This document shows positions 1 to 64,000 of a stretch of DNA of 64,000 nt, piece by piece. Positions within the stretch are counted from its first letter, which is position 1. The number at the start of each line of letters is the position of its first letter. The translations under genes were made by a program, and so were the position numbers. The notes under the pieces are model-generated. The model was given only the letters and a program-made list of their open reading frames with translations, was not told the DNA's origin and searched no databases. The DNA lies in contig NZ_JANKBZ010000003.1 in assembly GCF_024623785.1 (NCBI RefSeq), positions 186,001-250,000 of the forward strand, given 5' to 3'. The stretch is from Archangium lipolyticum (GTDB lineage: Bacteria; Myxococcota; Myxococcia; Myxococcales; Myxococcaceae).

Positions 1-359
1 GAGTTGGCACCGCCCTTGGAACTGGTGGCTCTGGCTTCCGTAACTGCGATGCGGAGCAGAATGAGTGTTATGACGATTGCTGGAACACCGAGCCTTTGCC
101 ATACCCTCAAACGGAGCGGGACGGATGGCTCCGTAGGCATTGCACCAGTAAATGCCTCAAGGTGTATATGGAATGCGAAAAGGCAAACGAACAGAAGGCA
201 CGGGAGCTGAAGTTCTCGCGTGTTGACGAGGCGATCGAGTGGATCAGGAATCACAAGGCCCAAGTGGCGCTTGGGACGGTCGTCGTCATCGCTGGCGTTG
301 CCTTTGTTCTCACGACAGGCGGTTCTGGTGCGCTGATTCTGGCTCCTCTTGCCCTCTAA
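1..359 (+). CDS. Cys-rich protein with hydrophobic C-terminus, 5' end outside window
   Basis: The reading frame is open from base 3 to a TAA at 357-359, so only the last 118 residues are visible and the start lies upstream. Cysteines cluster in the first 50 visible residues (C-x6-C-x3-C, then further Cys in CTSKCLKVYMEC), suggesting disulfides or metal binding. The last 30 residues form one strongly hydrophobic segment (VALGTVVVIAGVAFVLTTGG) ending almost at the C-terminus, as in tail-anchored or pore-type proteins. A small acidic soluble protein starts 12 bp downstream in the same direction, so the two probably form a pair. I do not recognise the family. An effector/immunity-type arrangement is possible but rests only on gene layout. 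Confidence 0.6.
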   Translation, partial: VGTALGTGGSGFRNCDAEQNECYDDCWNTEPLPYPQTERDGWLRRHCTSKCLKVYMECEKANEQKARELKFSRVDEAIEWIRNHKAQVALGTVVVIAGVAFVLTTGGSGALILAPLAL

Positions 360-371
360 TCCGGTGCGCCA

Positions 372-761
372 ATGGCTTATGATGCAGACTTCGATGTTGA
401 TGCCGTGATGAAGACGCTCGGTACCATCAGCGACAAGTACCAGAAGGACTCGCCGGAAGATGAGGCCCTCCGGATCGCCGCGGTGGCGTTGCTCTATGTC
501 CGAGACATTCAGAAGCTGGAGGAGTACCGCGACTATTTCCGGGAGTTCGTCACGGGCAAGCCCATCATTGTTTCTCAAACGTTCGCAACGAGAGAAGAAG
601 CAGATGAATGGCTCGTCAGTGGAAAGGCCACGGATGGCGAGCTTGTCAGCATCGCGGGCCAGGGTTTCACCGCGCACCATCTTCCGAAGGGATGGAAGTT
701 CCTCCGGGCGCGCGTGCCGGAGGAACTGGAGCCCCCTCCCGAGAAGCCAGAGCCGACGTAG
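372..761 (+). CDS. small acidic hypothetical protein, partner of the upstream Cys-rich gene
   Basis: The product has 129 residues, no signal peptide and no membrane segment. It is acidic and mostly helical in character (DEALRIAAVALLYVRDIQ), with a second half containing FATREEADEWL and a Pro/Glu-rich tail (PPPEKPEPT). It follows the Cys-rich membrane-tailed protein by 12 bp, so co-expression is likely. The size, acidity and position fit a cytoplasmic immunity or chaperone partner, but no diagnostic motif was recognised. Confidence 0.6.
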   Translation: MAYDADFDVDAVMKTLGTISDKYQKDSPEDEALRIAAVALLYVRDIQKLEEYRDYFREFVTGKPIIVSQTFATREEADEWLVSGKATDGELVSIAGQGFTAHHLPKGWKFLRARVPEELEPPPEKPEPT

Positions 762-816
762 TGTCGGCTTCATCTTCGGAGGCTACACGGAGGAGTGAGC
801 CCCGCGTCCTCCCGGA

Positions 817-838
817 GGACACGCGGGGGTGGCCGCCG
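817..838. repeat. 22-bp dispersed repeat, copy 1
   Basis: The 22-bp string at 817-838 (core acgcgggggtggccgccg) recurs exactly and in the same orientation at 13770-13791. Both copies lie in non-coding stretches next to short coding relics, so they may mark recombination or insertion scars. The function is unknown. Confidence 0.55.
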
Positions 839-842
839 ACCC

Positions 843-881
843 TTCGCCGAGAAGCGCAAGCCCGCCTACAAGGGGCGCTGA
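843..881 (+). pseudogene. relict C-terminal tail of an enoyl-CoA hydratase-like gene
   Basis: An in-frame tail, FAEKRKPAYKGR followed by TGA at 879-881, matches the characteristic C-terminal end of crotonase-family proteins (FxEKRxPxFxGR). Nothing upstream in that frame continues the family, so only a dozen residues survive. This is probably the edge of a deletion or insertion. A chance match is possible. Confidence 0.3.
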
Positions 882-890
882 GCAGGGCGG

Positions 891-925
891 GGGAGACAGG
901 TTCAAATCCTGTCTCCCTGAGTCCA
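891..925 (+). other. tRNA 3'-arm-like palindrome, possible attachment-site scar
   Basis: A perfect 10-bp stem (gggagacagg / cctgtctccc) encloses the 7-base loop TTCAAAT, which fits the canonical T-loop TTCRANY. It is followed by tgagtcca, resembling an acceptor strand and a CCA-like end. No matching D-arm, anticodon arm or 5' acceptor strand is visible upstream, so this is not a full tRNA. It could be the tRNA 3' fragment left by integrase-mediated insertion, or simply a hairpin. Confidence 0.3.
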
Positions 926-962
926 GCGTCCGGGCGAGACCCGCCAGGGCCCGGGGCACCTC

Positions 963-1979
963 CTAGGGAGGAGGCATCCGAGTCCCGCGCTGGGCCGCCA
1001 GCCGCCGCTCATACATGCGGAACCAGAGCGCGATGCCCGCGTCGGCCCTGACCAGGTGGAAGTCTTCCCGGACGGGGTGCCTGGGCCTGCCGTCGCGCAA
1101 CAGCGCATGGTCTTCGGGTTGGATGAGTCGCACCTCCGCTTGGACGAGGAACCATGCCACCAGCCCTCCCACGAGCGGGAGCTGGCTGCGGTAGCGGAAG
1201 ACCACCCAGGTGTTCTCCTCGTCGATGGGGGTGGCCACCGCGAGGGTCTGGGTGAAGCGGCCGAAGCGGGCGAGCAGCAGATGCGGAAAGAGCACCCTGA
1301 TTTCCGCCTCGAAACCGCTCCGGCCGTCCCAGGGCCTGCCATCGTCCTGGCGCAGGACGCAGTGGGTGTGGATGACGTCGCCCTCGAGGCGCGCCGTGTA
1401 GGGCTCCAACCAGGTCCCCATGCCCGGAGCCCACCGGCGGTGGGCGAAGGGAAAGTGGTGCAGGTCCAGGTTCCCCTCCATCACCCGGGCGAAGGGAACA
1501 TTCCAGGTCAACGTGGCGGTACACGTGCCCGCTCCCTCCCCTGGAATTTCATGACTCCAGGGCAGCGGAGGGAGCTCCTCCCGTTGCTCACCCCACCACA
1601 GCCACACCAGGCCGAGGCTCTCCCGTACCGCGTATCCCTTCACCCGCAGGCCGGTTCGGATCGGGCGCGCCTTTCCCTCGCAGGGCACGTGCACGCACGC
1701 GCCATCCGCCGAGAAGCGCATGCCATGGTAGGGACACTCCAGGCACCCACCCACCACCCGACCCCGGGAGAGATCGGCACCCCGGTGGGGACACGCCGTC
1801 TCCTGGGCCACCGGCTGGCCCCGGGCATCCCGCCAGAGCACGAGCTCGCGGCCGAGCCGGGTAACCTTCACGGGCCGGCGGCCCAGCCGTTTCGCTTCCA
1901 GTACCGGGTACCACGTGTCGCGCACGAACGCCTCGCGCGCTTCCGGTTCCCGCGTCCGTCTGTTCTCATCTGTCCTCAT
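963..1979 (-). CDS. Rieske non-heme iron oxygenase, large-subunit type
   Basis: The protein has 338 residues counted from the ATG at 1979. An upstream in-frame ATG at 1997 has GGAGG only one base away, so the start is uncertain. The N-terminal Rieske [2Fe-2S] motif is intact: C63-P-H65 and C82-x2-H85. The catalytic half has the mononuclear iron ligands in N170-L-D172-x2-H175-x4-H180. This is the architecture of VanA-type ring-hydroxylating or demethylating oxygenases, which take electrons from a separate reductase; none is adjacent. The substrate cannot be read from sequence. The gene is divergent from an AraC regulator 50 bp away, which probably controls it. Confidence 0.85.
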   Translation of the reverse strand: MRTDENRRTREPEAREAFVRDTWYPVLEAKRLGRRPVKVTRLGRELVLWRDARGQPVAQETACPHRGADLSRGRVVGGCLECPYHGMRFSADGACVHVPCEGKARPIRTGLRVKGYAVRESLGLVWLWWGEQREELPPLPWSHEIPGEGAGTCTATLTWNVPFARVMEGNLDLHHFPFAHRRWAPGMGTWLEPYTARLEGDVIHTHCVLRQDDGRPWDGRSGFEAEIRVLFPHLLLARFGRFTQTLAVATPIDEENTWVVFRYRSQLPLVGGLVAWFLVQAEVRLIQPEDHALLRDGRPRHPVREDFHLVRADAGIALWFRMYERRLAAQRGTRMPPP

Positions 1980-2033
1980 CCATCCAGGGGTTCCCATGCC
2001 TCCAACGTAGAGAAACCCCAAGGGAGGTGAGTG

Positions 2034-3077
2034 ATGCCACGCGTCAGAAGGACTGCTCCCACGCGCCAACCGGGCCCGGTTCCGGCGGGCCCCACCACCT
2101 GGGCCGGACTGGTGCCGCGCGTGCTCGACTCCGCCGAGGCCAGGGGCCTTCCCCGGAGTGGCCTGCTGAAGGCCTCTGGACTCGAGCGCGTGCGGCTCAC
2201 CGAGCCGGAGGCGCGGGTGCCCCTGCTCTCCGTCTACACGCTCCTGGAGGAGGCGGCGGTCCGGCTGGGGGACGGATGTTTCGGACTGCACGTGGGAGCG
2301 GCCCTCCGCGCGGACGACCTCGACGCGCTGGGTTTCCTCATGGTGAGCAGCCGCACGTTCGGTGAGGCGCTGGAGCACGCGCTGCGCTACCAGCGACTGT
2401 GGAGCGAAGGGGAGCGATTCGCGCTGGAGCGGGGCGCCGCGCGCGTGACGGTGACGTACCACCCGTATGGGTCCGAGCGTCCCGCCCACCGCCTGATGGC
2501 CCAGCTCGTCTTCGCGGATCTCCTCGTGAATGGTGGGCGGCTGGTGGGAGGTCTGCCAGGGGCCCGCCTCCGGTTACGTGGACCCCGCCCCGGGGAGGCC
2601 CCGGCGTATATGCGCGTGCTCGGCGTGCCGGTCTCCTTCCGCGCGCCTCAGGATGCGCTGGTGTTTCCCGTGGCCCTTCTCGCCAGACCGTTACCTGGAG
2701 GAGACGCTGGCCTGTCGGGAGTGCTCGCGCGCGCCACGGACCGGATGCTGGCGGGTCTTCCAGCCTCGTCCCGCGCCGCGGACCGGGTCCGGGCCCTGCT
2801 TCCCGAACTGTTGCCCGAATCCGGCGCGGAGCTGGCGCACCTGGCCGCCCACCTGGGGATGAGTCCCCGCACGCTTCAGCGGCGTCTTCGTGACGAGGGC
2901 ACGTCACTGGAGGCCGAGCGCGAAGCCTTCCGGCGGCAACAGGCGCGCGTGCTCCTCGAAGCGGGCACCCCCATCGCCGAGGTCGCGTGGCGGCTCGGCT
3001 ACTCGGCGCCGAGCGCCTTCCACCACGCCTTCCGCCGCTGGACGGGCCAGTCTCCACGGGCGTGGTGCATGGAGTAG
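2034..3077 (+). CDS. AraC-family transcriptional regulator with ArgR/OruR-type ligand-binding domain
   Basis: The ATG at 2034 is preceded by gggaggtga with good spacing; a GTG at 2031 is the alternative. The product is 347 residues. The N-terminal two-thirds has the layout of the arabinose-binding-like AraC ligand domain (GLPRSGLLKASGLERVRL, then LGFLMVSSRTFGEAL). The last 100 residues form the double HTH: LAHLAAHLGMSPRTLQRRL, then IAEVAWRLGYSAPSAFHHAF. It likely senses a small hydrophobic or amino-acid-type ligand and controls the divergent Rieske oxygenase gene. Confidence 0.88.
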   Translation: MPRVRRTAPTRQPGPVPAGPTTWAGLVPRVLDSAEARGLPRSGLLKASGLERVRLTEPEARVPLLSVYTLLEEAAVRLGDGCFGLHVGAALRADDLDALGFLMVSSRTFGEALEHALRYQRLWSEGERFALERGAARVTVTYHPYGSERPAHRLMAQLVFADLLVNGGRLVGGLPGARLRLRGPRPGEAPAYMRVLGVPVSFRAPQDALVFPVALLARPLPGGDAGLSGVLARATDRMLAGLPASSRAADRVRALLPELLPESGAELAHLAAHLGMSPRTLQRRLRDEGTSLEAEREAFRRQQARVLLEAGTPIAEVAWRLGYSAPSAFHHAFRRWTGQSPRAWCME

Positions 3078-3087
3078 CACGCCGGCC

Positions 3088-3245
3088 CAAGGGTCCCCAG
3101 GGGGAATACCTCCCGCACGTCCTGTCCGAGCGCCTCTCGGCAGCGCTCCAGATCGGCCTTCAAGCCCTCGGCGCTCTGGTAGCGCTCCTCGCCAACATGA
3201 AGAAGTGCCCGCTTGTCGTGGTACCGGGCACGGCGCCTCCGGGAA
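3088..3245 (-). pseudogene. decayed, internally deleted copy of the trifunctional kinase gene
   Basis: On the minus strand 3090-3191 encodes EERYQSAEGLKADLERCR and continues to VFPLGT, nearly identical to residues 251-284 of the intact kinase encoded at 5291-10600. Immediately before it lies GHFFML, the kinase start context (3192-3210 matches 10595-10613), so about 250 codons of catalytic domain were deleted between the start and this piece. Farther upstream, cgtggtaccgggcac (about 3217-3231) is shared with the kinase leader near 10737-10751. The relic shows that a paralogue once stood here. The remainder of the stretch, 3246-3398, holds nothing I recognise. Confidence 0.8.
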
Positions 3246-3398
3246 GAGACGGTGGTCGGCCAGGGACTCGAGCTGAAGCGCTATCGCTGAGCAGAGCACG
3301 AGCAAGGGAATGCCGGGGAGGCCCAGCACCCCAGGGCCGCACGGGCGAAGCCGACACGTGCCTCACGCCAACCCTGGGGGAGTGCCCACTTGGGAGGG

Positions 3399-3749
3399 TC
3401 AGGAGTCGAGTATCGGTTCGAACCCGCCGAAGATCATGCGCTTGCCGTCGAAAGGCATGCCCTCCATCGCCTTCATGCGCGGGTCTTCCATCATCTTCTT
3501 GTTGGCCTCGTCACGGGCGGCCTTGGACGGCCACTCGATCCACGAGAAGACCACCGTCTCACCGGCTTCGGCCTTCACCGCGCCCTTGAAATCGGTGACC
3601 TTTCCGTCGGGCACATCGTCGCCCCAGCACTCGACGACACGGGTCGCACCGTATTCCTTGAACAGGGGCAAGGCCTTGGCTGCCATCGTCCGGTAGGCCT
3701 CCTTGTTGGCGACGGGGACCGGGACGACGAATCCATCGATGTAGCTCAT
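3399..3749 (-). CDS. DUF1428 family protein
   Basis: The product is 116 residues. It starts [19 protein letters not shown] and ends with [12 protein letters not shown], both typical of DUF1428, a ferredoxin-like-fold (dimeric alpha/beta barrel type) family of soluble proteins found as stand-alone genes. The length is normal for the family. AAGGAG lies at good distance from the ATG at 3749. The biochemical role is unknown. It appears monocistronic; the next gene on the same strand ends just upstream at 3842. Confidence 0.85.
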
Positions 3750-3841
3750 GGCGTCTCTCCTTGTATGAGAGCCTTCACCTTGAATCGTAGTCACCAGGGG
3801 GAGCGCTCGCCCACGCTCCCTTGGGACACCAGGCCGGAGAC

Positions 3842-4330
3842 TCAGGGCCCGTCGCACCCGGGCGACCAGCGTCCGTCGATGTGGGGGCCATGCCAGCGGA
3901 AGGTGTAGCGGCCGGGTAGAGAGGGAACGAAGAGGAGGGGGGCATCCGCTCCGTCCTTCCGCTCGGACCTGAGTCCGATGAGCGCGTCCGCGCCGTACGG
4001 ACGGAGGGTGAGGCAGGCACCTGGCTCCAGGTGGAACGACGCCGTGAGCTGGAGTGGCTCGGGTGCCGCGAGGCGGACGCTCCAACCGGAGGGGGAGGGC
4101 GGCGGCGCGAGATAGCGCCCTTCCGAGCCAGACCACGAGAGCTCGTCCCAGTCGAGCGTGCCGACGAGGCGGGCGGCCTCCGTGCCGAGGTGACTCCGGG
4201 CCCAGCGGACGAGCGCGGGCTGGGAGTAGACGCCGTGGTCGCCGGGCGCACCCTCCACGGGTTCGCAGGGCGTGCCAGTCGCCCCGGCGGGGGCGGCGGT
4301 GAGCAGGGTCAGGAGGAGGAACAGGTTCAC
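3842..4330 (-). CDS. secreted hypothetical protein
   Basis: The start is GTG at 4330, preceded by AGGAG at 8-base spacing. The N-terminus [19 protein letters not shown] is a short signal peptide, giving a 162-residue precursor. The mature part has a Trp/Ser-rich region ([16 protein letters not shown]) and a beta-rich C-terminal half ending [17 protein letters not shown], compatible with a small immunoglobulin-like or beta-sandwich domain. I do not recognise the family. It is divergent from the lipoprotein gene at 4501 across 170 bp. Confidence 0.6.
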
Positions 4331-4500
4331 CGGAGATGCTCCTCTCGGGGAGAGTGGAACTGCCGATCGCGCACATGGCCAGCGGCTGGGAGTATCTGAC
4401 GCTCTGTGCAACACCCTGCAGCGGTGCGCAACCCGCTGCACGGGCCTCACCGCCTCCCCGAGGCTGCGGGACTGGTCATGTGCTTGCAAGGCTGTGACGC

Positions 4501-5244
4501 ATGCACACGGCCTTCCTGCGTTCCGCGCTCCTCCTGCTGTCGCTCTCGCTCGCCCTCTCCGGATGTGGCCCTGCCCATCCGGGTCTGGCGCGCTTCAGTA
4601 ACGTGTCGGTCCAACTCGACCAGAGGATCGAGGGCGGCACGCTGCCACCGGTGCTCTCCGTCCTCGTGTCCTTCTCGCGACCGGAGGGGGACAAGGAAGA
4701 TTGCGCCCTCGCTTCGGAGGACATCGTGGCGACCTTCAACGGTCATCCCATGATCCCCGTCGAGGGGGTGCAGAGGCCTTTCGGGGTGCAGGACTTTTTC
4801 GGAATGCAGGACAACCCCAATTGCTTCGCGCCCGCGTTCCGCGTGGCGTTGTCTCGCGAAGAGGCGCTCGCGGAGGGAGGCCGGGCCACGGTCGTCGTGC
4901 AGGAGGGCGATGAGCGCGTGAGCCTCGTCTCGGACCATTACTTCAATCCGCATGGCCCTGCCGGGGCAGGCCCTTGGGAACTGCAGTCCGGTCAGGGCGC
5001 GCTGATTCCCTGGTCGTACGCGGACGACACGCTGTCACTCCTGCGAGGCTCCAGCCTTCGCAACGAGATCCGGATGGAACCGCGCGAGGGCGCACTCTGG
5101 GTCATGGGTTACCGCGGCGAGTACGTCAGCCGCGTGCTCATCGTGGATGGCGACGTCGGCGTCTCCGTCTCGAGCTGTGAGGGAATCGAGTCGTGCGCGG
5201 CGATGGTGCTCGTGCACCACGTGATCAACCTGCAGATCCTCTGA
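4501..5244 (+). CDS. lipoprotein of unknown function
   Basis: The 247-residue precursor has a lipoprotein signal (LLLSLSLALSGC, lipidated Cys at position 22), so the mature protein should be anchored to an envelope membrane. The rest has no membrane segment, is moderately acidic and contains scattered cysteines (EDCALAS, NPNCFAP, SSCEGIESCAAM) that may form disulfides. No known domain was recognised. It converges with the large kinase gene, whose stop codon is 46 bp away. Confidence 0.75.
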   Translation: MHTAFLRSALLLLSLSLALSGCGPAHPGLARFSNVSVQLDQRIEGGTLPPVLSVLVSFSRPEGDKEDCALASEDIVATFNGHPMIPVEGVQRPFGVQDFFGMQDNPNCFAPAFRVALSREEALAEGGRATVVVQEGDERVSLVSDHYFNPHGPAGAGPWELQSGQGALIPWSYADDTLSLLRGSSLRNEIRMEPREGALWVMGYRGEYVSRVLIVDGDVGVSVSSCEGIESCAAMVLVHHVINLQIL

Positions 5245-5290
5245 CGTGCTGGCCAGGCCCCGGGAAGCATTGACACCACACGGCTGCGAG

Positions 5291-8200
5291 CTAGGGCCTA
5301 TTTGCAAAGGTGAGCGGAAGCTCCAGCGTGGCCACGGCGCCCTGGCCGAGGCCCTCGCTCTCCAGGGTGAGGCGACCCTCGAGCATCTGCGCCACCAGTG
5401 CGCTCGAGTGCAGCCCGAAGCCGTGGCCGTCCTTGCGCGTGGTGAAGCCGTGGACGAACAGGCTGTCCATCAGCTCCGGCGCGATGCCTACCCCATCATC
5501 CGCCACCTGGATGCGCGCCACGTTCCCCACCGCCGTCAGCCTCACCCAGAGGTTGCGCCGGCCCTCGGGCACTTCGTCCAGCGCGTGTCTGGCGTTGCTC
5601 AGCAGGTTGATGAGGATTTGCAGCACCTTGTGCTTGTCCACCTTCACCGGGGGCACCTCCGACAGCTCCCGGTGGACGGTGACGCCGTGACGTCGCAGCG
5701 ACTCCATCTGGATGCGCAGCGCGTCGTCGACGAGCTGGGACAGCTCGCACTCCTCCGTCATCAGCACGTTGCGCGCATACGTCTGCTGCACCTGGACGAT
5801 GGCGCGGATGTGCTCGATGTGCTGGTTCATCACCGCCATGTCCTCCAGCAGGCGCGTCTGCTCGCGCATCATCTCGTCGCCGAGCGCCACCAGGTATTCT
5901 GGCAGCTGGCCGCCCCGCGGATCCTTCGTCAGGAAGTCCGCCAAGGCCCCCCGATGCTCCAGCAGCAGGGCTCCGGTCTGCCTCACCCGGCCCACTCGCA
6001 GGGCGCCCACGGCCTTGCTCATCATCTCCATGTTGACGACGGCGCTGGTGAGCACATTGCCCACGTTGTGCAGCACGTTGGAGGCCACCTCCGCCATGCC
6101 CACCTCGCGCGCGGTGTCCACCAGGCGCGCCTGGGTCTGTTTGAGCTCGCGCGTGCGCTCCTCCACCCGCCGCTCCAGCTCGTCGTTGGCCCGGCGCAGC
6201 TCCGTCCGGGCGCGCTGCACGTCCGCGTACAGCCGCGCGTTCTCGATGGAGATGGCCGCCTGGGAGGCGAGGTGTCCCAGCAGCGCCAGGCGCGCCGGGC
6301 TGAAGGCGTTGGTGGCCAGGTCGTTCTCCAGGTACAGGGCCCCGGAGAATTGCTCCTGCCTCATCAGGGGCAGGCACAACACCGAGCGGGCTCCGCCGCG
6401 CGCCAGCCAGGCATCGGCGGAGAACGCATGGGCCTGGGAGGCATCGCCGATGAGCACGTGTTCCCGCGTGCGCCGGACATAGGAGAGGAGTGTCCACGGC
6501 AGCGCGTGGTGGCCTGCCTCGTCCGAGGCCACCAGGGCGCCCTCCGGCGAGAGCTGGAAGAGGGCCGCCACCGAGAGCGCGTCCCCGTCGGGCAGCAGCA
6601 GGGCGCCTCGCTGCGCGCCCGCGTTCTCCATCGCCGCCCGCATCAGTGCCGTCACCAGGCGCTCCAGCTCGATCTCACCCGAGACGGCCTGCTGCGCCTT
6701 GACCACCGTGAGCGCGTCGATGTGGGTGGAGTCCGTGCTGCTGGTGGTCAGCGTGTCCTGGGGAGACTGGGTGGACGCGAGCTCTGGCCACTGGGACTCC
6801 AGGTGCTGGACCTTGGCCCGCGCTCCCCACCGCTGGTAGGCCGCCCGGGCTTCGCGCGCGAAGGCATGAGCGACGATGGGCGCCTCGCGCGTGCGCCAGA
6901 ACTTCGCCGCGAGCTCACTGGCCAGTCCCAGGTACTGGGTGGCTCCGTTCTCCCGGGCCGAGCGGATGGCCTGCTCGTAGGCCCGTGTCGCGTCCTCCGA
7001 GCGCCCCAGGAGCCGGGCCCGCTCCGCGAAGACGAGCCGCTCGAGCGCGCGGAAGTTCTCGGGGCACAGCTCCGCCCATTCGGCGAGCTGTTGGTGGTGA
7101 TGCTCGATGGCCACGAGCCACTCCCGCTGCTGCTCGGGCGTGGCCCCCTCGAAGCACGCGGCCAGGGTCAGGGCGCGGTAGAAGTGGCCTTCGCGGGCAT
7201 TGAGGGTGCCGAAGCAGGACCACAACAACCCGGCCGTCTTGTCCGCCGCTTCTCGGGCTTCCGCATAGGCGCCGCACATGAAGCGCGACTGCATCTTGTA
7301 AATCCAGTAATGGCAGCGCGTGCCGCCGAGCCGCTCGGGCGTCATCCGCGCCTCGTAGGCCCGTTCGTCGAAGCCCTCCCCGCTCAGGGAGGAGAACGAC
7401 AGGGAATGGCCACGCAGCTGTTGCACGTAGCGCTGACTCACGAGGAGCGCCTCCTGGGGATCCACGAAGCCCGTCTTGCGCAGGAACTCGTCGCGCACGA
7501 GCGACTCCTGGTGGACCTCGTCCAGGGCGTGTCCCATGGCCAGGCGGTTGGTGACGAGATAGACGCTGCAATAGGTGGCGGGCGCGATGTCGCCCACTTG
7601 AAGCGAATACCGCAGGCCGTTGAGGAGCAGTTCCTGCGCTCGGGCGAGGGGCTGGACCCAGTAGCTGCTGAACTGCATGCCGAGCAGCACATCCCCTCGG
7701 TAGGCGGACAGATGGTAGCGCTCGACGAATGCGAGGGCGAGCCGTGCGAAGGCAAAGCCTTCCCGGTAGCGCTTGAAGAACGAGCCGGTGATGACGCCGA
7801 ACCAGGTGAACCCGGGCACGGCGGCGTCCACGACGCCGTGGCGCAGGGAGAGGGAGACAATCCGGCTCAGGATGATGATGAGCAGGTGGGGGTCGGAGGA
7901 GTAGGCGCCGGGGAAGAGCTTGAAGAGCGCGACGACGGCCATCTTCATGTCCGGGTCGGTCATGAGGGGCAACTCGATGAGGCTCTCGATGGGACGCTGC
8001 CCCAACAGGGCCCAGGCCTCCTCATGGGCGGCGACCGCTTCCTCCCAGGTGGGTTGGGGCGACACCGGCATGCCCAGCAACGACAGGCTCTCCAACAAGC
8101 AGCGCATTCCCTCCAGGAACGCACCCGTGGCGAAGTGGATGTCCTGAGTCAGGAAGTAGATGGCCACGGTGTCCGCGCGGCTGCGTGCCCGGGGGCGAAG

Positions 8201-10600
8201 CTCCTCGGCGAGACGTTGTGCCGCGGAGGGGTCGCCGCTCATCAACTCCGTCCGCGCCTGGGCCAGTCGCACCTGGAAGGCCAGGGCGTAGTCCGTCTCC
8301 CAGGGGTCCCCGGGAATGAGCGCGAAGGCCGTGGTGAAGTAGGTGAGGGCGGGGCGCAGCGCGAGCGCGGCCTGGGCCTTGTTCCCCGTCTCGGCGTTGA
8401 GTCGCGCGAGCTGGTGGCGCTCCGTGGGGTCCTCCATCAGCGCCACTCCGGCGTTGAGCTGGCTCACCACCTCGAAGAGGGACTCGCGCACCTGCTCCGG
8501 GGACAGGCTCTGGAGCAGCAGGCGGCCGATGCGCAGGTGCACCTCCTGGCGCTCCGTCTCGGAGCTGAGCGAATGGGCCGCCTGCTGGATGCGGTCGTGC
8601 AGGAAGCGGTACGTCTCCGCGCCGGCGCGCCCCAGCAGGCCTTCGCGCAACGCGGGCTCGAGGCCGTGCTCCACCTCCTCCACCTCGGACAGTCCCGAGA
8701 GGGTGCCCAACATCTGGAGCGAGAAGACATTACCCGCGCACGCCGCCAGCCGCAGCAGGTGCTGGGTGCCAGGGGGGAACTGGCGCAGCTTGCCCACCAT
8801 GAAGTCGACGATGTTCTCCGAGTAGTCCCGGGCGCGCACCCCCTCGGCATCCCATCGCCAGCCGTCCTTGGGCAGGCGCACGAGCAGGCCCTCCTGATGG
8901 AGCGTCACCAGCAGTTGCAGCAGGAAGAAGGGGTTGCCTCCCGTCTTCTCGTGCACCAGGGCCGCCAGGGGGGCGACCACCTCCCTGCTCGCTCCCGGGA
9001 GCGTGTCGCCCACCAACTCCTCCACCTGCTCCACGCGCAGCGGCTCCAGCCGGATGTCGGTGAGGCGCGTGCCCGCCTCGCGCGCCTTCTCCACCACCGC
9101 CATCAGCGGGTGCGTGCGGCTCACCTCGTTGTCCCGGTAGGCCCCCAGCCACAGCACCGGGGGACTCTCCGGATGGGTCAGCATCTGCTCGAGCAGCCGC
9201 AGACTGGAGGGGTCCGCCCACTGCAAGTCATCCAGGAACACCACCGCCGGGTGCTCCTTGGTGGAGAACACCGACACGAACTGGCGGACCACCCGGAAGA
9301 AGCGCCGCTGCGCCTCGCTGGCGGGCAGCGCCTGGGGTGTGGGTTGCCGGCCCACGAGTACTTCGAGCTGGGGCACCAGGTCCACGAGCAACTGGCCCTG
9401 GCCCTCCCAGGCCTGGTTCACCTGATCGCGCCACCGGGCGAGTTCCTCCTCGCTCCCGGCGAGCAGTTGCTGCACCAGTCCGCGCAGGGTCTGGGCCAGG
9501 GTGGTGTAGGGAATGTCCCGCTGGAACTGGTCGAACTTGCCGCTCAGGAACAAACCGCGCCGCCGCACCACCGGCTTGTACAACTCGTGCACCACCGAGG
9601 ACTTGCCGATGCCCGAGTAGCCACTGAGCAGCAGCAACTCCGGCCGGCCCGTGCGCGTCACGCGCTCGAAGCACTCGAGCAGGGTAGCCACCTGTGTGTC
9701 ACGCCCATAGAGCCGTTGCGGCAGTTGGAAGCGGTGGGGCGTGTCCTGGGTCCCCAGCGGGAACACCTCCTGCTCGCTCTGGCCGAGCGCTTCGCGGCAG
9801 CGCTCCAGGTCGGCTTTCAAGCCCTCGGCGCTCTGGTAGCGCTCCTCGGCCACCTTGGCCAGCAGCTTCATGACGAGGGCGGACAAGGCCGGAGGCACCT
9901 GGGGATTCAGCTCCTGGGGCGGCTTCGGGCGCTGCGCCATGTGGGCGTGAAACCACTCCAGCGCGTCCTGGGCCTGGAAGGGCCTGCGCCCCGTGAGCAG
10001 CTCGTAGAAGGTGACGCCCAGCGAGTAGAAGTCCGTGCGGTAGTCCACCGTGCGGTTCATGCGCCCCGTCTGCTCCGGCGACATGTACGCCAGCGTGCCC
10101 TCGATGAGATGCGTCGGCGCCGCCTCCAGGTGCTCCACCTGCTGCAGCGTCGCCACGCCGAAGTCGATGAGCCGCGCCTCTCCCGACGGCTCCAGGATGA
10201 TGTTGGACGGCTTGATGTCCTTGTGGATGACGTCGCGGCCGTGGACCTCGGCCAGGGTGGAGACCAGCGAGAGGGCCAGACTCAAGAAGCGGGAGACCTC
10301 CATCGGCTGGCCCGTGGACTCGGACAAGGGCTCGCCGTGCACCCGCTCCAGCAGGAGCAGGGGCCGTCCTTGCAGCCGCTCACAGGCATAGGGCCTGGCC
10401 ACTCCGCGCACGTCCCGCAGCCGTTGGAGGATGGCGAATTCCCGCCGGTACCGCTCGTTCTCGCTGGCACTCGGAGAGGAGGCCATCGGCGTCTTGATGA
10501 TGAGGGGGACACCATCGGCTTCGCGCACCGCTTGGAACAGCACGCTCGACCCCGTCGCGCGGAGCGTGCCCAGAATTCGGTAGCCCGGGATATCCAACAT
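5291..10600 (-). CDS. trifunctional Ser/Thr kinase - AAA ATPase - GAF - sensor histidine kinase
   Basis: The protein has 1,769 residues from the ATG at 10600 (GAGGA nine bases upstream); the open frame farther upstream looks non-coding. Domains in order: a eukaryote-type kinase (about 8-265) with Lys36, HKD at 126-128 in place of HRD, Asn133 and DFG at 146-148, but a degenerate Gly loop; an AAA_16/STAND-type ATPase with Walker A GYSGIGKS (327-334); a long helical, TPR-like sensor region; a GAF domain (about 1380-1530); and a coiled coil leading to the phospho-acceptor region (VLHNVGNVL) and a C-terminal HATPase_c with NLLSNARHALDE and DDGVGI. No membrane segment is seen, so it should be a cytoplasmic signalling hub. 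This architecture is common in large myxobacterial and cyanobacterial genomes. No cognate response regulator is adjacent. A deleted copy lies at 3088-3245. Confidence 0.93.
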   Translation of the reverse strand: MLDIPGYRILGTLRATGSSVLFQAVREADGVPLIIKTPMASSPSASENERYRREFAILQRLRDVRGVARPYACERLQGRPLLLLERVHGEPLSESTGQPMEVSRFLSLALSLVSTLAEVHGRDVIHKDIKPSNIILEPSGEARLIDFGVATLQQVEHLEAAPTHLIEGTLAYMSPEQTGRMNRTVDYRTDFYSLGVTFYELLTGRRPFQAQDALEWFHAHMAQRPKPPQELNPQVPPALSALVMKLLAKVAEERYQSAEGLKADLERCREALGQSEQEVFPLGTQDTPHRFQLPQRLYGRDTQVATLLECFERVTRTGRPELLLLSGYSGIGKSSVVHELYKPVVRRRGLFLSGKFDQFQRDIPYTTLAQTLRGLVQQLLAGSEEELARWRDQVNQAWEGQGQLLVDLVPQLEVLVGRQPTPQALPASEAQRRFFRVVRQFVSVFSTKEHPAVVFLDDLQWADPSSLRLLEQMLTHPESPPVLWLGAYRDNEVSRTHPLMAVVEKAREAGTRLTDIRLEPLRVEQVEELVGDTLPGASREVVAPLAALVHEKTGGNPFFLLQLLVTLHQEGLLVRLPKDGWRWDAEGVRARDYSENIVDFMVGKLRQFPPGTQHLLRLAACAGNVFSLQMLGTLSGLSEVEEVEHGLEPALREGLLGRAGAETYRFLHDRIQQAAHSLSSETERQEVHLRIGRLLLQSLSPEQVRESLFEVVSQLNAGVALMEDPTERHQLARLNAETGNKAQAALALRPALTYFTTAFALIPGDPWETDYALAFQVRLAQARTELMSGDPSAAQRLAEELRPRARSRADTVAIYFLTQDIHFATGAFLEGMRCLLESLSLLGMPVSPQPTWEEAVAAHEEAWALLGQRPIESLIELPLMTDPDMKMAVVALFKLFPGAYSSDPHLLIIILSRIVSLSLRHGVVDAAVPGFTWFGVITGSFFKRYREGFAFARLALAFVERYHLSAYRGDVLLGMQFSSYWVQPLARAQELLLNGLRYSLQVGDIAPATYCSVYLVTNRLAMGHALDEVHQESLVRDEFLRKTGFVDPQEALLVSQRYVQQLRGHSLSFSSLSGEGFDERAYEARMTPERLGGTRCHYWIYKMQSRFMCGAYAEAREAADKTAGLLWSCFGTLNAREGHFYRALTLAACFEGATPEQQREWLVAIEHHHQQLAEWAELCPENFRALERLVFAERARLLGRSEDATRAYEQAIRSARENGATQYLGLASELAAKFWRTREAPIVAHAFAREARAAYQRWGARAKVQHLESQWPELASTQSPQDTLTTSSTDSTHIDALTVVKAQQAVSGEIELERLVTALMRAAMENAGAQRGALLLPDGDALSVAALFQLSPEGALVASDEAGHHALPWTLLSYVRRTREHVLIGDASQAHAFSADAWLARGGARSVLCLPLMRQEQFSGALYLENDLATNAFSPARLALLGHLASQAAISIENARLYADVQRARTELRRANDELERRVEERTRELKQTQARLVDTAREVGMAEVASNVLHNVGNVLTSAVVNMEMMSKAVGALRVGRVRQTGALLLEHRGALADFLTKDPRGGQLPEYLVALGDEMMREQTRLLEDMAVMNQHIEHIRAIVQVQQTYARNVLMTEECELSQLVDDALRIQMESLRRHGVTVHRELSEVPPVKVDKHKVLQILINLLSNARHALDEVPEGRRNLWVRLTAVGNVARIQVADDGVGIAPELMDSLFVHGFTTRKDGHGFGLHSSALVAQMLEGRLTLESEGLGQGAVATLELPLTFANRP

Positions 10601-10832
10601 GAAGAAATGTCCTCGTGGGCCAGAGCCGCTCCTCGAGGATGCGTGGCGCCAGCACCCCGATGGTATGCGGTTCCATGCGGGGCGCGGCGAGTGGAATAGC
10701 TTCCACTCGTGCAGGCTTCTCGGACGCACGCTGATCGTGGTACCGGGCACGACGCCTGGTTTGTAGACAGCCCGCCGTGTCCTCCAGCGAGCCGCCAGCC
10801 TCACGGCGAATCCACTGACGCAGGGGATGCGC

Positions 10833-13610
10833 CTACGGGAGCGGGACGAGACCGGGCGCGCGACGGAGGATGGAGCGGCCGGTGCCCAGCACCTCGAAGC
10901 TGTTGCTGCCCCAACTCCAGACGGAGCCATCGGTCTTCACGGCCACGGAGAAGCCCAGACCGGTCCCCGCCCTGCGCACGCCCGTGAGGGCCACCTGCAC
11001 CGGCGAGAGACTCCTGGACTGCGTCAGGGTGCCCAGGCCCAGTGCGCCACTGGAGTTGCTTCCCCAGGCCCACAGCGTGCCGTCGCCACTTACGGCCAGG
11101 GTATGGTCCTCATCGAGGTCGGTCACCGAGGCCACCCCGGAGAGGCCCGGCACCTGGACGGGGGTGGCGCGACTGTTGGTGGTGCCATCGCCCAGATTGC
11201 CGTAGTTGTTCTGTCCGCAGGCCCAGAGGGTGTTGCTGCTGCCGGCCACGACGATCGAGTAGTCATGACCCGCGGCCACCGCGGTGGCGTTCGTGACGGC
11301 GGCCATGCGGACAGGACTCGGCTGGTTGCGGGCGGAGGTCGGACCGATGCCGAGCTGGTTCCGGTTGCTCCACCCCCAACCCCACACCGAGCCGTCGTTG
11401 CGCACGGCCAGACTGTGGGCGTAGCCCGCGGACACCGAGATGACACCGGTGAGGCCTGGCACCTGGACGGGCGCCGGACGATCGACGGTGGTGCCATCGC
11501 CCAACTGGGCATCGGCGTTCCACCCCCACGCCCACACGGTGCCATCCTGGCGCAGTGCCAGCGCATGGGCGCTGCCCGCGGACACGGCCGTCATACCGGT
11601 GAGGCCCGGCACCTGCGTGGGGAACGACGAGTTCCCGCCGCCCACCTTGTAACCCCAGCTCCACACGGTGCCATCCTGGCGCAGCGCCAGCGAGTGGTGG
11701 TTGCCCGCGGACACGGCCGTCACACCGGTGAGACCCAACACCTGCACCGGCGCCAGCCGATTGGACGTGGTGCCGTCGCCCAGCTGCCCGGAATAGTTGT
11801 CCCCCCAGCTCCACACCGTACCGTCGTCGCGCAGCGCCAGGGTATGCGTCCTGCCCACGGAAATGTCCTTGAAGCCGCTCGCGAGCACCTGCACCGGCCC
11901 GGGCTCGAAGTCCGAGCCGTCCGCCAGGAGGCCGTTGTAGTTCGCTCCCCAGACCCAGACCCGGCCGCTCGAATCCAGCACCAGGGAGCTACAATCGGCG
12001 GAGGAGACGTCCACCCCTCCGGTGAGACCCGGCACCTGCTCGGGCACCGTGTGGGATTTCGAGTCGCTGCTGTCGTCCCGGCAGGTGTTGTTACCCCAGA
12101 GCCACACGCTCCCGTCACCGCGCAGCGCCAGGGAGGACTGGCCACCGGCGGTCAGGACCGTCGCCCCCGTGAGCCCCTGCACCTGAACGGGGGTGAGCCG
12201 CTGGGTATTGGAGGCATCACCCAACTGGCCCGAGTAGTTGTACCCCCAGCTCCACACCGTGCCGTCGTTGCGCAGTGCCAGGGAATGGGCGTCTCCCGCC
12301 GCCAGGGCGGTGATGCCCGACAGGCCCACCACCTGAGCCGGCGTGGAGCGCTGGGTCGTCGTGCCGTCGCCCAGTTGGCCCTCGAAGTTCTCCCCCCAGC
12401 TCCACACCGTGCCATCGTCGCGCAGCGCCAGGGCGTAGCCGTAGCCAGCCGCCACGGCCACCACGCGGCTCAGCCCAGGCACCTGATCCGGCGTGGAGCG
12501 CTGGCCCGTGGTGCCATTGCCCAGCTGACCGGAGTAGCCCTCGCCCCAGCTCCACACCGTGCCGTCGTCGCGCAGCGCCAAAGCGAAGCCGTTGCCAGCC
12601 GTGACGGAAACCACGCCACTCAAGCCGGACACCTGCGCGGGGGTGCTCCGGTTCACCAGGGTGCCATCTCCCAACTGGCCGTTGGAGTTGTACCCCCAGC
12701 TCCACACGGTGCCATCCTGGCGCAGCGCCAGCGAATACGCACCACCCGCGGCCACGGAGGTGACACCGCTCAGCCCCGTCACCTTCACGGGGCTGCGAAC
12801 GCGCGGCTCGCTCGTGGCCGGGCCGAGCTGGCCATGGTGGTTGTAACCCCATCCCCACACGGTGCCGTCCGCGCGCACGTGCAGCGCATGACCGCCGCTG
12901 GCGTCGAGCTTCAGCAGACGCGGGGAAGGTGTGACCGGAGGAGGAGGCGGCGGCGGAGCCTGCCCGCCGACGTCGAAGGCCAGGTCATCCCGATCATCGA
13001 ACGACCCCTGGGTACAGGTGGCGGCGCTCCCGCCGTAACGGAAGGACGCGCGGACGGCCTGGGTCGCGCCACCGGAGGGCAGCGTATAGGTGGCGCTCAG
13101 TCGCTGGAGGCCGGCGCCAGTGGGCACCATCGTGGTGAGGAAGGTCCACGACGGCTGCGTGGCATCCGCCGTGTAGTAGATGTCCAGCGCATCCGAGCTG
13201 TAACCGGAGTAGGCCCAGACGACGACCTCCACCCGCACCTGCTTGCCGGCCGCCAGGGTGGAGCCGTCCACCGTCGCCACCCGCACCTGCTCCACGGATT
13301 CATCGGCGCGGTAGCTGCCCGCGGTGCCGTCGGCGCAGGTGCCGCCCAGGGTGTTCGGAGCATTCTGCTCCGGGCCTACTCCCGCCCGGCCCTGGAGCAG
13401 GGTGCCCGAATCACAGTCCGAGACCCCTCCCTGGCACCGGGGAACGCGCAGCGTGGCGTCAGGGCTGGCCATCGCGCTGAGTGCCATGAGCTGGCTGTCC
13501 GGCCGCGTGCCCTCCGGCGCGAGCGGCCCCTCCTGGGGGCCGCAGGCCACGGCCAACACGAGCCCGGCTCCCCCCACCCACTTCATCCACGTCGTCGTGC
13601 GCCGCGTCAT
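10833..13610 (-). CDS. RCC1-repeat lipoprotein
   Basis: The chosen ATG at 13610 has AGGGGG five bases upstream; a TTG at 13631 is the alternative. The 925-residue protein has a lipobox (LVLAVAC, Cys23), a roughly 200-residue N-terminal domain that looks like a secreted beta-sandwich (DALDIYYTADATQPSWTF), a PPPPPPP linker, and then a long series of about 50-residue RCC1 repeats with the signature DGTVWSWGxNxxGQLGDGT. The repeats should fold as one or two seven-bladed propellers on the cell surface. In eukaryotes RCC1 binds Ran and histones; in myxobacteria such proteins are common and uncharacterised. A smaller paralogue lies at 46854-49100. Confidence 0.92.
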   Translation of the reverse strand: MTRRTTTWMKWVGGAGLVLAVACGPQEGPLAPEGTRPDSQLMALSAMASPDATLRVPRCQGGVSDCDSGTLLQGRAGVGPEQNAPNTLGGTCADGTAGSYRADESVEQVRVATVDGSTLAAGKQVRVEVVVWAYSGYSSDALDIYYTADATQPSWTFLTTMVPTGAGLQRLSATYTLPSGGATQAVRASFRYGGSAATCTQGSFDDRDDLAFDVGGQAPPPPPPPVTPSPRLLKLDASGGHALHVRADGTVWGWGYNHHGQLGPATSEPRVRSPVKVTGLSGVTSVAAGGAYSLALRQDGTVWSWGYNSNGQLGDGTLVNRSTPAQVSGLSGVVSVTAGNGFALALRDDGTVWSWGEGYSGQLGNGTTGQRSTPDQVPGLSRVVAVAAGYGYALALRDDGTVWSWGENFEGQLGDGTTTQRSTPAQVVGLSGITALAAGDAHSLALRNDGTVWSWGYNYSGQLGDASNTQRLTPVQVQGLTGATVLTAGGQSSLALRGDGSVWLWGNNTCRDDSSDSKSHTVPEQVPGLTGGVDVSSADCSSLVLDSSGRVWVWGANYNGLLADGSDFEPGPVQVLASGFKDISVGRTHTLALRDDGTVWSWGDNYSGQLGDGTTSNRLAPVQVLGLTGVTAVSAGNHHSLALRQDGTVWSWGYKVGGGNSSFPTQVPGLTGMTAVSAGSAHALALRQDGTVWAWGWNADAQLGDGTTVDRPAPVQVPGLTGVISVSAGYAHSLAVRNDGSVWGWGWSNRNQLGIGPTSARNQPSPVRMAAVTNATAVAAGHDYSIVVAGSSNTLWACGQNNYGNLGDGTTNSRATPVQVPGLSGVASVTDLDEDHTLAVSGDGTLWAWGSNSSGALGLGTLTQSRSLSPVQVALTGVRRAGTGLGFSVAVKTDGSVWSWGSNSFEVLGTGRSILRRAPGLVPLP

Positions 13611-13652
13611 TCCAACCCCCTGCCTGTTCAACAGGCCTCACTTGGAACGCGC

Positions 13653-13681
13653 TATTTACACGTTTTCTCACACAATGTGAA
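13653..13681 (-). promoter_or_regulatory. candidate promoter with overlapping TCACA-TGTGA palindrome upstream of the RCC1 gene
   Basis: Reading the minus strand, TTCACA (13681-13676) and TAAATA (13658-13653) are separated by 17 bp, 43 bases before the RCC1 ATG, in an unusually AT-rich patch. The -35 element is nearly consensus; the -10 is weak. The -35 is overlapped by the perfect palindrome TCACA-CAA-TGTGA (13668-13680), a plausible regulator site. Confidence 0.4.
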
Positions 13682-13711
13682 TGAAAAATTCCATGAAAGC
13701 GAGACAAAGGG

Positions 13712-13762
13712 CTCGCGGATGACGCGGTGAGGGCGTTCTTCGAGGCTCAGAAGCGGCGCTAA
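13712..13762 (+). pseudogene. short relict coding tail ending AFFEAQKRR-stop
   Basis: An in-frame tail LADDAVRAFFEAQKRR followed by TAA ends eight bases before the second copy of the 22-bp repeat. It reads like the C-terminus of a helical protein and has no start or body upstream, where the RCC1 promoter lies. It may be a remnant of an interrupted gene or chance. Confidence 0.2.
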
Positions 13763-13769
13763 CCACGGG

Positions 13770-13791
13770 GGACACGCGGGGGTGGCCGCCG
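13770..13791. repeat. 22-bp dispersed repeat, copy 2
   Basis: This is an exact copy, in the same orientation, of the sequence at 817-838. It lies in a 200-bp non-coding stretch between the RCC1 promoter and the small membrane ORF. Confidence 0.55.
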
Positions 13792-13814
13792 GCGGGTTTC
13801 CTGACAGCTGCGCG

Positions 13815-14009
13815 CTAGGCCTCCGGGCGTTCTTCGGGGTTGCGTGCCCGCGCCAGGTTCATCAGGACCCGCACCGAGAGGATCAGCAGGAGCCCGATGG
13901 ATGCGCCGGCGGCGAGAGCGGACCCGGTCACGTCCCGCCCGTCCGGACATTGCACGCCTTCACTGTAGTACTGGAGCCCCTCGACACCGCAGACATGTTG
14001 GGACACCAC
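13815..14009 (-). CDS. small hypothetical membrane protein, start uncertain or 5'-truncated
   Basis: The listed ORF begins at a GTG (14009) and encodes 64 residues with one clear membrane helix (ASIGLLLILSVRVLMNL) and a charged tail. The same frame stays open to about 14123 and there encodes a second convincing hydrophobic helix (GVIVIATFFLAFFSWLAP) without any ATG, GTG or TTG. Either translation starts at a rare codon or the 5' end was lost. A CxxxxxxxxxxxxC pair (VCGVEG...VQCPDG) would lie between the two helices, outside the membrane. It lies downstream of the ATP-grasp/SET gene on the same strand. I do not recognise the family. Confidence 0.4.
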   Translation of the reverse strand: MVSQHVCGVEGLQYYSEGVQCPDGRDVTGSALAAGASIGLLLILSVRVLMNLARARNPEERPEA

Positions 14010-14163
14010 GTCATTGAGCGGGCCGATGGTGGCGGGGGCGAGCCACGAGAAGAACGCCAGGAAGAACGTGGCAATGACGATGACCCCGATCGTGTTCCGG
14101 TTGAGGTCAGCGCAGCCGGTGGGTCAACGGACCCCGGCGGGGTCGAACAGGGTCCCGGAAGGA

Positions 14164-15630
14164 CTAGCGGCGCGCCCGTGCCTGCTTCACGTACGGCGAG
14201 ACATGATCTCCGTACCGCTCCTCGACCCACGGCTCCAGGTGATCCGTGCCGCGGATGACGCCACGGCACCGCGGACTGCCGCACTCGCACTGGAACTCCG
14301 CCATCCCCGGTCCATAGAGGGTGGCGTAGTCGATCGTGATGGGCTCCCCCTCCTGGATGAGCCGGCGCGCCACGCAGTCGAGCCCCTCGTGCCAGGCGTT
14401 CGGATGGCACGAGTGGTTGAGGAGCGACCACTCCAGAGGGGCCTCGCCCGCGACAGCGAAGACGCCGTCCGGGAGCGGATAGGCCCACCGGGGCAGCATC
14501 GCGCGCTGCCAATCGGCCCAGGTCTTCTCGAGGTGCTGATGGCTCGCCAGGACGTGGGCGCGCTCCTCGCCAGCCAGGATGCGCTCGCCGGGAGCCAGGT
14601 TCATCGCGGCCACCAGACCCTGGCCGCCGGGTTGGCCATACTCGATCCGGAACCGGGGGCGGCGTGCCGCCTGACGGCGCAGGGCGCACGCGATGATGTG
14701 CTCCAGGAAGCCGCGCTGCCCCGTGGGATCTTGCGAGAGGATGAGGTCCGCGCTGCCGTACTCGCCCGGTGGGTAGAAGACGCCGCAGGCCGAGTTCACA
14801 TCCAGCAGGAACAGCCGCCCGTCCGGCCCCATGCGAATATCGAGGCGCGCGTATCCCACCCCCTTCGACGCGGTGAAGACGCGCTGGGCCAGCTGCCTCA
14901 ACCGCGCCTCCAGGGCCGGATCCGTCACGGGCCGCATGCCCATCTGCTCATAGTCCGACCACTTGAGATCGAAGTGCTTGAAGGTCTCTCCCTCGGGGAA
15001 GCGGATCTCCATGGGGGTGTAGACCCGGGGGAGCCGCTCCAGGGTTCCGGGCTCCGCGACCAGCACGGTGAACTCGGGGCCCTCGACGAACTCTTCAATC
15101 AGCGCCCCCCCGAACTGCGACACCATGTGCTCGGCCCTGTCGAGCAGCGCCTCGCGTGTCTCGACACGGGAGCCCTTGGTCAGGCCGATGCTGCCGTAGC
15201 CGTTCGGGTGCTTGACGATCAACGGGAAGCGCAGCGCCCTGGCGGCGCGCTCGGCCTCGGCGTGCTGGGTGACGAACGCGTACCGGGGCGTATCCACTCC
15301 GATGCGGTGGCAGACGCCCTTGAGCCACTGGCGGGTCGGTTCGTAGAACTCGGGCGTGGGGCCCGTGTAGGCTACGCCGAGCCGCTCCAGCTCGATGACC
15401 ACCTCCAGCCCCGGCAGATCCTCGTCCCACGCCGCATCGCACATGTTGATGAAGACGTCGTAGCCGCGGAGGGCCAGCCGCCGGACCGTCTGCACCGCGG
15501 TGGCCTTGTGGATCGGGCTCCGGTCCCAGTCATGCTCCGGCATCAGCCGGGAAGGATCCTGAACCGGATCGAATCCCTTGAACGGAGAGGTGGACTGCTC
15601 GTAGGAGGGGAGCAGCACGCAGAGTTTCAT
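14164..15630 (-). CDS. ATP-grasp (D-Ala-D-Ala ligase-like) - SET domain fusion protein
   Basis: The product has 488 residues. Residues 1-320 form an ATP-grasp ligase of the D-Ala-D-Ala ligase type: Lys140 in FPLIVKHPNGYGSIG, the nucleotide-hinge segment IEEFVEGPEFTV (178-189), and the metal-binding end LFLLDVNSACG (273-283). Residues 325-460 form a SET domain: N405-HSCHPN (SAM and substrate channel), ITIDYATLYG (431-440), and a post-SET Cys cluster C448-x-C450-x4-C455. A SET domain implies SAM-dependent lysine methylation; the ligase implies ATP-dependent bond formation to an amine. I know no characterised protein with this fusion. It is divergent, across 38 bp, from a gene carrying the same SET/post-SET module, so both probably act in one process. 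No signal peptide; cytoplasmic. Confidence 0.88.
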   Translation of the reverse strand: MKLCVLLPSYEQSTSPFKGFDPVQDPSRLMPEHDWDRSPIHKATAVQTVRRLALRGYDVFINMCDAAWDEDLPGLEVVIELERLGVAYTGPTPEFYEPTRQWLKGVCHRIGVDTPRYAFVTQHAEAERAARALRFPLIVKHPNGYGSIGLTKGSRVETREALLDRAEHMVSQFGGALIEEFVEGPEFTVLVAEPGTLERLPRVYTPMEIRFPEGETFKHFDLKWSDYEQMGMRPVTDPALEARLRQLAQRVFTASKGVGYARLDIRMGPDGRLFLLDVNSACGVFYPPGEYGSADLILSQDPTGQRGFLEHIIACALRRQAARRPRFRIEYGQPGGQGLVAAMNLAPGERILAGEERAHVLASHQHLEKTWADWQRAMLPRWAYPLPDGVFAVAGEAPLEWSLLNHSCHPNAWHEGLDCVARRLIQEGEPITIDYATLYGPGMAEFQCECGSPRCRGVIRGTDHLEPWVEERYGDHVSPYVKQARARR

Positions 15631-15668
15631 GGAGCGAATGATACGGGCGCCTTCTCCGCGGGAGAACC

Positions 15669-16721
15669 ATGAGTCGGAAGAACTACCTGCCTCGCACCTG
15701 GGCCGATGAGCGCTTGAGCGTCAAGCCCTCGCCCATCGATGGGAACGGGCTCTTCGCCACCCGCGACATCCCCGAGGGCACCGTGATCATGATCTGGGGG
15801 GGTGAAGTGGTGGAGCGGCGGACCATCGACTACTCCCGGTACCGCGGCGAAACGGTGGTCGCCATCAGCGAGACGGAGTACCTCGCCATCCCCCGCTCGG
15901 ACACCAGCGAGGCCCTGGATGTCTACCTCAACCACTCGTGCGATCCGACGGCCTGGCTCATCGATGAAGTGACCGTGGTGGCCCGGCGCCACATCCACGC
16001 GGGCGAGGAGATCACCACGGAGTTCGCCACCTGGTTCGACTATGAGCCCGGGGTGTCCTACTGCGAGAACTGGGCCTGCCGGTGTGGCAGCCCTCGGTGC
16101 CGGAAGGTCTTGAGCGCGCAGGACTGGCGGCGAGCGGATCTCCAGGAGAAGTACGCGGGGCACTTCTCGCCCTTCCTGGAGAAGCGCATCCAGGCGGAGC
16201 GGCTGAAGGGTCCCTCCACCGAGCCCCTGCCGCACGGGTCCATGGTCGAAGAACTGGTCAGGACGCTGGAGCTCGTGCCCCACCCGGAGGGAGGCTTCTA
16301 CCGGGAGACGTGGCGCTCGGAGGTTCCGGTGGAGACGCCGCGCGGAAGGCGGGCGGTGGGGACGGCCATCTACTACCTGCTGCCGCGAGGCACGTTCGCG
16401 GCCTGGCACCAGGTGACTTCGGATGAGCTGTGGCACTTCTACGATGGACAGGCGCTGACGATGTACCTGCTCGATGAGCGCCAGGGCCGGCTGGAGACGG
16501 TGACGCTGGGGCGCGACGTCACGCGGGGCGAGCGGCCGCAGGTGCTCGTTCCGGCCGGGGTGTTGCAGGCCGCGGAGCCGCGAGGGGACTACACCCTGTG
16601 CGGCTGCACGGTGGGCCCGGGCTTCGACTTCGCGGACTGGGAGATGCCCCGGGGCGAGGAGCTGGCGGCCCGTCATCCCGGGCACGCGGAGCTGTTCCGC
16701 CGGCTGTCCCACCCGGGCTGA
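15669..16721 (+). CDS. SET domain - cupin_5 (DUF985) fusion protein
   Basis: The product has 350 residues; GGGAGAA lies just before the ATG. Residues 13-150 form a SET domain: SPIDGNGLFATRDIPEG, N88-HSCDPT, EEITTEFATWFDY, and a post-SET cluster C137-x-C139-x4-C144 (CRCGSPRCR) nearly identical to that of the divergent neighbour. Residues 192-345 form a cupin_5/DUF985 domain with LELVPHPEGGFYRETWRS and the metal-type motif H247-x5-E253-x2-H256 (HQVTSDELWH). DUF985 proteins are small RmlC-like cupins of unclear function, usually stand-alone. Fusion to a SET methyltransferase is unusual and supports joint action with the ATP-grasp/SET protein. Confidence 0.88.
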   Translation: MSRKNYLPRTWADERLSVKPSPIDGNGLFATRDIPEGTVIMIWGGEVVERRTIDYSRYRGETVVAISETEYLAIPRSDTSEALDVYLNHSCDPTAWLIDEVTVVARRHIHAGEEITTEFATWFDYEPGVSYCENWACRCGSPRCRKVLSAQDWRRADLQEKYAGHFSPFLEKRIQAERLKGPSTEPLPHGSMVEELVRTLELVPHPEGGFYRETWRSEVPVETPRGRRAVGTAIYYLLPRGTFAAWHQVTSDELWHFYDGQALTMYLLDERQGRLETVTLGRDVTRGERPQVLVPAGVLQAAEPRGDYTLCGCTVGPGFDFADWEMPRGEELAARHPGHAELFRRLSHPG

Positions 16722-16857
16722 TGAGCCTGCCCCGATTCGTGGGCACACCTGATGAGTCGGCTACACGGGAGGTCGTGTCCATGGAACGAAGGAAGAGGCG
16801 GAGGTTCAACGCGGAGTGCCGCCTCCCTTGGTGGGCAGTGGTAGATTCCCGCGCGAA

Positions 16858-18495
16858 ATGACGGAACAGGTACTCGCGGGCGGGAATCCGTTTGGCCGCT
16901 ATCGGCTCTTGAAGCTGCTCGGGCAAGGAGGGATGGGCGAGGTCCACCTGGCGCTCGGCCCGGGAGTCGAGGGAGTGGAGAAGCGGCTCGCCATCAAGCG
17001 GCTTCTTCCCGCGGTGGCCGAGGACGGGGGCCTGGTCGAGCGTTTCCTCGACGAGGCCCGCATCGCGGTCACCCTGTCCCATGGAAACATCGTGCCTGTC
17101 TTCGAGGTCGGCCGCGTGGGCCGTGAGTACTTCCTCGTGATGGAGTGCATCGACGGCACGGACCTGCGCCGGTTGCTCCAGCACCTGGATGCCGGAGGGC
17201 GGCGGCTCCCCGTTCCCCTGGCGCTCTACATCGCGCTGTGTGTCTGCCAGGCGCTGGACTATGTCCACCGGAAGGTGGGTCCGGAGGGCCGTCCCCTGGG
17301 CCTCGTCCATCGAGATGTGTCGCCGCAGAACATCCTGGTGGGCTTCGACGGTGAGGTGAAGCTGACGGACTTTGGCATTGCCCGTGTCGCTGGCAGGCGT
17401 CAGCACACCGCCACCGGCAACCTGGTGGGCAAGTTCGCCTATATGTCTCCCGAGCAGGCCTCTGGGTTGCCGCTGGATGGGCGCACCGACCAGTTCGCGC
17501 TGGGCATCGTGCTCCACGAGATGCTCACGGGCCGGCGGCTCTTCGATGGTGAGTCGGACCTGGCGCTGCTCCGTCAGGTGCAGCAGGCCACGATTGCCGT
17601 GCCCTCCAGCCTCTGCCCGGAAGTGCCCCCGGAGCTGGACACCCTGGTGATGCGGATGTTGGCGCGTGACCCTGGCGCTCGCTACCCCACGATGACCGAG
17701 GTCACCAAGGTGTTGGGCCGCCTGCTCTTCCTGGATGGTGCTGCCTGTGCCGCCGACCTCTCGGCCTACCTTCTGGCGCTCTTTCCCCGTGGCCGCGAAC
17801 ACCCTGGCTCACTGGAGGCGTTGCTGATGCAGGGCGCGGAGGCCCTACCTCCTCCTGCCCGAGCGACGGCTTCTCTTCCCGGTCGTGGGCTGTCGCGCGG
17901 ATCAACTCCCCGCATGTGGATTCTGGGCGGCCTCCTCGGCGTCTCCGCGGCCGGGTTTCTGGCCGTAGCTCTCCCGTGGACACCGCGCCAGGACGAGCCA
18001 CCGCCTCCGTCCTCCATGTCCGCATCCAGGGTTCAGCCCTCCCCGAAGGAGGGGGAGGACGCCTCGGTGAGGGCGCAGCAGCTCCTCTCGCCGGATGGAG
18101 GCTCGGCCCCCCTACCGGCTGCGTCCCAGGAGCCTCCCCGGGAGCAGCTCCCCGTCCTTGCCGCCTCGACTCCGCCCCGCGTCCCCAAAAGGGTGGCGGC
18201 TTCGCGCCCCCGAGCGCCTTCCTCGACCGTGGCGAGCACGGCCGCCCCGGACGAGTCTCACGAGCGGGGCCAGGGTTCGCTCAGCCTGCGTGTGGTGCCC
18301 TGGGGCGAAATCCACATCGATGGGGTGAAGGTGGCCGAGACCTCGGCGCTCGTGAGGCATTCCCTGACTGCGGGTCTCCACCGCATCGTGGTGCGCAATG
18401 TCCCGCTGGGACGTGAGGAGCACCTCGAACTGAACGTCACGGCGGGCGAGAGCGTGGTGCGGGAAATCAACCTGTCCGCCGACCCGGGGCACTAG
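16858..18495 (+). CDS. membrane Ser/Thr protein kinase with C-terminal PEGA domain
   Basis: The 545-residue protein starts at the ATG at 16858. The kinase domain is complete: GQGGMGEV (22-29), Lys47, HRDVSPQN (151-158) and DFG (171-173), with the activation-segment end FAYMSPEQA. A Pro-rich stretch leads to one membrane helix (MWILGGLLGVSAAGFLAVAL, about 355-375), a low-complexity Ala/Pro/Ser linker and a C-terminal PEGA-type beta domain (LSLRVVPWGEIHIDGVKV). The PEGA end should lie outside the cytoplasm as a sensor or cell-wall binder. This is a standard myxobacterial architecture. The TAG overlaps the TAG of the convergent gene within a shared CTAG. Confidence 0.92.
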   Translation: MTEQVLAGGNPFGRYRLLKLLGQGGMGEVHLALGPGVEGVEKRLAIKRLLPAVAEDGGLVERFLDEARIAVTLSHGNIVPVFEVGRVGREYFLVMECIDGTDLRRLLQHLDAGGRRLPVPLALYIALCVCQALDYVHRKVGPEGRPLGLVHRDVSPQNILVGFDGEVKLTDFGIARVAGRRQHTATGNLVGKFAYMSPEQASGLPLDGRTDQFALGIVLHEMLTGRRLFDGESDLALLRQVQQATIAVPSSLCPEVPPELDTLVMRMLARDPGARYPTMTEVTKVLGRLLFLDGAACAADLSAYLLALFPRGREHPGSLEALLMQGAEALPPPARATASLPGRGLSRGSTPRMWILGGLLGVSAAGFLAVALPWTPRQDEPPPPSSMSASRVQPSPKEGEDASVRAQQLLSPDGGSAPLPAASQEPPREQLPVLAASTPPRVPKRVAASRPRAPSSTVASTAAPDESHERGQGSLSLRVVPWGEIHIDGVKVAETSALVRHSLTAGLHRIVVRNVPLGREEHLELNVTAGESVVREINLSADPGH

Positions 18496-19832
18496 AGCGC
18501 GTATGCCACACAGACCTGGAACGAGACAGGGAGGTTTCCGAGCTGTCGTGGGGTGTAGATGATCGCTCCAATCGCAAGGCGTGATTCCAGCAACCAACGG
18601 TTGCTCAGCTGATAGCTGACGCCCGCCACGCCTTGGAGTCCGGCGGTGAGGTATGTCTTTGTGATGTCAACGGCTTGAGGGTCGCCAACGGGAGGAGGAG
18701 TACTGAGTCTGCGGGTCATGCCGAAGAGACCCAGCTCCCCGAACAGTCCGAGCCGGTCTCGGTAGAGGGTCCTGCGGATCACCGCGGTCAGCCGCCCGAA
18801 GGGGGACCCTCCTATCAAGAATCGCCCCCCCAGCTCGAAGCGGCCCACCGGGATGCGTGCCCCTATCTCCATGGACAAGAAGAAGGGCTCATTGTCTTCG
18901 ATGTAGAGAAGTTGGGGCCCGAGGCCCAGACCCAGATCGAAGATCATGTCCGGCGCATCGTTCCTGTCCTGGCCGGGCAGCACGGGAGCCTCGTTTGCTC
19001 TGGAGACCAGGGCTTCCCAGGCGCGTGTCATCTCGCGCGACTGCACGGCCCTGTCCTCGCTCCAGTCGAAGGTGACCACCCGCTCGGGTTGGAGGTGCCC
19101 ATTCAGATAGCGCGCCAGCACCACCAGTCTGGTGCCAGGAAGGTGGAGCGATTCGAGCAACAGGAGCTCGTCCACCTGCTGGGTTTCCCACAGTGCCGCC
19201 AGCGGCGGTTCCACCGGCGTTTCGGCGGCGGCCTGCCCAGCCTTGGCCGCCAGCGCGACGAAGCGTGGCGGGTAGGTGCGTTCGTCGAACGCGTCCCTCG
19301 CGTGGCTCGCGCGCCGCGTCAGCACCTCCTGGGCCGCGGCTTCGTCACCGTGTTCGTAGAGGGCGGAGGCCTGCAACAGCAGCAGGTGCGCGTACAACCC
19401 GGGTGCTGCCCACTCGACGTGTTGGGCCTCCAACACCTGGCGCGCGGAGGCGTAGCGAGCCATGGCGTCCTCCAGCCGCAGTTCCCGTTGGGCGGCCTGT
19501 CCGGCGTCGATGTCCTGTAGCGCGCGCTGCCACGCCTCGTCTGTCTCCGCCCGCTGCCTCACGGCCTGGCGCAACGTGTCCTCCGACACCACCCTGGCCC
19601 CCTGTCGGAGAAGGGGGGCCTGCGCTGGGGACACCAGCGACCGCAGCGACGGCTCCTGGCTGAGCACCGCTACCCGCCGACGCGCGTCCACTGCCGCCTG
19701 TGCTCGCATGGGCATGACGAAGGCGAGGGTCGCGCACAACCACAGCAGGCCGTGAACGAAGTGAGGAAGGCGCACGCTCGAAGGTGGAGGACTCAGCATC
19801 TCGATGATGTCTGGGGAGAGGTGTCGCGTCAT
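18492..19832 (-). CDS. secreted protein with helical N-terminal part and beta-rich C-terminal domain
   Basis: The 446-residue precursor has a late signal peptide (HGLLWLCATLAFVMPMRAQA, cleavage near residue 46). The first half is helical and TPR-like (AQRELRLEDAMARYASARQV, then LHLLLLQASALYEHGDEAA-type segments). The second half contains repeated short amphipathic strands (SMEIGARIPVGRFELGGRF, LFGELGLFGMTRRL) and ends in aromatic-hydrophobic residues, as in outer-membrane beta-barrel-like domains. Its ATG overlaps the stop of the upstream gene (ATGA), so translation is coupled. I infer an envelope protein acting with the phospholipase-like neighbour; no specific function is recognised. Confidence 0.7.
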   Translation of the reverse strand: MTRHLSPDIIEMLSPPPSSVRLPHFVHGLLWLCATLAFVMPMRAQAAVDARRRVAVLSQEPSLRSLVSPAQAPLLRQGARVVSEDTLRQAVRQRAETDEAWQRALQDIDAGQAAQRELRLEDAMARYASARQVLEAQHVEWAAPGLYAHLLLLQASALYEHGDEAAAQEVLTRRASHARDAFDERTYPPRFVALAAKAGQAAAETPVEPPLAALWETQQVDELLLLESLHLPGTRLVVLARYLNGHLQPERVVTFDWSEDRAVQSREMTRAWEALVSRANEAPVLPGQDRNDAPDMIFDLGLGLGPQLLYIEDNEPFFLSMEIGARIPVGRFELGGRFLIGGSPFGRLTAVIRRTLYRDRLGLFGELGLFGMTRRLSTPPPVGDPQAVDITKTYLTAGLQGVAGVSYQLSNRWLLESRLAIGAIIYTPRQLGNLPVSFQVCVAYAL

Positions 19833-21382
19833 ATCCCGAGTTCGAGCCCGATGGACAACCGGTATTGTGGATACACGAAGGGTGTTCCCTGGAGCTGCGG
19901 TGCGGCCAGCGTCAGCTCGGCGGGGGTGATGTCCATGCGGATGTTGGGCCCCAGCGGGAAGCTCACGCCGAGCGCGCCGAGGCCCAGATACGGGCCGACG
20001 GAGCCCGCGCGAGCGCCCTCGGCTTCGAACAGCAGCATGCAGGCGCCGAGATGCGCGGAGGTTCGGAGCTCCACCTGGCCCAGCCGCACCCATCTCCACA
20101 CCGCGGTGGCATACGCGCTGGCCACGCCAGGGGCACTGCGCCACGCGACGAAATCCACCCAGGGGTTGAGCTCCAGGGAGAGTCCGAGTTGCAGACGTGG
20201 GGACACATCGTGGCGGAAGCCGAGCGTGAGGTTCACCGCCCCGCGATCCACGGAGCCCCCCACGGCGGCGCGGAGAGATGAACCCGAGGGCGCCGCGAGG
20301 GCCACGGGCGCGCCGAGCAACACCGTGGCGAGGCAGAGCACGCGCACGGCGGCACGGAGCGGGAGGCGGGTGCTCCGGCGGCGCGACAAGAAGAGTCCCA
20401 CTCCCAGCAGCAGCAGGCCGGATGCGCTCGAGCTCCCGGGGGCGGATGCGCAGCCCCGCATGTACTTCTCCGCATCCGGGCCCAGGCCACACCACGCATT
20501 CGCCTGCGTGCAGCCCGCGGTGTACGCCAGGGTATCGTCGAGCACGGCCCGCGCCCGGGCCAGCCGCCCGGACCTTCCATCACGTGGATCGTTCAGGGCC
20601 GCCAGCAGCCTGGCGGACGCCTCGATGGCGCCCTGTGCGCGCCGGTAGCTGTCCTCGTCGGCTGCATCACAGCCGTCGAAGCCACCCACGTGGGGGTGCC
20701 CATCCCGCTCCTCGTCGTAGCGCGGACTCAGCGCCGACTCCACGTAGTTGAAGACGTGGCGGACGCCCAGGTCCTCCCTGTCGCGCAGGCTGTGTGAGTA
20801 GCTGTCCTGCAGGGCATGGAGCGCACGTCCCAGGTGGTAGGCATAGCGTGGCAACTTCAGCCGTTTCACCTGGTAGGCCAGGCTCACCCGCACCTCCTCC
20901 TGGGCGCTCACCTCGAGGTGCTCTCCCTCTCCCAGTGCCGCCTCGAGCTCGCGCAGGATGTAGTCCTTGCAGTCGGCGAGTGCTTGCTCATCTCCTGGCC
21001 CATGGTCATGGCCGGGCGCGCGCAAGCAGTGCTCGTGCTGCGACTCCTTGCTGTTGTGGACGGCCGCGAGCTCCGGCAGCTGGAGAAGGGAGGCTCCGTG
21101 CAGGTCATTGTCCCGCACTCCCACCAACAACCCCACCGTCCAGCCATCCGCGCCCGGCGGCAAGTGGAAGGGCAGGGTTTGCACGAGGGGTTGGCTCGGC
21201 GCCTTCGCCGCCTGGGACCGGGCTTCCAACGGCCAGCCCACCTGGGCCAGCGCCGCCGTGGTGATGCGCTCGTGGCACCCCGGCATCACGGAAGACTCGA
21301 TGGTGAAGGCCTGGGCGCCCAGCAGGGGGAGCAGGCACAGGGTGACGCCGAGTGCTGAGAAGCGGGAGCGGGGGACTACCAA
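19829..21382 (-). CDS. zinc phospholipase C-like protein with internal MYXO-CTERM-like signal and C-terminal beta domain
   Basis: The start is a TTG at 21382 (GAGGA nine bases upstream); no better start is in frame. Of 517 residues, 1-25 are a signal peptide, followed by CHERITTAAL and an HLGRALHALQDSYSHS motif (182-198), the His/Asp pattern of S1/P1 and zinc phospholipase C-type helical domains. At 311-336 there is a MYXO-CTERM-like tripartite signal: Cys311, a hydrophobic helix (GLLLLGVGLFL) and RRR. Instead of ending there, the protein continues with a second signal-like helix (AVRVLCLATVLLGAPVALA, 345-363) and about 150 residues of barrel-like beta strands. It may be a fusion of two former genes. 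It is coupled to the downstream gene by ATGA. Confidence 0.75.
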   Translation of the reverse strand: MVVPRSRFSALGVTLCLLPLLGAQAFTIESSVMPGCHERITTAALAQVGWPLEARSQAAKAPSQPLVQTLPFHLPPGADGWTVGLLVGVRDNDLHGASLLQLPELAAVHNSKESQHEHCLRAPGHDHGPGDEQALADCKDYILRELEAALGEGEHLEVSAQEEVRVSLAYQVKRLKLPRYAYHLGRALHALQDSYSHSLRDREDLGVRHVFNYVESALSPRYDEERDGHPHVGGFDGCDAADEDSYRRAQGAIEASARLLAALNDPRDGRSGRLARARAVLDDTLAYTAGCTQANAWCGLGPDAEKYMRGCASAPGSSSASGLLLLGVGLFLSRRRSTRLPLRAAVRVLCLATVLLGAPVALAAPSGSSLRAAVGGSVDRGAVNLTLGFRHDVSPRLQLGLSLELNPWVDFVAWRSAPGVASAYATAVWRWVRLGQVELRTSAHLGACMLLFEAEGARAGSVGPYLGLGALGVSFPLGPNIRMDITPAELTLAAPQLQGTPFVYPQYRLSIGLELGI

Positions 21383-21568
21383 GGGTCTTGTCCTCGAGCA
21401 GGGCGGCGGTGCCGCGCGGTGTGTCTCGCGGGAGCGCGAAAGCAGGACGCGTGCCGACTCTCAAGGCTTCGGAATGATTGGGGAAGGCAATGGCAGTGGG
21501 GAAGAGGTGGAGGAAGCGTCCGCCAGCGGGTGGAGTAGCGTTACTCCAGGATCGGGTATAAGGCGCCC

Positions 21569-22900
21569 ATGGCTCGAGGCGCGCACGTCGAGACGACCCT
21601 GGCACAGGGTGAGCCGGTGGCCTTCCGGTTCCGGACCTACCGGCTGAAGGTGTTGGAGGGGGCGGAGAAGGGCACCGTGGTGCAGGTGACGCAGCGGGTG
21701 GCGCGGCTCGGGTCGGACCCGGATGGGACCCTCGCGCTGTCAGATCCCACGGTGTCGATGGCGCACGCCATCATCGAAGTGGACGTGCACGGCTACCGGG
21801 TGGACGACGTGGGCTCCAAGAACGGAACGGTGCTGGAGGGCCGTCGCATCGTCTCGGCCTACCTGTCCCCGGGGGATGTGCTGACGCTGGGACAGGTCCG
21901 GGTGCGCTTCGAGTTGTCGCGCGACGAGGCGGAAGTGGAGTTGAGCACGGCCTGGCGTTGTGGGGGCATGGTGGGGCGCAGCCGTGGCATGCGCGAGATC
22001 TTCTCCCTGCTGGAGAAGGTGGCGCCGTCGGAGGCCACGGTGTTGGTGGAGGGCGAGACCGGGACAGGCAAGGAATTGGTGGCCGAGGCGCTGCACCGAC
22101 TCTCCGGGCGGGAGGGGCCGCTGGTGGTGCTGGACTGCTCGGCGGTGGCGAGGGAGTTGGTGGAGAGCGAGTTGTTCGGGCACGTGAAGGGGGCCTATAC
22201 CGGGGCGGAGCGCGAGCGGTTGGGGGCGTTTCGAGCGGCTGATGGGGGCACTCTCTTTCTGGATGAGATGGGCGAGTTGCCGGAGTCCCTCCAGCCCAAG
22301 CTGCTCCGCGCCCTGGAGAAGCAGGAGGTGCGGCCAGTGGGCAGTGACCGGCCGGTGCCGGTGAAGGTGCGGGTGATCGCGGCCACCAACCGCTCACTGG
22401 CTCGCGAGGTGGCGGAGGGGCGCTTTCGCGCGGACCTCTACTACCGGTTGGCGGTGGTGCGGGTGCGGCTACCTCCGCTGCGCGAGCGGATGGAGGACCT
22501 GCCGCTGCTGGTGGAGGCCATCCTGGGCCCGGACGCCGCCAGGGTGTCCTATTCCGCCATGGAGCGGCTGCGCAAACACCACTGGCCGGGCAACGTGCGC
22601 GAGCTGAAGAACTTCCTGCAACGGGCACAAGCCGTGGCGGGAGGAGATCTGGAGCGCGCCGGCCCCATCGAGCCGATGAGCGGCCAGGAGTCGCGGGTCA
22701 CCTCGGCCGGGGTGGACGTGATGCAGCCCTTCAAGGAGGCGAAGCAGGCCCTGGTGGATGACTTCGAGCGGCGCTATTGGGCGCAGCTGCTCGAGCGGTG
22801 CCAGCACAACCTTTCCGAGGCGGCGCGCATCGCCGGGGTGCACCGCAAGAGTGCCGAGTACATCGTGCAGAAGCTGGGCCTGCGCGGGCGCGAGATGTGA
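21569..22900 (+). CDS. FHA-domain sigma-54-dependent activator (Fis-type HTH)
   Basis: The 443-residue protein has an N-terminal FHA domain (about 25-115; RLGSDPDGTLALSDPTVSMAH and VGSKNGTVL), an AAA+ sigma-54 interaction domain with Walker A GETGTGKE (162-169), the sigma-54 contact loop GAYTGA (208-213, Phe replaced by Tyr) and Walker B GGTLFLDE (226-233), and a C-terminal Fis-type HTH (LSEAARIAGVHRKSAEYIV). In myxobacteria such FHA activators respond to phosphothreonine made by Ser/Thr kinases. The GAYTGA variant is found in functional members. Targets are unknown; no clear -24/-12 promoter was found next to it. Confidence 0.93.
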   Translation: MARGAHVETTLAQGEPVAFRFRTYRLKVLEGAEKGTVVQVTQRVARLGSDPDGTLALSDPTVSMAHAIIEVDVHGYRVDDVGSKNGTVLEGRRIVSAYLSPGDVLTLGQVRVRFELSRDEAEVELSTAWRCGGMVGRSRGMREIFSLLEKVAPSEATVLVEGETGTGKELVAEALHRLSGREGPLVVLDCSAVARELVESELFGHVKGAYTGAERERLGAFRAADGGTLFLDEMGELPESLQPKLLRALEKQEVRPVGSDRPVPVKVRVIAATNRSLAREVAEGRFRADLYYRLAVVRVRLPPLRERMEDLPLLVEAILGPDAARVSYSAMERLRKHHWPGNVRELKNFLQRAQAVAGGDLERAGPIEPMSGQESRVTSAGVDVMQPFKEAKQALVDDFERRYWAQLLERCQHNLSEAARIAGVHRKSAEYIVQKLGLRGREM

Positions 22901-23010
22901 GCCCACTGTAGAGCGTCGCTGACGGCTGGCCCCCTCGTCCACGGCTGCCCGGCGCGGTAGCGAGCAGCCGCCCTGCATGCACCACACGGGGTCTTGCCCT
23001 GATGCCGGGC

Positions 23011-23051
23011 GATATGTACGTTCGTACACATGATATGTACGTTCGTACGCA
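23011..23051. promoter_or_regulatory. tandem palindromic operators upstream of the tetR gene
   Basis: Two 20-bp copies of gatatgtacgttcgtac(a/g)ca lie at 23011-23030 and 23032-23051, 21 bp apart (two helical turns). The first contains the perfect inverted repeat TGTACG-TT-CGTACA. The spacing suggests cooperative binding of two dimers on one DNA face. The likely ligand is the TetR protein encoded 56 bp downstream, giving autorepression and control of the MFS gene. Confidence 0.8.
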
Positions 23052-23106
23052 TCGAAGCCTGCTTCACGGGCGCGCCCCGCTCATGCCCGAGAACCAGGAG
23101 AGGTGA

Positions 23107-23649
23107 GTGGTGACCCGCCGGCACGACCCCGAGCGCCGCGCTCGCATCATCGACGCGGCACTTGCCGTCATCGCCGAGGGCGGCGTCGCTGGCACCTCGC
23201 ACCGCCGCGTCGCCGACCGCGCCGGGGTTCCGCTTGGCTCGATGACCTACCACTTCACGAGCATGGACGAGTTGCTGCGCGAGGCGTTCACCCGCTTCGC
23301 CACACGCCTCAGCGAGCGTTTCGCCGCGCGCATCGAGGCGGCGGCCGACCTCGACGCGCTGGCCGAGACGGTCGTCCACCTCGTGCACGATGACCTCACG
23401 GCTGGCCAGGACGACCTCGTGCTCTCCCTCGAGCTCTACACGCTCGCCGCACGCCAGCCCGCCTTCCGGCAGATCACCCATGACTGGATGCGCCGGAGCC
23501 GCCAGGCGCTCGAGCGACTCGTCGACGCCAGGACGGCGCACGAGCTCGACGCCCTGATCGAGGGGCTCTTCATCCACATCAGCCTCGACCCGACCCCCCG
23601 CGGCCGCGACGTCACGCGTGACGCCGTGCGCCGCATCCTCTCGCTCTGA
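23107..23649 (+). CDS. TetR-family repressor
   Basis: There are two adjacent GTG codons (23107 and 23110) after aggagaggtga; either may be the start. The product is 180 residues. The N-terminal HTH is clear: ARIIDAALAVIAEGGVAGTS, RRVADRAGVPLGSMTYHF. The C-terminal ligand domain is short and helical. It lies 12 bp before an MFS transporter gene and downstream of tandem palindromes, a typical drug-responsive repressor/efflux arrangement. Confidence 0.92.
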   Translation: MVTRRHDPERRARIIDAALAVIAEGGVAGTSHRRVADRAGVPLGSMTYHFTSMDELLREAFTRFATRLSERFAARIEAAADLDALAETVVHLVHDDLTAGQDDLVLSLELYTLAARQPAFRQITHDWMRRSRQALERLVDARTAHELDALIEGLFIHISLDPTPRGRDVTRDAVRRILSL

Positions 23650-23661
23650 ACCTGGACCCTC

Positions 23662-24939
23662 ATGACCACCCCCCATCCTCCCCAAGAGCCCCGCCAGTAC
23701 CGGGCGGCCCGCGTCGCCGTCGCGGCGCTGTTCTTCACGAACGGTGCGATCTTCGCCAACCTGTTGCCGCGCTACCCGCAGATCAAGGCCGACCTCGGGC
23801 TCAGCAATGCCGAGTACGGACTCGCCATCGCGGCGTTCCCCTGCGGGGCCCTGATGGCCGGGCTCGCCGCCGGAGCCCTCATCCGCCGCTTCCGCTCGTC
23901 GCGGGTCGCCGTGGCTGGCACGCTGCTCACCAGCGTGGGCGTGCTGCTCGCGGGGCTCGCCCCCTCCTGGGGTGTGCTCGCCGGGGCGCTCTTCTTCGCT
24001 GGCTGCATGGACGCCATCACCGACGTGGCGCAGAACTCGCACGGCCTGCGCGTGCAGCGGCTCTACGGCCGGTCCATCCTCAACTCGTTCCACGCCATTT
24101 GGAGTGTCGGCGCGGTGAGCGGCGGCCTCATGGGCGGTCTCGCCGCGGGCCTCGACGTGCCACGTGGCGTGCATCTGAGCTTGTCGGCCCTGCTCTTCGC
24201 CGTCGTCGCGCAGACGGCGCTGCGCTACACGCTCCCCGGCCCAGAGCCCATCGAGCCCGGCGAGCGCTCTGAAGCAGACGCACAGGTGGACGGCGTCCCC
24301 GCGCGGTCGACGGGCCGCGGTCGCATCTGGCTCATGATCGCGGCGCTCGTCCTGATTGCCGTCAGCGGCGCGCTCGTCGAAGACGCCGGCAGTACCTGGG
24401 CGGCCGTCTACCTTTCCGGCACGCTCGGCGCCGACGTCGCCATCGCCTCGTTCGGCTACATCGCGCTGGTGGGCTCGCAGTTCATCGGGCGGCTGCTCGG
24501 CGATGGCCTCGTCGACAGGTTCGGCCAGCGCGCGGTCGCCCGGACAGGAGGCGCGATCACGGCGGTGGGGATGGGCTCGGCCCTGCTGTTCCCCTCGGTG
24601 CCGGGCACCATCGCGGGCTTCGCACTCGCCGGCTTCGGCGTCGCGACGCTGGTGCCCGCCGCGATGCACGGCGCCGACGAGCTGCCCGGCCTGAGAGCCG
24701 GTACCGGCCTCACCCTCGTCAGCTGGCTGATGCGCCTCGGCTTCCTCGCGTCGCCCCCGGTCGTCGGGCTCGTCGCCGACGCCGTGGGTCTGCGCGTGGG
24801 ACTGCTCGTGGTGCCGCTCGCGGGCTCGCTCGTGCTGGTGCTGGCGGGTGTGTTGTCAGCCGCCCGCGTCACGCAAAGGGCACATGGGAAGCCCATGGAG
24901 GGTGAGGGCTGGTGCGCGGAGGCCGAGGAGGGCCGTTGA
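23662..24939 (+). CDS. MFS transporter, 12-helix type
   Basis: The 425-residue protein has about 12 membrane helices with a charged central loop (EPIEPGERSEADAQVDG). It starts like the FucP/YbjJ-type MFS group (FFTNGAIFANLLPRYPQIKA), with a conserved loop after TM2 (GALIRRFRSSRVAV). It is co-transcribed with the tetR gene and is probably an exporter controlled by it. The last codons overlap the first bases of a 68-bp repeat (24935-25002), so the C-terminal tail may have been altered by recombination. Confidence 0.88.
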   Translation: MTTPHPPQEPRQYRAARVAVAALFFTNGAIFANLLPRYPQIKADLGLSNAEYGLAIAAFPCGALMAGLAAGALIRRFRSSRVAVAGTLLTSVGVLLAGLAPSWGVLAGALFFAGCMDAITDVAQNSHGLRVQRLYGRSILNSFHAIWSVGAVSGGLMGGLAAGLDVPRGVHLSLSALLFAVVAQTALRYTLPGPEPIEPGERSEADAQVDGVPARSTGRGRIWLMIAALVLIAVSGALVEDAGSTWAAVYLSGTLGADVAIASFGYIALVGSQFIGRLLGDGLVDRFGQRAVARTGGAITAVGMGSALLFPSVPGTIAGFALAGFGVATLVPAAMHGADELPGLRAGTGLTLVSWLMRLGFLASPPVVGLVADAVGLRVGLLVVPLAGSLVLVLAGVLSAARVTQRAHGKPMEGEGWCAEAEEGR

Positions 24940-25002
24940 CGGGATTGTAACGGAGCGTTGGTGGGAAAACCGTGCGCCAGCTCGCGATGGCCCGTGTCAG
25001 TG
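24935..25002 (+). repeat. 67-bp direct repeat, copy 1
   Basis: This 68-bp sequence (starting gttgacgggattgtaac, ending cccgtgtcagtg) recurs at 29535-29601 in the same orientation with one substitution and one indel region. The two copies bracket the glycosidase, beta-helix and MOSC genes and the IS3 relic. Confidence 0.75.
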
Positions 25003-25043
25003 TTTTGAGCAGGCCACCACGACCCACACCTGGGAGGAGCACC

Positions 25044-27119
25044 GTGTCATCACGCTCGGACCTCGAAGTCTCGTCGCCACATCGCTACCGCCGCCTCATC
25101 GGAGCCGTGGGGCTCCTCCTGCTGAGCGCCTGCGGTGGCTCCGATGCCAACCCACGGGCGTCCGGCCCCGAGGCTCCCGGAGTCTCCCGTGCGGCGCTGG
25201 CCACGGCCATCACGGTCGATACCGCGTCGAACGCGGGCGCCGTCAACCCGTTCTCCTGGGCCGTTGGCGCCCCGGACAAGTACGTGGGGCACTGGCCCGG
25301 AAACGCGGTCCTCGAGCAGCGAATCAGGGACGCGAAGGTGAAGCTCGTCCGCGTGGGCGTCACGCAGTGGGGCCTGTACAACGGGCAGGACGTCTACCCG
25401 GCCCATAACACGTGGAACTGGGCGACCATCGACGCGCTGCTGAACACCATCTGGGACGCCGGGGCCGAGCCGCTCATCGTCGTGTGCGGCTTTCCCGGAG
25501 GCGTCAACAAGACGCTCGACGCGGACAAGGTCATCCTCTCCGCCGACTGGGCCGAGTACGGCACCTTCATGGCGGGCCTCGTGCAGCGCTACAACGTCGA
25601 CCAGGCGCTGGGGGCCTCGAAGCGCGTCCGGTACTTCGAGATGTGGAACGAGGCCACCAACGAGTGGGACGGGAAGTTCGCGTCGAAGGCGGACTACAAC
25701 ACCTTCTTCACCACCGTCGCCTCGGCCATGCGCGCCAGGGATGCGACGCTCAAGCTCATCGGTCCGGCGGACTCGCACTCGGGAGATCTGGACAAGGGGC
25801 CCGCCGATAGCTGGCTGTCCAACGCGGCGAAGAACCTGGAAGCGGACCTGGACATCCTGAGCTGGCACAACTACGGCCCCCATGCCAGCGACACGGCGAC
25901 GGATGCCCAGCGCATGGCCTGGACGCCGCCGAACTACCGGGACGACGTCATCAAGGTGAAGAACGGCGGCCTCGACGGCGTCCTCACCGGCCCCTCGGGC
26001 AAGAAGTTCGGCGCCGCCATCACCGAGTACAACATCGCCCAGGGGGACTTCGCCGCCTTCAACGCGAAGTACCACAGCGAGGTCAACGCGACGTGGACGG
26101 CCAGCGCCATCATCAACGCGATGAAGGCGGACATCGACATCTTCAGCTTCTACAACCTCGCCGAGGCCGGACAGAACCACCTGGGCCTGCTGAACACCAC
26201 GGACTTCGCGCCGCACAAGCCGTACTTCACGCTGTTCCTCTTCGGCAACTACACGGGCGACCAGAAGCTGACCACCACGGGCGGAACGGCGAACCTCGAG
26301 GCCTTCGCCAGCCGGGCCACGGCGACGGGAAGGACGTTCGTCACCGTGGTGAACAAGGACACGGCGGGGAATGCGTATGACGTCACCGTCTCGCTCGCCG
26401 GAATCTCCAGCGCCACGGGCACCGTGAACGTGCGCACGGTCAACGCGGCGACGACGGCGAACCCCACGGCGTACACGACGGTTCCGTACGCGGGCTCCGC
26501 CTTCACCTACACCGTGCCGCCGTACCACGTCGTGTCGTTCGAGGTCATCCCCGCCACGGGAGGGGGCGTGCTGTTCCAGTCCGGCTTCGAGAGCACCGAT
26601 ACCCAGCCGACGTGGTTGGACACGATCGAGGCCAGCCAGAACGTCACCGCCAATACGTGGGCGACGCAGGTGGAGTGCTCGCCCCGCCAGGAGTCGCCGC
26701 ACACGGGCCTTGCCGCGCTCATGTACTCGGGCAAGGACACCAGCGCGACGGTGTCCTACGCCAATGCCCGCGTCTTCGACGTGAACATCCCCATCACCGC
26801 CGCCACGAAGCTGAGCTACTGGATTCACCCCCAGCACGACAACGCCCGGTATGTCGCGGTGGACTTCGTCTGTACCGACGGCTCGACGCTCCGGGACAGC
26901 GGCGCCACGGACCTCGATGGCTTCAGCATGCACGCCCAGGCGGGCCACGGAGGGGCGATTCCGCTGAACACCTGGACGCAGATTCGCAGCAACGTGGGCC
27001 AGTGGCTGAGCGGGAAGACCCTCGACCGCATCCTCGTGAGCTACGACCGGCCCGCCAGCACGGGGGACTACCGGGGGTACATCGACGACATCGTCATCAC
27101 CAACGGCGCCCTGCCATAG
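25044..27119 (+). CDS. lipoprotein glycosidase (GH39-like) with C-terminal beta-sandwich domain
   Basis: The start is GTG at 25044, five bases after GGGAGGAG. The 691-residue precursor has a lipobox (LLLLSAC, Cys30). The catalytic part is a TIM-barrel glycosidase: KLVRVGVTQWG, the acid/base-type motif MWNEATNEW (Glu203) and a late strand ITEYN (Glu328) as likely nucleophile, the clan A arrangement seen in GH39 and related families. A small beta domain follows (about 400-510), then a C-terminal 160-residue jelly-roll-like domain starting LFQSGFESTD, probably carbohydrate-binding. Substrate unknown; a plant or microbial polysaccharide is plausible given the next gene. Confidence 0.8.
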   Translation: MSSRSDLEVSSPHRYRRLIGAVGLLLLSACGGSDANPRASGPEAPGVSRAALATAITVDTASNAGAVNPFSWAVGAPDKYVGHWPGNAVLEQRIRDAKVKLVRVGVTQWGLYNGQDVYPAHNTWNWATIDALLNTIWDAGAEPLIVVCGFPGGVNKTLDADKVILSADWAEYGTFMAGLVQRYNVDQALGASKRVRYFEMWNEATNEWDGKFASKADYNTFFTTVASAMRARDATLKLIGPADSHSGDLDKGPADSWLSNAAKNLEADLDILSWHNYGPHASDTATDAQRMAWTPPNYRDDVIKVKNGGLDGVLTGPSGKKFGAAITEYNIAQGDFAAFNAKYHSEVNATWTASAIINAMKADIDIFSFYNLAEAGQNHLGLLNTTDFAPHKPYFTLFLFGNYTGDQKLTTTGGTANLEAFASRATATGRTFVTVVNKDTAGNAYDVTVSLAGISSATGTVNVRTVNAATTANPTAYTTVPYAGSAFTYTVPPYHVVSFEVIPATGGGVLFQSGFESTDTQPTWLDTIEASQNVTANTWATQVECSPRQESPHTGLAALMYSGKDTSATVSYANARVFDVNIPITAATKLSYWIHPQHDNARYVAVDFVCTDGSTLRDSGATDLDGFSMHAQAGHGGAIPLNTWTQIRSNVGQWLSGKTLDRILVSYDRPASTGDYRGYIDDIVITNGALP

Positions 27120-27249
27120 GCGCTGCCGTGATGGAGAGCCGTACGTCCTGGGGGCGTGCGCCACCCGGGCGTCGAGCGTGTCCATTCTCGTGCACGTCGA
27201 TGTGAGAAGAGCATGTGGCTCCTCTCGGACGCGCATATCCGGAGACACC

Positions 27250-28407
27250 ATGCACACATCCTCCCTGTCCACACACCTGGCCCGTGGTTCCCTTCGTTCG
27301 CGGCTGTCGAGGCTCGTCCCATCGCTCGCGGCGGTCCTGCTCCTCCCGCTTCCCGGCCTCGCGGCGCAGGTGCCGGTGAGCTGCAATAACACCGTCAGCG
27401 ACGACGAGACGCTGAATGCCGCCGTCGCGGCCAGTTCCGTCGGCGATGAGCTCGTCATCTCCGGGCCGTGCCTCATCAACTCGACCATTCGCCTTCGCGG
27501 GCAGCGGGCGTACCGGGGGGGAGAGCCCTCGGGCACGGTCATCCGCCAGGCGAATGGCGCCAACCTCGCGGCGCTGATGGCGAATGATACGTGGTTGGAT
27601 GCGCAGACCTACACGGGCAACCCGGTCAGCGTCCGGAACCTCACGCTGGACGGCAATGCGTCCAACAACACCGGCCGGGCCACGGATGGTATCGTGCTGA
27701 TGTCGTGGAACTCGACGGTGGAGAACACCCGCATCAACTTCATGCGCGGCTCGGGCATCCGTCTCACCAACACCAACAGCGCGGGGACGGCCATCGTCAA
27801 CACGCAGGTGAACGGGCGCATCGTTCACAACTTCATCAGCGATTCGGGTCTCCATGGGGTGTACGTCCAGGACTCGGGCAACTCCGTCACGGACTGGGAC
27901 CTCATCGACAACTGGATTGCCGACTCCGGCGCGAGCGCCATCCGCATGGAGAACTCCGCGGGCTGGAAGGTGCGTGGCAATCACCTCTACGGCGTGGGGC
28001 AGACGGCCATCGTCGCGCAGCGCCTGTTCGGGACCACCATCTCCGACAACTACATCGAGGGCTTCGGCGAGGGCGCCACCGCCGGCACGTGGGCGGGCAT
28101 CGGCGCCACCGTCCAAGGGGATGCGGCGTCGGTCATCTCCGACAACAAGATCTTCAACTTCGGGGACGAGCCGAACACCGCCTCGCGCTACCACTACCTG
28201 TCCATCAGCCAGGTCAACTACGGAGCGGGCTTCGTCTCGGTGACGGGCAACGCCATCCGAGGTATCGGCTCCACGCGCAGCACCGGCCTCAACTACGAGA
28301 AGGGCAGCGGCACCTCGCTCACCGTCGTGTCCACGGGCAACCTGGTGACGGGTGTGGCCACCTCGCGGAACGTGGGCACGGGCGTCACCGTCACCGCGGG
28401 GCAGTGA
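27250..28407 (+). CDS. secreted right-handed parallel beta-helix protein
   Basis: The ATG at 27250 follows GGAGA at five bases. The precursor is 385 residues with a long signal peptide ending LLLPLPGLAAQ. The mature part has the coil pattern of pectate-lyase/polysaccharide-lyase beta-helices: repeated 20-25 residue rungs rich in Asn (NLTLDGNASNNTG, NRIVHNFISDSGLHGVYV-type rungs, SDNYIEGFG, SDNKIFNFG, TGNAIRGIG). No catalytic triad could be assigned. It lies 130 bp after the glycosidase and is probably co-expressed for polysaccharide breakdown. Confidence 0.8.
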   Translation: MHTSSLSTHLARGSLRSRLSRLVPSLAAVLLLPLPGLAAQVPVSCNNTVSDDETLNAAVAASSVGDELVISGPCLINSTIRLRGQRAYRGGEPSGTVIRQANGANLAALMANDTWLDAQTYTGNPVSVRNLTLDGNASNNTGRATDGIVLMSWNSTVENTRINFMRGSGIRLTNTNSAGTAIVNTQVNGRIVHNFISDSGLHGVYVQDSGNSVTDWDLIDNWIADSGASAIRMENSAGWKVRGNHLYGVGQTAIVAQRLFGTTISDNYIEGFGEGATAGTWAGIGATVQGDAASVISDNKIFNFGDEPNTASRYHYLSISQVNYGAGFVSVTGNAIRGIGSTRSTGLNYEKGSGTSLTVVSTGNLVTGVATSRNVGTGVTVTAGQ

Positions 28408-28448
28408 TGCCCGCGCGGCCCGCCTCGCGCTCCACGTAAAGGATGCCC

Positions 28449-29270
28449 ATGACTGAAGCAGCCCTCTCCTCTGCCCTCCAACTTGTCAGCCTGTGGATCC
28501 ATCCCATCAAATCCTGTGCGGGGATTCAGGTCTCGTCTGCTCAGGTCACCCCTCGGTCCGGTCTGGCTGGAGACCGGGAGTGGGTCATCATCAACCGTGA
28601 AGACCAGCAGGTCTGGATGGGTGAAATTCACCGGATGGCACTGGTTCAACCCGGGTTCGAAGGTGAAAACCTGGTGCTTCAGTCCCCGGGGTTCGGAGTC
28701 CTGAAGGTCCCTCGTCATCTGCTAGAGAGTCCTTGTCAGGTGAAGATCTGGAATGATGACGACAAGGTCAATGAAACATTCTCCGGTCAGGATGCTGGAG
28801 ATGAAGCCAGCGAATGGCTGACAGCCGTGCTGGGTCAGCCCCTGCGTCTGGTTCGCCTCGGACAGAATGGCCTGACCCGCAAAGCCCTGATGCCCCTGCA
28901 TGTCCTTTCCCTGGCTTCACTCAGGCAACTCAACCAGCGGCTCGCGGATCGGGGGCATGCTCCGGTGGAATATGAGCGTTTCCGTCCCAATCTGGTGGTG
29001 GATCACGCGGATCTTGCACCATTCGCTGAAGAGGGCTTTTCCAGCTTGCGGTGGAGTGAGGGGGCTCCAGAGATCCAGTTCTCAGGTCACTGCATTCGCT
29101 GCATCATGCCCAATGTCAGTCCGAAAGATGCCACGGCAGGCCATGAACCGCTGGCCACGGTGGCTGCTCTCAGCAGGGAGAGACAACAAAAAAACCCCAT
29201 CTTTGGGGTTTATGGTCGAGCTCTGTCCGAAGGAGTACTGACCGTGGGTTTGCGCGGTAGGGCGCGGTAA
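28449..29270 (+). CDS. MOSC domain protein, compositionally foreign
   Basis: The preferred ATG is 28449 (AAGGA six bases upstream); 28443 is in frame. The 273-residue protein has a MOSC_N beta-barrel (LWIHPIKSCAGIQVSSAQV, GLAGDREWVIINRE) and a MOSC domain with FRPNLVV and the conserved Cys-bearing segment GHCIRCIMPNVSP. YcbX-type MOSC proteins transfer sulfur or reduce hydroxylated compounds via molybdenum cofactor. Codon use differs sharply from its neighbours, with many A/T third positions and visibly lower GC, so the gene looks recently acquired. It contains an intrinsic-terminator-like hairpin at 29188-29211. The last residues (GLRGRAR) may be replaced sequence next to the IS relic. Confidence 0.85.
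   Translation: MTEAALSSALQLVSLWIHPIKSCAGIQVSSAQVTPRSGLAGDREWVIINREDQQVWMGEIHRMALVQPGFEGENLVLQSPGFGVLKVPRHLLESPCQVKIWNDDDKVNETFSGQDAGDEASEWLTAVLGQPLRLVRLGQNGLTRKALMPLHVLSLASLRQLNQRLADRGHAPVEYERFRPNLVVDHADLAPFAEEGFSSLRWSEGAPEIQFSGHCIRCIMPNVSPKDATAGHEPLATVAALSRERQQKNPIFGVYGRALSEGVLTVGLRGRAR
29188..29211 (-). terminator. intrinsic-terminator-like hairpin inside the MOSC gene, antisense orientation
   Basis: AAACCCCA (29192-29199) pairs perfectly with TGGGGTTT (29204-29211) across a 4-base loop, and on the minus strand the stem is followed by seven T residues (29194-29188). This is a textbook rho-independent terminator for leftward transcription, yet it lies inside the coding sequence for QKNPIFGVYG. 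Confidence 0.55.
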
Positions 29271-29355
29271 GGGCCTGCTCGCAGTTTACGTGGCCATGGG
29301 AGGGGTTCTGTCCCTCGGGAAATCTGTGCTTGCCCCGGTTACGTGGACAGTAGGG

Positions 29356-29506
29356 TTATGCTGCCAACTTTTGCGGTAAGGCCGCAAGCTCAAAATCCAC
29401 CGGGCTGACATAGCCCAGCGACGAGTGCCGCCTCTGGCGGTTGTAGAAGACCTCGATGTACTCGAAGAGTGCCGTACGAGCCTGCTCGTGCGTGGCGAAG
29501 AGGGAA
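29356..29506 (-). pseudogene. 3' remnant of an IS3-family transposase (OrfB)
   Basis: The minus strand encodes the C-terminal OrfB integrase signature ALFEYIEVFYNRQRRHSSLG, continuing YVSPVDFE to a TAA at 29358-29356. Everything upstream of LFATHEQAR is missing, so only about 50 codons remain. A possible IS end (ttacgtggacagtag, 29339-29353) lies beyond the stop. The surrounding non-coding stretch 29271-29615 otherwise holds only the second direct repeat copy. Confidence 0.85.
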
Positions 29507-29534
29507 GGGCAGGGGACGCGCGCGAGCATCATCG

Positions 29535-29601
29535 GTTGACGGGATTGTAACGAAGCGTTGGGGGAAAACCGTGCGCCAGCTCGCGATGGCCCGTGTCAGT
29601 G
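29535..29601 (+). repeat. 67-bp direct repeat, copy 2
   Basis: Near-identical to 24935-25002 in the same orientation. Here it lies between the IS3 relic and the 3' end of the minus-strand membrane protein gene, leaving 14 bases to that gene's stop codon. Confidence 0.75.
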
Positions 29602-29615
29602 GCTTGAAGCGGACC

Positions 29616-30599
29616 TCAGCCTGTCACTCCAAACGCCAGCGAGGAGACGCTGGCGAACAGGGGGGTCAGCACGGAGAGTCCTTGCTGGAGCTCCTGGAGC
29701 GCGGAGCCTTGCAGGCCGAGCCAGGTCCGGATGGCCTGGCGCTCCTCGAACCACTGCTTCCAGGTGACGTGGGGCCCGAGGGACCGCTGGAGGATGCTCT
29801 CCCCGAGCGCATTGCCCACGTCGCCCAGCGTCTTGCGGATGGGCAGGTAGATCATGGCGAGCATCCACGTGTAGATGACGCCGAAGGCCACGACACTTTC
29901 CGCGGGCATGAGCTCCTGGGGGCTGGCGAGCTCGTTGAGCACGCTGCGGAGGGCCCCTGAGATGAGGATGGCGATGCCGATAGCGGCCGCGCAGAAGCCC
30001 AGCAGGCGCTCCAACCCGGACCGGAGCTCTTGATACCGCCGGATGGCTTCCGCGAGCGTCTCCGCCTCGGGTGGCTCCCGTGGAGACTGGAGCTGCTCGA
30101 GCTCGCGGAGGAGCTGGCGGTGCACGCCAAACATGCCCGAGATGTGCAGCATCAAGACCGTGCCCGCGAGCACGCTCCGGATGAGGAACCGGGTGCGGAA
30201 GTCTTGCAGGGCGAACACGGTCTCCATCCGCTCGAGCATGGCCGGGGTCATCGGCCGCTGGCTGAGCACACCGAGGGTCGCCGGTACCAGGAACAGGAGC
30301 GCGGCGAGGAGGAGCGCGAGTCCGGCCGCCAGCCGCTGTCTCCACGGGCCCGACCAGAGCGTGAGGCCATGCCGCCAGTCCTTGGACACGACGAGGACAG
30401 AGGCCACCCAGAGCGTGGGCGACATCGCGAAGAGCACATGAAGGAGCCGCAACCTGCCTGCCTCCATGGGGATGGACTGTAGGCCTGTCACGGAGAGGGC
30501 CGAGCCCATGAAGGTCAGCGCGCAGAGCGAGAACACGGCCACGGGCGAGCGGAAGAAACGCCCTGGCTCGTGAGCAGACGTGTCCCTCGGCTCCGGCAT
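29616..30599 (-). CDS. integral membrane protein of unknown function
   Basis: The product has 327 residues with about six hydrophobic helices (PVAVFSLCALTFMGSALSV, LAAGLALLLAALLFLVPATL, LLGFCAAAIGIAILISGAL, VVAFGVIYTWMLAMIYLPI among them). A charged, probably cytoplasmic, coiled-coil-like segment (RQLLRELEQLQSPREPPEAE) lies in the middle and a soluble C-terminal helix pair ends the protein. No family was recognised. It starts 125 bp from the divergent symporter gene. Confidence 0.7.
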   Translation of the reverse strand: MPEPRDTSAHEPGRFFRSPVAVFSLCALTFMGSALSVTGLQSIPMEAGRLRLLHVLFAMSPTLWVASVLVVSKDWRHGLTLWSGPWRQRLAAGLALLLAALLFLVPATLGVLSQRPMTPAMLERMETVFALQDFRTRFLIRSVLAGTVLMLHISGMFGVHRQLLRELEQLQSPREPPEAETLAEAIRRYQELRSGLERLLGFCAAAIGIAILISGALRSVLNELASPQELMPAESVVAFGVIYTWMLAMIYLPIRKTLGDVGNALGESILQRSLGPHVTWKQWFEERQAIRTWLGLQGSALQELQQGLSVLTPLFASVSSLAFGVTG

Positions 30600-30689
30600 G
30601 GCTCCCCCAGTTCAGGACAGAGCAGGAGGATGCCTCAGGCGCGGGCGCGGGACCCACGCGCGGCTCCTGGCGCTGTTGGAGAGCGTGCA

Positions 30690-30718
30690 TTGACAACGGG
30701 TGATGGCGACTTTAGACA
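30690..30718 (+). promoter_or_regulatory. strong sigma-70-type promoter giving a leaderless symporter mRNA
   Basis: TTGACA (30690-30695), a 17-bp spacer and TAGACA (30713-30718) match the vegetative consensus well. The -10 box ends six bases before the ATG at 30725, so transcription should start at or next to the A of the ATG. No Shine-Dalgarno sequence precedes the gene, which fits leaderless translation. Confidence 0.6.
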
Positions 30719-30724
30719 GCGCCC

Positions 30725-31990
30725 ATGAGACTGCTGTCCTGGTGGTTCCGCATTCCGTTCTGGCAGCGCGTGTTGGGCGGTTTCGTGCTCGGCGCGCTGG
30801 CCGGCTGGGGAATGGGCGAAGCGGCGGGGCCCTGGTTGCAGCCGCTGGGCACGCTGTACGTCAACCTCATCCGGATGATCGCCACGCCGCTGGTGTTCTT
30901 CGCGGTCATCCATGCGGTGTCGGCGCTGCACGGGCAGAAGAGCGTGGCGGCGCTGGGCGGCAAGACGTTCCTGTGGTTCGCCGTGACCGCGGCCCTGGCG
31001 GTGGGCGTGGGTCTGGGCACCGCCGCCTTGCTTCGCCCGGGGCTCGGCGTGGGCACGCTGATGATGGCCGAGGGCTACAAGCCGCGCGAGGTACCGGGGG
31101 CGATACAGGTGCTGCTGGGCGTGGTACCGACCAATCCCTTCGCCGCCCTGGCGGAAGGGAAGATCCTCCAGGTCATTTTCTTCGCCGGCCTGCTGGGCTT
31201 CGCGCTGGTCAAGCTGGGCGAGAAGACGGCGAGGCTGCGCTCGCTGGTGGGCGAGGCCAGCGAGGCGATGATCCAGGTCACCCGCTTCGTGCTGGAGCTG
31301 ACCCCGCTCGGGACCTTCGGGCTCATCGCCGCCCTGGTGGGCACCTATGGCTTCGAGCGCCTGCTGCCGCTGGGCCGGTTCGTGCTCGCGTTGTACGTGG
31401 CCTGCGCGCTGCACATCGTGTTCGTCTATGGAGGCCTGCTGCTGGCGCACGGGCTCAATCCGCTGCGCTTCTTCCGGGGCGCGGCGCCCGGGATGCAGGT
31501 GGCCTTCGTCAGCTCGTCCAGCTTCGCGTCCATGCCCGTGGCCCTGCGCAGCGTCACGCACAACCTCGGGGTGAACCGCGACTACGCGGCCTTCGCGGTG
31601 CCGCTGGGCGCCAGCATCAAGATGGACGGCTGCGGCGCCATCTACCCGGCCCTCGCCTCCCTCTTCGTCGCGCAGTACTTCGGCCTGGAGTTGTCGGCGT
31701 CGCAGTACTTCATCATCCTGCTGGCCTCGGTGCTCGGCAGCTTCGGCACCGCGGGCGTGCCGGGGACGGCGGTGGTGATGGCCACGGTGGTGCTCAGCTC
31801 CGCCGGGCTGCCCCTGGAGGGGCTGGGCTACCTGCTCGCCATCGATCGCATCCTGGACATGATGCGCACTCTGACCAACGTCACCGGCCAGATGCTGGTG
31901 CCGGTCCTGGTGGCCAGGGAGGAAGGATTGCTCGACGTGGCCGTGTACGACCGGGCCTCCAGCAACGTCGGGGTGGAGGAGCCGTCCTAG
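30725..31990 (+). CDS. dicarboxylate/amino acid:cation symporter (DAACS family)
   Basis: The 421-residue protein has the GltPh-type fold: N-terminal helices (NLIRMIATPLVFFAVIHAV), the re-entrant hairpin HP1 serine stretch (VSSSSFASMPVALRSV), TM7 motif GASIKMDGCGA (the usual NMDGT is KMDGC here) and HP2 (LGSFGTAGVPGTAVVMATV). It should import acidic amino acids or C4-dicarboxylates with Na+ or H+. The Asn-to-Lys and Thr-to-Cys changes in the cation-binding motif may alter ion coupling. Length is normal. Followed 10 bp later by an alpha/beta hydrolase gene. Confidence 0.93.
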   Translation: MRLLSWWFRIPFWQRVLGGFVLGALAGWGMGEAAGPWLQPLGTLYVNLIRMIATPLVFFAVIHAVSALHGQKSVAALGGKTFLWFAVTAALAVGVGLGTAALLRPGLGVGTLMMAEGYKPREVPGAIQVLLGVVPTNPFAALAEGKILQVIFFAGLLGFALVKLGEKTARLRSLVGEASEAMIQVTRFVLELTPLGTFGLIAALVGTYGFERLLPLGRFVLALYVACALHIVFVYGGLLLAHGLNPLRFFRGAAPGMQVAFVSSSSFASMPVALRSVTHNLGVNRDYAAFAVPLGASIKMDGCGAIYPALASLFVAQYFGLELSASQYFIILLASVLGSFGTAGVPGTAVVMATVVLSSAGLPLEGLGYLLAIDRILDMMRTLTNVTGQMLVPVLVAREEGLLDVAVYDRASSNVGVEEPS

Positions 31991-32000
31991 CTCCGACGGT

Positions 32001-33032
32001 ATGGCGACTCCTGTCCACGAACACGACTTCTTCTTTTCCGGAGAAGGCGTCCGGCTCGCTGGCACCTTGTCTCGCACACCCGGGACACGGCCATTACCCG
32101 CGCTGATCCTGATCTCGGGCTCGGGCGCGCACGATCGGGACGAGACTGTCTGCGGACACAAGCCGTTCAAGATCATTGCCGATTTCTTCTCCCGGCGGGG
32201 GTACGCGGTGCTGCGCTACGACGACCGGGGTGTAGGCGGCTCCTCGGGAGAGTCGGAGCGGACGGAGTTCTCCGACAGCGTGGCGGATGCGAAGGCGGCG
32301 TTCCGTTCGCTTGCATCCACAGCCGGCATCGATGGCAGCCGGATCTCCTTTTGCGGACACAGCGAGGGCGGTCTCGTCGCGGCCTCGGCTGCTGACGGGC
32401 TGCGGATACAGTCCGTGGTCATGCTGGCCAGTCCGGCCGTGCCGATCGAACCCTTGCTGCATGCCCAGGCGCGTGCGCTTTCGCTCGAAGCAGGAGCGAC
32501 GGAGCGCCAGCTCACCCACGAGAGACGGATGAACGAAGCCGTCTTCGAGATGGCTCGTGGCCCGGCGCAAGAGCATGTCGCCCTGCGGGAGATCACCCGG
32601 ATCATCGGCGAGTTCCTGCGGACCTGGCCCGACCTGCCGCCGGCGGAGCCAGACACGGTTGCTCTCAACGCACGGGAAATGGCGAGGATCGTCTGTGCGC
32701 CTGCGTACCGGTCACTGCTTCGTCAGAGTCCCCGAGACATCCTGGGTTCGGTTCGGAAGCCCATGCTGGCGGTCTTTGGCGGGAGGGACTGCCAGGTACC
32801 GGGTCCGGAGAACCTCGCCGCCTTTCAACAGGCGGCGGCGGACAACCCATGGGCTGAAACGCTCCTGTTCGAGGACATGAACCATCTGTTTCAAGCGACG
32901 CGGACGGGCTCCATGGCGGAGTATGAAGCCCTGCCGCCGGGCCCGGCGGAGGAGGTGCTACGGGCGATCGAAGATTGGCTGGGCCGGCGGCATGGGAGGC
33001 TGGCCGAAGAGGGGGCTCCCCCTTCTGGGTGA
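32001..33032 (+). CDS. alpha/beta hydrolase
   Basis: The 343-residue protein has the oxyanion strand LILISGSGAHDRD, the RYDDRGVGGSSG loop, nucleophile elbow GHSEGG (Ser121), acid Asp in FGGRDCQVP and catalytic His in DMNHLF. It is a cytoplasmic serine hydrolase of the dienelactone/peptidase-S9-like type that carries HDRDExxxGHKPF. Substrate unknown; esterase activity is most likely. It starts 10 bp after the symporter gene, so co-transcription is likely. Confidence 0.88.
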   Translation: MATPVHEHDFFFSGEGVRLAGTLSRTPGTRPLPALILISGSGAHDRDETVCGHKPFKIIADFFSRRGYAVLRYDDRGVGGSSGESERTEFSDSVADAKAAFRSLASTAGIDGSRISFCGHSEGGLVAASAADGLRIQSVVMLASPAVPIEPLLHAQARALSLEAGATERQLTHERRMNEAVFEMARGPAQEHVALREITRIIGEFLRTWPDLPPAEPDTVALNAREMARIVCAPAYRSLLRQSPRDILGSVRKPMLAVFGGRDCQVPGPENLAAFQQAAADNPWAETLLFEDMNHLFQATRTGSMAEYEALPPGPAEEVLRAIEDWLGRRHGRLAEEGAPPSG

Positions 33033-33082
33033 TGACGGAGGCGACGGGGCTGCGTAGACGAGAGCACCCAAGGAGCCTCTTC

Positions 33083-34333
33083 ATGTCGAGAGCAGTCGTG
33101 ATTGGCGGTGGGATCGCCGGGTTGTCGGCGGCGAACGTGTTGTCCCAGCACTTCGAGCGCGTCCTGCTCGTGGATAGGGATGGCCAGGACGTGGCGCACG
33201 AGCGCCAGGGCGTGCCGCAGGTGGATCACCTCCACGTGTTGATGCGGCGCGGTTGGTTGGCGCTCGGGGAGCTCTTCCCGGGCATCGACGAGGACCTCAC
33301 CCGGGCCGGGGCAGTGGAGATCGACTGGGGCACGAACAGCTATTGGGTGGGCCGCTTCGGAGCCTTCCCGCGTCCGCCCTCGGACATCACCTCGCGCCTG
33401 TGCAGCCGCAGGCTCCTGGAGAAGACGGTCCGCGCGCGGCTGGTGAGCAACCCGGGAATCGAGCTCGTCGAGCGCTTCGAGGCCGAGACGTTCCGGTGGG
33501 ATTCCTCGCGACGCCGCATCCTGGCGGTGAAGGCGCGGGATGGACGGGAGGTGGAGGCCTCGCTCTTCGTGGATGCCTCGGGGCGCAACGGTCCCTTCCG
33601 CTCGCGGGCGGTGCTCGAGAAGGTGGATGCTCGGGCGAGCTACTCCACGTGTGTGGTGCGCCTCCCCCACGCGGAGCGTCTGCCATTCCGGCAGGCCTAC
33701 GTGCAGGTGTGCGCGCCCCATTTCCTGCGCGGAGGTGGCATCAACCCCATCGAGGACGGACTCCACCTGGCGATGCTGATCGGCGCCGGTCGCGAATTGC
33801 CTCCGGGAGACCGGGAGGGCTTCCTGGAGTATGCGCGCTCCCTGCGCGACCCCTGTGTGGCCCAGGTGCTGTCCGACGCCGAGTTCGTGGGGCCCATCCG
33901 CTCCTTTCGGAGGATGGCGGGCACACGCGTGCTGCGGCCCGCGTTCCAGGCCGACAACTTCGTGATGATGGGTGATGCGCTGTGCTCCTTCAATCCCATC
34001 TATGGGCAGGGAATGACGGTGAGCCTGCTGTCGGCGCTCGAGCTCGGGAGGCAACTGGCCCGGGAGGGGAGGACCTCGCAGAAGCGGTTCAACGAGCTCG
34101 TCATGGGCCCCTGGCTCACGGCGGCCGGCGAGGATCTCCGCGTGCCCGGATGCACCCTGGAGAACGTGAGCGCGACCCGGCGCCTGGCCATGATGCTCAA
34201 CACCGCCCTGGGGGATCGGGTGATGCTCCGGGCCACCTTCGATCCGGACGCGCACCAGCGCGCCATGCGCGTGCTCCACATGGTGGACCCGCCCTCTGAG
34301 CTCTTGCCGCTCGCACTGCCTCGAGTGGGGTAG
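33083..34333 (+). CDS. FAD-dependent monooxygenase/epoxidase-type flavoprotein
   Basis: The ATG at 33083 has AAGGAG eight bases upstream. The product has 416 residues. The dinucleotide fold is GGGIAGLSAANVL (8-20), followed by GVPQVDHLHVLM, the variant of GVPQxxHxHxL typical of the MonCI/LasC-like polyketide epoxidase and related flavoprotein group. The FAD-ribityl motif is MMGDALCSFNPIYGQGM. These enzymes epoxidise or hydroxylate isoprenoid and polyketide chains. No PKS or terpene gene is adjacent, so the substrate is unknown. Confidence 0.85.
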   Translation: MSRAVVIGGGIAGLSAANVLSQHFERVLLVDRDGQDVAHERQGVPQVDHLHVLMRRGWLALGELFPGIDEDLTRAGAVEIDWGTNSYWVGRFGAFPRPPSDITSRLCSRRLLEKTVRARLVSNPGIELVERFEAETFRWDSSRRRILAVKARDGREVEASLFVDASGRNGPFRSRAVLEKVDARASYSTCVVRLPHAERLPFRQAYVQVCAPHFLRGGGINPIEDGLHLAMLIGAGRELPPGDREGFLEYARSLRDPCVAQVLSDAEFVGPIRSFRRMAGTRVLRPAFQADNFVMMGDALCSFNPIYGQGMTVSLLSALELGRQLAREGRTSQKRFNELVMGPWLTAAGEDLRVPGCTLENVSATRRLAMMLNTALGDRVMLRATFDPDAHQRAMRVLHMVDPPSELLPLALPRVG

Positions 34334-34431
34334 CCGGCGCATTCTCGCCCGGTACTGCATCAACCGAGCAGGCTCCCACGTCTCGAGATGCGAGCGTCAC
34401 AACAGCCCCAGCGTACATCTAGCTGGGAATC

Positions 34432-35469
34432 ATGATTCTGCTCGAAAAATACCATCGTGCATGCTCGCCCAGCAGCCTCCAGGGTCCACCCGTTTCGCGC
34501 TACCGCCTTTCCGAGGCGGAGCTCGAAGCTGTCGAGTGGCTGATCGACGAGGTCGCTCGCACCGCACGGGATGGCGAGCGAGCCTGGCTCGATGCCTGCC
34601 GAGAGCTCCACCACCTGCTCCCCCTGCCGCTGCTCCAGTCCTTGAGCCGTTATCGACGCGGCGAGGCGGAGCCCGTGTGGGTGGTGTCTGGTTTGCCCAT
34701 CGACCAGGAGGGGATTGGCCCGACCCCGGAGCAGTACCCCTCCGTGCTCGCTTCCCCCACGCTCCGGGAGACGACGTGGCTTGCCCTGATCGCCTCCGCC
34801 ATCGGGGAGCCGTTCACCTTTCGCAAGCACATCCAGGGCGCGCGAATGGTGCACGACATCATGCCGCTCCAGGGGAGCGAGACTCAGCAACTGGCGTCCA
34901 GCAGCCGCGGCGAGTTGTTCTGGCATACCGAAGACGCCTTTCATGCGTTCTGCTGTGACTTCCTCGGGCTGCTCTGCCTGCGCAATCCGACATCGACGCC
35001 TACGACGCTCGCGGTTCCCGCGTTCGAGGAGCTGACCGAAGCCCAGCGCGGAGTCCTCTTCGAGAAGCGGTTCTACATTCTTCCCGACGAAACCGTGGAA
35101 GGGGAGGAGGTCGACTTCCCACGCGAGCTCGTCTCGGTTCTCTTCGGGAATCGCAAGCACCCCTTCCTGAGAGCGGACCCCCTCTACACCCAGCCCCGCG
35201 AGGGGGATGTCGAGGCGTGGGAGGCGCTGAATGCATTCTTCCAGGTGATCGAGCGCTCGCAGTTCCAATGGGTCCTGATGCCCGGCGATCTCTGCCTCAT
35301 CGACAACTACCGCGCGGTCCATGGCCGCAAACCATTCCGCGCGCGGTTCGACGGCAATGACCGTTGGCTGAAGCGGATCTTCGTCACGGCGGACCTGCGG
35401 AAGTCATCCTCCCTCCGCAAGTCGCTCAGCTCTCCGTGGATCGAAGGCGGAGGCCCACTTGAAAGCTGA
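34432..35469 (+). CDS. Fe(II)/2-oxoglutarate-dependent hydroxylase, clavaminate synthase/VioC-like
   Basis: The 345-residue protein has the iron triad H165-x-E167 (FWHTEDAFH) and distal H297 (DNYRAVHGRKPF), with a 2-oxoglutarate-binding Arg in GNDRWLKRIF (311 or 315). The HxE form and the layout match the clavaminate synthase-like group, which includes VioC/OrfP arginine and AsnO asparagine beta-hydroxylases supplying non-ribosomal peptides. An amino-acid or amide substrate is therefore likely. The next gene overlaps by 11 bp and encodes a DMT-type exporter. Confidence 0.88.
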   Translation: MILLEKYHRACSPSSLQGPPVSRYRLSEAELEAVEWLIDEVARTARDGERAWLDACRELHHLLPLPLLQSLSRYRRGEAEPVWVVSGLPIDQEGIGPTPEQYPSVLASPTLRETTWLALIASAIGEPFTFRKHIQGARMVHDIMPLQGSETQQLASSSRGELFWHTEDAFHAFCCDFLGLLCLRNPTSTPTTLAVPAFEELTEAQRGVLFEKRFYILPDETVEGEEVDFPRELVSVLFGNRKHPFLRADPLYTQPREGDVEAWEALNAFFQVIERSQFQWVLMPGDLCLIDNYRAVHGRKPFRARFDGNDRWLKRIFVTADLRKSSSLRKSLSSPWIEGGGPLES

Positions 35470-36400
35470 ACGAATCTGGGTGGCACTCCTGCTCGGGGTG
35501 GCGTGCATCTGGGGCGCTACCTTTCCCATCATCAAGGGCGCCACGGCGGACATCCCGCCCCTGCAATTCGTCGCGCTCCGCTACGGCCTGGCCTCGCTCC
35601 TGCTCATCGCGGTCGCCGCGGTCTGGAGGCGGAAGGTCTCGGGGACCACCCTCGGGTCCGGTGCCATCCTTGGCACCCTGCTCTTCGGGGGCTATGTCCT
35701 GCAGACCCTCGGTCTCGTGCACACCAGCTCGACGAACGCGGCGTTCCTGACCGGGCTCTCGGTCATTTTCGTGCCGGTATTCGGAAGGCTCTTCTTCCGG
35801 GTGAAACTCACGCGCAAGATCGTGGCCGCCACGGGACTGGCCACCGCAGGGCTCTGGTGCCTCAGTGGAGCGGGGACGATCGGGTTGAATCTCGGCGACT
35901 TGATGGAGATCGGCTGCGCGGTCTTCTTCGGGCTCCACATCCTGTTCGTTCCCAGGGTGGGGAGCCGGCAGGATCCCCTGGTCCTCACCGCCGTGCAGAT
36001 GGCGACGGTGGCGGTGCTCGCTGCCATCGCGAGCGGCTTCGCGGAGCCTCGGTCGACGCTCCCTCGGGGGCTGGATTCATGGTGGGCCCTGTTGTTCACC
36101 GGCGTGTTGGGCAGTGCGCTCGCCTACCTGGTGCAGATGAAGGCGCAACAGAAGATCTCCCCCATCAAGACGGCGCTGATCTTCTCGACCGAGCCGCTTT
36201 GGGGCGCGGTGTTCGCCTATCTGCTCGCGGCTGAGCGGATCTCGCCGATGGGCTACCTGGGAGGCGTGCTGTTGGTGATTGCGATGATCCTCATGGAGCT
36301 CCCGAAGAGGTTTCCTTTCCGGACCACCACCCGCCGAGCCTCCGACCGGCTCCGCCAGGAAGAGCTCCACCCGGGCGCTCCTGCCCACCTGGACGCGTGA
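35459..36400 (+). CDS. EamA/DMT-superfamily transporter
   Basis: The start is a TTG at 35459 with GGAGG five bases upstream, overlapping the hydroxylase gene by 11 bp, so translation is coupled. The 313-residue protein has ten helices in two EamA repeats (GVACIWGATFPIIKGA in the first, EPLWGAVFAYLLAAERI in the second). DMT members export amino acids and metabolites. The coupling suggests export of the hydroxylated product made by the preceding enzyme, or of its precursor. Confidence 0.9.
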   Translation: MKAERIWVALLLGVACIWGATFPIIKGATADIPPLQFVALRYGLASLLLIAVAAVWRRKVSGTTLGSGAILGTLLFGGYVLQTLGLVHTSSTNAAFLTGLSVIFVPVFGRLFFRVKLTRKIVAATGLATAGLWCLSGAGTIGLNLGDLMEIGCAVFFGLHILFVPRVGSRQDPLVLTAVQMATVAVLAAIASGFAEPRSTLPRGLDSWWALLFTGVLGSALAYLVQMKAQQKISPIKTALIFSTEPLWGAVFAYLLAAERISPMGYLGGVLLVIAMILMELPKRFPFRTTTRRASDRLRQEELHPGAPAHLDA

Positions 36401-36479
36401 GCCTGCCCCGAGCAGCTCATCGAGCAGCACGCAGCCCGGAGCCGCGTCCATCACCGTCTTCGCACTGGCGCCTTCTCCG

Positions 36480-37871
36480 TCACGTGAACAGCTTGAGCAA
36501 CGCGGGCACGGTGAGCACCGCGGTGTAGTAACCCATGAACTGCACGCCCGTGTTGAATCCGAGGGTGCGCGACAACAGCCCACCGAGCAGTCCCATCGTC
36601 AGGATCACCAGCAGCCCCAGGACCTGGCCTTCCCAGACGCTGATGACGATGATCAGTCCGATGAAGGTGGCGATGATGGCCTCGTGGCTCACCTTGCGCG
36701 AGACGAACAGCGCCGCCCGCCGCGCATGGTTCATGGCGAACGGGTAGGACACCAGCGACGCCAGCACCACGGACAACATGCCGTAGCCAAGAAACTCCCA
36801 GTGACTGAGCAGATCGTGCAGGTTGTGCGTCTGCCCGGTGGCGGTATCCACCGTGAACCGTGGAGGCGCGTTGAACAGCGGCGCGGCCGGACCGGCCGCC
36901 ACCGGACTCAAGGGCAGACCGAAAGCGATCAGCGGAATCAGCACTTCAGCGATGTAGGTGGACTCGGTCACCCCGTTGCGCGCGGCCAGCACGGTGGTCA
37001 GCCGGTGATACGCATGCTTGATGCGCGAGCCCACGGCCTCGCCCATCACCACCGTCATCGCCACCGGGCTGAAGACGAACGTGGCGCTCGACACCGCCGC
37101 GGCGGCGAGCGTCCAGCGGGTCTGGGTGGCGTCGAGCACCTTGAACGGGTTGGGGAAATAACCCGACCAGCCCTTCACATCCGGAGCCAGCGAGAACGTC
37201 CGGACGCGGTCGCGTCGCATGCGCGGCCCCTCGAGCGGAGAGAGCACCGAGAACAGGTCGGCCACCAGCGGGCCGATGGCGATTCCGAGGAAGTAGCTCA
37301 CACTGAGCTTGACGCCACGGCTGGCCGTGAACGCCTGCAGCGCCACGATGACGAGGACGAAGGGCACCAGCGTGGCCACGGACGCCCAACGGCCGCCAGA
37401 CAGGTAGGCGATCAGCACCGCGGCCGTCACGAAGAGCCACGGCGCCGACTTCGAGATGATGTCGCTGAAGGGCGCGAGCAGGACGGCGAACAACACCGCC
37501 AGCGGCACCGCCAGGAAGGCGGCGACGATTCCTCCGGACACCATCTTGCGCAGCGCGATGTGCGGTACGCCGAGGTTGCGCAGGGTGTTGGCGTCCTGCA
37601 GCAGTGGAATGGCGGTGGTGTCGCCGGGGATGCCGAGCAGTGCGGTGGGGACCGCATGCGTCATGTGCTTGGCGACGGCCCCGGCGAGAAAGAAGGTGAA
37701 GACGCCCGCCGGCGGCACGCCCAGCAGTGCGACCAGCAGGGTAGGCGGTGCGAGCGTCGTCGTCTCGTCAGTCCCGGAGATCAATCCGATGGCGGCGAAC
37801 ACCACCGCTCCGAGCAGCCCCATGCCCGCGGCGACCAGGATCTCATTCAAGAGGTCCGCTTGCACTATCAC
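36480..37871 (-). CDS. TctA-family tripartite tricarboxylate transporter permease
   Basis: The 463-residue protein has about 12 helices. Family features include GLISGTDETTTLAPPTLL near the N-terminus, PTALLGIPGDTTAIPLLQDA and the second-half repeat NAPPRFTVD. It carries out the translocation step of TTT carboxylate uptake. The start codon overlaps the upstream stop (GTGA at 37871-37868); a second GTG at 37865 sits better behind AAGGAG. No TctC periplasmic binding protein gene is in the window. Confidence 0.88.
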   Translation of the reverse strand: MIVQADLLNEILVAAGMGLLGAVVFAAIGLISGTDETTTLAPPTLLVALLGVPPAGVFTFFLAGAVAKHMTHAVPTALLGIPGDTTAIPLLQDANTLRNLGVPHIALRKMVSGGIVAAFLAVPLAVLFAVLLAPFSDIISKSAPWLFVTAAVLIAYLSGGRWASVATLVPFVLVIVALQAFTASRGVKLSVSYFLGIAIGPLVADLFSVLSPLEGPRMRRDRVRTFSLAPDVKGWSGYFPNPFKVLDATQTRWTLAAAAVSSATFVFSPVAMTVVMGEAVGSRIKHAYHRLTTVLAARNGVTESTYIAEVLIPLIAFGLPLSPVAAGPAAPLFNAPPRFTVDTATGQTHNLHDLLSHWEFLGYGMLSVVLASLVSYPFAMNHARRAALFVSRKVSHEAIIATFIGLIIVISVWEGQVLGLLVILTMGLLGGLLSRTLGFNTGVQFMGYYTAVLTVPALLKLFT

Positions 37872-38380
37872 TCCTTCGTCGCCGGAAGTGCCGCCTGGGG
37901 TATCGGCACCTCGGCGCGTGCCGATGGGGTGGTTCCGGAAGAGGCCGAGGCCGTGTCGGACACGACCGGCTGGGCGTTCGCGAACAGCTCGTAGATGTTC
38001 AGCGCCTTCATCTCATCCACCACCGAAGGCGGAAGCTCGGCGACCGATCCGAGTTCGCCGGACTGCGCGGCGAGCTCGTTCAGCACCTGCTGGCGCCACG
38101 ACGGATCGGCCGCCCCGTCCTCCACCACCTCACGCTTGGGAGGAAACAGTGCCCCGCAGATGACGCCGGACAGAACGCAGCCGACCAGACCCGCCAGCAT
38201 CGCGTAGGCACGTGCGAGCGTGACACTACCGACCCGGGCCGCCAGGAGATGGCTGGCCAGAAGGAAGCAGGCCAGGCTGACGACGAGTCCGATCCCCATG
38301 GACCACGCCAGATGCCGCAGATCGACCGTATCGCCCCAGACCTCGGCCAGGTGCCCTTGTCGCGGGTCGTGTTTTTTCAT
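37868..38380 (-). CDS. small membrane protein, putative TctB-like partner of the TctA permease
   Basis: The 170-residue protein has two hydrophobic helices in its N-terminal half (HLAWSMGIGLVVSLACFLLAS and YAMLAGLVGCVLSGVICGALF) and a soluble, acidic, Pro/Ala-rich C-terminal half (ELPPSVVDEMKALNIYELF). TctB proteins usually have four helices, so this is either a divergent partner or an unrelated small subunit. Overlap of its stop with the tctA-type start implies stoichiometric production. Confidence 0.65.
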   Translation of the reverse strand: MKKHDPRQGHLAEVWGDTVDLRHLAWSMGIGLVVSLACFLLASHLLAARVGSVTLARAYAMLAGLVGCVLSGVICGALFPPKREVVEDGAADPSWRQQVLNELAAQSGELGSVAELPPSVVDEMKALNIYELFANAQPVVSDTASASSGTTPSARAEVPIPQAALPATKE

Positions 38381-38520
38381 CTGTCTGTCTCCGATCGTTG
38401 CCGCCGGGCCCAGGGCGCGCGAGGGTAAGCCTAAGCCTACTTGCCCACAACGGAGGTGGTCATGCGTTTCATCATGTTGGTCTGTCCTCGAAGCGGCTTC
38501 ACTCCCGGCGAGAACCGGAC

Positions 38521-38544
38521 GGCGGACGGCAGGAGCCGTCCGCC
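38521..38544 (-). terminator. GC-rich hairpin downstream of the LSTNG lipoprotein gene
   Basis: GGCGGACGG (38521-38529) and CCGTCCGCC (38536-38544) form a perfect 9-bp stem with a 6-base loop, 13 bases beyond the stop codon of the minus-strand gene. There is no T tract, as is usual for high-GC terminators or mRNA 3'-end stabilisers. Confidence 0.5.
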
Positions 38545-38557
38545 GAGGGGGCTCTCT

Positions 38558-39475
38558 TCAGGAGCAGGTGCCGCAGTCCGCCGCGCAGCTGTCAGGCGTC
38601 GTCCCACTGCCGCACTGCTCGGTCCACTGGCACACCCCGTCCCCGCACTGGTACACCTCCTCGGGCCGCAGCCTCGTGGTGATGGGCAGGTACTGGCGTC
38701 CGTTCAGCGTGCAGCTCGTGTAGTACGGCTGGGTGCCGTCTCGCGTGCACAGGCTCTCGCACGTTCCGACGTACGCCAGCGGCGCGCACGCGGATCCGGT
38801 GGTGCTGGACATCAGGGCGCAGGCGCGCGGCGAGCTCTCCGTGTCATCCAGGCCGCTTCCGTCCGACCCCACGAAGAGGCCCTCGCCCGTGAAGAGATTG
38901 CCGAAGAAGCACCCCTCGGTCCGTGAGTACGTCCCCAGCTCCTCCTGGCTGTAGTCGAGCTCCGCCCCCTCCGTGTTCCGTCCCAGCACGGACAGCGGAA
39001 TGTTCATCCCGTAGTTGTTCACGTGCGCCAGCAGGCACGCCGTCATCAACTGCTGCTCCGCCTCCGTCACCGCCGCGCCCCCCGCCCACCCCGGCGTGAG
39101 GCCCAGCAGCCCCTCCCAGGTGTAGACGCGCGCCGTGGTCGGGTCCGTGTAGGAGATGCTCTGGCCCTTCCGCACGCCGCAGCGCACCACGTACTGCATC
39201 AGCGTGTCGTTCCGCTCCGGGCCGCTCTGGAACCACGTCGCGAAATCGGCCGTGTTCACCCCGTTGGTGGAGAGTCCGTTGGTGGAAAGCCCGTTGGTGG
39301 AGAGTCCGTTGGTGGAAAGCCCGTTGGTGGAGAGCCCGTTGGCAATCCGGATCTCCCGGGTCAGGCTGGCGAGGGCCGGCGGCTCGTGGAGCGCCTGCGC
39401 GGGTCCGCAGCCCACCGCCAGCACCTGCGCCGCCAGCAGCAACTCCAGGCTTCCCCTCCATTGAATCTTCTTCAT
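38558..39475 (-). CDS. lipoprotein with LSTNG pentapeptide repeats
   Basis: The 305-residue precursor starts MKKIQWRG and has a lipobox (AAQVLAVGC, Cys23). Residues about 53-80 are tandem LSTNG units encoded by 15-bp repeats. The remaining domain is Cys-rich, with WxxGLLGLTPGWAGGAA and a C-terminal knot-like stretch CGDGVCQWTEQCGSGTTPDSC of the CGDGxCxxxE type seen in secreted myxobacterial proteins, often calcium-binding-like. It is probably surface-exposed. Many myxobacterial proteins share the NGLSTNGL repeat; its role is unknown. Confidence 0.8.
   Translation of the reverse strand: MKKIQWRGSLELLLAAQVLAVGCGPAQALHEPPALASLTREIRIANGLSTNGLSTNGLSTNGLSTNGLSTNGVNTADFATWFQSGPERNDTLMQYVVRCGVRKGQSISYTDPTTARVYTWEGLLGLTPGWAGGAAVTEAEQQLMTACLLAHVNNYGMNIPLSVLGRNTEGAELDYSQEELGTYSRTEGCFFGNLFTGEGLFVGSDGSGLDDTESSPRACALMSSTTGSACAPLAYVGTCESLCTRDGTQPYYTSCTLNGRQYLPITTRLRPEEVYQCGDGVCQWTEQCGSGTTPDSCAADCGTCS
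39261..39340. repeat. 15-bp tandem repeat coding LSTNG
   Basis: Five and a partial copies of ccgttggtgga(a/g)ag(c/t) lie head to tail. Units alternate between agagt and aaagc endings, so the array has a 30-bp higher-order period and probably grew by duplication of a two-unit block. Confidence 0.85.
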
Positions 39476-39595
39476 GATGTTGTACGCCCCTGTCATCGCG
39501 AATACGCGTGTCGTTGCTCCACCGGCCTGGGCGCACGCGTTCTCTCACAAGGGGTGTGACGGGGCCGTGACCGGCTCCGTTGCTGCCGCGAGTGG

Positions 39596-40273
39596 TCAGT
39601 CAGACCAGCCGAAGTCCGGCAGGGACAAGCGCTTCGGTGGGCCGCCCGAGAGGAGGGAGAGCGTCAGGACCATGCGTGGCCCATCCTCCCCGGTTCCCAG
39701 GGTGAGAAGCCCCGCCTGCTCCAACTGTCGCAGTTCCGCCGCGGACTCCAGGCCGGGTGGAAGCATGAGGTGCAAGGCGGCAATCTCAGACAATCCGGCA
39801 CCGCGCTGCCGCTCGCCAGCCCGGCCATCCGTCCACTGATCGGGCCGGACACTGCCGGGGGAGCGGAACAGGAAGGGCTGGCGTGGCTCCCTGCTCGAAT
39901 GAGCGACGGGAATCGTCCGTCCCGAGGGGAGAAAGGGGGCCTGGTAGTCCCAGGTGCCGAAGGGCAATGGAGCTTCGGGCGGCTCGGTACGCAAGGCGAT
40001 GCCGAAGGGAGAGGCGCCGGTACTTCGCCAGGCAGCACGCTCGGCCAGCCGGGTCGGGGTGACGGCGGGACTCGCCAGCTCCGTCCAGTCTACAGCCCAC
40101 ATCAGCTCCAGGTACGCGTTGTCGAAGCAATAGCAGACATTGGTGGTGCCCTGGCCTGGATGGACGCGCCGGAAGCTCTCTCGTAGACCCGCTCGTTCCA
40201 GCCAGGCGGCCTCCGGAGCGCCGGGCTCGACGAATACAAAGACGTGGCAGATGCTGACACGCGCGTGGCTCAT
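39596..40273 (-). CDS. glyoxalase-like (VOC superfamily) protein
   Basis: The 225-residue protein from the ATG at 40273 starts ICHVFVFVEPGAPEAAWLERAGL and has CYCFDNAYLELMWAVD, the pattern of the Glyoxalase_3-type single large VOC domain. The metal ligand set is incomplete in what I can read (His at HVFVFV, Glu in YLELMW). Function unknown; such proteins include small-molecule isomerases and resistance or binding proteins. It follows the AAC(3)-type gene by 44 bp on the same strand. Confidence 0.75.
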   Translation of the reverse strand: MSHARVSICHVFVFVEPGAPEAAWLERAGLRESFRRVHPGQGTTNVCYCFDNAYLELMWAVDWTELASPAVTPTRLAERAAWRSTGASPFGIALRTEPPEAPLPFGTWDYQAPFLPSGRTIPVAHSSREPRQPFLFRSPGSVRPDQWTDGRAGERQRGAGLSEIAALHLMLPPGLESAAELRQLEQAGLLTLGTGEDGPRMVLTLSLLSGGPPKRLSLPDFGWSD

Positions 40274-40317
40274 GGCCGCCAGTCTAGCCCGGAACATTCA
40301 CCGTTTCAGGCGCCAGC

Positions 40318-41109
40318 TCACTTCGCCGCTTTCGAGGGCGGGCCGACGCTGGCGCGCGCCGTGTCACACTCCTCGCAGTGCGCCTCCGGCGCACACAGGA
40401 ACACGAGAGGATCCGACGCGAGCAGCCCGACCGCCGTGGCGACGATATCCCGTGAGTCGCACAGCCGTGCCCGGGCGTGGCCCACGAGGCCCTCGTGCTG
40501 CAACGCGCGTGCGCGCAGCGGCTCGTCGAGCAGGTTGAAGCCCCGGCAGCAATGGTCGGTCTCGGGGATCATCACGGTTCGTACGGCTCCGTCCACCTCG
40601 ACGATGCAGGGATGCTCGACGGAGTAGGGGACACCCGCGATGGCCTCCGCCAGGTGCAACGTCGTGTTCTCGCTGTGACCCACGCCGAGGAGCAACACCT
40701 GTCCGGCGAGGTCGTGCACGCGGCCCACCGGACTGTCCGGGCCATGCGGGGGCGACAGGGGCTGGGGTGCGCAGATGCGCTCGGCCATGGGACCCACGGC
40801 CGCGAACGAGCCACCCGGATGCGTGCTGCGCCGTACACCCGGCTGTCTCCAGAACAGCTCGGCGGTGATGCCCATGTCGCACGTCGGCGTCGACGCGGGA
40901 TCGAAGACCGTCTCTCCGTCGGTCATCGTCGGCATGACCAGCGTGCCAGCCTCCCCGAGCGCGGACCTCAATGCGTCAATCAGCCCCAGCGGGCCGCCTT
41001 CGATGGGCCTCACCGCCCTGAACGACGTGTGGACGAGCAGCACACCGCCGGGGCGTACGCCCAGTGCTCGAAGCTGGGCGACCACCTGAGCGACTCTCAT
41101 TTCCGTCAT
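40318..41109 (-). CDS. aminoglycoside 3-N-acetyltransferase family protein
   Basis: The 263-residue length is normal for AAC(3). Family features are GVLLVHTSFRAV, the DGETVFDPASTPTCDMG stretch followed by STHPGGSFAAVG, and VLLLGVGHSENTTLHLAE. GGAGC precedes the ATG at seven bases. Members acetylate the 3-amino group of 2-deoxystreptamine, but many environmental homologues (YokD/FrbF-like) acylate other amines during natural-product synthesis. Placement 55 bp after a KASIII-type acyltransferase gene favours a biosynthetic or self-protection role. Confidence 0.85.
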   Translation of the reverse strand: MTEMRVAQVVAQLRALGVRPGGVLLVHTSFRAVRPIEGGPLGLIDALRSALGEAGTLVMPTMTDGETVFDPASTPTCDMGITAELFWRQPGVRRSTHPGGSFAAVGPMAERICAPQPLSPPHGPDSPVGRVHDLAGQVLLLGVGHSENTTLHLAEAIAGVPYSVEHPCIVEVDGAVRTVMIPETDHCCRGFNLLDEPLRARALQHEGLVGHARARLCDSRDIVATAVGLLASDPLVFLCAPEAHCEECDTARASVGPPSKAAK

Positions 41110-41164
41110 CGCGTTGCTCCATCCGCCGGTTTCGGGGCCAGTGCGTTGGAACTCTACGATGCCT

Positions 41165-42220
41165 TCACCTCACGTTCTCGACTTCCGCCCAACGCGGCCG
41201 GTGCAGGATCCGCACGGCCATGCACGCGATGTTCGCCCCCGTCCCGGTACCGAGCAGCAGGAGGTTGTCTCCCGCGTTCAGCTCGCCGGAGACGAGGAGG
41301 TGGTCCAGCGAGAGCACCTGGTCGCTGGCGCCGACGTGTCCGATGGTGCGGCCGTACTCCCAGGTCAACCTGGACATGGGCAGTCCAAGCGGGACCGCGG
41401 CGCGTTCCCGCACGCGCTCCTCGGACCAGTTGACGAAGGCGACCCGGGTGATCTCGGACATGTCCAGGCTCGCCTCCCGGAGGGTCTTGTCGACGATCTC
41501 CAGCAGGGTTCTGGACATCGTCGCCGCCAGTTCCCGCGGGTCCGTGCCCGTGGTCGAGAACCACTGCTCCTTGGCCCTCTCCAGGTCGAGCTTTGTCGTG
41601 CCCAGGGTCGCCTCCGGCGGGAACAGGGGAGTCGAGCCCCGGTGCCGCTCCTCGTACTGGGGCAGTGTCACCGCGTTGATCGACTCCAGGCGCGCGAAAC
41701 CGGGCTTCCGGGTGAGCAGCAGCGCGCACGCACCGTCGCCGAGCGGGGCGTGCGGGGTGGACCGCCAGCGGTCGATCCTCGGGGTGTTGTAGTTGTCCGC
41801 CGAGGTGATCAGGGCGGCCGTGTGCTCCGGTGCCGCGAGCAGGTGAGCCGCGGCCAGCTCGCAGGCGCTGAACATGCCCATGCAGGCCTGCCGGATCTCC
41901 GCCGCGGTCGCCTGTCCGGAGCCGGTGTGCCGCTGGACGTAGTACTGGGGACACCAGCCGTGGGGTCCCTGGTACCAGGTGCTGACATACAGGAGGAGGC
42001 TCAGCGCCGCCGGATCCTGTCCGGCGCGATGCATCGCCTGCCTGCTCGCGCGGAGCGCCATCTCCGGCGCGGGCAGGTCGCCCGCGACCGAGACGCCCGT
42101 GATGCCGTACCGTCTGGCCTCGGCCTCGCCCAGATGTCCCTGGGCGACGGCCCACTCGACCGGCACCCGGTCGGGGAGGTAGGTCCCGGTCGCGCTGATG
42201 AACACGCCTGGTGTCTTCAT
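41165..42220 (-). CDS. KASIII-like acyltransferase (CerJ/ChlB3-type)
   Basis: The 351-residue protein has the thiolase fold and active-site Cys113 (RQACMGMFSA). The condensing-enzyme residues are not conserved: where KASIII has HQAN there is NWSE (about 264), and where it has GNTSAAS there is GHVGASD with His295 and Asp300. A Cys-His-Asp set of this kind marks KASIII homologues that transfer acyl groups to hydroxyl or amine acceptors, such as CerJ, rather than condensing malonyl-ACP. Coupled by ATGA overlap to the acyl-CoA ligase gene, which would supply the acyl donor. Confidence 0.85.
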   Translation of the reverse strand: MKTPGVFISATGTYLPDRVPVEWAVAQGHLGEAEARRYGITGVSVAGDLPAPEMALRASRQAMHRAGQDPAALSLLLYVSTWYQGPHGWCPQYYVQRHTGSGQATAAEIRQACMGMFSACELAAAHLLAAPEHTAALITSADNYNTPRIDRWRSTPHAPLGDGACALLLTRKPGFARLESINAVTLPQYEERHRGSTPLFPPEATLGTTKLDLERAKEQWFSTTGTDPRELAATMSRTLLEIVDKTLREASLDMSEITRVAFVNWSEERVRERAAVPLGLPMSRLTWEYGRTIGHVGASDQVLSLDHLLVSGELNAGDNLLLLGTGTGANIACMAVRILHRPRWAEVENVR

Positions 42221-43767
42221 GAGATGTTCCTGTCCGCCCAGTAGGGTGCGCGCAGCTCCCGCTTGAGCAGCTTGCCGGTGGGCGCCTTCGGCAACTCGGC
42301 GACGAACTCCACCGAACGTGGTTTCTGGTAGGAGGCCAGGTGCCTGCGGGCGACGTCGATGATGTCCTCCGCTGTCGCCGTCCGGTTCGGCTTGAGCACC
42401 ACGAAGGCCTTCACCGACTCTCCCCACTGCTCGTCGGGCACCCCGATCACGGCGCACTCCAGCACGGCCGGGTGCCTGCCGATCGCCTCCTCCACCTCGA
42501 CGCTGTAGATCTTCTCCCCACCCGAGATGATCATGTCCTTCAGCCGGTCGACGATGTACAGGTAGCGCTCGTCATCCCAGGTGGCCACATCGCCGGTCCG
42601 CATCCACCCGTCCCGGAAGGTGGCCGCGGTCAGGTCCGGCCGCCGGAAGTAGCCGAGCATGTTGGCCTCGCCGCGGACCACGATCTCACCGGGAGTCCTT
42701 CCGTCGCGCGGCACGTCGTGGCCGTCCGCGTCGACGACCCGGATCCGGGTGCCGAAGCCCTCGCGGCCACAGGAGCGCAGCCGGTGCGGGTGGATCCCCC
42801 GCAGCGCATTGCGGTGGTCCTCCTGGGACAGGAACGACATGGTCACCCCTTCGGTCTGCCCGTATCCCTGGATCAAATCGCACGGGAAGGCCTCCGCCAC
42901 CGCGCGCACGATCGCGCTGGGCATCGGGCCACCGCCGTATTGGATGTTGCGCAGACTCGACAGGTCGTAGGTGCCGAACCCCGGCACCTCCAGCATCCAG
43001 TTGAGCATCGTGGTGATGCCGAGGAACGCCGAGACCCGCTCCTGTTCGATGACCTCCAGCGCCTGCCGGGCATCGAAGTTCATCAGCACCACGGGGCAGC
43101 CGTGGGCCAGATAGTTCATCGAGAGCACCACGGGGATGTGGAACATCTGCCCGGTGAGCAGGTAGACGTCCGAGGGCACTATCCGCTCCGCCACCGTCTG
43201 GTTGAGCATCCCGGCGGCCACACTGCGATGGGAGTGCACCACGCCTTTGGCCGTTCCGGTCGTGCCGCCGGTGTAGAGGATGAAACAGGGATCGGTATCC
43301 TGGACCTGCTCGCACCAGGGCGGCTCGGTATCCGGCGCCGAGGCGATGAGCTCCTCATAGCCGCCATCCCCGCTGGGTCCATAGTGGAGCAGGCGCACCA
43401 GGTCGACCGCCCGGCCCAGGTCCTCGGCCACGTGCCGGAACTCGGCCGAGGCGACCAGGACGGCGGGTTCAGCGTTGGCGACGAGTGTGCGCAGCGCCTC
43501 GGTGGACAGCCTCCAGTTCAGCGGCAACAGCACCAGGCCCGCGCGGCCCACCGCGAAGTAGAGCTCCTGGTACTCGATGCTGTTGCGGCTGAGCACGGCC
43601 ACCCGGTCACCGGAGCGCAGACCCAGTGCCCGCAGGCCGTTGGCCAGCCTGCGCACCCGGGTGTCCAAGGTGGCCCAGTCGATGCGCCGCTGGTGGGTGA
43701 TGTCGACCAGCGCGGTTCGCCGGGGAGTGAGGGCCGCCCACCTGGCGGGGATCAGCCCGAGGTTCAT
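42217..43767 (-). CDS. acyl-CoA synthetase (AMP-binding, class I adenylate-forming)
   Basis: The 516-residue protein has the P-loop YTGGTTGTAKG, the A5 motif GYGQTEG, the A7/A8 region WMRTGDVATWD and RLKDMIISGGEKIYS, and the catalytic Lys in PKAPTGKLLK. Length and motifs are typical of medium/long-chain or aryl acyl-CoA ligases. It is translationally coupled at both ends (ATGA with the SnoaL-like gene upstream and the KASIII-like gene downstream), so it most likely activates the acid used by the KASIII-like transferase. Confidence 0.92.
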   Translation of the reverse strand: MNLGLIPARWAALTPRRTALVDITHQRRIDWATLDTRVRRLANGLRALGLRSGDRVAVLSRNSIEYQELYFAVGRAGLVLLPLNWRLSTEALRTLVANAEPAVLVASAEFRHVAEDLGRAVDLVRLLHYGPSGDGGYEELIASAPDTEPPWCEQVQDTDPCFILYTGGTTGTAKGVVHSHRSVAAGMLNQTVAERIVPSDVYLLTGQMFHIPVVLSMNYLAHGCPVVLMNFDARQALEVIEQERVSAFLGITTMLNWMLEVPGFGTYDLSSLRNIQYGGGPMPSAIVRAVAEAFPCDLIQGYGQTEGVTMSFLSQEDHRNALRGIHPHRLRSCGREGFGTRIRVVDADGHDVPRDGRTPGEIVVRGEANMLGYFRRPDLTAATFRDGWMRTGDVATWDDERYLYIVDRLKDMIISGGEKIYSVEVEEAIGRHPAVLECAVIGVPDEQWGESVKAFVVLKPNRTATAEDIIDVARRHLASYQKPRSVEFVAELPKAPTGKLLKRELRAPYWADRNIS

Positions 43768-44189
43768 CGAGGGCCCCGGCCATCAGTGGGGAGGTCGAGC
43801 TCGATGTGCCGGGCGCGCAACCGCCAGGACTCCCCGGCCTGGACCACCTCGTCGGTGTAGGTCCCGGTGGACAGCACCTCGAGGCGCCCGTCCCGAACCG
43901 AGATCAGCGTCAGGTACGAGCGCGCGGTGGCCGTGCCGGGACCGGAGGGGTCGACCACCAGGTTCGTGCACACGTGCCGCCTGCGGTCGTCCTGCGCCGC
44001 GGCGGAGTCCCGCATCAGGCGCATGATCTCCGAGTGTCCCCGGAACGGACCGGCCAGGTCGCCACCGGCGACGCGCAGGGTCAGCGACGCGTCCGGGGTG
44101 AAGCACTCGACGAGCGCGTCCCAGTCGCGAGTGTCGTAGGCCAACGCGTACCTCGCCACCAGGTCGGCGATGGACTCGCGAACGGACAT
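43764..44189 (-). CDS. SnoaL-like (NTF2-fold) polyketide cyclase/hydroxylase-type protein
   Basis: The preferred ATG at 44189 gives 141 residues; an upstream ATG (44231) adds 14 unsupported residues. The pattern IADLVARYALAYDTRDWDALVECF followed by SYLTLISVRDGRLEVLSTGTYTDEVV is typical of the SnoaL_4/NTF2-like fold. Members are cyclases, dehydratases or small-molecule binders. First gene of a tightly overlapping operon with the ligase and KASIII-like genes. Confidence 0.85.
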   Translation of the reverse strand: MSVRESIADLVARYALAYDTRDWDALVECFTPDASLTLRVAGGDLAGPFRGHSEIMRLMRDSAAAQDDRRRHVCTNLVVDPSGPGTATARSYLTLISVRDGRLEVLSTGTYTDEVVQAGESWRLRARHIELDLPTDGRGPR

Positions 44190-44343
44190 CACACCGCCGT
44201 TGCCAGGGATTGCCTCTGATGTCCCGATCATGCGCTCAGGTTAGAGCGTCAGGCCTTGGCGGAAATCACTTGAAAGTATATGAAACGCTTCACCCTGAAG
44301 AGGGAGCGAACGCTCACGTGTTGCGTTGGCAAGGAGGTGCGAT

Positions 44344-46086
44344 ATGCAGGCCCGATCAGCGATGAAGAAGCCCTCCGTCACCGTTGCCTCCGTCCGCGAG
44401 CTCGACCGCGAGTTCCAGCTGAAGAAGCGCTTCGACCTGAAGAAGCGCTCGAACGAACGGGTGGCCGTCCTTCGCGGCCCCATCGAGCTCGATCACCTTC
44501 CGCTCGACTTCCGACAGCTCGATCGGTTCCTGGGCATTCCGCGCCGTGACAAAGGCGGCAACACCATGGACGCGCTGATCGGGCTGATCATCGACGGCGA
44601 CGTGACGGTGAAGGGCGCGGTCGTGAATGCCGAGATGGACTTCGGCCCCTTTCTGCTCGTGCGAGGCGATCTCCATGCGCGCGATGTCGCCTGCGGCGGC
44701 AGCCAGGTGCGGGTGGAAGGTGCGCTGACGCTGTCGGGCGCGCTGTTCGGCTTCTACAACCACGGGTCCATCGTCGTGGAGGGGCCGACGCGGGCGGCGT
44801 GCGTGCTGACGGAGGAGCACGTGATTCGCCTCGAGGGAGGGCTCGTCTCGCCCGTCGTCCGCGGGGGGAACTTCCTCGAGGTGTCGGGCAAGACCGTGCC
44901 CGAGGACCCGCTGGCGCTCCGGCTGCTCGCCCCGGAGCTGTTCGACTGGTCCTCGTGGGTGGGCCTCGGGCCCGCCGGCCAGAGATCGTCGAAAGCCGAG
45001 GGTGAATCAGAGCTCGCCTTCATCCAGCTCGAGCGGGAGCTCATTCTCGAGGCCATTGCCGAGGGCCGTCCGCTGGTGCGAGGAAAGCGGGCCTTCAAGG
45101 CACCTCCGCGGAAGACGCGGACACCCACCGGCCACTGGCGTGCGAACATGCACTTCCTCGACGGCGTCTGCGTGCGAGCCGACCTCGCGGGCTTCGCGGT
45201 GTGCCACACCCCACGGTGGCGTGACGCGGAGTTCGGCCGTCTCTACGGGTACTCGACCACGAAAGGGTGGGGGGCGACGTCGACGCCAGGCGGGGCTCCG
45301 ATTTCCCTGTGCTACTTCATCGACGCCGAGAACCAGCGCTCGTGGCGCATTCTGCTCAACGACGGTGTCGTCGTCGTGGTCAGTGGCGGAGCGCTCGTTC
45401 GGCTCGATGTGCTCAACGCTCCCGCGCCCCTGCACCGCATCCGCTCGGTGACTGATGGTCTCGTCGTGTGTGGCGATGACCTCGTCGTCCATGCCTCGTC
45501 GGGCAAGACCTGGAACCGCTTGGAGAAGGGGCTGCCCCAGGGGGCCACGGGAGCCTTCAGGGACATTGCTGGCCACTCCCTCCGTGACCTGACCGCCGTG
45601 GGAACCGGCGGGCGGGTGATGCACTTCGATGGAGAGTCGTGGCACTCGCTGGAGGCTCCGACCCAGGTCGAGCTGCACGCGGTGGCGACCACGAGGGAAG
45701 GGATTGCCGTCGTCGGCGACCAGGGGACGCTCCTCGTTCGCGGAGCGGAGGGCCGCTGGAGGACATTCCAGACCGGAGACAAGGCACCGCTGGTCGGCGT
45801 CGCGGTGCTCGGTGAACGACTCTTCGTTGCTTCCCGGCTCGACATCCTCGAGCTCGCGGGCGACACGTTGAAGCCCGTCGAGACCGGGCTGACGCCCTCT
45901 TTTGGCGGTGGCCGGCTGCACGCGTGTGACGGCGTGATGTGGTGTATCGGGTTGACCGAACTCGCCCGCTTCGACGGCTCGACCTGGGAACGGATCCTCT
46001 GCCCCGATCAACACATCACCCTGGATCAGAAACCAACCACCGCGCTACCTCCGCCGGGGGCGATCCACCTGGAAGGGCTGGCCTGA
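44344..46086 (+). CDS. bactofilin/polymer-forming-like domain fused to a beta-propeller-like domain
   Basis: AAGGAGG precedes the ATG at 44344 with good spacing; the protein has 580 residues. Residues about 60-190 have the short repeating beta-solenoid look of bactofilins (LIIDGDVTVKGAVVNAEM, LLVRGDLHARDVACGGSQ, VRVEGALTLSGALFG). The second half has WD/Kelch-like short repeats (DDLVVHASSGKTWNRLEKG, GTGGRVMHFDGESWHSLE, GDQGTLLVRGAEGRWRTF), like YCF48/BNR-type propellers. No signal peptide; cytoplasmic. I know no described protein with this pairing. Confidence 0.7.
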   Translation: MQARSAMKKPSVTVASVRELDREFQLKKRFDLKKRSNERVAVLRGPIELDHLPLDFRQLDRFLGIPRRDKGGNTMDALIGLIIDGDVTVKGAVVNAEMDFGPFLLVRGDLHARDVACGGSQVRVEGALTLSGALFGFYNHGSIVVEGPTRAACVLTEEHVIRLEGGLVSPVVRGGNFLEVSGKTVPEDPLALRLLAPELFDWSSWVGLGPAGQRSSKAEGESELAFIQLERELILEAIAEGRPLVRGKRAFKAPPRKTRTPTGHWRANMHFLDGVCVRADLAGFAVCHTPRWRDAEFGRLYGYSTTKGWGATSTPGGAPISLCYFIDAENQRSWRILLNDGVVVVVSGGALVRLDVLNAPAPLHRIRSVTDGLVVCGDDLVVHASSGKTWNRLEKGLPQGATGAFRDIAGHSLRDLTAVGTGGRVMHFDGESWHSLEAPTQVELHAVATTREGIAVVGDQGTLLVRGAEGRWRTFQTGDKAPLVGVAVLGERLFVASRLDILELAGDTLKPVETGLTPSFGGGRLHACDGVMWCIGLTELARFDGSTWERILCPDQHITLDQKPTTALPPPGAIHLEGLA

Positions 46087-46119
46087 CTTGGAGCCAGACA
46101 CCTTCGAGCCGGGAGGCCC

Positions 46120-46617
46120 TCACTCGGCTGGGCACGCATCCAAATCCACATCGCTGTACACGCCATTGCGATACATATAGGATTCGATGTACTCGTAGTA
46201 ACGGTTCACGACCCGGAAGACATACAATTCGAGTCCCGCGGACGGCGTCCCCTTGACACCCAGGGCCACGGTTTCGAAGGAGAAGTCACCGGTTTGTGGG
46301 CTGTTCACCACGGATACCAGCCCATAGGTGAAGTGACAGCCCCCCACCTGCTGCGACCCCGACACGCGCACACGCGAGCCATCCGGGCATGCGGCCGGCA
46401 TGAACCCCGCCGCGATCACATCCGTCAGATTGACCGCGTAGGCACTATTCCGCGCCAGGATGGACTGTTGCGTGTCGACCAGCGCCTTCTGCTCACGAAT
46501 GGCCTCGCATTCGAGGCTCCCGAGGCTGACCGATGGGTCCTGCGCCAGCGCGGGTCGTGCCCACGAGAAGGACAACCCGACGACCACAGAAAACGAGAGC
46601 ATTGAGCTACGTAGCAT
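46120..46617 (-). CDS. secreted hypothetical protein
   Basis: The 165-residue precursor has a clear signal peptide (FSVVVGLSFSWARPALA, cleavage after residue 25) and AGAGGA upstream of the ATG. The mature part contains three Cys (CEAIRE, AACPDG, GGCHFTYG) plus a terminal DACPAE, probably two disulfides, and an aromatic segment VNRYYEYIESYMYRNGVY. I do not recognise the family. It is divergent from the RCC1 gene. Confidence 0.65.
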   Translation of the reverse strand: MLRSSMLSFSVVVGLSFSWARPALAQDPSVSLGSLECEAIREQKALVDTQQSILARNSAYAVNLTDVIAAGFMPAACPDGSRVRVSGSQQVGGCHFTYGLVSVVNSPQTGDFSFETVALGVKGTPSAGLELYVFRVVNRYYEYIESYMYRNGVYSDVDLDACPAE

Positions 46618-46853
46618 GGAGTTCCTCTCTTTTGGATGCCGTCTCTGTTGACACCTACCCGATGAGAGCCGCGCTCGAATCCCTCGCTTGGGGGAGCCAG
46701 GACTCCCCCTCCGCTCGATCCGAGCCCTTCGGAATGTTCTTCCCGCATTGATTGCTTGGAAAATGATGAACGTGGTGACGTTTGTCTTCCGCCACTCCTT
46801 GAGTCATCTATACGGGAATTCCTTTGAAAACCCGTAGCTCACGGAGTCGCGAA

Positions 46854-49100
46854 ATGCGAAGCATCGAAGGGCGGTGGATGCACGGACTCTTGGGAGTCTG
46901 GCTCGGCGTCATCCTGGTGGTGGGCTGTGGTCAGCCCGGCGGCGTTTCAGAAGAGCCGGAGGTGCTGGACTCTTCTCTGCTGGGATCGCGGGCACGAGCC
47001 CGGTTCGCGGCGGGATTCGATCACTCCCTGGCGGTGCGCCTGGATGGAACGGTCTGGGCCGCGGGCGCCAACTCCCACGGTCAATTGGGAGATGGGACCA
47101 CGACCTCGCGCCGTGTGCCGGTGCGGGTGCAGGGGCTGCGCGCAGTGGTGGCCGTGGCCGTGGGAGGCAACCACTCGCTGGCACTGCGAGCCGATGGCAC
47201 CGTGTGGGCCTGGGGTGACAACTCCGCCGGCCAGCTGGGGGATGGGACCTCGGAAGGGCACTCCACGCCAGCGCGCGTGCCCGGGCTGAGCGGGGTGGTG
47301 GCCGTGGCGGCGGGAGACGGCCACTCGCTGGCCCTGCGCTACGACGGCACCGTGTGGGCCTGGGGTGACAACTCCGTCGGCCAGCTGGGGGATGGAACCT
47401 GGGATGGTCACTCCACGCCCGCGCGGGTTCCCGGGCTGAGCAGGGTGGTGGCCGTGGCCGCTGGAAACAACCACTCGCTGGCGCTGCTCCATGACGGCAC
47501 CGTCTGGGCCTGGGGTGACAACTCCTCCCAGCAACTGGCGGGCGCTCCCGGGGAGGGCAGCTACCCCACGCCCTGGCAGGTGGAAGAGCTGAGCGGAGTG
47601 GTGGCCCTGGACGCTGGCGGCAACCACTCGCTGGCGCTGCGCTCCGATGGCACCGTGTGGGGATGGGGCGACAACTTCGCCGGCCAACTGGGGGATGGCA
47701 ACGCCATGAGCACCCGCTGGCTGCCGAGGCCGGTGAAGGGGCTGACGGACGTGGTGTCCGTGTCCGCGGGTTGGGCCCACTCGATGGCGGTGCGCACCGA
47801 CGGCACTGTCTGGGCCTGGGGAAACAACACCTCCGGCCAGTTGGGCAATGGCATCTCGGTGGAATACGCGACCTTGCCGGGGCAGGTGCAAGGGGTGAGC
47901 GGAGTCACGGCTGTGGCCGCGGGTGGTCTCTACTCGCTGGCGCTGCGAGCCGATGGCTCCCTCTGGGCCTGGGGCAACAACGAATACGGCCAGAGGGGAG
48001 ATGGTTCCTCGATTCATCTCTCCTCGCCGGTGCGGGTACAGGGGCTGAGCGGGGTGGTGGCCGTGTCCGCGGGCTCCGCCCATTCTCTGGCGGTGCGCAC
48101 CGACGGCTCCCTCTGGGCCTGGGGCGCCAACTACTACGGTCAGTTGGGGGATGGGACCCGGAAGGACCGCAACGCGCCGGTGCAGGTGCAGGGGCTGAGC
48201 GGGGTGGTGGCCGTGTCCACGGGTGATGGCCACTCGCTGGCGGTGCTCTCCGACGGCACCGTGTGGGCCTGGGGCCTCAACTCCAATGGCCAGCTGGGCG
48301 AGGGCACCACGAACAGAAGCTTCGTGCCGGTGCAGGTGAAGGGGCTGAGCGGGGTGGTGGCCGTGGCCGCGGGCGCGGCGCACTCGGTGGCGGTGCTGTC
48401 CGATGGCTCCGTGTGGACCTGGGGTTTCAATAGAAATGGCCAGCTGGGGGATGGCACCACGAGCAGCAGCTTCGTGCCGGTGCGGGTGCAAGGACTGAGC
48501 GGGGCGGTGGCCGTGTCCGCGGGCTGGTTCCACTCGCTGGCGGTGCTGTCCGATGGCTCCGTGTGGACCTGGGGTAGCAACAGACAGGGGCAGCTGGGCG
48601 ATGGCACCGCGACCGACAGCCTCTTGCCGACGCGGGCACTGGTGCCGGACGGAATGGTGGCCGTGTCCGCGGGCTCCTCCCACTCGTTGGCGGTGCGCAC
48701 CGACGGTACCGTGTGGACCTGGGGCGCCAACACCTTCGGCCAGTTGGGGGATGGCACCACGACCGATCTCCTCGTGCCCATGCAGATCAAGGGGCTGAGC
48801 GGGGTGGTGGGCGCGGCAGCTGTCTACGGCCACTCGCTGGCGGTGGGCACCGACGGTATCGCGTGGGCCTGGGGCCTCAACAACTACGGCCAGTTGGGAG
48901 ATGGCACCACGACCAGCCACTCCACGCCGGTGCCGGTGCTGGGGCAGGGTGGGGTGGTGGCCGTCTCCGGAGGCACTCTCCACTCGTTGGCGTTACGCTC
49001 CGACGGCTCCCTGTGGTCCTGGGGAAGCAACTACCACGGCCAGCTGGGCCATGGACCCGCCGGAAGATCCGCTGTTCCCATCCGCTCCCGGTTGTACTGA
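46854..49100 (+). CDS. RCC1-repeat lipoprotein, second copy
   Basis: The ATG at 46854 has GGAG eight bases upstream (an in-frame TTG at 46824 is less likely). The 748-residue precursor has a lipobox (LGVILVVGC, Cys25) followed at once by about fourteen RCC1 repeats (HSLALRxDGTVWAWGxNxxGQLGDGT), with no separate N-terminal domain, unlike the paralogue at 10833-13610. At DNA level the repeats of about 150 bp are highly similar, so recent amplification or gene conversion is likely. Predicted surface-exposed propeller(s). Confidence 0.92.
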   Translation: MRSIEGRWMHGLLGVWLGVILVVGCGQPGGVSEEPEVLDSSLLGSRARARFAAGFDHSLAVRLDGTVWAAGANSHGQLGDGTTTSRRVPVRVQGLRAVVAVAVGGNHSLALRADGTVWAWGDNSAGQLGDGTSEGHSTPARVPGLSGVVAVAAGDGHSLALRYDGTVWAWGDNSVGQLGDGTWDGHSTPARVPGLSRVVAVAAGNNHSLALLHDGTVWAWGDNSSQQLAGAPGEGSYPTPWQVEELSGVVALDAGGNHSLALRSDGTVWGWGDNFAGQLGDGNAMSTRWLPRPVKGLTDVVSVSAGWAHSMAVRTDGTVWAWGNNTSGQLGNGISVEYATLPGQVQGVSGVTAVAAGGLYSLALRADGSLWAWGNNEYGQRGDGSSIHLSSPVRVQGLSGVVAVSAGSAHSLAVRTDGSLWAWGANYYGQLGDGTRKDRNAPVQVQGLSGVVAVSTGDGHSLAVLSDGTVWAWGLNSNGQLGEGTTNRSFVPVQVKGLSGVVAVAAGAAHSVAVLSDGSVWTWGFNRNGQLGDGTTSSSFVPVRVQGLSGAVAVSAGWFHSLAVLSDGSVWTWGSNRQGQLGDGTATDSLLPTRALVPDGMVAVSAGSSHSLAVRTDGTVWTWGANTFGQLGDGTTTDLLVPMQIKGLSGVVGAAAVYGHSLAVGTDGIAWAWGLNNYGQLGDGTTTSHSTPVPVLGQGGVVAVSGGTLHSLALRSDGSLWSWGSNYHGQLGHGPAGRSAVPIRSRLY

Positions 49101-49119
49101 GCGCTGTCTGGAGACCCTC

Positions 49120-50310
49120 GTGACCACCCAACGCGTGAACATCCTGGCGCCCGAGTTCCGGGCCAACCCCCATCCCGGCTACGCCGAGCTGCGCCGCAAC
49201 ACCCCCGTCACCCGGGTGGAGCCCGCTGGGTTCTGGGCCATCTCCCGGTATGACGACGTGGCCTTCGTCATCAAGAACCCCCAGCTGTTCTCCTCCGAGG
49301 GGTTCAAGGCGGCGTGGCAGCCCGCGTGGGTGGGGTACAACCCGCTCGCCAACTCGATGCTCGCGCTGGATGGGACGAGCCACACCCGGCTGCGCACGCT
49401 GGTGAGCCGGGCCTTCAACGCCAGCGCCATCAGCCGGCTGGAGACGCGCATCCGGAAGCTCGCCAACCGGCTCGCGGATGAGCTGGTGGAGAAGGGCGAA
49501 GCGGACTTCGTCTCCACGTTCGCCATGCCGCTGCCGACGTTCGTCATCGGCGAGCTGCTCGGGCTGGACGTCTCCCTCCATCACCGGTTCAAGGACTGGT
49601 CGGACGACATCGCCAGCGTCACCCCCGAGCCCCTGAGCCCCGAGCACACCCAGCGCACGCTCGCCGCGATCGCGGACCTCACGCGCTACATCACCGAGGT
49701 CCTCGAGGCCCGCCGCCGCGTGCCCGCGGATGATCTGGTCAGCGATCTGGTGCGCGCGGAGGCGGACGGACAGCGCTTGACGGATCGGGAGATCATCGAC
49801 TTCCTGGTGCTGCTGCTCATCGCGGGCCTGGAGACGACGGTGCACCTGCTGGCCAACTCCCTGCTCTTCCTGGCCGAGCGCCCCGAGGAGCAGGCACGGC
49901 TGCGCGCGGAGCCCATGCTGGTGCCCAGGTTCATCGAGGAGATGCTGCGCTACGACTCTCCCGTCCAGTCCGTGGTGCGCATCGTCACCTCCGACGTGAC
50001 GATCTCCGGGGTGACGATTCCCAAAGGGGAGGTGGTGCTCGCCCTCATCGCCTCGGCCAACCGGGACGAGCGCCACTACCCCGAGCCCGATCGCTTCGAT
50101 CTCCACCGCGAGCAGACCAGCATCTCCTTCGGGTATGGCGCCCACTACTGCATCGGCGCGCAGCTGGCCCGGATGGAGGCCCGCTGCGGCCTGGAAGCAC
50201 TGCTCTCCCGCTTCAGCGGCTTCAAGCGGACCTCCGCCGAGCTGACCTGGAGCCAGGCCATCACGGTTCGCGGGCCTCACACGCTGCCTCTCCGGTTCAT
50301 CCCGGCCTGA
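49120..50310 (+). CDS. cytochrome P450
   Basis: The start is GTG at 49120, six bases after GGAG. The 396-residue length and all core motifs fit a soluble class I bacterial P450: I-helix AGLETT (235-240, Glu in place of the usual Asp), ExxR at E274-R277, and heme loop FGYGAHYCIG (Cys344). A ferredoxin and reductase are needed; the Rieske ferredoxin at 55462 is not an obvious partner. It converges on the cyclase gene and may belong to the catabolic regulon or be independent. Confidence 0.95.
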   Translation: MTTQRVNILAPEFRANPHPGYAELRRNTPVTRVEPAGFWAISRYDDVAFVIKNPQLFSSEGFKAAWQPAWVGYNPLANSMLALDGTSHTRLRTLVSRAFNASAISRLETRIRKLANRLADELVEKGEADFVSTFAMPLPTFVIGELLGLDVSLHHRFKDWSDDIASVTPEPLSPEHTQRTLAAIADLTRYITEVLEARRRVPADDLVSDLVRAEADGQRLTDREIIDFLVLLLIAGLETTVHLLANSLLFLAERPEEQARLRAEPMLVPRFIEEMLRYDSPVQSVVRIVTSDVTISGVTIPKGEVVLALIASANRDERHYPEPDRFDLHREQTSISFGYGAHYCIGAQLARMEARCGLEALLSRFSGFKRTSAELTWSQAITVRGPHTLPLRFIPA

Positions 50311-50322
50311 TGGAGGGCGCAG

Positions 50323-51108
50323 CTAGTTCGAGAAGATGGCGACGGCGCGCGTGAAGCCGGCCGAGCCGTTCTTGATCTTATAGGGGAAGCACGCGACCGT
50401 GTAGCCAACGGGCGGCAGCAGGTCGAGGTTGGTGAGCTTCTCCATCTGTCCGTAACCCATGTCACGGCCGGCCTTGTGGCCCTCCCAGATGATCGACGCG
50501 TCGCCGGTCTTCGCGAACCTCTCGCGCGTGTACTTGAAGGGCGCATCCCAGCTCCACGCGTCCGTGCCGACCACGCGCACGCCCCGCTCCAGCAAGTAGA
50601 GGGTCGCCTCGCGGCCCATGCCGCAGCCCGCGTCCAGATAGCCGGGCTTGCCATAGAGCGCGGCCGCGGAGGTGTTCACGAGCACGATGTCGAAAGGCTG
50701 GAGCGTATGGCCGATGCGCTTCAGCTCCGCCTCGACCTCCGCGGCCGTGACGACATGGCCGTTGGGCCGGTCCCGGAAGTCGAGCTTCACCCCCGGGCGG
50801 AAGCACCAGTCGAGCGGCAGCGCTTCGATGCCGTAGGCCGGCTTGCCGCCGTCCGTGGTCGAGGCGTAGTGCCAGGGCGCGTCCATGTGCGTACCGTTGT
50901 GGGCGGTGAGCTTCATCCGCTCGCCCGCCCACCCCTCGCGTCCGGGCAGGTGGTCGGGGGTGAGGCCAGGGAACATCGTGGCCATCTCCTCCGCGCCCGC
51001 CGCGTGATCCGAGTACTCGATGTGCGGCAGGAGCGAGGGCGGATCCGTGTAGGCACTGTTCTCGAGCGTGACGGAGAGATCGACGAAGCGCAGCCCCTTG
51101 GTGTTCAT
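50323..51108 (-). CDS. cyclase-family (kynurenine formamidase-like) metal hydrolase
   Basis: The 261-residue protein carries the metal motif H70-NGTH74-M-D76-APW-H80 of the Cyclase (PF04199) family, whose members hydrolyse amides or lactones or cyclise polyketides. AAGGG precedes the ATG. It is divergent from an FAH-family gene across a 177-bp region that holds the same 15-bp palindrome as the LysR/operon promoter, which places it in the LysR regulon. Confidence 0.88.
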   Translation of the reverse strand: MNTKGLRFVDLSVTLENSAYTDPPSLLPHIEYSDHAAGAEEMATMFPGLTPDHLPGREGWAGERMKLTAHNGTHMDAPWHYASTTDGGKPAYGIEALPLDWCFRPGVKLDFRDRPNGHVVTAAEVEAELKRIGHTLQPFDIVLVNTSAAALYGKPGYLDAGCGMGREATLYLLERGVRVVGTDAWSWDAPFKYTRERFAKTGDASIIWEGHKAGRDMGYGQMEKLTNLDLLPPVGYTVACFPYKIKNGSAGFTRAVAIFSN

Positions 51109-51200
51109 GTCGTGGCCCTTCCCGCATGTGGCTCGCATTCCGAGCCGTGTCCGGCCTGGAGGATCACGCACTGCTAGCGCACGGGGGAACGCGGTTCTCG

Positions 51201-51241
51201 CGATACCAACCATCGGCGCCACCGATGGGTGGCATCGATAC
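51201..51241. promoter_or_regulatory. NodD-type LysR box between the cyclase and FAH genes
   Basis: ATC (51212-51214), nine bases, GAT (51224-51226) form the palindrome ATCGGCG-CCA-CCGAT, flanked by CGATAC at 51201-51206 and 51236-51241. The same ATCGGCG-N3-CCGAT sequence stands in the promoter of the LysR gene at 53214-53228. ATC-N9-GAT is the known core of NodD/nod-box-like operators. Confidence 0.7.
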
Positions 51242-51285
51242 AACCGGCTTCCCGGGCTCCGGGTGACGGTTTATGGAACTCCGTC

Positions 51286-52269
51286 ATGAAGCTGGGAACG
51301 CTCGAGAATGGAACCCGGGACGGGATGTTGGTCGTCGTTTCGCGCGACCTGCGCCGGGCGGTGCATGCCCGTCCCATCGTGTCCACGATGCAGGATGCCA
51401 TCGAGAACTGGGCGGAGGTCGAGCCCGCCCTGAGAGCGCTCTCCGACGCGCTGAACGCCGGGACCGCGCCCCACGCGTTCGACTTCGACCCGGCCGCCGC
51501 GATGGCACCCCTGCCTCGGGCCTACCAGTGGTGCGACGGCTCGGCCTTCCTCAACCATGGCCGGCTCATGGAGAGGGCCTTTGGCATCGCCCCCGTCCCC
51601 GACTTCGAGACCGTTCCCTTGATGTACCAGGGCGCGTCGGACGACTTCCTCGGGCCCCGGGCCGATGTCCCGCTTCCGAGCGAGACCCATGGCATCGACT
51701 TCGAGGGCGAGTTCGCCATCATGGTGGACGATGTGCCCATGGGCTGCACGGCCGGACAGGCCGCGGGTCACATCAAGCTGCTGCTCCAGGTGAACGACGT
51801 CAGCCTCCGCGCCTTCACGCCCATCGAGATGAAGAAGGGCTTCGGCTTCCTCCAGGCCAAGCCCTCGTCCAGCTTCGCGCCCGTCGCCGTCACGCCCGAT
51901 GAGCTCGGCGGTGCCTGGAAGGATGGGCGCGTGCACCTGCCCTTGAACGTGTGCTGGAACGGCGAGTGGTTCGGACACCCGAACGGCGGGGAGATGAACT
52001 TCAGCTTCCACCAGCTCATCGCGCATGCGGCGGCGACCCGCAGGCTCCGGGCCGGGACGGTGATTGGCTCGGGGACGGTCTCGAACGCCGATTCCAGCGC
52101 GGGCTCCGCCTGCATCGCGGAGCGCCGGGCCCTGGAGATGCTCGCGCACGGGAAGCCGGTCTCCGGCTTCATGCGTTTCGGGGACACCGTGCGCATGGAA
52201 GTCTTCGACTCCGAGGGCCGCAGTGTCTTTGGCGCGATCGACCAGAAGGTGGTCCCCGCGCTGCCCTGA
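51286..52269 (+). CDS. fumarylacetoacetate hydrolase (FAH) family protein
   Basis: The 327-residue protein begins MKLGTLENGTRDGMLVVVSR, the usual N-terminus of the FAH/2-keto-4-pentenoate hydratase group, and has the metal-site region GIDFEGEFAIMVDDVPMG with acidic ligands, plus FGFLQAKPSSSF and GSGTVSNAD. These enzymes cleave C-C bonds of 1,3-diketo acids or hydrate dienoates, late steps of aromatic degradation. A second, unrelated-length FAH gene lies in the neighbouring operon (55815). Confidence 0.9.
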   Translation: MKLGTLENGTRDGMLVVVSRDLRRAVHARPIVSTMQDAIENWAEVEPALRALSDALNAGTAPHAFDFDPAAAMAPLPRAYQWCDGSAFLNHGRLMERAFGIAPVPDFETVPLMYQGASDDFLGPRADVPLPSETHGIDFEGEFAIMVDDVPMGCTAGQAAGHIKLLLQVNDVSLRAFTPIEMKKGFGFLQAKPSSSFAPVAVTPDELGGAWKDGRVHLPLNVCWNGEWFGHPNGGEMNFSFHQLIAHAAATRRLRAGTVIGSGTVSNADSSAGSACIAERRALEMLAHGKPVSGFMRFGDTVRMEVFDSEGRSVFGAIDQKVVPALP

Positions 52270-52279
52270 GCGGGATGTC

Positions 52280-53200
52280 TCAGGGGCCCTGGCGGGATTC
52301 CTGTTCGGCCACACACGTCTGGAAGAGCCCGCGCATCCAGGTCAGGCCCGGGTCGGACTCGAAGTAGCGGCTCCACTGAACCATCTCGACGAGGGGAGGG
52401 AAGTCGATCGGCGACGTCAGGAGGCGGAGCGGCAGGAATCGCGCATAGAGCCTGGCCAGGCGGGAATGCATCGTCGCGATCAGGTCCGTACCGACGAGCA
52501 GGTGGGGCACGGTGCAGAAGCTGGGGACGGTCACCTCGATCCGGCGCTCATGCCCGAACCGCTCCAGGAACCCCTGTTCGGCGGACGGCGACTGTTTGGC
52601 GAGACTGACGCCGATGTGTCCCGACTCCAGGTACTGCTCGAGCGAGAGGGCGTCGCCCACCCGGGTGTTGCCCGTCCAGACGACGCAGCAGTAGGTCTCC
52701 TCGAAGAGGACCTCCTTGGGATGGAGGTCCAGCAGGTACGTGTCTGGCGTGATGACGAAGTCGATCTCCCCCCGTTGAAGGGACTCGCCCGTGGCGACTC
52801 CAGGGGGAATGAGCTCCAGCGAGATTCCTGGTGCCACGTGCTTGAGCTGGCGCAACACGTCCGCGAGCAATACCTCGGTGACGTAATCGGACGTGACGAT
52901 CCTGAACGTGCGCCGGGCCGACGCCGGGTCGAAGCTGGGCATCGCCTCGACCGCGGACTGGATGCGCAACAAGATGTCCCGGATCTTCTGGGCGAGGCTC
53001 TCCGCCCGGGGCGTCGGAACCATCTGGCGCCCGACCTGCACCAGGAGCTCGTCACCGAAGAACTCCCGCAGCCGCCCGAGCGCGCCGCTCATGGCTGACT
53101 GACTCAAATGCAGCCGGGCGGCCGCCCGAGAGACATTCCGCTCCTCGAGCAGGACATCCAGGGCCACCAGCAGGTTCAGGTCCAGGTTCTGGAACCGCAT
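52280..53200 (-). CDS. NodD-like LysR-type regulator
   Basis: The 306-residue protein starts MRFQNLDLNLLVALDVLLEE with HTH residues VSRAAARLHLSQSAMSGALG and GRQMVPTPRAESLA, very close to the NodD/NodD-like branch of LysR regulators, which often respond to flavonoids and related phenolics. The ATG at 53200 is preferred over 53215, because the latter would lie inside the operator. The gene is divergent from the seven-gene catabolic operon and shares an operator with the cyclase/FAH promoter, so it likely controls both and itself. Confidence 0.9.
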   Translation of the reverse strand: MRFQNLDLNLLVALDVLLEERNVSRAAARLHLSQSAMSGALGRLREFFGDELLVQVGRQMVPTPRAESLAQKIRDILLRIQSAVEAMPSFDPASARRTFRIVTSDYVTEVLLADVLRQLKHVAPGISLELIPPGVATGESLQRGEIDFVITPDTYLLDLHPKEVLFEETYCCVVWTGNTRVGDALSLEQYLESGHIGVSLAKQSPSAEQGFLERFGHERRIEVTVPSFCTVPHLLVGTDLIATMHSRLARLYARFLPLRLLTSPIDFPPLVEMVQWSRYFESDPGLTWMRGLFQTCVAEQESRQGP

Positions 53201-53213
53201 GGCCCCATCATGC

Positions 53214-53261
53214 ATCGGCGGGGCCGATACTTCGTATCGGGAAATACGGCTTCTCCGATAC
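53214..53261. promoter_or_regulatory. NodD-type LysR box plus CCGATAC palindrome upstream of the catabolic operon
   Basis: ATC (53214-53216), nine bases, GAT (53226-53228) make ATCGGCG-GGG-CCGAT. It overlaps a second perfect palindrome, CCGATAC-TTC-GTATCGG (53224-53240), and a third half-site CCGATAC is at 53255-53261. The array lies 14 bases upstream of the LysR start and 50-100 bases upstream of the hydrolase start, as expected for recognition and activation sites. Confidence 0.75.
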
Positions 53262-53313
53262 CTCGGGGATTCTTAAGTAATGCACCGGACGCATCCAGCG
53301 AGGGCCGCCCCCC

Positions 53314-54471
53314 ATGTTTCGCTACTTCCCCAAGAACTACGTCTGGAATCTGTCGGTCGACCTCGCGATCGAGATGGGCGCGCGCATCGGAGAGATCGAG
53401 GAGATGTGCGCGCCGCTGCTCGCCGCTTCGGAACAGCCCGATGCCGAGGGCACGCGCGCCTTCATGCGCACCTGGGTCGCGATGGGCGACAAGCTGTGCG
53501 CGCTGGCGGAGGACGACGAGCGCGCCGGCCGGTTGATTTCGGCCGGCGACAAGTTGCAGCGCGCCTCGATGTACTACCTCACCGCCGAGCGCATGCAGGC
53601 CCATGGCAACCCCGAGCGCAAGGCGCTGTACGCCCGCGTGCTCGAGACCTTCAAGAAGGGCACGGCGTTGTCGCATGCCAACTGCGAGCGGGTGGAGATC
53701 CCGTATGAGGGGACGCACCTGGCGGGCCTCTACACCCGCGCCGAAGGCGTGAGCGGCCGCCAGCCGCTCCTGGTGCAGGTGAACGGCTTGGACAGCACCA
53801 AGGAGATGAAATACTTCGTGGGCCTGCCACGCTGGTTGGCGCAACGCGGCGTGGCCTCGCTGGTGATCGACCAGCCCGGCACCGGCGAGGCGCTGCGCCT
53901 GCACGGCCTGAAGGCCGTGTACGACAGCGAGCGCTGGGCCAGCAAGGTGGTCGACTGGCTGGAGACCCGCGAGGACATCGATGCCAGGCGCATCGGTCTC
54001 GAAGGCGTGTCGCTCGGCGGCTACTTCTGCCCGCGGGCGGTGGCCTTCGAGCCGCGGTTCGCGATGGGCGTGGTCTGGGGCGCCAACCACGACTGGCGTG
54101 ACGTGCAGAAGAAGCGGCTGCAGAAGGAGGGCAGCTTCCCGGTGCCGCACTACTGGGAACATGTGCGTTGGGTCTGGGGCGCGAAGGACATGGATGACTT
54201 CCTGCGCATCGCCGAGAACGTGCACCTCGACGGTGTGCTCGACCGCATCCGGGTGCCCTTCCTCGTCACCCATGGCGAGAAGGACTCGCAGATCCCCCTG
54301 AAGTGGGCCGAGCGCACCTACGAGCAGCTGGTCAACAGCCCGAAGCGCGAGCTCAAGGTGTTCACCGCGCGCGAAGGCGGCGTGCAGCACAGCAGCTTCG
54401 ACAACAGCGCCAACGCTGGCGCCTTCATCGCCGACTGGGTCGCCGAAACCCTGGGCGGCCGTACTGCCTGA
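53314..54471 (+). CDS. alpha/beta hydrolase, C-C bond hydrolase (dihydroxypseudooxynicotine hydrolase-like)
   Basis: The 385-residue protein has a helical N-terminal cap (1-125), then an alpha/beta core with nucleophile elbow GVSLGGY (Ser233), acid Asp324 (THGEKDSQIP) and His359 (VQHSSFD). The large N-terminal domain and the DQPGTGEALRLHG loop match the FrsA/2,6-dihydroxypseudooxynicotine hydrolase group, which cleave aryl ketone C-C bonds. First gene of the operon; likely hydrolyses a ring-fission or acyl-phenol intermediate. Confidence 0.85.
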   Translation: MFRYFPKNYVWNLSVDLAIEMGARIGEIEEMCAPLLAASEQPDAEGTRAFMRTWVAMGDKLCALAEDDERAGRLISAGDKLQRASMYYLTAERMQAHGNPERKALYARVLETFKKGTALSHANCERVEIPYEGTHLAGLYTRAEGVSGRQPLLVQVNGLDSTKEMKYFVGLPRWLAQRGVASLVIDQPGTGEALRLHGLKAVYDSERWASKVVDWLETREDIDARRIGLEGVSLGGYFCPRAVAFEPRFAMGVVWGANHDWRDVQKKRLQKEGSFPVPHYWEHVRWVWGAKDMDDFLRIAENVHLDGVLDRIRVPFLVTHGEKDSQIPLKWAERTYEQLVNSPKRELKVFTAREGGVQHSSFDNSANAGAFIADWVAETLGGRTA

Positions 54472-54496
54472 TCACCCCATCGACAAGGAAGCCCTC

Positions 54497-55450
54497 ATGA
54501 ACATCATCGGACCCGACGCACTGGTCTTCGGCGTCGACGACGTGGCCGCCTGCTGCCAGTACCTGCTGGACTACGGCCTGCGCGGCGTGGACGTGAACGC
54601 GCAGGGCGGCCGCTTCGAGGCCCTCGATGGCACGCACATCGTCATCAAGCACCACTCCGACCCCAGTCTGCCGCCCGCCATGGGCACCGCCAGCCAACTG
54701 CGCGAAACCGTCTACGGCGTGGCCGACAACGCGACCCTGGAGCTCATCGCCACGGAGCTCGGCCGCGACCGCGAGGTGCGCCGCGATGCCCATGGCCGCC
54801 TGCACACGGTGGACGACATGGGCTTCGCGCTGGCCTTCCAGGTCACCGTGCGGCGGCCGCTGACGCTGGCTGGCGAGACCGTCAACGCCCCCGGCAACCC
54901 CGCGCAACGCCCGGTGAACGTGATCGGCGTGGACCCAACCCGCGAGGCGCTGCCGCGCACGTTGTCGCACGTGGTGTATTTCGTGCCCGACTCCGCCAAG
55001 GCGGAGGCCTTCTACGTCAAGCGCCTCGGCTTCGTCTGCACGGACCGCTTCACCGGCGTGGGCCCCTTCCTGCGCCCGGCCGGCACGAACGACCACCACA
55101 CGCTGTTCATGATCCAGACCCCGCCGCAGATGAAGGGCGTCGAGCACTTCACCTTCCACATGGGCGGACCGACGGAGGTGATGCTGGCCGGCACTCGCTT
55201 CGTCGAGAAGGGCTATCAGTCGTTCTGGGGACCGGGCCGGCACCGCTTCGGCTCCAACTGGTTCTGGTACTTCAACAGCCCGCTCGGCTGCCATGTGGAA
55301 TACGACGCCGACATGGACCAGCACGATCAGCGATGGTCCGCACGCGAAGCGCCGATGAGCGCCGACGCCTCGCAGCTGTTCCTGTTCCAGCACCGTGCCA
55401 AATGGGCACCGGGTGGTCCGCCGCCGCCTGGCGCCCCCGGCAAGCACTGA
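54497..55450 (+). CDS. two-domain VOC extradiol-type dioxygenase
   Basis: The 317-residue protein has two glyoxalase-fold modules. The second, catalytic module contains the iron set His158 (TLSHVVYFV), His217 (GVEHFTFHMGG) and Glu268 (CHVEYDADMD), with acid/base His near 200 (DHHTLFM). This is the layout of type I extradiol ring-cleavage enzymes such as 2,3-dihydroxybiphenyl dioxygenase. It should open a catechol or pyrogallol-type ring made by the FAD hydroxylase of the same operon. Confidence 0.88.
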   Translation: MNIIGPDALVFGVDDVAACCQYLLDYGLRGVDVNAQGGRFEALDGTHIVIKHHSDPSLPPAMGTASQLRETVYGVADNATLELIATELGRDREVRRDAHGRLHTVDDMGFALAFQVTVRRPLTLAGETVNAPGNPAQRPVNVIGVDPTREALPRTLSHVVYFVPDSAKAEAFYVKRLGFVCTDRFTGVGPFLRPAGTNDHHTLFMIQTPPQMKGVEHFTFHMGGPTEVMLAGTRFVEKGYQSFWGPGRHRFGSNWFWYFNSPLGCHVEYDADMDQHDQRWSAREAPMSADASQLFLFQHRAKWAPGGPPPPGAPGKH

Positions 55451-55461
55451 TCCATCCGGCC

Positions 55462-55812
55462 ATGAGTCGCGGGGTCTTCCTGTGCCGGCTCGACGAGCTG
55501 CCCGACGGGCAGTCGCGCGGCTTCGATCCGCTGGGCACCGGCCGCGACACCCTGCTGGTGGTGCGCCGGGGCCGCGACCTGCACGCCTGGCGCGATGATT
55601 GTCCCCACCAGCCCGGCGCGCCCATGGCCTGGCGCAAGGACGCCTACCTCAGCCGCGACGGCAGCCGCATCGTCTGCCATGCCCACGGCGCGCGGTTCGA
55701 CATCGCCACCGGCATCTGCACGCTCGGACCTTGTCTGGGGCAGGCACTGACCCGTGTGCCCCTGCTGCTGGATTCCGCTGATCACGTCTACGCCACACTC
55801 GAGGAGGAGTGA
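55462..55812 (+). CDS. Rieske [2Fe-2S] ferredoxin
   Basis: The 116-residue protein from the ATG at 55462 carries C47-PH49 and C72-HAH75-type ligands (DDCPHQPGAP, VCHAHGARFD). It is a stand-alone small Rieske protein, an electron carrier or regulator for an oxygenase. Eleven bp separate it from the dioxygenase gene and two from the FAH gene. Similar small Rieske genes accompany flavonoid-degrading monooxygenase/dioxygenase pairs. Confidence 0.9.
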   Translation: MSRGVFLCRLDELPDGQSRGFDPLGTGRDTLLVVRRGRDLHAWRDDCPHQPGAPMAWRKDAYLSRDGSRIVCHAHGARFDIATGICTLGPCLGQALTRVPLLLDSADHVYATLEEE

Positions 55813-55814
55813 CC

Positions 55815-56840
55815 ATGGGCGAGCAAGCCCGCTTTTCAATCGGTACCTTCGCGGTCGCGGGAAGCCCGTCCTTTCCCGGCCTCGTCATCGACGAACAGGT
55901 CGTCGCGCTCGAGGCGCTCGCGCCACTCGCCGCCAGTCTCGGCCAGCCGCTCGTTGGCACCGCCTCCGTCCAGGAGCTCCTCCAGGAGTGGCCGCGCAAC
56001 TTCGCGACGTTGAGCCGGGTCGCGGAGCTGATCCGCACGGGTGGGGCGCCCCGGGTGGCCTCGCTCCTGGTTCCGGTCAGCAGGCTCCAGGTCCGGGCAC
56101 CGCTCCCGCAGCCCCGGCAGATCTATTGCTCCGGGGCGAACTACCGCAAGCACGTCATCGATCTCATCATCGACCAGAAGAGCCACCTCACGGAGAAGAT
56201 GTCCGCCGAGGAGCGCCAGGCCTACGGCGAGAAGCTCATGGACGAGCGCGCGGCGAAGGGCAAGCCGTTCGTCTTCTTCAAGGCCTCGTCCGCGGTGGTG
56301 GGCCCCTACGACTCCGTCGTGCTGCCCCGGGACGTGAGCCAGGCCGACTGGGAGCTCGAGCTGGGCGTGGTGATCGGCCGGCCCGCCCGGCGCGTGTCCC
56401 GCGCGGAGGCGCTCGAGTACGTCGCCGGCTACGTGGTCGTGAACGACCTCACCAGCCGCGAGCTCGTCTACCGCCCGGACGTTCCGCAGATGGGCATGGA
56501 TTGGATGGCCAGCAAGAGCTCGCCGACCTTCCTTCCCATGGGTCCCTACCTGGTGCCCGCCACCTTCGTGGACAACCCGCAGGACCTGCGCGTCACGCTC
56601 AAGCTCAACGGCGAGACCATGCAGGACGAGAGCACGGCCGACATGATCTTCGACGTCGCGCGCCTCATCGAGTTCATCTCGTCCCACGTCCAGCTGCTGC
56701 CGGGAGACGTGCTCTGCACCGGTTCACCCGCTGGCAATGGCACCCACTACAACCGCTTCCTGCGCCCGGGCGATGTCCTGGAGGGCTCCATCACCGGGCT
56801 CGGCACCCAGCGCAATCCCTGCATCGTGGAGGAGGACTGA
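55815..56840 (+). CDS. fumarylacetoacetate hydrolase family protein
   Basis: The ATG at 55815 follows GGAGGAG. The 341-residue protein has IYCSGANYRKHVIDL, FVFFKASSAVVGPYD, and the metal-binding core WELELGVVIGRPARR then VNDLTSRELV, GPYLVPATF and GDVLCTGSPAGNG. It belongs to the FAH/HpaG-like group acting on oxo-enoic acids. In this operon it probably hydrolyses or hydrates the product released by the C-C hydrolase. Confidence 0.92.
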   Translation: MGEQARFSIGTFAVAGSPSFPGLVIDEQVVALEALAPLAASLGQPLVGTASVQELLQEWPRNFATLSRVAELIRTGGAPRVASLLVPVSRLQVRAPLPQPRQIYCSGANYRKHVIDLIIDQKSHLTEKMSAEERQAYGEKLMDERAAKGKPFVFFKASSAVVGPYDSVVLPRDVSQADWELELGVVIGRPARRVSRAEALEYVAGYVVVNDLTSRELVYRPDVPQMGMDWMASKSSPTFLPMGPYLVPATFVDNPQDLRVTLKLNGETMQDESTADMIFDVARLIEFISSHVQLLPGDVLCTGSPAGNGTHYNRFLRPGDVLEGSITGLGTQRNPCIVEED

Positions 56841-56843
56841 GCC

Positions 56844-57416
56844 ATGGCGACGGACCGACGGCTCGTGGTGGACCTCCACTGCCACGCCCTGAGCCTCGAC
56901 GTGGAGCGCCTGGTCGCGGACCGGCCGGAGAAGAAGGCGGAGCCGCAGCTGCAACTCCGCGCCCAGGGTGAAGCGTCCACGGTGCACAACGCCACCGTCA
57001 TGCTCCCGAAGGCGATGCCCAAGCTGACGGACATCGAGCTGCGCCTGCGCGACATGGACGCCATGGGCGTGGACATCCAGGTGGTCAGCCCTTCACCCAA
57101 CCAGTACTACTACTGGGCGGACGAGGAGCTCGCCCGCGAGGTCGTGCGGGTCCAGAACGAGCACATCGCCGCCCTGGCGGGTGGCCATCCTCGCCGCGTC
57201 GTCCACGACCCCGATGTCCTGCGGCGCCTCATCGAGGTCGTCGGAGCCTCGCAGGTGGTGATCGGTACCGACTATCCCTTCGACATGGGCGCATACGACG
57301 TCCAGGCATTGGTGGACGCCGTGCCGGGTCTGAGCGACGCGGAACGCGCGCGGATCCTGGGCCTCAACGCGGCCGAGCTGCTGGGCCTGAACGCGGTCGA
57401 AACGCAACGAACCTGA
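56844..57416 (+). CDS. amidohydrolase (ACMSD-like) with in-frame internal deletion
   Basis: The product has 190 residues against about 330 for the family. The N-terminal metal motif LHCHAL (His12, His14) is present, the sequence is normal through VQNEHIAALAGGHP (about 116), then jumps directly to the C-terminal VVHDPDVLRRLIEVVGASQV and GTDYPFDMG (Asp143). The central segment carrying the two other metal-binding His residues and the substrate site is missing, in frame. The gene is probably non-functional or has a reduced role, although it is translated in a tight operon. Confidence 0.8.
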   Translation: MATDRRLVVDLHCHALSLDVERLVADRPEKKAEPQLQLRAQGEASTVHNATVMLPKAMPKLTDIELRLRDMDAMGVDIQVVSPSPNQYYYWADEELAREVVRVQNEHIAALAGGHPRRVVHDPDVLRRLIEVVGASQVVIGTDYPFDMGAYDVQALVDAVPGLSDAERARILGLNAAELLGLNAVETQRT

Positions 57417-57437
57417 AGAACCAAGGAGACATTCAAG

Positions 57438-58562
57438 ATGGCCCGTGTACGCAAGGTGTTGATCGTCGGTGGTGGGATCGGCGGACTCTCGTTGGCCTCC
57501 GGCCTGCGCAACCGTGGCATCGAGGTCGACCTCGTCGAGGTCAAGAAGGAGTGGACCGTCTACGGCGTTGGCATCATCCAACAATGCAACGTCATCCGGG
57601 CCATGGCGCAGCTGGGGCTGGCCGACCGCTTCCTCGGCGCGGGGTTCGCCTACGAGAACGTCGGGTTCTACTCGGCGGAGGGGGCGCTTCAGCGGATGCT
57701 GCCCGGGGTGCGCGCGGCGGGGCCGCAGTACCCGGCCAACCTGGGCATCTCCCGGCTCGCCCTCCATCGCGTGCTCAGCTCCACGGCGGAGGAGCGGGGG
57801 ACCTCCATCCGTCTGGGCCTCACGGTCGAGCACCTGGAGCAGGACCCCGACGGCGTGTCGGTCACGTTCACCGACGGCTCGCGGGGCCGGTATGACCTCG
57901 TCGTGGGGGCCGACGGGCTCTTCTCCAAGGTCCGGTCCATGGTCTTCGGGAAGGAGCTGAAGCCGCGCTTCACGGGACAGGCGGTCTTCCGTCACAACTT
58001 CAAGCGCCCGCCCGAGATCGACCATCTGGCCGCCTTCTACGGGCGTCATCACAACGCCGGGCTCTGCCCCCTGTCGCAGGAGCTGATGTACCTGTTCGTG
58101 ACCTCCTCGGAGCCTGGGAACCCGTGGATGCCGGAGGACCAGCTCGCGGAGCTCATGAGGGACCGCCTGAAGGAGTTCGGCGGGATCATCGGCCGGCTGC
58201 GGGAACAGATCGCCGACCCGAAGCAGGTCGTCTACAAGCCCATGGAGGTGATCTTCGTCCCCGAGCCCTGGTACCGGGGGAGGGTGGTGCTGATCGGCGA
58301 TGCCGTCCATGCGACGACGCCGCACCTGGGGCAGGGGGCGGGCATGGCCATCGAGGACGCCGTGGTGCTCGCGGAGCTGCTCGCGGAGGACGCACCGGTG
58401 GAGGCGCTCCTGTCCCGCTTCATGCAGCGGCGTTACGAGCGCTGCAAGTTCATCGTCGAGAGCTCGATCCAGATCGGTGACTGGGAGATGCAGGGCGCGT
58501 CCCACGCCGACCGGACGGGCATCGTGAAGAAGATGATGGAAGTCACGGCCCAGCCCATTTAA
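57438..58562 (+). CDS. FAD-dependent aromatic monooxygenase (group A)
   Basis: The 374-residue protein has GGGIGGLSLASGL (11-23), the NAD(P)H/FAD motif DLVVGADGLFSKVR, and the ribityl-binding GDAVHATTPHLGQGAGMAIED. AAGGAG precedes the ATG. It should hydroxylate a phenolic ring using FAD and NAD(P)H, producing the ortho-diol needed by the extradiol dioxygenase encoded three kb upstream in the operon. It is the likely first enzyme of the pathway. Confidence 0.93.
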   Translation: MARVRKVLIVGGGIGGLSLASGLRNRGIEVDLVEVKKEWTVYGVGIIQQCNVIRAMAQLGLADRFLGAGFAYENVGFYSAEGALQRMLPGVRAAGPQYPANLGISRLALHRVLSSTAEERGTSIRLGLTVEHLEQDPDGVSVTFTDGSRGRYDLVVGADGLFSKVRSMVFGKELKPRFTGQAVFRHNFKRPPEIDHLAAFYGRHHNAGLCPLSQELMYLFVTSSEPGNPWMPEDQLAELMRDRLKEFGGIIGRLREQIADPKQVVYKPMEVIFVPEPWYRGRVVLIGDAVHATTPHLGQGAGMAIEDAVVLAELLAEDAPVEALLSRFMQRRYERCKFIVESSIQIGDWEMQGASHADRTGIVKKMMEVTAQPI

Positions 58563-58574
58563 ACGAAGAGCGGT

Positions 58575-59960
58575 ATGGATGGTGTCAAAGCCGAGCTGGA
58601 AGCTTCCGATGGTCTCCCCACGCCGCGCCGGTATTGGGCGATCGCCGCCATCGTGCTCGCGATCTCCATGGCCGTCCTGGATGGGGCGATCGCCAACGTG
58701 GCGCTGCCCTCCATCGCACGGGACCTGAACGCCTCGCCCGCCGCGTCGATCTGGATCGTCAACGCCTACCAGCTCGCCATCGTCGTCTCGCTGCTCCCGT
58801 TCGCCTCGCTGGGAGACATCGTGGGCTACCGCCGCGTCTTCCAGGCCGGCCTCCTGGTGTTCACGGGGGCCTCGCTGGCCTGCGCGCTGTCGGGCTCCCT
58901 CGTGGGACTGACGCTCGCACGCGTCCTCCAGGGCTTCGGCGCGGCCGCGCTCATGAGTGTCAATGCCGCCCTCGTCCGCTTCACCTACCCGAATCGGCTC
59001 CTGGGACGGGCCATTGGCATCAACGCCATGGTGGTCGCGACCTGCTCCGCGCTCGGCCCGACGATCGCCTCGGCCATCCTGTCGCTCTCGTCGTGGCCCT
59101 GGCTCTTCGCCATCAACCTGCCCGTGGGGACCGCCGCGCTGCTCATCGCGCGCCAGGCGCTACCGCACACCCGGCGCTCGGGGCTCCCGTTCGATTGGAC
59201 GAGTGCGCTGCTCAATGCCCTGACGTTCGGGTTGCTGATCATCGGCATCGAGACCCTGACGTCCGGTGTGATGCCGAGTGCCCTCCTGCTCGCCGGGAGT
59301 CTCGCCGCGGGCGCCGTGCTGGTGCGGCGGCAGCTCTCGCGGACCTCACCGCTCGTACCGGTGGACCTGCTGCGCATCCCCGTCTTCGCCTTCTCCGTGA
59401 CGGCTTCCATCTGCTGCTTCTCGGCGCAGATGCTCGCTTTCGTTTCCCTGCCGTTCTACTTCCAGAACGTCCTGGGGCGCGGCCAGGTGGAGGTCGGGCT
59501 GTTGATGACGCCCTGGCCGGTCGCGGTGGCCATCATGGCGCCCATCGCGGGGCGGCTGGCGGATCGCTTCTCGGCGGCCATCCTGTGCGGCGTGGGGGCG
59601 GTCGTGATGGCGTCGGGATTGGCGCTGCTCGCGCTCCTGCCCACGCACGCGGCGAGCGGTTTCATCGTCTGCGGCATGGCTCTCTGTGGCGTGGGCTTCG
59701 GGTTCTTCCAGTCGCCGAACAACCGCGCGATGTTGTCCGCCGCTCCGAAGGCGCGCAGTGGCGGCGCGGGTGGCATGCAGGCCACGGCCCGCCTGCTGGG
59801 GCAGACGTGCGGTGCCACCCTGGTCGCCCTGTGCTTCAGGGCGTCCTCGAACCATGGGTCCACGGTGGCCCTGGGGCTCGGTGCTTGCGTCGCGACCGTG
59901 TCGGCCGTGGTCAGCACCTTCCGGTACCATCAGCAGGTCGACGTCCAGGTGACATCGTAG
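58575..59960 (+). CDS. MFS transporter, DHA2/EmrB-QacA type (14 helices)
   Basis: The 461-residue protein has the DHA2 start LDGAIANVALPSIARDL, about 14 helices, the motif-A loop GDIVGYRRVFQ and RVLQGFGAAALMSVNAALVR. It ends the catabolic operon 12 bp after the monooxygenase and probably moves the aromatic substrate or exports a toxic phenolic. Orientation of transport cannot be deduced; DHA2 members are usually exporters. Confidence 0.9.
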   Translation: MDGVKAELEASDGLPTPRRYWAIAAIVLAISMAVLDGAIANVALPSIARDLNASPAASIWIVNAYQLAIVVSLLPFASLGDIVGYRRVFQAGLLVFTGASLACALSGSLVGLTLARVLQGFGAAALMSVNAALVRFTYPNRLLGRAIGINAMVVATCSALGPTIASAILSLSSWPWLFAINLPVGTAALLIARQALPHTRRSGLPFDWTSALLNALTFGLLIIGIETLTSGVMPSALLLAGSLAAGAVLVRRQLSRTSPLVPVDLLRIPVFAFSVTASICCFSAQMLAFVSLPFYFQNVLGRGQVEVGLLMTPWPVAVAIMAPIAGRLADRFSAAILCGVGAVVMASGLALLALLPTHAASGFIVCGMALCGVGFGFFQSPNNRAMLSAAPKARSGGAGGMQATARLLGQTCGATLVALCFRASSNHGSTVALGLGACVATVSAVVSTFRYHQQVDVQVTS

Positions 59961-59995
59961 CGCCCGCCGGAAGGGACCGGCTCCTCTGGCGCCGC

Positions 59996-60925
59996 TCACG
60001 CGAAGGCGGAGCTGCGCAGGACCATCACGTCCGCGAAGTCCTGGCGCAGCGGCGCGAGACACAGCGCCCCCTGCGACACCTGCTCGAGGAAATACTCGCC
60101 GTAGTCGTGGCGGGGACCCGATGCATACACGGTGATGTCCCGGGCCCGCGCGACGTCCCCGAGCATCCGCGCCACCGCGTGCGCCACCTCTCCCCAGAAG
60201 GGGAAGTACAGATAGAACGCGGTGCCGTCCGACAGGTCCACATCGCGGACATCCGCGTGGATGAACTCCAGGTTCGGCAGCGCGAAACGCTCGCCGTTGC
60301 GGCGCGCCGACTCGACGTACTCCTGGCCGTACTCCACGCCCTTCACCCGCGCCGAGGAGCTCGCGGCCACGGTGATGGCGAACTTCCCGTTGCCGCAGCC
60401 CAGGTCGTAGACCGTGTCGTGCTGGCCGGGGCTCGTGATGGAGAGGAAGTCGGAGATGCGCTGGGCCCGCGAGGCCATGTTCACCTGACCGAACGGGGGA
60501 CGGTTCTGCCCGGTGGTGATGCGTGAGATGCGCAGCAGGCCCTCGAGCCAGTCATCCGCCGCCGTGCTCGCGCGGCCAGCGGCCTCGGCAAAGCCGAGCC
60601 CCTCCCACTGCTCCCGGAAGCGGGTCGGTGCGAGCTCTCCCGTGCGAAGCTGCTGGGCGACATCATCTCCGGCCGCATCCAGTGCGTCGGTCACCGTGAG
60701 TGCACGCGCCTCCAGTGCATCCCAGAGGGCACGGAGCTCCGGGCGTCCTTGAACGTCGATGAGGAGCAGGTCCGGCTCCACGTTCTCCCGAACGAAGGAG
60801 AACCGCTCGAAGAGCTCCCACAGCGCCCCCAGTTCCAGGGTACGTGCATCTTTCGAGGACAGGAGGGTCTCGGCGCGCTCGACCCACCAGGGGACGGAAC
60901 GTGGGGTGGGGGAGGAGGGCGACAT
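59996..60925 (-). CDS. class I SAM-dependent methyltransferase
   Basis: The preferred ATG at 60925 gives 309 residues; a GTG at 60955 is possible. An N-terminal helical domain (30-140, with ELGALWELFERFSF) precedes a Rossmann methyltransferase core: TVYDLGCGNGKFAITVA (motif I), VKGVEYGQEYVESARRN (motif II) and FIHADVRDVDLSDG (motif III). The fold resembles the Dot1/histone-methyltransferase-like and Methyltransf_25 group. Substrate unknown. It converges with the MFS gene. Confidence 0.82.
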   Translation of the reverse strand: MSPSSPTPRSVPWWVERAETLLSSKDARTLELGALWELFERFSFVRENVEPDLLLIDVQGRPELRALWDALEARALTVTDALDAAGDDVAQQLRTGELAPTRFREQWEGLGFAEAAGRASTAADDWLEGLLRISRITTGQNRPPFGQVNMASRAQRISDFLSITSPGQHDTVYDLGCGNGKFAITVAASSSARVKGVEYGQEYVESARRNGERFALPNLEFIHADVRDVDLSDGTAFYLYFPFWGEVAHAVARMLGDVARARDITVYASGPRHDYGEYFLEQVSQGALCLAPLRQDFADVMVLRSSAFA

Positions 60926-61032
60926 GGGCCAGGATGGTGTCAGACAGGCAGGCACCTGTCATGCATTCCCAGCGTGCTCGCCAGGTCTCCTCTCAAGTAG
61001 CGTCGCGGCATCGCGAAACAGGAGAGCTCGTC

Positions 61033-61497
61033 GTGGCCACACGGAAGGCGCAAGCGAAGAAGCCCGCGGTCAAGAAGTCAGTGGTCAAGAGGCCCGCGGC
61101 GAAAACGAAGTCTTCGTCCCAGGGAACGAACGGCACGGACGAGGTGGACGCGTACATGAAGCGTCTGGAGCACCCGCTGAAAGCCGAGATCGAAGCCGTG
61201 CGGGCGATCATCCTCGGGGCGAACAAGAAGGTCGCCGAGCGCGTGAAGTGGAACGCGCCGAGCTTCTACTACAAGCAGGACATCGCGGCCTTCAATCCCC
61301 GCGCACAGGACTGTGTTCACGTCGTCTTCGTCTTCCCGAAGGGCACGATGCCGACTGATCGGTTCGGCTTCCTGGAAGGCGACTATGTGGACCGGCGCAT
61401 GGCGCGGTTCCGCGACATGGCGGATGTGCGGGCGAACAAGGCCGGGCTCGTGCGGCTCGTGAAACACTGGGTCCGCGCCATGGACGAGGTGCAATGA
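61033..61497 (+). CDS. DUF1801 domain protein with Lys/Ala-rich N-terminus
   Basis: The start is GTG at 61033, after AGGAGAG. The 154-residue protein begins with a histone-H1-like basic tail (KAQAKKPAVKKSVVKRPAAK) and continues with a DUF1801/YdhG-like domain (VDAYMKRLEHPLKAEIEAVR, VKWNAPSFYYKQDIAAFN). The tail could bind nucleic acid. Its stop overlaps the start of the SDR gene (ATGATG), implying coupled translation. Confidence 0.82.
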   Translation: MATRKAQAKKPAVKKSVVKRPAAKTKSSSQGTNGTDEVDAYMKRLEHPLKAEIEAVRAIILGANKKVAERVKWNAPSFYYKQDIAAFNPRAQDCVHVVFVFPKGTMPTDRFGFLEGDYVDRRMARFRDMADVRANKAGLVRLVKHWVRAMDEVQ

Positions 61498-62246
61498 TGC
61501 TGCTGGAGAACAAGGTCGCAGTCATCTACGGCGCGGGCGGCTCGATCGGTGGTGCCGTGGCCCGTGCCTTCGCCCGTGAAGGAGCGAGGGTCTTCCTCGC
61601 GGGCCGTACGAAGGCGAAGCTCGAGCTGGTCGCGGACGACATCCGTTCGCGTGGCGGCCAGGCGGACACCGCCGTCCTCGACGCACTCGACGAGAAGGCC
61701 GTCGACGCGTTCGTGGATGCGGTGGCCGCGCGGGCCGGGTACGTCGACATCTCGTTCAACGTCATCGGGTACGACGACGTCCAGAAGCCGCTCATGGAGC
61801 TCTCCGTCGACGACTTCCTGCAGCCGATCACCCATGCGATGCGGACACAATTCGTGACGACGAGGGCGGCCGCCCGGCACATGCGCGCGCGCGGCTCGGG
61901 CGTGATCCTCGCGTTCGGGGGTTCGGGGCCGCAGACACTGCCCGGCCTGGGGGGCTTCAAGATCGCCCTCGATGCCCTCGAGGGCCTCCGCCGGCAGTGG
62001 GCCTGCGAGCTCGGCGCCCACGGCATCCGCGTGGTGACGCTGAAGACGGGAGGAATCCCGGAGACCCTTCCCCACACGGTCCCTGGATGGAAGGAGATCG
62101 CCGCCAGCATCGAGCAGGCGACCCTGCTCAAGCGTGCGGCGACGCTCGCCGACGTCGGCAATGTCGCGGCCTTCGTGGCTTCGGATCAGGCCCGCACCAT
62201 CACCTCGACCGAGGTCAACATCTCCGCCGGAGCTATCGTGGACTGA
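61494..62246 (+). CDS. short-chain dehydrogenase/reductase family protein lacking the catalytic Tyr
   Basis: The 250-residue protein has the NAD(P)-binding GAGGSIGG (13-20), AGRTKAKLE and Ser144 (AFGGSG). At the YxxxK position the sequence is L152-GGF-K156, so the catalytic Tyr is replaced by Leu while Lys remains. The C-terminus VNISAGAIVD is normal. It may be an inactive, regulatory or mechanistically altered SDR. Two ATG codons (61494, 61497) are possible starts. Its stop abuts the stop of the convergent SDR in TGATCA. Confidence 0.85.
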   Translation: MMLLENKVAVIYGAGGSIGGAVARAFAREGARVFLAGRTKAKLELVADDIRSRGGQADTAVLDALDEKAVDAFVDAVAARAGYVDISFNVIGYDDVQKPLMELSVDDFLQPITHAMRTQFVTTRAAARHMRARGSGVILAFGGSGPQTLPGLGGFKIALDALEGLRRQWACELGAHGIRVVTLKTGGIPETLPHTVPGWKEIAASIEQATLLKRAATLADVGNVAAFVASDQARTITSTEVNISAGAIVD

Positions 62247-63011
62247 TCAGCTGCGGAAGGCCCATCCCCCATCCACGGACAGGGTGGTGCCGGTGGTGAA
62301 GGTGGCATCGGCGCAGAGGAAGAGGATGGCACGGGCCACCTCATCGGGCTGCCCGACGCGGGCCATCGGGTGGTAGGTCTCGGCCATCATCCGCACGGTG
62401 GCCGGGTCGCCCTTCGTGAAGTCGAGAAAGGTCTCCGTCGCGATGGAGCCCGGGGCCACCGCGTTGACGGTGATGCCGTCCGAGGCGGCCTCGAGCGCGG
62501 CGGTCTCCGTGAGACTCTCCATCGCGCGCTTGGTGGCTCCATACGGGCCCAGTCCCCGGAACGCTCGTTTGCCGATGGCCGAGGAGACATTGACGATGCG
62601 GCCGCCTCCGCCCTGGGCCTTCATCTGCTGGAGCTCGGCGCGCAGGCACCAGAAGAAGGCCGTCAGGTTGGTGTGGAGGACCTGCGCCCAGTTGTCGTCG
62701 GTGCAGTCGGAGATGGGGCCTGGCTGGCCGGTGATTCCAGGCACGTTCACGGCGCAGTCGAGGCGGCCAAAAGCGGCCACCGTCGTCTCCACGGCCCGGG
62801 TCACGTGGGCCAGCTGGGTGACATCCGTCTCGACGAAGCGCGCCGTGCCCCCCTGGGCGACGATCTCCTGGACCACCGCCGAGCCCTCGGCCACTCGCCG
62901 TGCGGCCACGACAACCCGGGCTCCGGCCTGCCCGAGCGCCAGGGCCGCCGCCTTGCCGATACCGCCACTGCCGCCGATCACCAGTGCCACCTTGCCATCG
63001 AGCCGACTCAT
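62247..63011 (-). CDS. short-chain dehydrogenase/reductase
   Basis: The 254-residue protein is a canonical classical SDR: GGSGGIGK (13-20), VNVSSAIG (Ser143/144), catalytic P-Y157-GATK161 and the C-terminal TTLSVDGGWAFRS typical of glucose/3-oxoacyl dehydrogenase-like members. Substrate unknown. It converges with a catalytically impaired SDR and is divergent from the adenylate cyclase gene. Confidence 0.92.
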   Translation of the reverse strand: MSRLDGKVALVIGGSGGIGKAAALALGQAGARVVVAARRVAEGSAVVQEIVAQGGTARFVETDVTQLAHVTRAVETTVAAFGRLDCAVNVPGITGQPGPISDCTDDNWAQVLHTNLTAFFWCLRAELQQMKAQGGGGRIVNVSSAIGKRAFRGLGPYGATKRAMESLTETAALEAASDGITVNAVAPGSIATETFLDFTKGDPATVRMMAETYHPMARVGQPDEVARAILFLCADATFTTGTTLSVDGGWAFRS

Positions 63012-63069
63012 GGGTGCCTCCTCCGGGGTCTGCTACCTTCCTCGAACACTTGATACCCTCAACACGCGC

Positions 63070-64000
63070 ATGAAGTCCCGCTCCCCCCGGGAAGGCTCCT
63101 CTTCGCCCATGGACTCCGGAGCCGACACCACGGCCCAGGAGATCGAGCAGACGCTCGCCCAGAGCCGGGCCTCCGCCGAGCGGCGCATCGCGCTCTATCG
63201 CGTCTGGGTCGTCGGCGCCGTCGGACTGCTCGCGGCCTGGCCGTTCCTCTCTGGAGGCTCGGCCTTCTCGTTCATCGTCTCCAGCGTCTACTTCGCGTAC
63301 TCGCTGGGGGTGCTCGCCTGGTTGCGCCACCGGACGCCGCGCTGGTTGGGTGAGGTCACCCTGATGGTCGATCTCGTCTCCATGGCCGTCTTCTACATGG
63401 TGCTCGGGCGCTTCGATGGAGCTGGCGAGTCTCCGCGCTGGACCCTGAACATCCTGCCGTCGTTGATGATGGTCACCCTGCTCGGCAACTTCCTGCGGTA
63501 CTCGGGCCGGTTCGCCATCGCCAGCAGCGCGGTGGCCGCGGTGATGTTCCTGGCGGTGATGATCTCTCAAGGCAACTTCCACCCGGGGCAGATCTCCACC
63601 GCGGCCATCCTCCTGCTCTCCGGCTTCATCGCCGCCAGCAGTGGCGCGCGCGCCCGGCAGAACCTGGATACCTTCGCCCGGCTGCGCCTCTTGCGCCGGT
63701 ACCTGCCCAAGGTCGCCGTGGAGCGCGTGCTGGAGGATCCTCGCGCGGGCATGGCCCTGGGCGGCCGCTCCGTCACGGTGACCTTGCTGGCCACGGATCT
63801 GCGCGGCTTCACCTCGATGAGCGAGAAGCTCTCACCCGAGGAGGTGGTGCGCCAGCTCAACGCCTACCACGCCACGCTGCTCGAGCAGGTCGAGCGGCAC
63901 GGTGGCACGCTCGACAAGTTCATCGGCGACGGCGCGCTGGTGGTGTTCGGCTTCGGCGCACAGGACGCTCCCGAGGCGGACCATGGCGCCGCAGCGGCAC
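63070..64000 (+). CDS. membrane class III adenylate/guanylate cyclase, 3' end outside window
   Basis: The frame is open from the ATG at 63070 (alternative 63109) to the window edge, 310 codons without stop. An N-terminal coiled coil (IEQTLAQSRASAERR) is followed by about six membrane helices (48-210) and a juxtamembrane segment (LRLLRRYLPKVAVERVLED). The cyclase domain begins with the metal-binding LLATDLRGFTSMSEKL (Asp243) and DKFIGDGALVVFG (Asp287), both metal Asp residues present. It should make cAMP or cGMP in response to a membrane signal. The C-terminal third of the catalytic domain is not visible. Confidence 0.92.
   Translation, partial: MKSRSPREGSSSPMDSGADTTAQEIEQTLAQSRASAERRIALYRVWVVGAVGLLAAWPFLSGGSAFSFIVSSVYFAYSLGVLAWLRHRTPRWLGEVTLMVDLVSMAVFYMVLGRFDGAGESPRWTLNILPSLMMVTLLGNFLRYSGRFAIASSAVAAVMFLAVMISQGNFHPGQISTAAILLLSGFIAASSGARARQNLDTFARLRLLRRYLPKVAVERVLEDPRAGMALGGRSVTVTLLATDLRGFTSMSEKLSPEEVVRQLNAYHATLLEQVERHGGTLDKFIGDGALVVFGFGAQDAPEADHGAAAA

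What the first reader, a model, noticed from the sequence alone, without database searches (positions are those of the whole stretch)
14164..16721. Divergent pair of SET-domain fusions: ATP-grasp/SET and SET/cupin_5
Both proteins carry an intact bacterial SET domain with NHSC and a near-identical post-SET Cys cluster (C-x-C-x4-C in CECGSPRCRG and CRCGSPRCRK). One is fused to a D-Ala-D-Ala ligase-like ATP-grasp domain and the other to a DUF985 cupin. They share a 38-bp divergent promoter region. Two SET enzymes with different metabolic partner domains in one locus suggest a modification pathway in which ligation and lysine (or other amine) methylation are linked, perhaps on a peptide or a peptidoglycan-type precursor. 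I know no described system of this form; that novelty is an inference from memory.
Basis: partly seen in the sequence, partly recalled or inferred. Interest (0 to 1): 0.78.

Follow-up and report, generated by a model that had tools for sequence, protein, structure and literature searches.

The report
Widespread ATP-grasp ligase fused to SET methyltransferase
Two neighbouring myxobacterial genes carry SET methyltransferase domains; one, joined to a peptide-bond-forming ligase, belongs to a widespread and apparently undescribed bacterial enzyme family that probably makes a small methylated metabolite, while the joining of the other to a cupin looks like a recent one-off accident.

Summary
In detail: gene A (14164-15630, -) is a Ddl-like ATP-grasp plus SET; gene B (15669-16721, +) is SET plus cupin_5/DUF985; 38 bp lie between their start codons. 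The two halves of the finding then part.

The ATP-grasp/SET fusion is real and widespread: 70 of 80 loci kept from a genome scan carry it, 68 of them in 12 named phyla. 41 of the 70 hold a further SET, as a C-terminal domain or a nearby gene. 21 of the 70 have an ABC-type transporter gene directly downstream. In the PDB the fusion SET is closest by sequence to BurB, which methylates free methionine. I read the family as amino-acid ligase/methyltransferases making a small, sometimes exported, molecule. The product is unknown.

The SET/cupin protein is probably not part of this. Its cupin is missing from its ancestral place beside nei and near leuS, and is now fused in frame to SET; the fusion was seen only in this genome among 193 of the phylum and 6 of the genus. 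B's SET also lies outside the usual partner-SET clade.

The peptidoglycan idea is not supported: A is far below the Ddl cut-off and two genes above it lie elsewhere.

The parts
14164..15630 (-). Gene A: ATP-grasp/SET fusion protein, 488 aa
   Evidence: orthologue in Hyalangium versicolor 73-74% identical over full length
14656..15630 (-). A residues 1-325: Ddl-fold ATP-grasp domain; K104, K140, R262, D264 the same in 42 of 42 aligned rows, N279 in 41 of 42
   Evidence: AlphaFold model of A, mean pLDDT 91; Z 30.7 to P. aeruginosa DdlB
14164..14655 (-). A residues 326-488 (with stop): SET plus post-SET; H406, C408, Y435, C448, C450, C455 the same in 42 of 42 rows, N405 in 39 of 42
   Evidence: best PDB sequence match BurB 3.6e-8; SET fold model
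15631..15668 (.). 38-bp divergent intergenic gap (42 bp in Hyalangium)
15669..16721 (+). Gene B: SET/cupin_5 composite protein, 350 aa
15669..16214 (+). B residues 1-182: SET plus post-SET, 'B-type', F119 at the usual Tyr position
   Evidence: 76% identical to the standalone divergent SET of Hyalangium; separate clade; F119
16215..16241 (+). Short linker at the fusion junction: DNA similarity to the Hyalangium SET ends at 16201, similarity to standalone cupin genes starts at 16233-16242
16242..16721 (+). B residues 192-350: complete cupin_5 (DUF985) gene with the ATG used by the standalone congener genes; missing from its ancestral place beside nei, near leuS

Best explanation
Gene A is a member of a widespread, apparently undescribed family of bifunctional enzymes. 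The likely reaction path: a SET domain moves methyl from SAM to a heteroatom of a free amino acid or a small peptide; the Ddl-fold ATP-grasp domain activates a carboxylate as an acyl phosphate and joins it to an amine; a second SET, where there is one, adds a further methylation. In part of the family the product is exported by an ABC-type transporter. Gene B supplies the second SET at this locus. Its cupin half is a passenger: a DUF985 gene lost from its old place and fused in frame to SET in this lineage. Shown: domain make-up, conserved ATP-site and SAM/zinc-site residues, wide conservation of the fusion, clustering with further SETs and transporters, absence of the cupin from its old place and its presence in B. 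Inferred: both activities, the substrate, the order of steps, export, that B and A act together, and that the cupin plays no part.
For: Fusion: 70 of the 80 loci kept (of 132 relatives) have ATP-grasp and SET in one ORF, 68 of them in 12 named phyla, 2 unassigned. ATP-site and SET-site residues conserved in the 42 aligned rows, A and 41 of the 70. A further SET in 41 of 70: 12 C-terminal, 31 separate, 2 of these both. Outside the fusion ORFs there are 41 SET hits of 25 bits or more, in 32 loci, within 3 kb (369 kb of flank) and 0 farther out (312 kb). Second SETs: 12 of the 13 separate and all 10 C-terminal ones put into the tree, with both third SETs, share one starred branch. Transporter directly downstream in 21 of 70: ABC_membrane_3 (PF13748) in 16, of which 13 were checked by Pfam and 3 only by BLAST cluster; full ABC exporter in 5 Chlorobium, 5 of 5 checked. 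Closest PDB sequence to A's SET is BurB (3.6e-8), and to a Chitinophagaceae second SET also BurB (1.4e-13); BurB S-methylates free methionine (PMC12542666, parts 1-2 of 4 read). ATP-grasp model: Ddl fold, Z 30.7. Cupin: searches show the ancestral site lacking 1235 bp that hold the cupin in G143; dS of the cupin 0.138 against 0.134 for its old neighbour nei, versus G143.
Against: 29 of 70 fusions have no second SET in the DNA held; 16 of these 29 have more than 3 kb on both sides. 49 of 70 have neither transporter type directly downstream by my gene calls (62 of 70 hold 1.2 kb or more there). At the window locus itself the neighbours are kinase and RCC1-repeat genes and two proteins without Pfam match, no transporter. 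B's SET is outside the partner-SET clade, is closest to MLL1 (BurB not listed at E 0.01), and has Phe for Tyr. By structure A's SET is tied: Foldseek ranks SETD2 first and BurB second; VIA Z is 12.3 for ASH1L and 11.7 for BurB, so fold does not tell the substrate. In myxobacteria the parts also live apart: 8 of 11 genomes with a close ATP-grasp show no SET nearby, and 3 genomes have a B-type SET without it. Of the 10 non-fusion ATP-grasp loci only 1 (A. lansinium) has a SET in the DNA held. No substrate was identified. One search kept the best 80 by similarity to the full-length query, which favours fusions.
Confidence: 0.5

Rival explanations
1. Protein modification: the ATP-grasp domain attaches an amino acid to a protein and the SET domains methylate protein lysines, as tubulin ligases and histone methyltransferases do.
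For: B's SET is closest to MLL1; most SET enzymes known (from memory) act on protein lysine; structure does not separate A's SET from histone enzymes; a eukaryotic protein, TTLL12, also joins a SET-like and an ATP-grasp-type ligase domain (PMC3520985, passages).
Against: The ATP-grasp is of the Ddl type, whose known members (from memory) join free amino acids; the fusion SET and a partner SET are closest by sequence to BurB; transporters adjoin in 21 of 70. TTLL12 has the opposite domain order and lacks critical residues.
Confidence: 0.2
2. Sulfonium chemistry: the SET domains make S-methyl-methionine, as BurB does, and the ATP-grasp ligates it into a peptide or conjugate.
For: BurB is the top PDB sequence match of A's SET and of a partner SET; BurB makes S-methyl-methionine.
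Against: Only 28-29% identity; BurB has Leu where A keeps Asn405; the methionine contacts in BurB are main-chain, so sequence does not predict them. No search for the downstream bur genes was made.
Confidence: 0.15
3. One reading: a peptidoglycan-type precursor is ligated and methylated by A and B together, SET/cupin included.
For: Ddl-like fold. In two Acidobacteriota loci (L111, L116) the gene before the fusion is a tetrahydrodipicolinate succinyltransferase-type protein.
Against: A scores 60.2 bits against a 245.65 cut-off; two genes above the cut-off lie elsewhere; the end of the ATP-grasp reads CGVFYPPG, unlike Ddl (the Ddl motif recalled); SET/cupin is seen only in this genome.
Confidence: 0.07
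4. The SET/cupin fusion is a new working enzyme in which DUF985 and SET act on one substrate.
For: Both halves are open and in frame; the cupin is under purifying selection against G143 (dN/dS 0.08), though most of that divergence may predate the fusion.
Against: One genome only; the cupin stands alone in the 5 other genomes of the genus and in Hyalangium SET stands alone.
Confidence: 0.08

Closest known systems
D-alanine--D-alanine ligase (Ddl; TIGR01205, PF07478)
   Same: ATP-grasp fold over residues 1-320, Z 30.7; ATP/Mg-site residues kept (the role of these residues in Ddl is recalled)
   Different: Far below the curated cut-off; the acceptor-side C-terminal motif differs (CGVFYPPG); fused to SET; two genes above the Ddl cut-off elsewhere in the genome
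BurB, SET-domain methionine S-methyltransferase (PDB 9l4t, 9l4v)
   Same: Top PDB sequence match of the fusion SET and of a partner SET; same conserved Tyr and zinc-site cysteines by alignment
   Different: BurB is a lone 172-aa enzyme; here SET is fused to a ligase and often paired with another SET; LHSC in BurB against NHSC; substrate unknown
Graspetide (RiPP) clusters with ATP-grasp ligases and ABC exporters (PMC8939145, passages only)
   Same: ATP-grasp ligase plus ABC-type transporter
   Different: No conserved small precursor ORF recognised near the fusions; Ddl-type ligase; SET in place of the O-methyltransferases listed there
TTLL12 (PMC3520985, passages only)
   Same: SET-like and ATP-grasp-type ligase domains in one protein
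   Different: Eukaryotic, SET-like domain at the N-terminus, lacks critical residues and in vitro activity
DUF985/Cupin_5 proteins (e.g. PDB 1yud, 1znp)
   Same: B residues 192-350 are a full member
   Different: Those seen here in congeners stand alone; in B it is fused to SET

Membership tests
SET-domain methyltransferase (PF00856) | Pfam score above gathering cut-off | tested here: met
   A 29.4 and B 49.1 bits against 22.4
SET-domain methyltransferase (PF00856) | NHxC, catalytic-position Tyr and post-SET zinc cysteines, in A | tested here: met
   H406, C408, Y435, C448, C450, C455 in 42 of 42 rows
SET-domain methyltransferase (PF00856) | The same residues in B | tested here: inconclusive
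   NHSC and cysteines kept, but Tyr is Phe119; BurB Y124F keeps over 60% activity
SET-domain methyltransferase (PF00856) | SAM-dependent methyl transfer | not testable with these tools
   needs assay
D-alanine--D-alanine ligase | ATP-grasp fold with ATP/Mg residues | tested here: met
D-alanine--D-alanine ligase | Score above the curated TIGR01205 cut-off | tested here: not met
   60.2 bits against 245.65; two other genes of the genome pass
D-alanine--D-alanine ligase | Ddl-type acceptor-site motif near the C-terminus (motif recalled, not from a call) | tested here: not met
   N279..C282-G-V-F-Y-P-P-G in A
BurB-like methionine S-methyltransferase | Closest solved relative by sequence | tested here: met
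   A's SET 3.6e-8; Chitinophagaceae partner SET 1.4e-13; not so for B
BurB-like methionine S-methyltransferase | Makes S-methyl-methionine | not testable with these tools
   needs assay
BurB-like methionine S-methyltransferase | DMSP-pathway genes (BurI, BurD, BurE type) nearby | not tested
   no search made for them
Graspetide RiPP system | Conserved precursor peptide gene next to the ligase | tested here: inconclusive
   808 short ORFs near 70 fusions clustered; 5 groups in 3 loci each, none larger, none precursor-like to my eye; a divergent or distant precursor is not excluded
Anti-phage defence systems (PADLOC) | Match to a PADLOC model | tested here: not met
   No match at 0.01 for A, B, partner SET, second ATP-grasp or ABC_membrane_3 protein; the Chlorobium ABC exporter matched 12 models with its ATPase, best mad3 1.2e-32, as ABC ATPases would
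Cupin_5 (DUF985) | Pfam score above cut-off | tested here: met
   167.2 against 25 bits

The most novel reading that the evidence does not exclude
A cross-phylum class of bacterial pathways in which SET domains, best known for writing histone marks, act on free amino acids or small peptides together with a Ddl-fold ATP-grasp ligase in one polypeptide, often in pairs of two distinct SET clades, and whose product is exported in part of the family. It would be an unrecognised family of methylated peptide-like metabolites.
Probability: 0.45. Interest if true: 0.75.

Novelty: new variant of a known kind. Interest (0 to 1): 0.6.

Why it matters
If true, SET methyltransferases have a broad bacterial role in small-molecule assembly, of which BurB is the one case with a structure that my searches turned up. 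The operons of Chitinophagaceae (four genes) and Chlorobium (four genes) are compact and end in or include a transporter, so the product could be found by expression and metabolomics. The cupin half is a clear example of how a gene fusion that looks like a pathway link can be a chance relocation, a caution for function calls from domain fusions.

Tried and rejected
SET/cupin as half of a joint system: rejected, since only 1 of 193 phylum genomes and 1 of 6 genus genomes has it, and the standalone cupin is missing from its old place. In one search a few cupin matches run some 20-40 residues ahead of the cupin start through a stop codon; none reaches the SET core.

Cupin gained by transfer from a G143-like strain: DNA identity of 96% first suggested it, but dS of the cupin (0.138) equals that of its old neighbour nei (0.134), though not of leuS (0.074), so relocation within the genome fits better. 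An assembly error at the junction was not testable (no reads).

RiPP precursor near the fusions: none recognised (one of the 5 groups is a 71-90 aa membrane-like ORF about 2 kb downstream in L131, L136, L140, taken as unrelated). Defence system: no PADLOC match except to the ATPase of the Chlorobium exporter. Plasmid or phage carriage: 13 plasmid and 2 phage records match part of A, none over 80% of it. Flank synteny of the window locus in congeners: swamped by paralogues, no conclusion. Neighbours c7, c10, c21 in some Bacteroidota: RecQ, GFO/IDH/MocA oxidoreductase and 3-keto-disaccharide hydrolase by one member each, set aside as not specific. DapD-type gene upstream in 2 of 70 loci: too few. 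Foldseek of whole A listed only Ddl-type ligases in its top 50, so the SET was folded alone. My gene caller missed or mis-stranded the fusion in several loci (e.g. L097, L101, L118), so fusion and SET counts use stop-to-stop ORFs with HMMs; the transporter counts rest on the gene caller and may be low. The SET profile was built from SETs found in these same loci. The 15 control loci (0 SET hits in 295 kb) are all myxobacterial, 9 around cupins and 6 around ATP-grasps already seen to lack SET within 1.5 kb, so they are a weak control; the far flanks of the fusion loci are the better one. The tree used 60 rows (26 fusion SETs with the window's; 13 separate second SETs, from 13 of 31 loci; 10 of 12 C-terminal ones; 6 B-type; 2 third; 3 others of the genome), quick method, with long branches for the genome's three other SETs and L126.

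Papers: no paper on an ATP-grasp/SET fusion of bacteria (0 papers; 2; 15 of 40 listed; 0; 0); open-licence PMC only. A 2009 amidoligase survey and a 2011 survey of chromatin methylation from Aravind's group are recalled and were not seen.
Full report
OBSERVATION. Pfam finds Dala_Dala_lig_C and SET in A, SET and Cupin_5 in B, all above gathering cut-offs. The NHSC and CxCx4C motifs are there. dN/dS against the Hyalangium orthologues is 0.28 for A and 0.28 for the B SET, so both are maintained. The genome has 5 SET matches in 12.6 Mb, so two side by side is unlikely to be chance.

THE CUPIN HALF. The window's genome is of a myxobacterium; the same-genus handle G177 matches a record titled Archangium lansinium and G185 one titled Hyalangium versicolor (equal contig lengths). 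In 193 genomes of the phylum no match of B spans SET and cupin except in the window's own genome (E 1e-15); the same in the 6 genomes of the genus (E 1e-10). The 5 other genomes of the genus have a standalone cupin of 159 aa that starts at the Met corresponding to B residue 192. In G143 it lies beside a formamidopyrimidine-DNA-glycosylase-type gene (nei) and near a leucyl-tRNA synthetase gene (leuS). The window's genome has that region on contig C34, 90-94% identical, but without a 1235-bp piece that holds the cupin and one more gene without Pfam match, and it has no other cupin match to B at E 1e-10. DNA similarity of B to the Hyalangium SET ends at 16201 and to standalone cupins starts at 16233-16242. 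Synonymous divergence from G143 is 0.138 for the cupin and 0.134 for nei (leuS 0.074). So the cupin gene left its place and was joined in frame to SET in this lineage. I found no sign that it belongs to the SET/ligase module. An assembly error is not excluded.

THE ATP-GRASP HALF IN MYXOBACTERIA. Of 193 phylum genomes 26 match A at E 1e-20; 15 of these only distantly (29-37% identity). The full fusion is in 2, the window's and G185; 9 more have a close ATP-grasp (47-54%) not fused to SET. Of these 11 genomes, 3 have a SET next to it: divergent in the window and Hyalangium, separate and codirectional 7 bp apart in G177. Of the other 8, six were read over 20 kb and two with 1.5 kb on each side; none shows a SET. 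Three more genomes (G109, G122, G136) have a B-type SET and no close ATP-grasp. So in myxobacteria the link is patchy.

OUTSIDE THEM. A scan of 84,980 species genomes with an ATP-grasp alignment gave 132 relatives, of which the best 80 were kept. 70 of the 80 are fusions of the same order; of the other 10 only the A. lansinium locus has a SET in the DNA held. By record titles 68 of the 70 fall in 12 named phyla (Bacteroidota 21, Acidobacteriota 14, Pseudomonadota 7, Myxococcota 6, Chlorobiota 6, Gemmatimonadota 4, Chloroflexota, Planctomycetota, Actinomycetota and Rhodothermota 2 each, Methylomirabilota 1, Fibrobacterota 1), 2 unassigned. Many are metagenome bins, some titles look mislabelled (two read Klebsiella pneumoniae), and a few loci look like near-copies (L119/L120, L131/L140). 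The ranking favours full-length matches, so 70 of 80 is not an unbiased share.

A SECOND SET IS COMMON. 41 of 70 fusions hold a further SET: in 12 it follows in the same ORF, in 31 it is a separate ORF, 2 have both; the separate ones are on the same strand in 30 of 31, the exception being Hyalangium. In L158 the separate one starts 102 bp after the first SET in another frame and may be a C-terminal domain cut off by a frameshift. 29 of 70 have none in the DNA held, 16 of them with more than 3 kb on both sides. Outside the fusion ORFs there are 41 SET hits in 32 loci within 3 kb and none in 312 kb farther out. In a tree of 60 SET domains the fusion SETs lie on one side of a branch (SH-aLRT 84, not starred), 24 of the 25 second and third SETs share another (95, starred), and the 6 B-type SETs a third (98, starred). 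So the separate and the C-terminal second SETs are mostly one lineage, and the window's B is not of it: at this locus the partner role, if it is one, is filled by another SET.

NEIGHBOURS. In Bacteroidota a usual order is SET, a second ATP-grasp, the fusion, then a gene of PF13748 (ABC_membrane_3). That last gene is directly downstream in 16 loci: 15 plus L130 (Gemmatimonadota), where it overlaps; 13 of the 16 were checked by Pfam. In 5 Chlorobium loci a full ABC exporter follows (5 of 5 by Pfam), then a third SET. That is 21 of 70. A second ATP-grasp hit was counted in 27 of 70; one (L141) is probably a piece of the same gene. Single loci have an MFS protein (L126), a PLP enzyme (L104), a TPP enzyme (L117), a LicD protein (L141), a class I methyltransferase (L128) or a DUF3326 protein (L122) next to the fusion. 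The window locus has kinases and an RCC1-repeat protein around it and no transporter.

STRUCTURE AND CLOSEST KIN. A's model (mean pLDDT 91) has a Ddl-fold ATP-grasp: Z 30.7, 2.3 A over 290 residues, 23% identity to P. aeruginosa DdlB. K104, K140, R262 and D264 are the same in 42 of 42 rows, N279 in 41; that these match the ATP/Mg and phosphate residues of Ddl follows from the alignment and from recall of Ddl. The acceptor end reads CGVFYPPG where Ddl differs, and A scores 60.2 bits against a 245.65 cut-off for TIGR01205. The genome has two genes above that cut-off. A is thus unlikely to be the cell-wall ligase. The SET of A, folded alone (mean pLDDT 90), has SETD2 first and BurB second in Foldseek (5.0e-8 and 6.0e-8); VIA gives ASH1L Z 12.3 (134 residues, 2.7 A) and BurB Z 11.7 (123 residues, 2.6 A), a tie, with the higher identity to BurB (28% against 21%). 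By sequence BurB is the best PDB match of A's SET (3.6e-8) and of a Chitinophagaceae partner SET (1.4e-13). BurB S-methylates free methionine and was not active on MTHB or MMPA; its Y124F mutant keeps over 60% activity (PMC12542666, parts 1 and 2 of 4 read). That last point means B's Phe119 need not mean a dead enzyme. B's SET is closest to MLL1 (2.1e-9).

MECHANISM. Shown: the domains, the conserved active-site residues, the clustering. Inferred: SET methylates a free amino acid or peptide, ATP-grasp makes an amide through an acyl phosphate, a transporter exports the product. I put 0.5 on this. The main rival is protein modification (0.2). Nothing here tells the substrate.

NOVELTY. Paper searches on ATP-grasp with SET (one search listed 15 of 40) showed only TTLL12, a eukaryotic protein of opposite order that lacks critical residues (PMC3520985, passages), and one unrelated hit with both terms. 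A review of bacterial SET proteins (PMC3980110, passages) and a study of graspetides (PMC8939145, passages) gave no such fusion in the terms I searched. None of the 25 NCBIfam matches shown for A (of 36) passes its cut-off. The parts are known kinds; the pairing is, as far as these searches go, undescribed.

Noticed in passing
G000 contig C34 about 61083-61088 (locus L088): Ancestral cupin site: 1235 bp, holding the cupin and one gene without Pfam match in the congener G143, are missing, with well-kept flanks.
   Followed up: yes
L102, L105, L107, L109, L110: Chlorobium loci carry three SETs: SET, ATP-grasp/SET, ABC exporter, then a short third SET; two third SETs in the tree group together.
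   Followed up: partly
L130-L157: Many Bacteroidota/Gemmatimonadota loci carry a second Ddl-like ATP-grasp before the fusion and an ABC_membrane_3 protein without ATPase after it, which could allow a tripeptide-like product.
   Followed up: partly
L119, L120 (4386-8304): Lake Acidobacteria with an ATP-grasp gene that has only a partial SET match, directly before an ATP-grasp/SET/SET gene, and further SET pieces on both sides, an apparent local expansion.
   Followed up: partly
G000 C1:634886-636721 and C1:380598-383051; loci L017-L031: Proteins with two Ddl-like ATP-grasp matches in one long open frame in this and related myxobacteria, apart from the fusion; one such pair of matches lies near a fusion in L158.
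   Followed up: no
window 10833-13610: Large RCC1-repeat protein, with many similar stretches elsewhere in the genus.
   Followed up: no
L111, L116: The gene upstream of the fusion is a tetrahydrodipicolinate succinyltransferase-type protein in two Terriglobia bins.
   Followed up: partly
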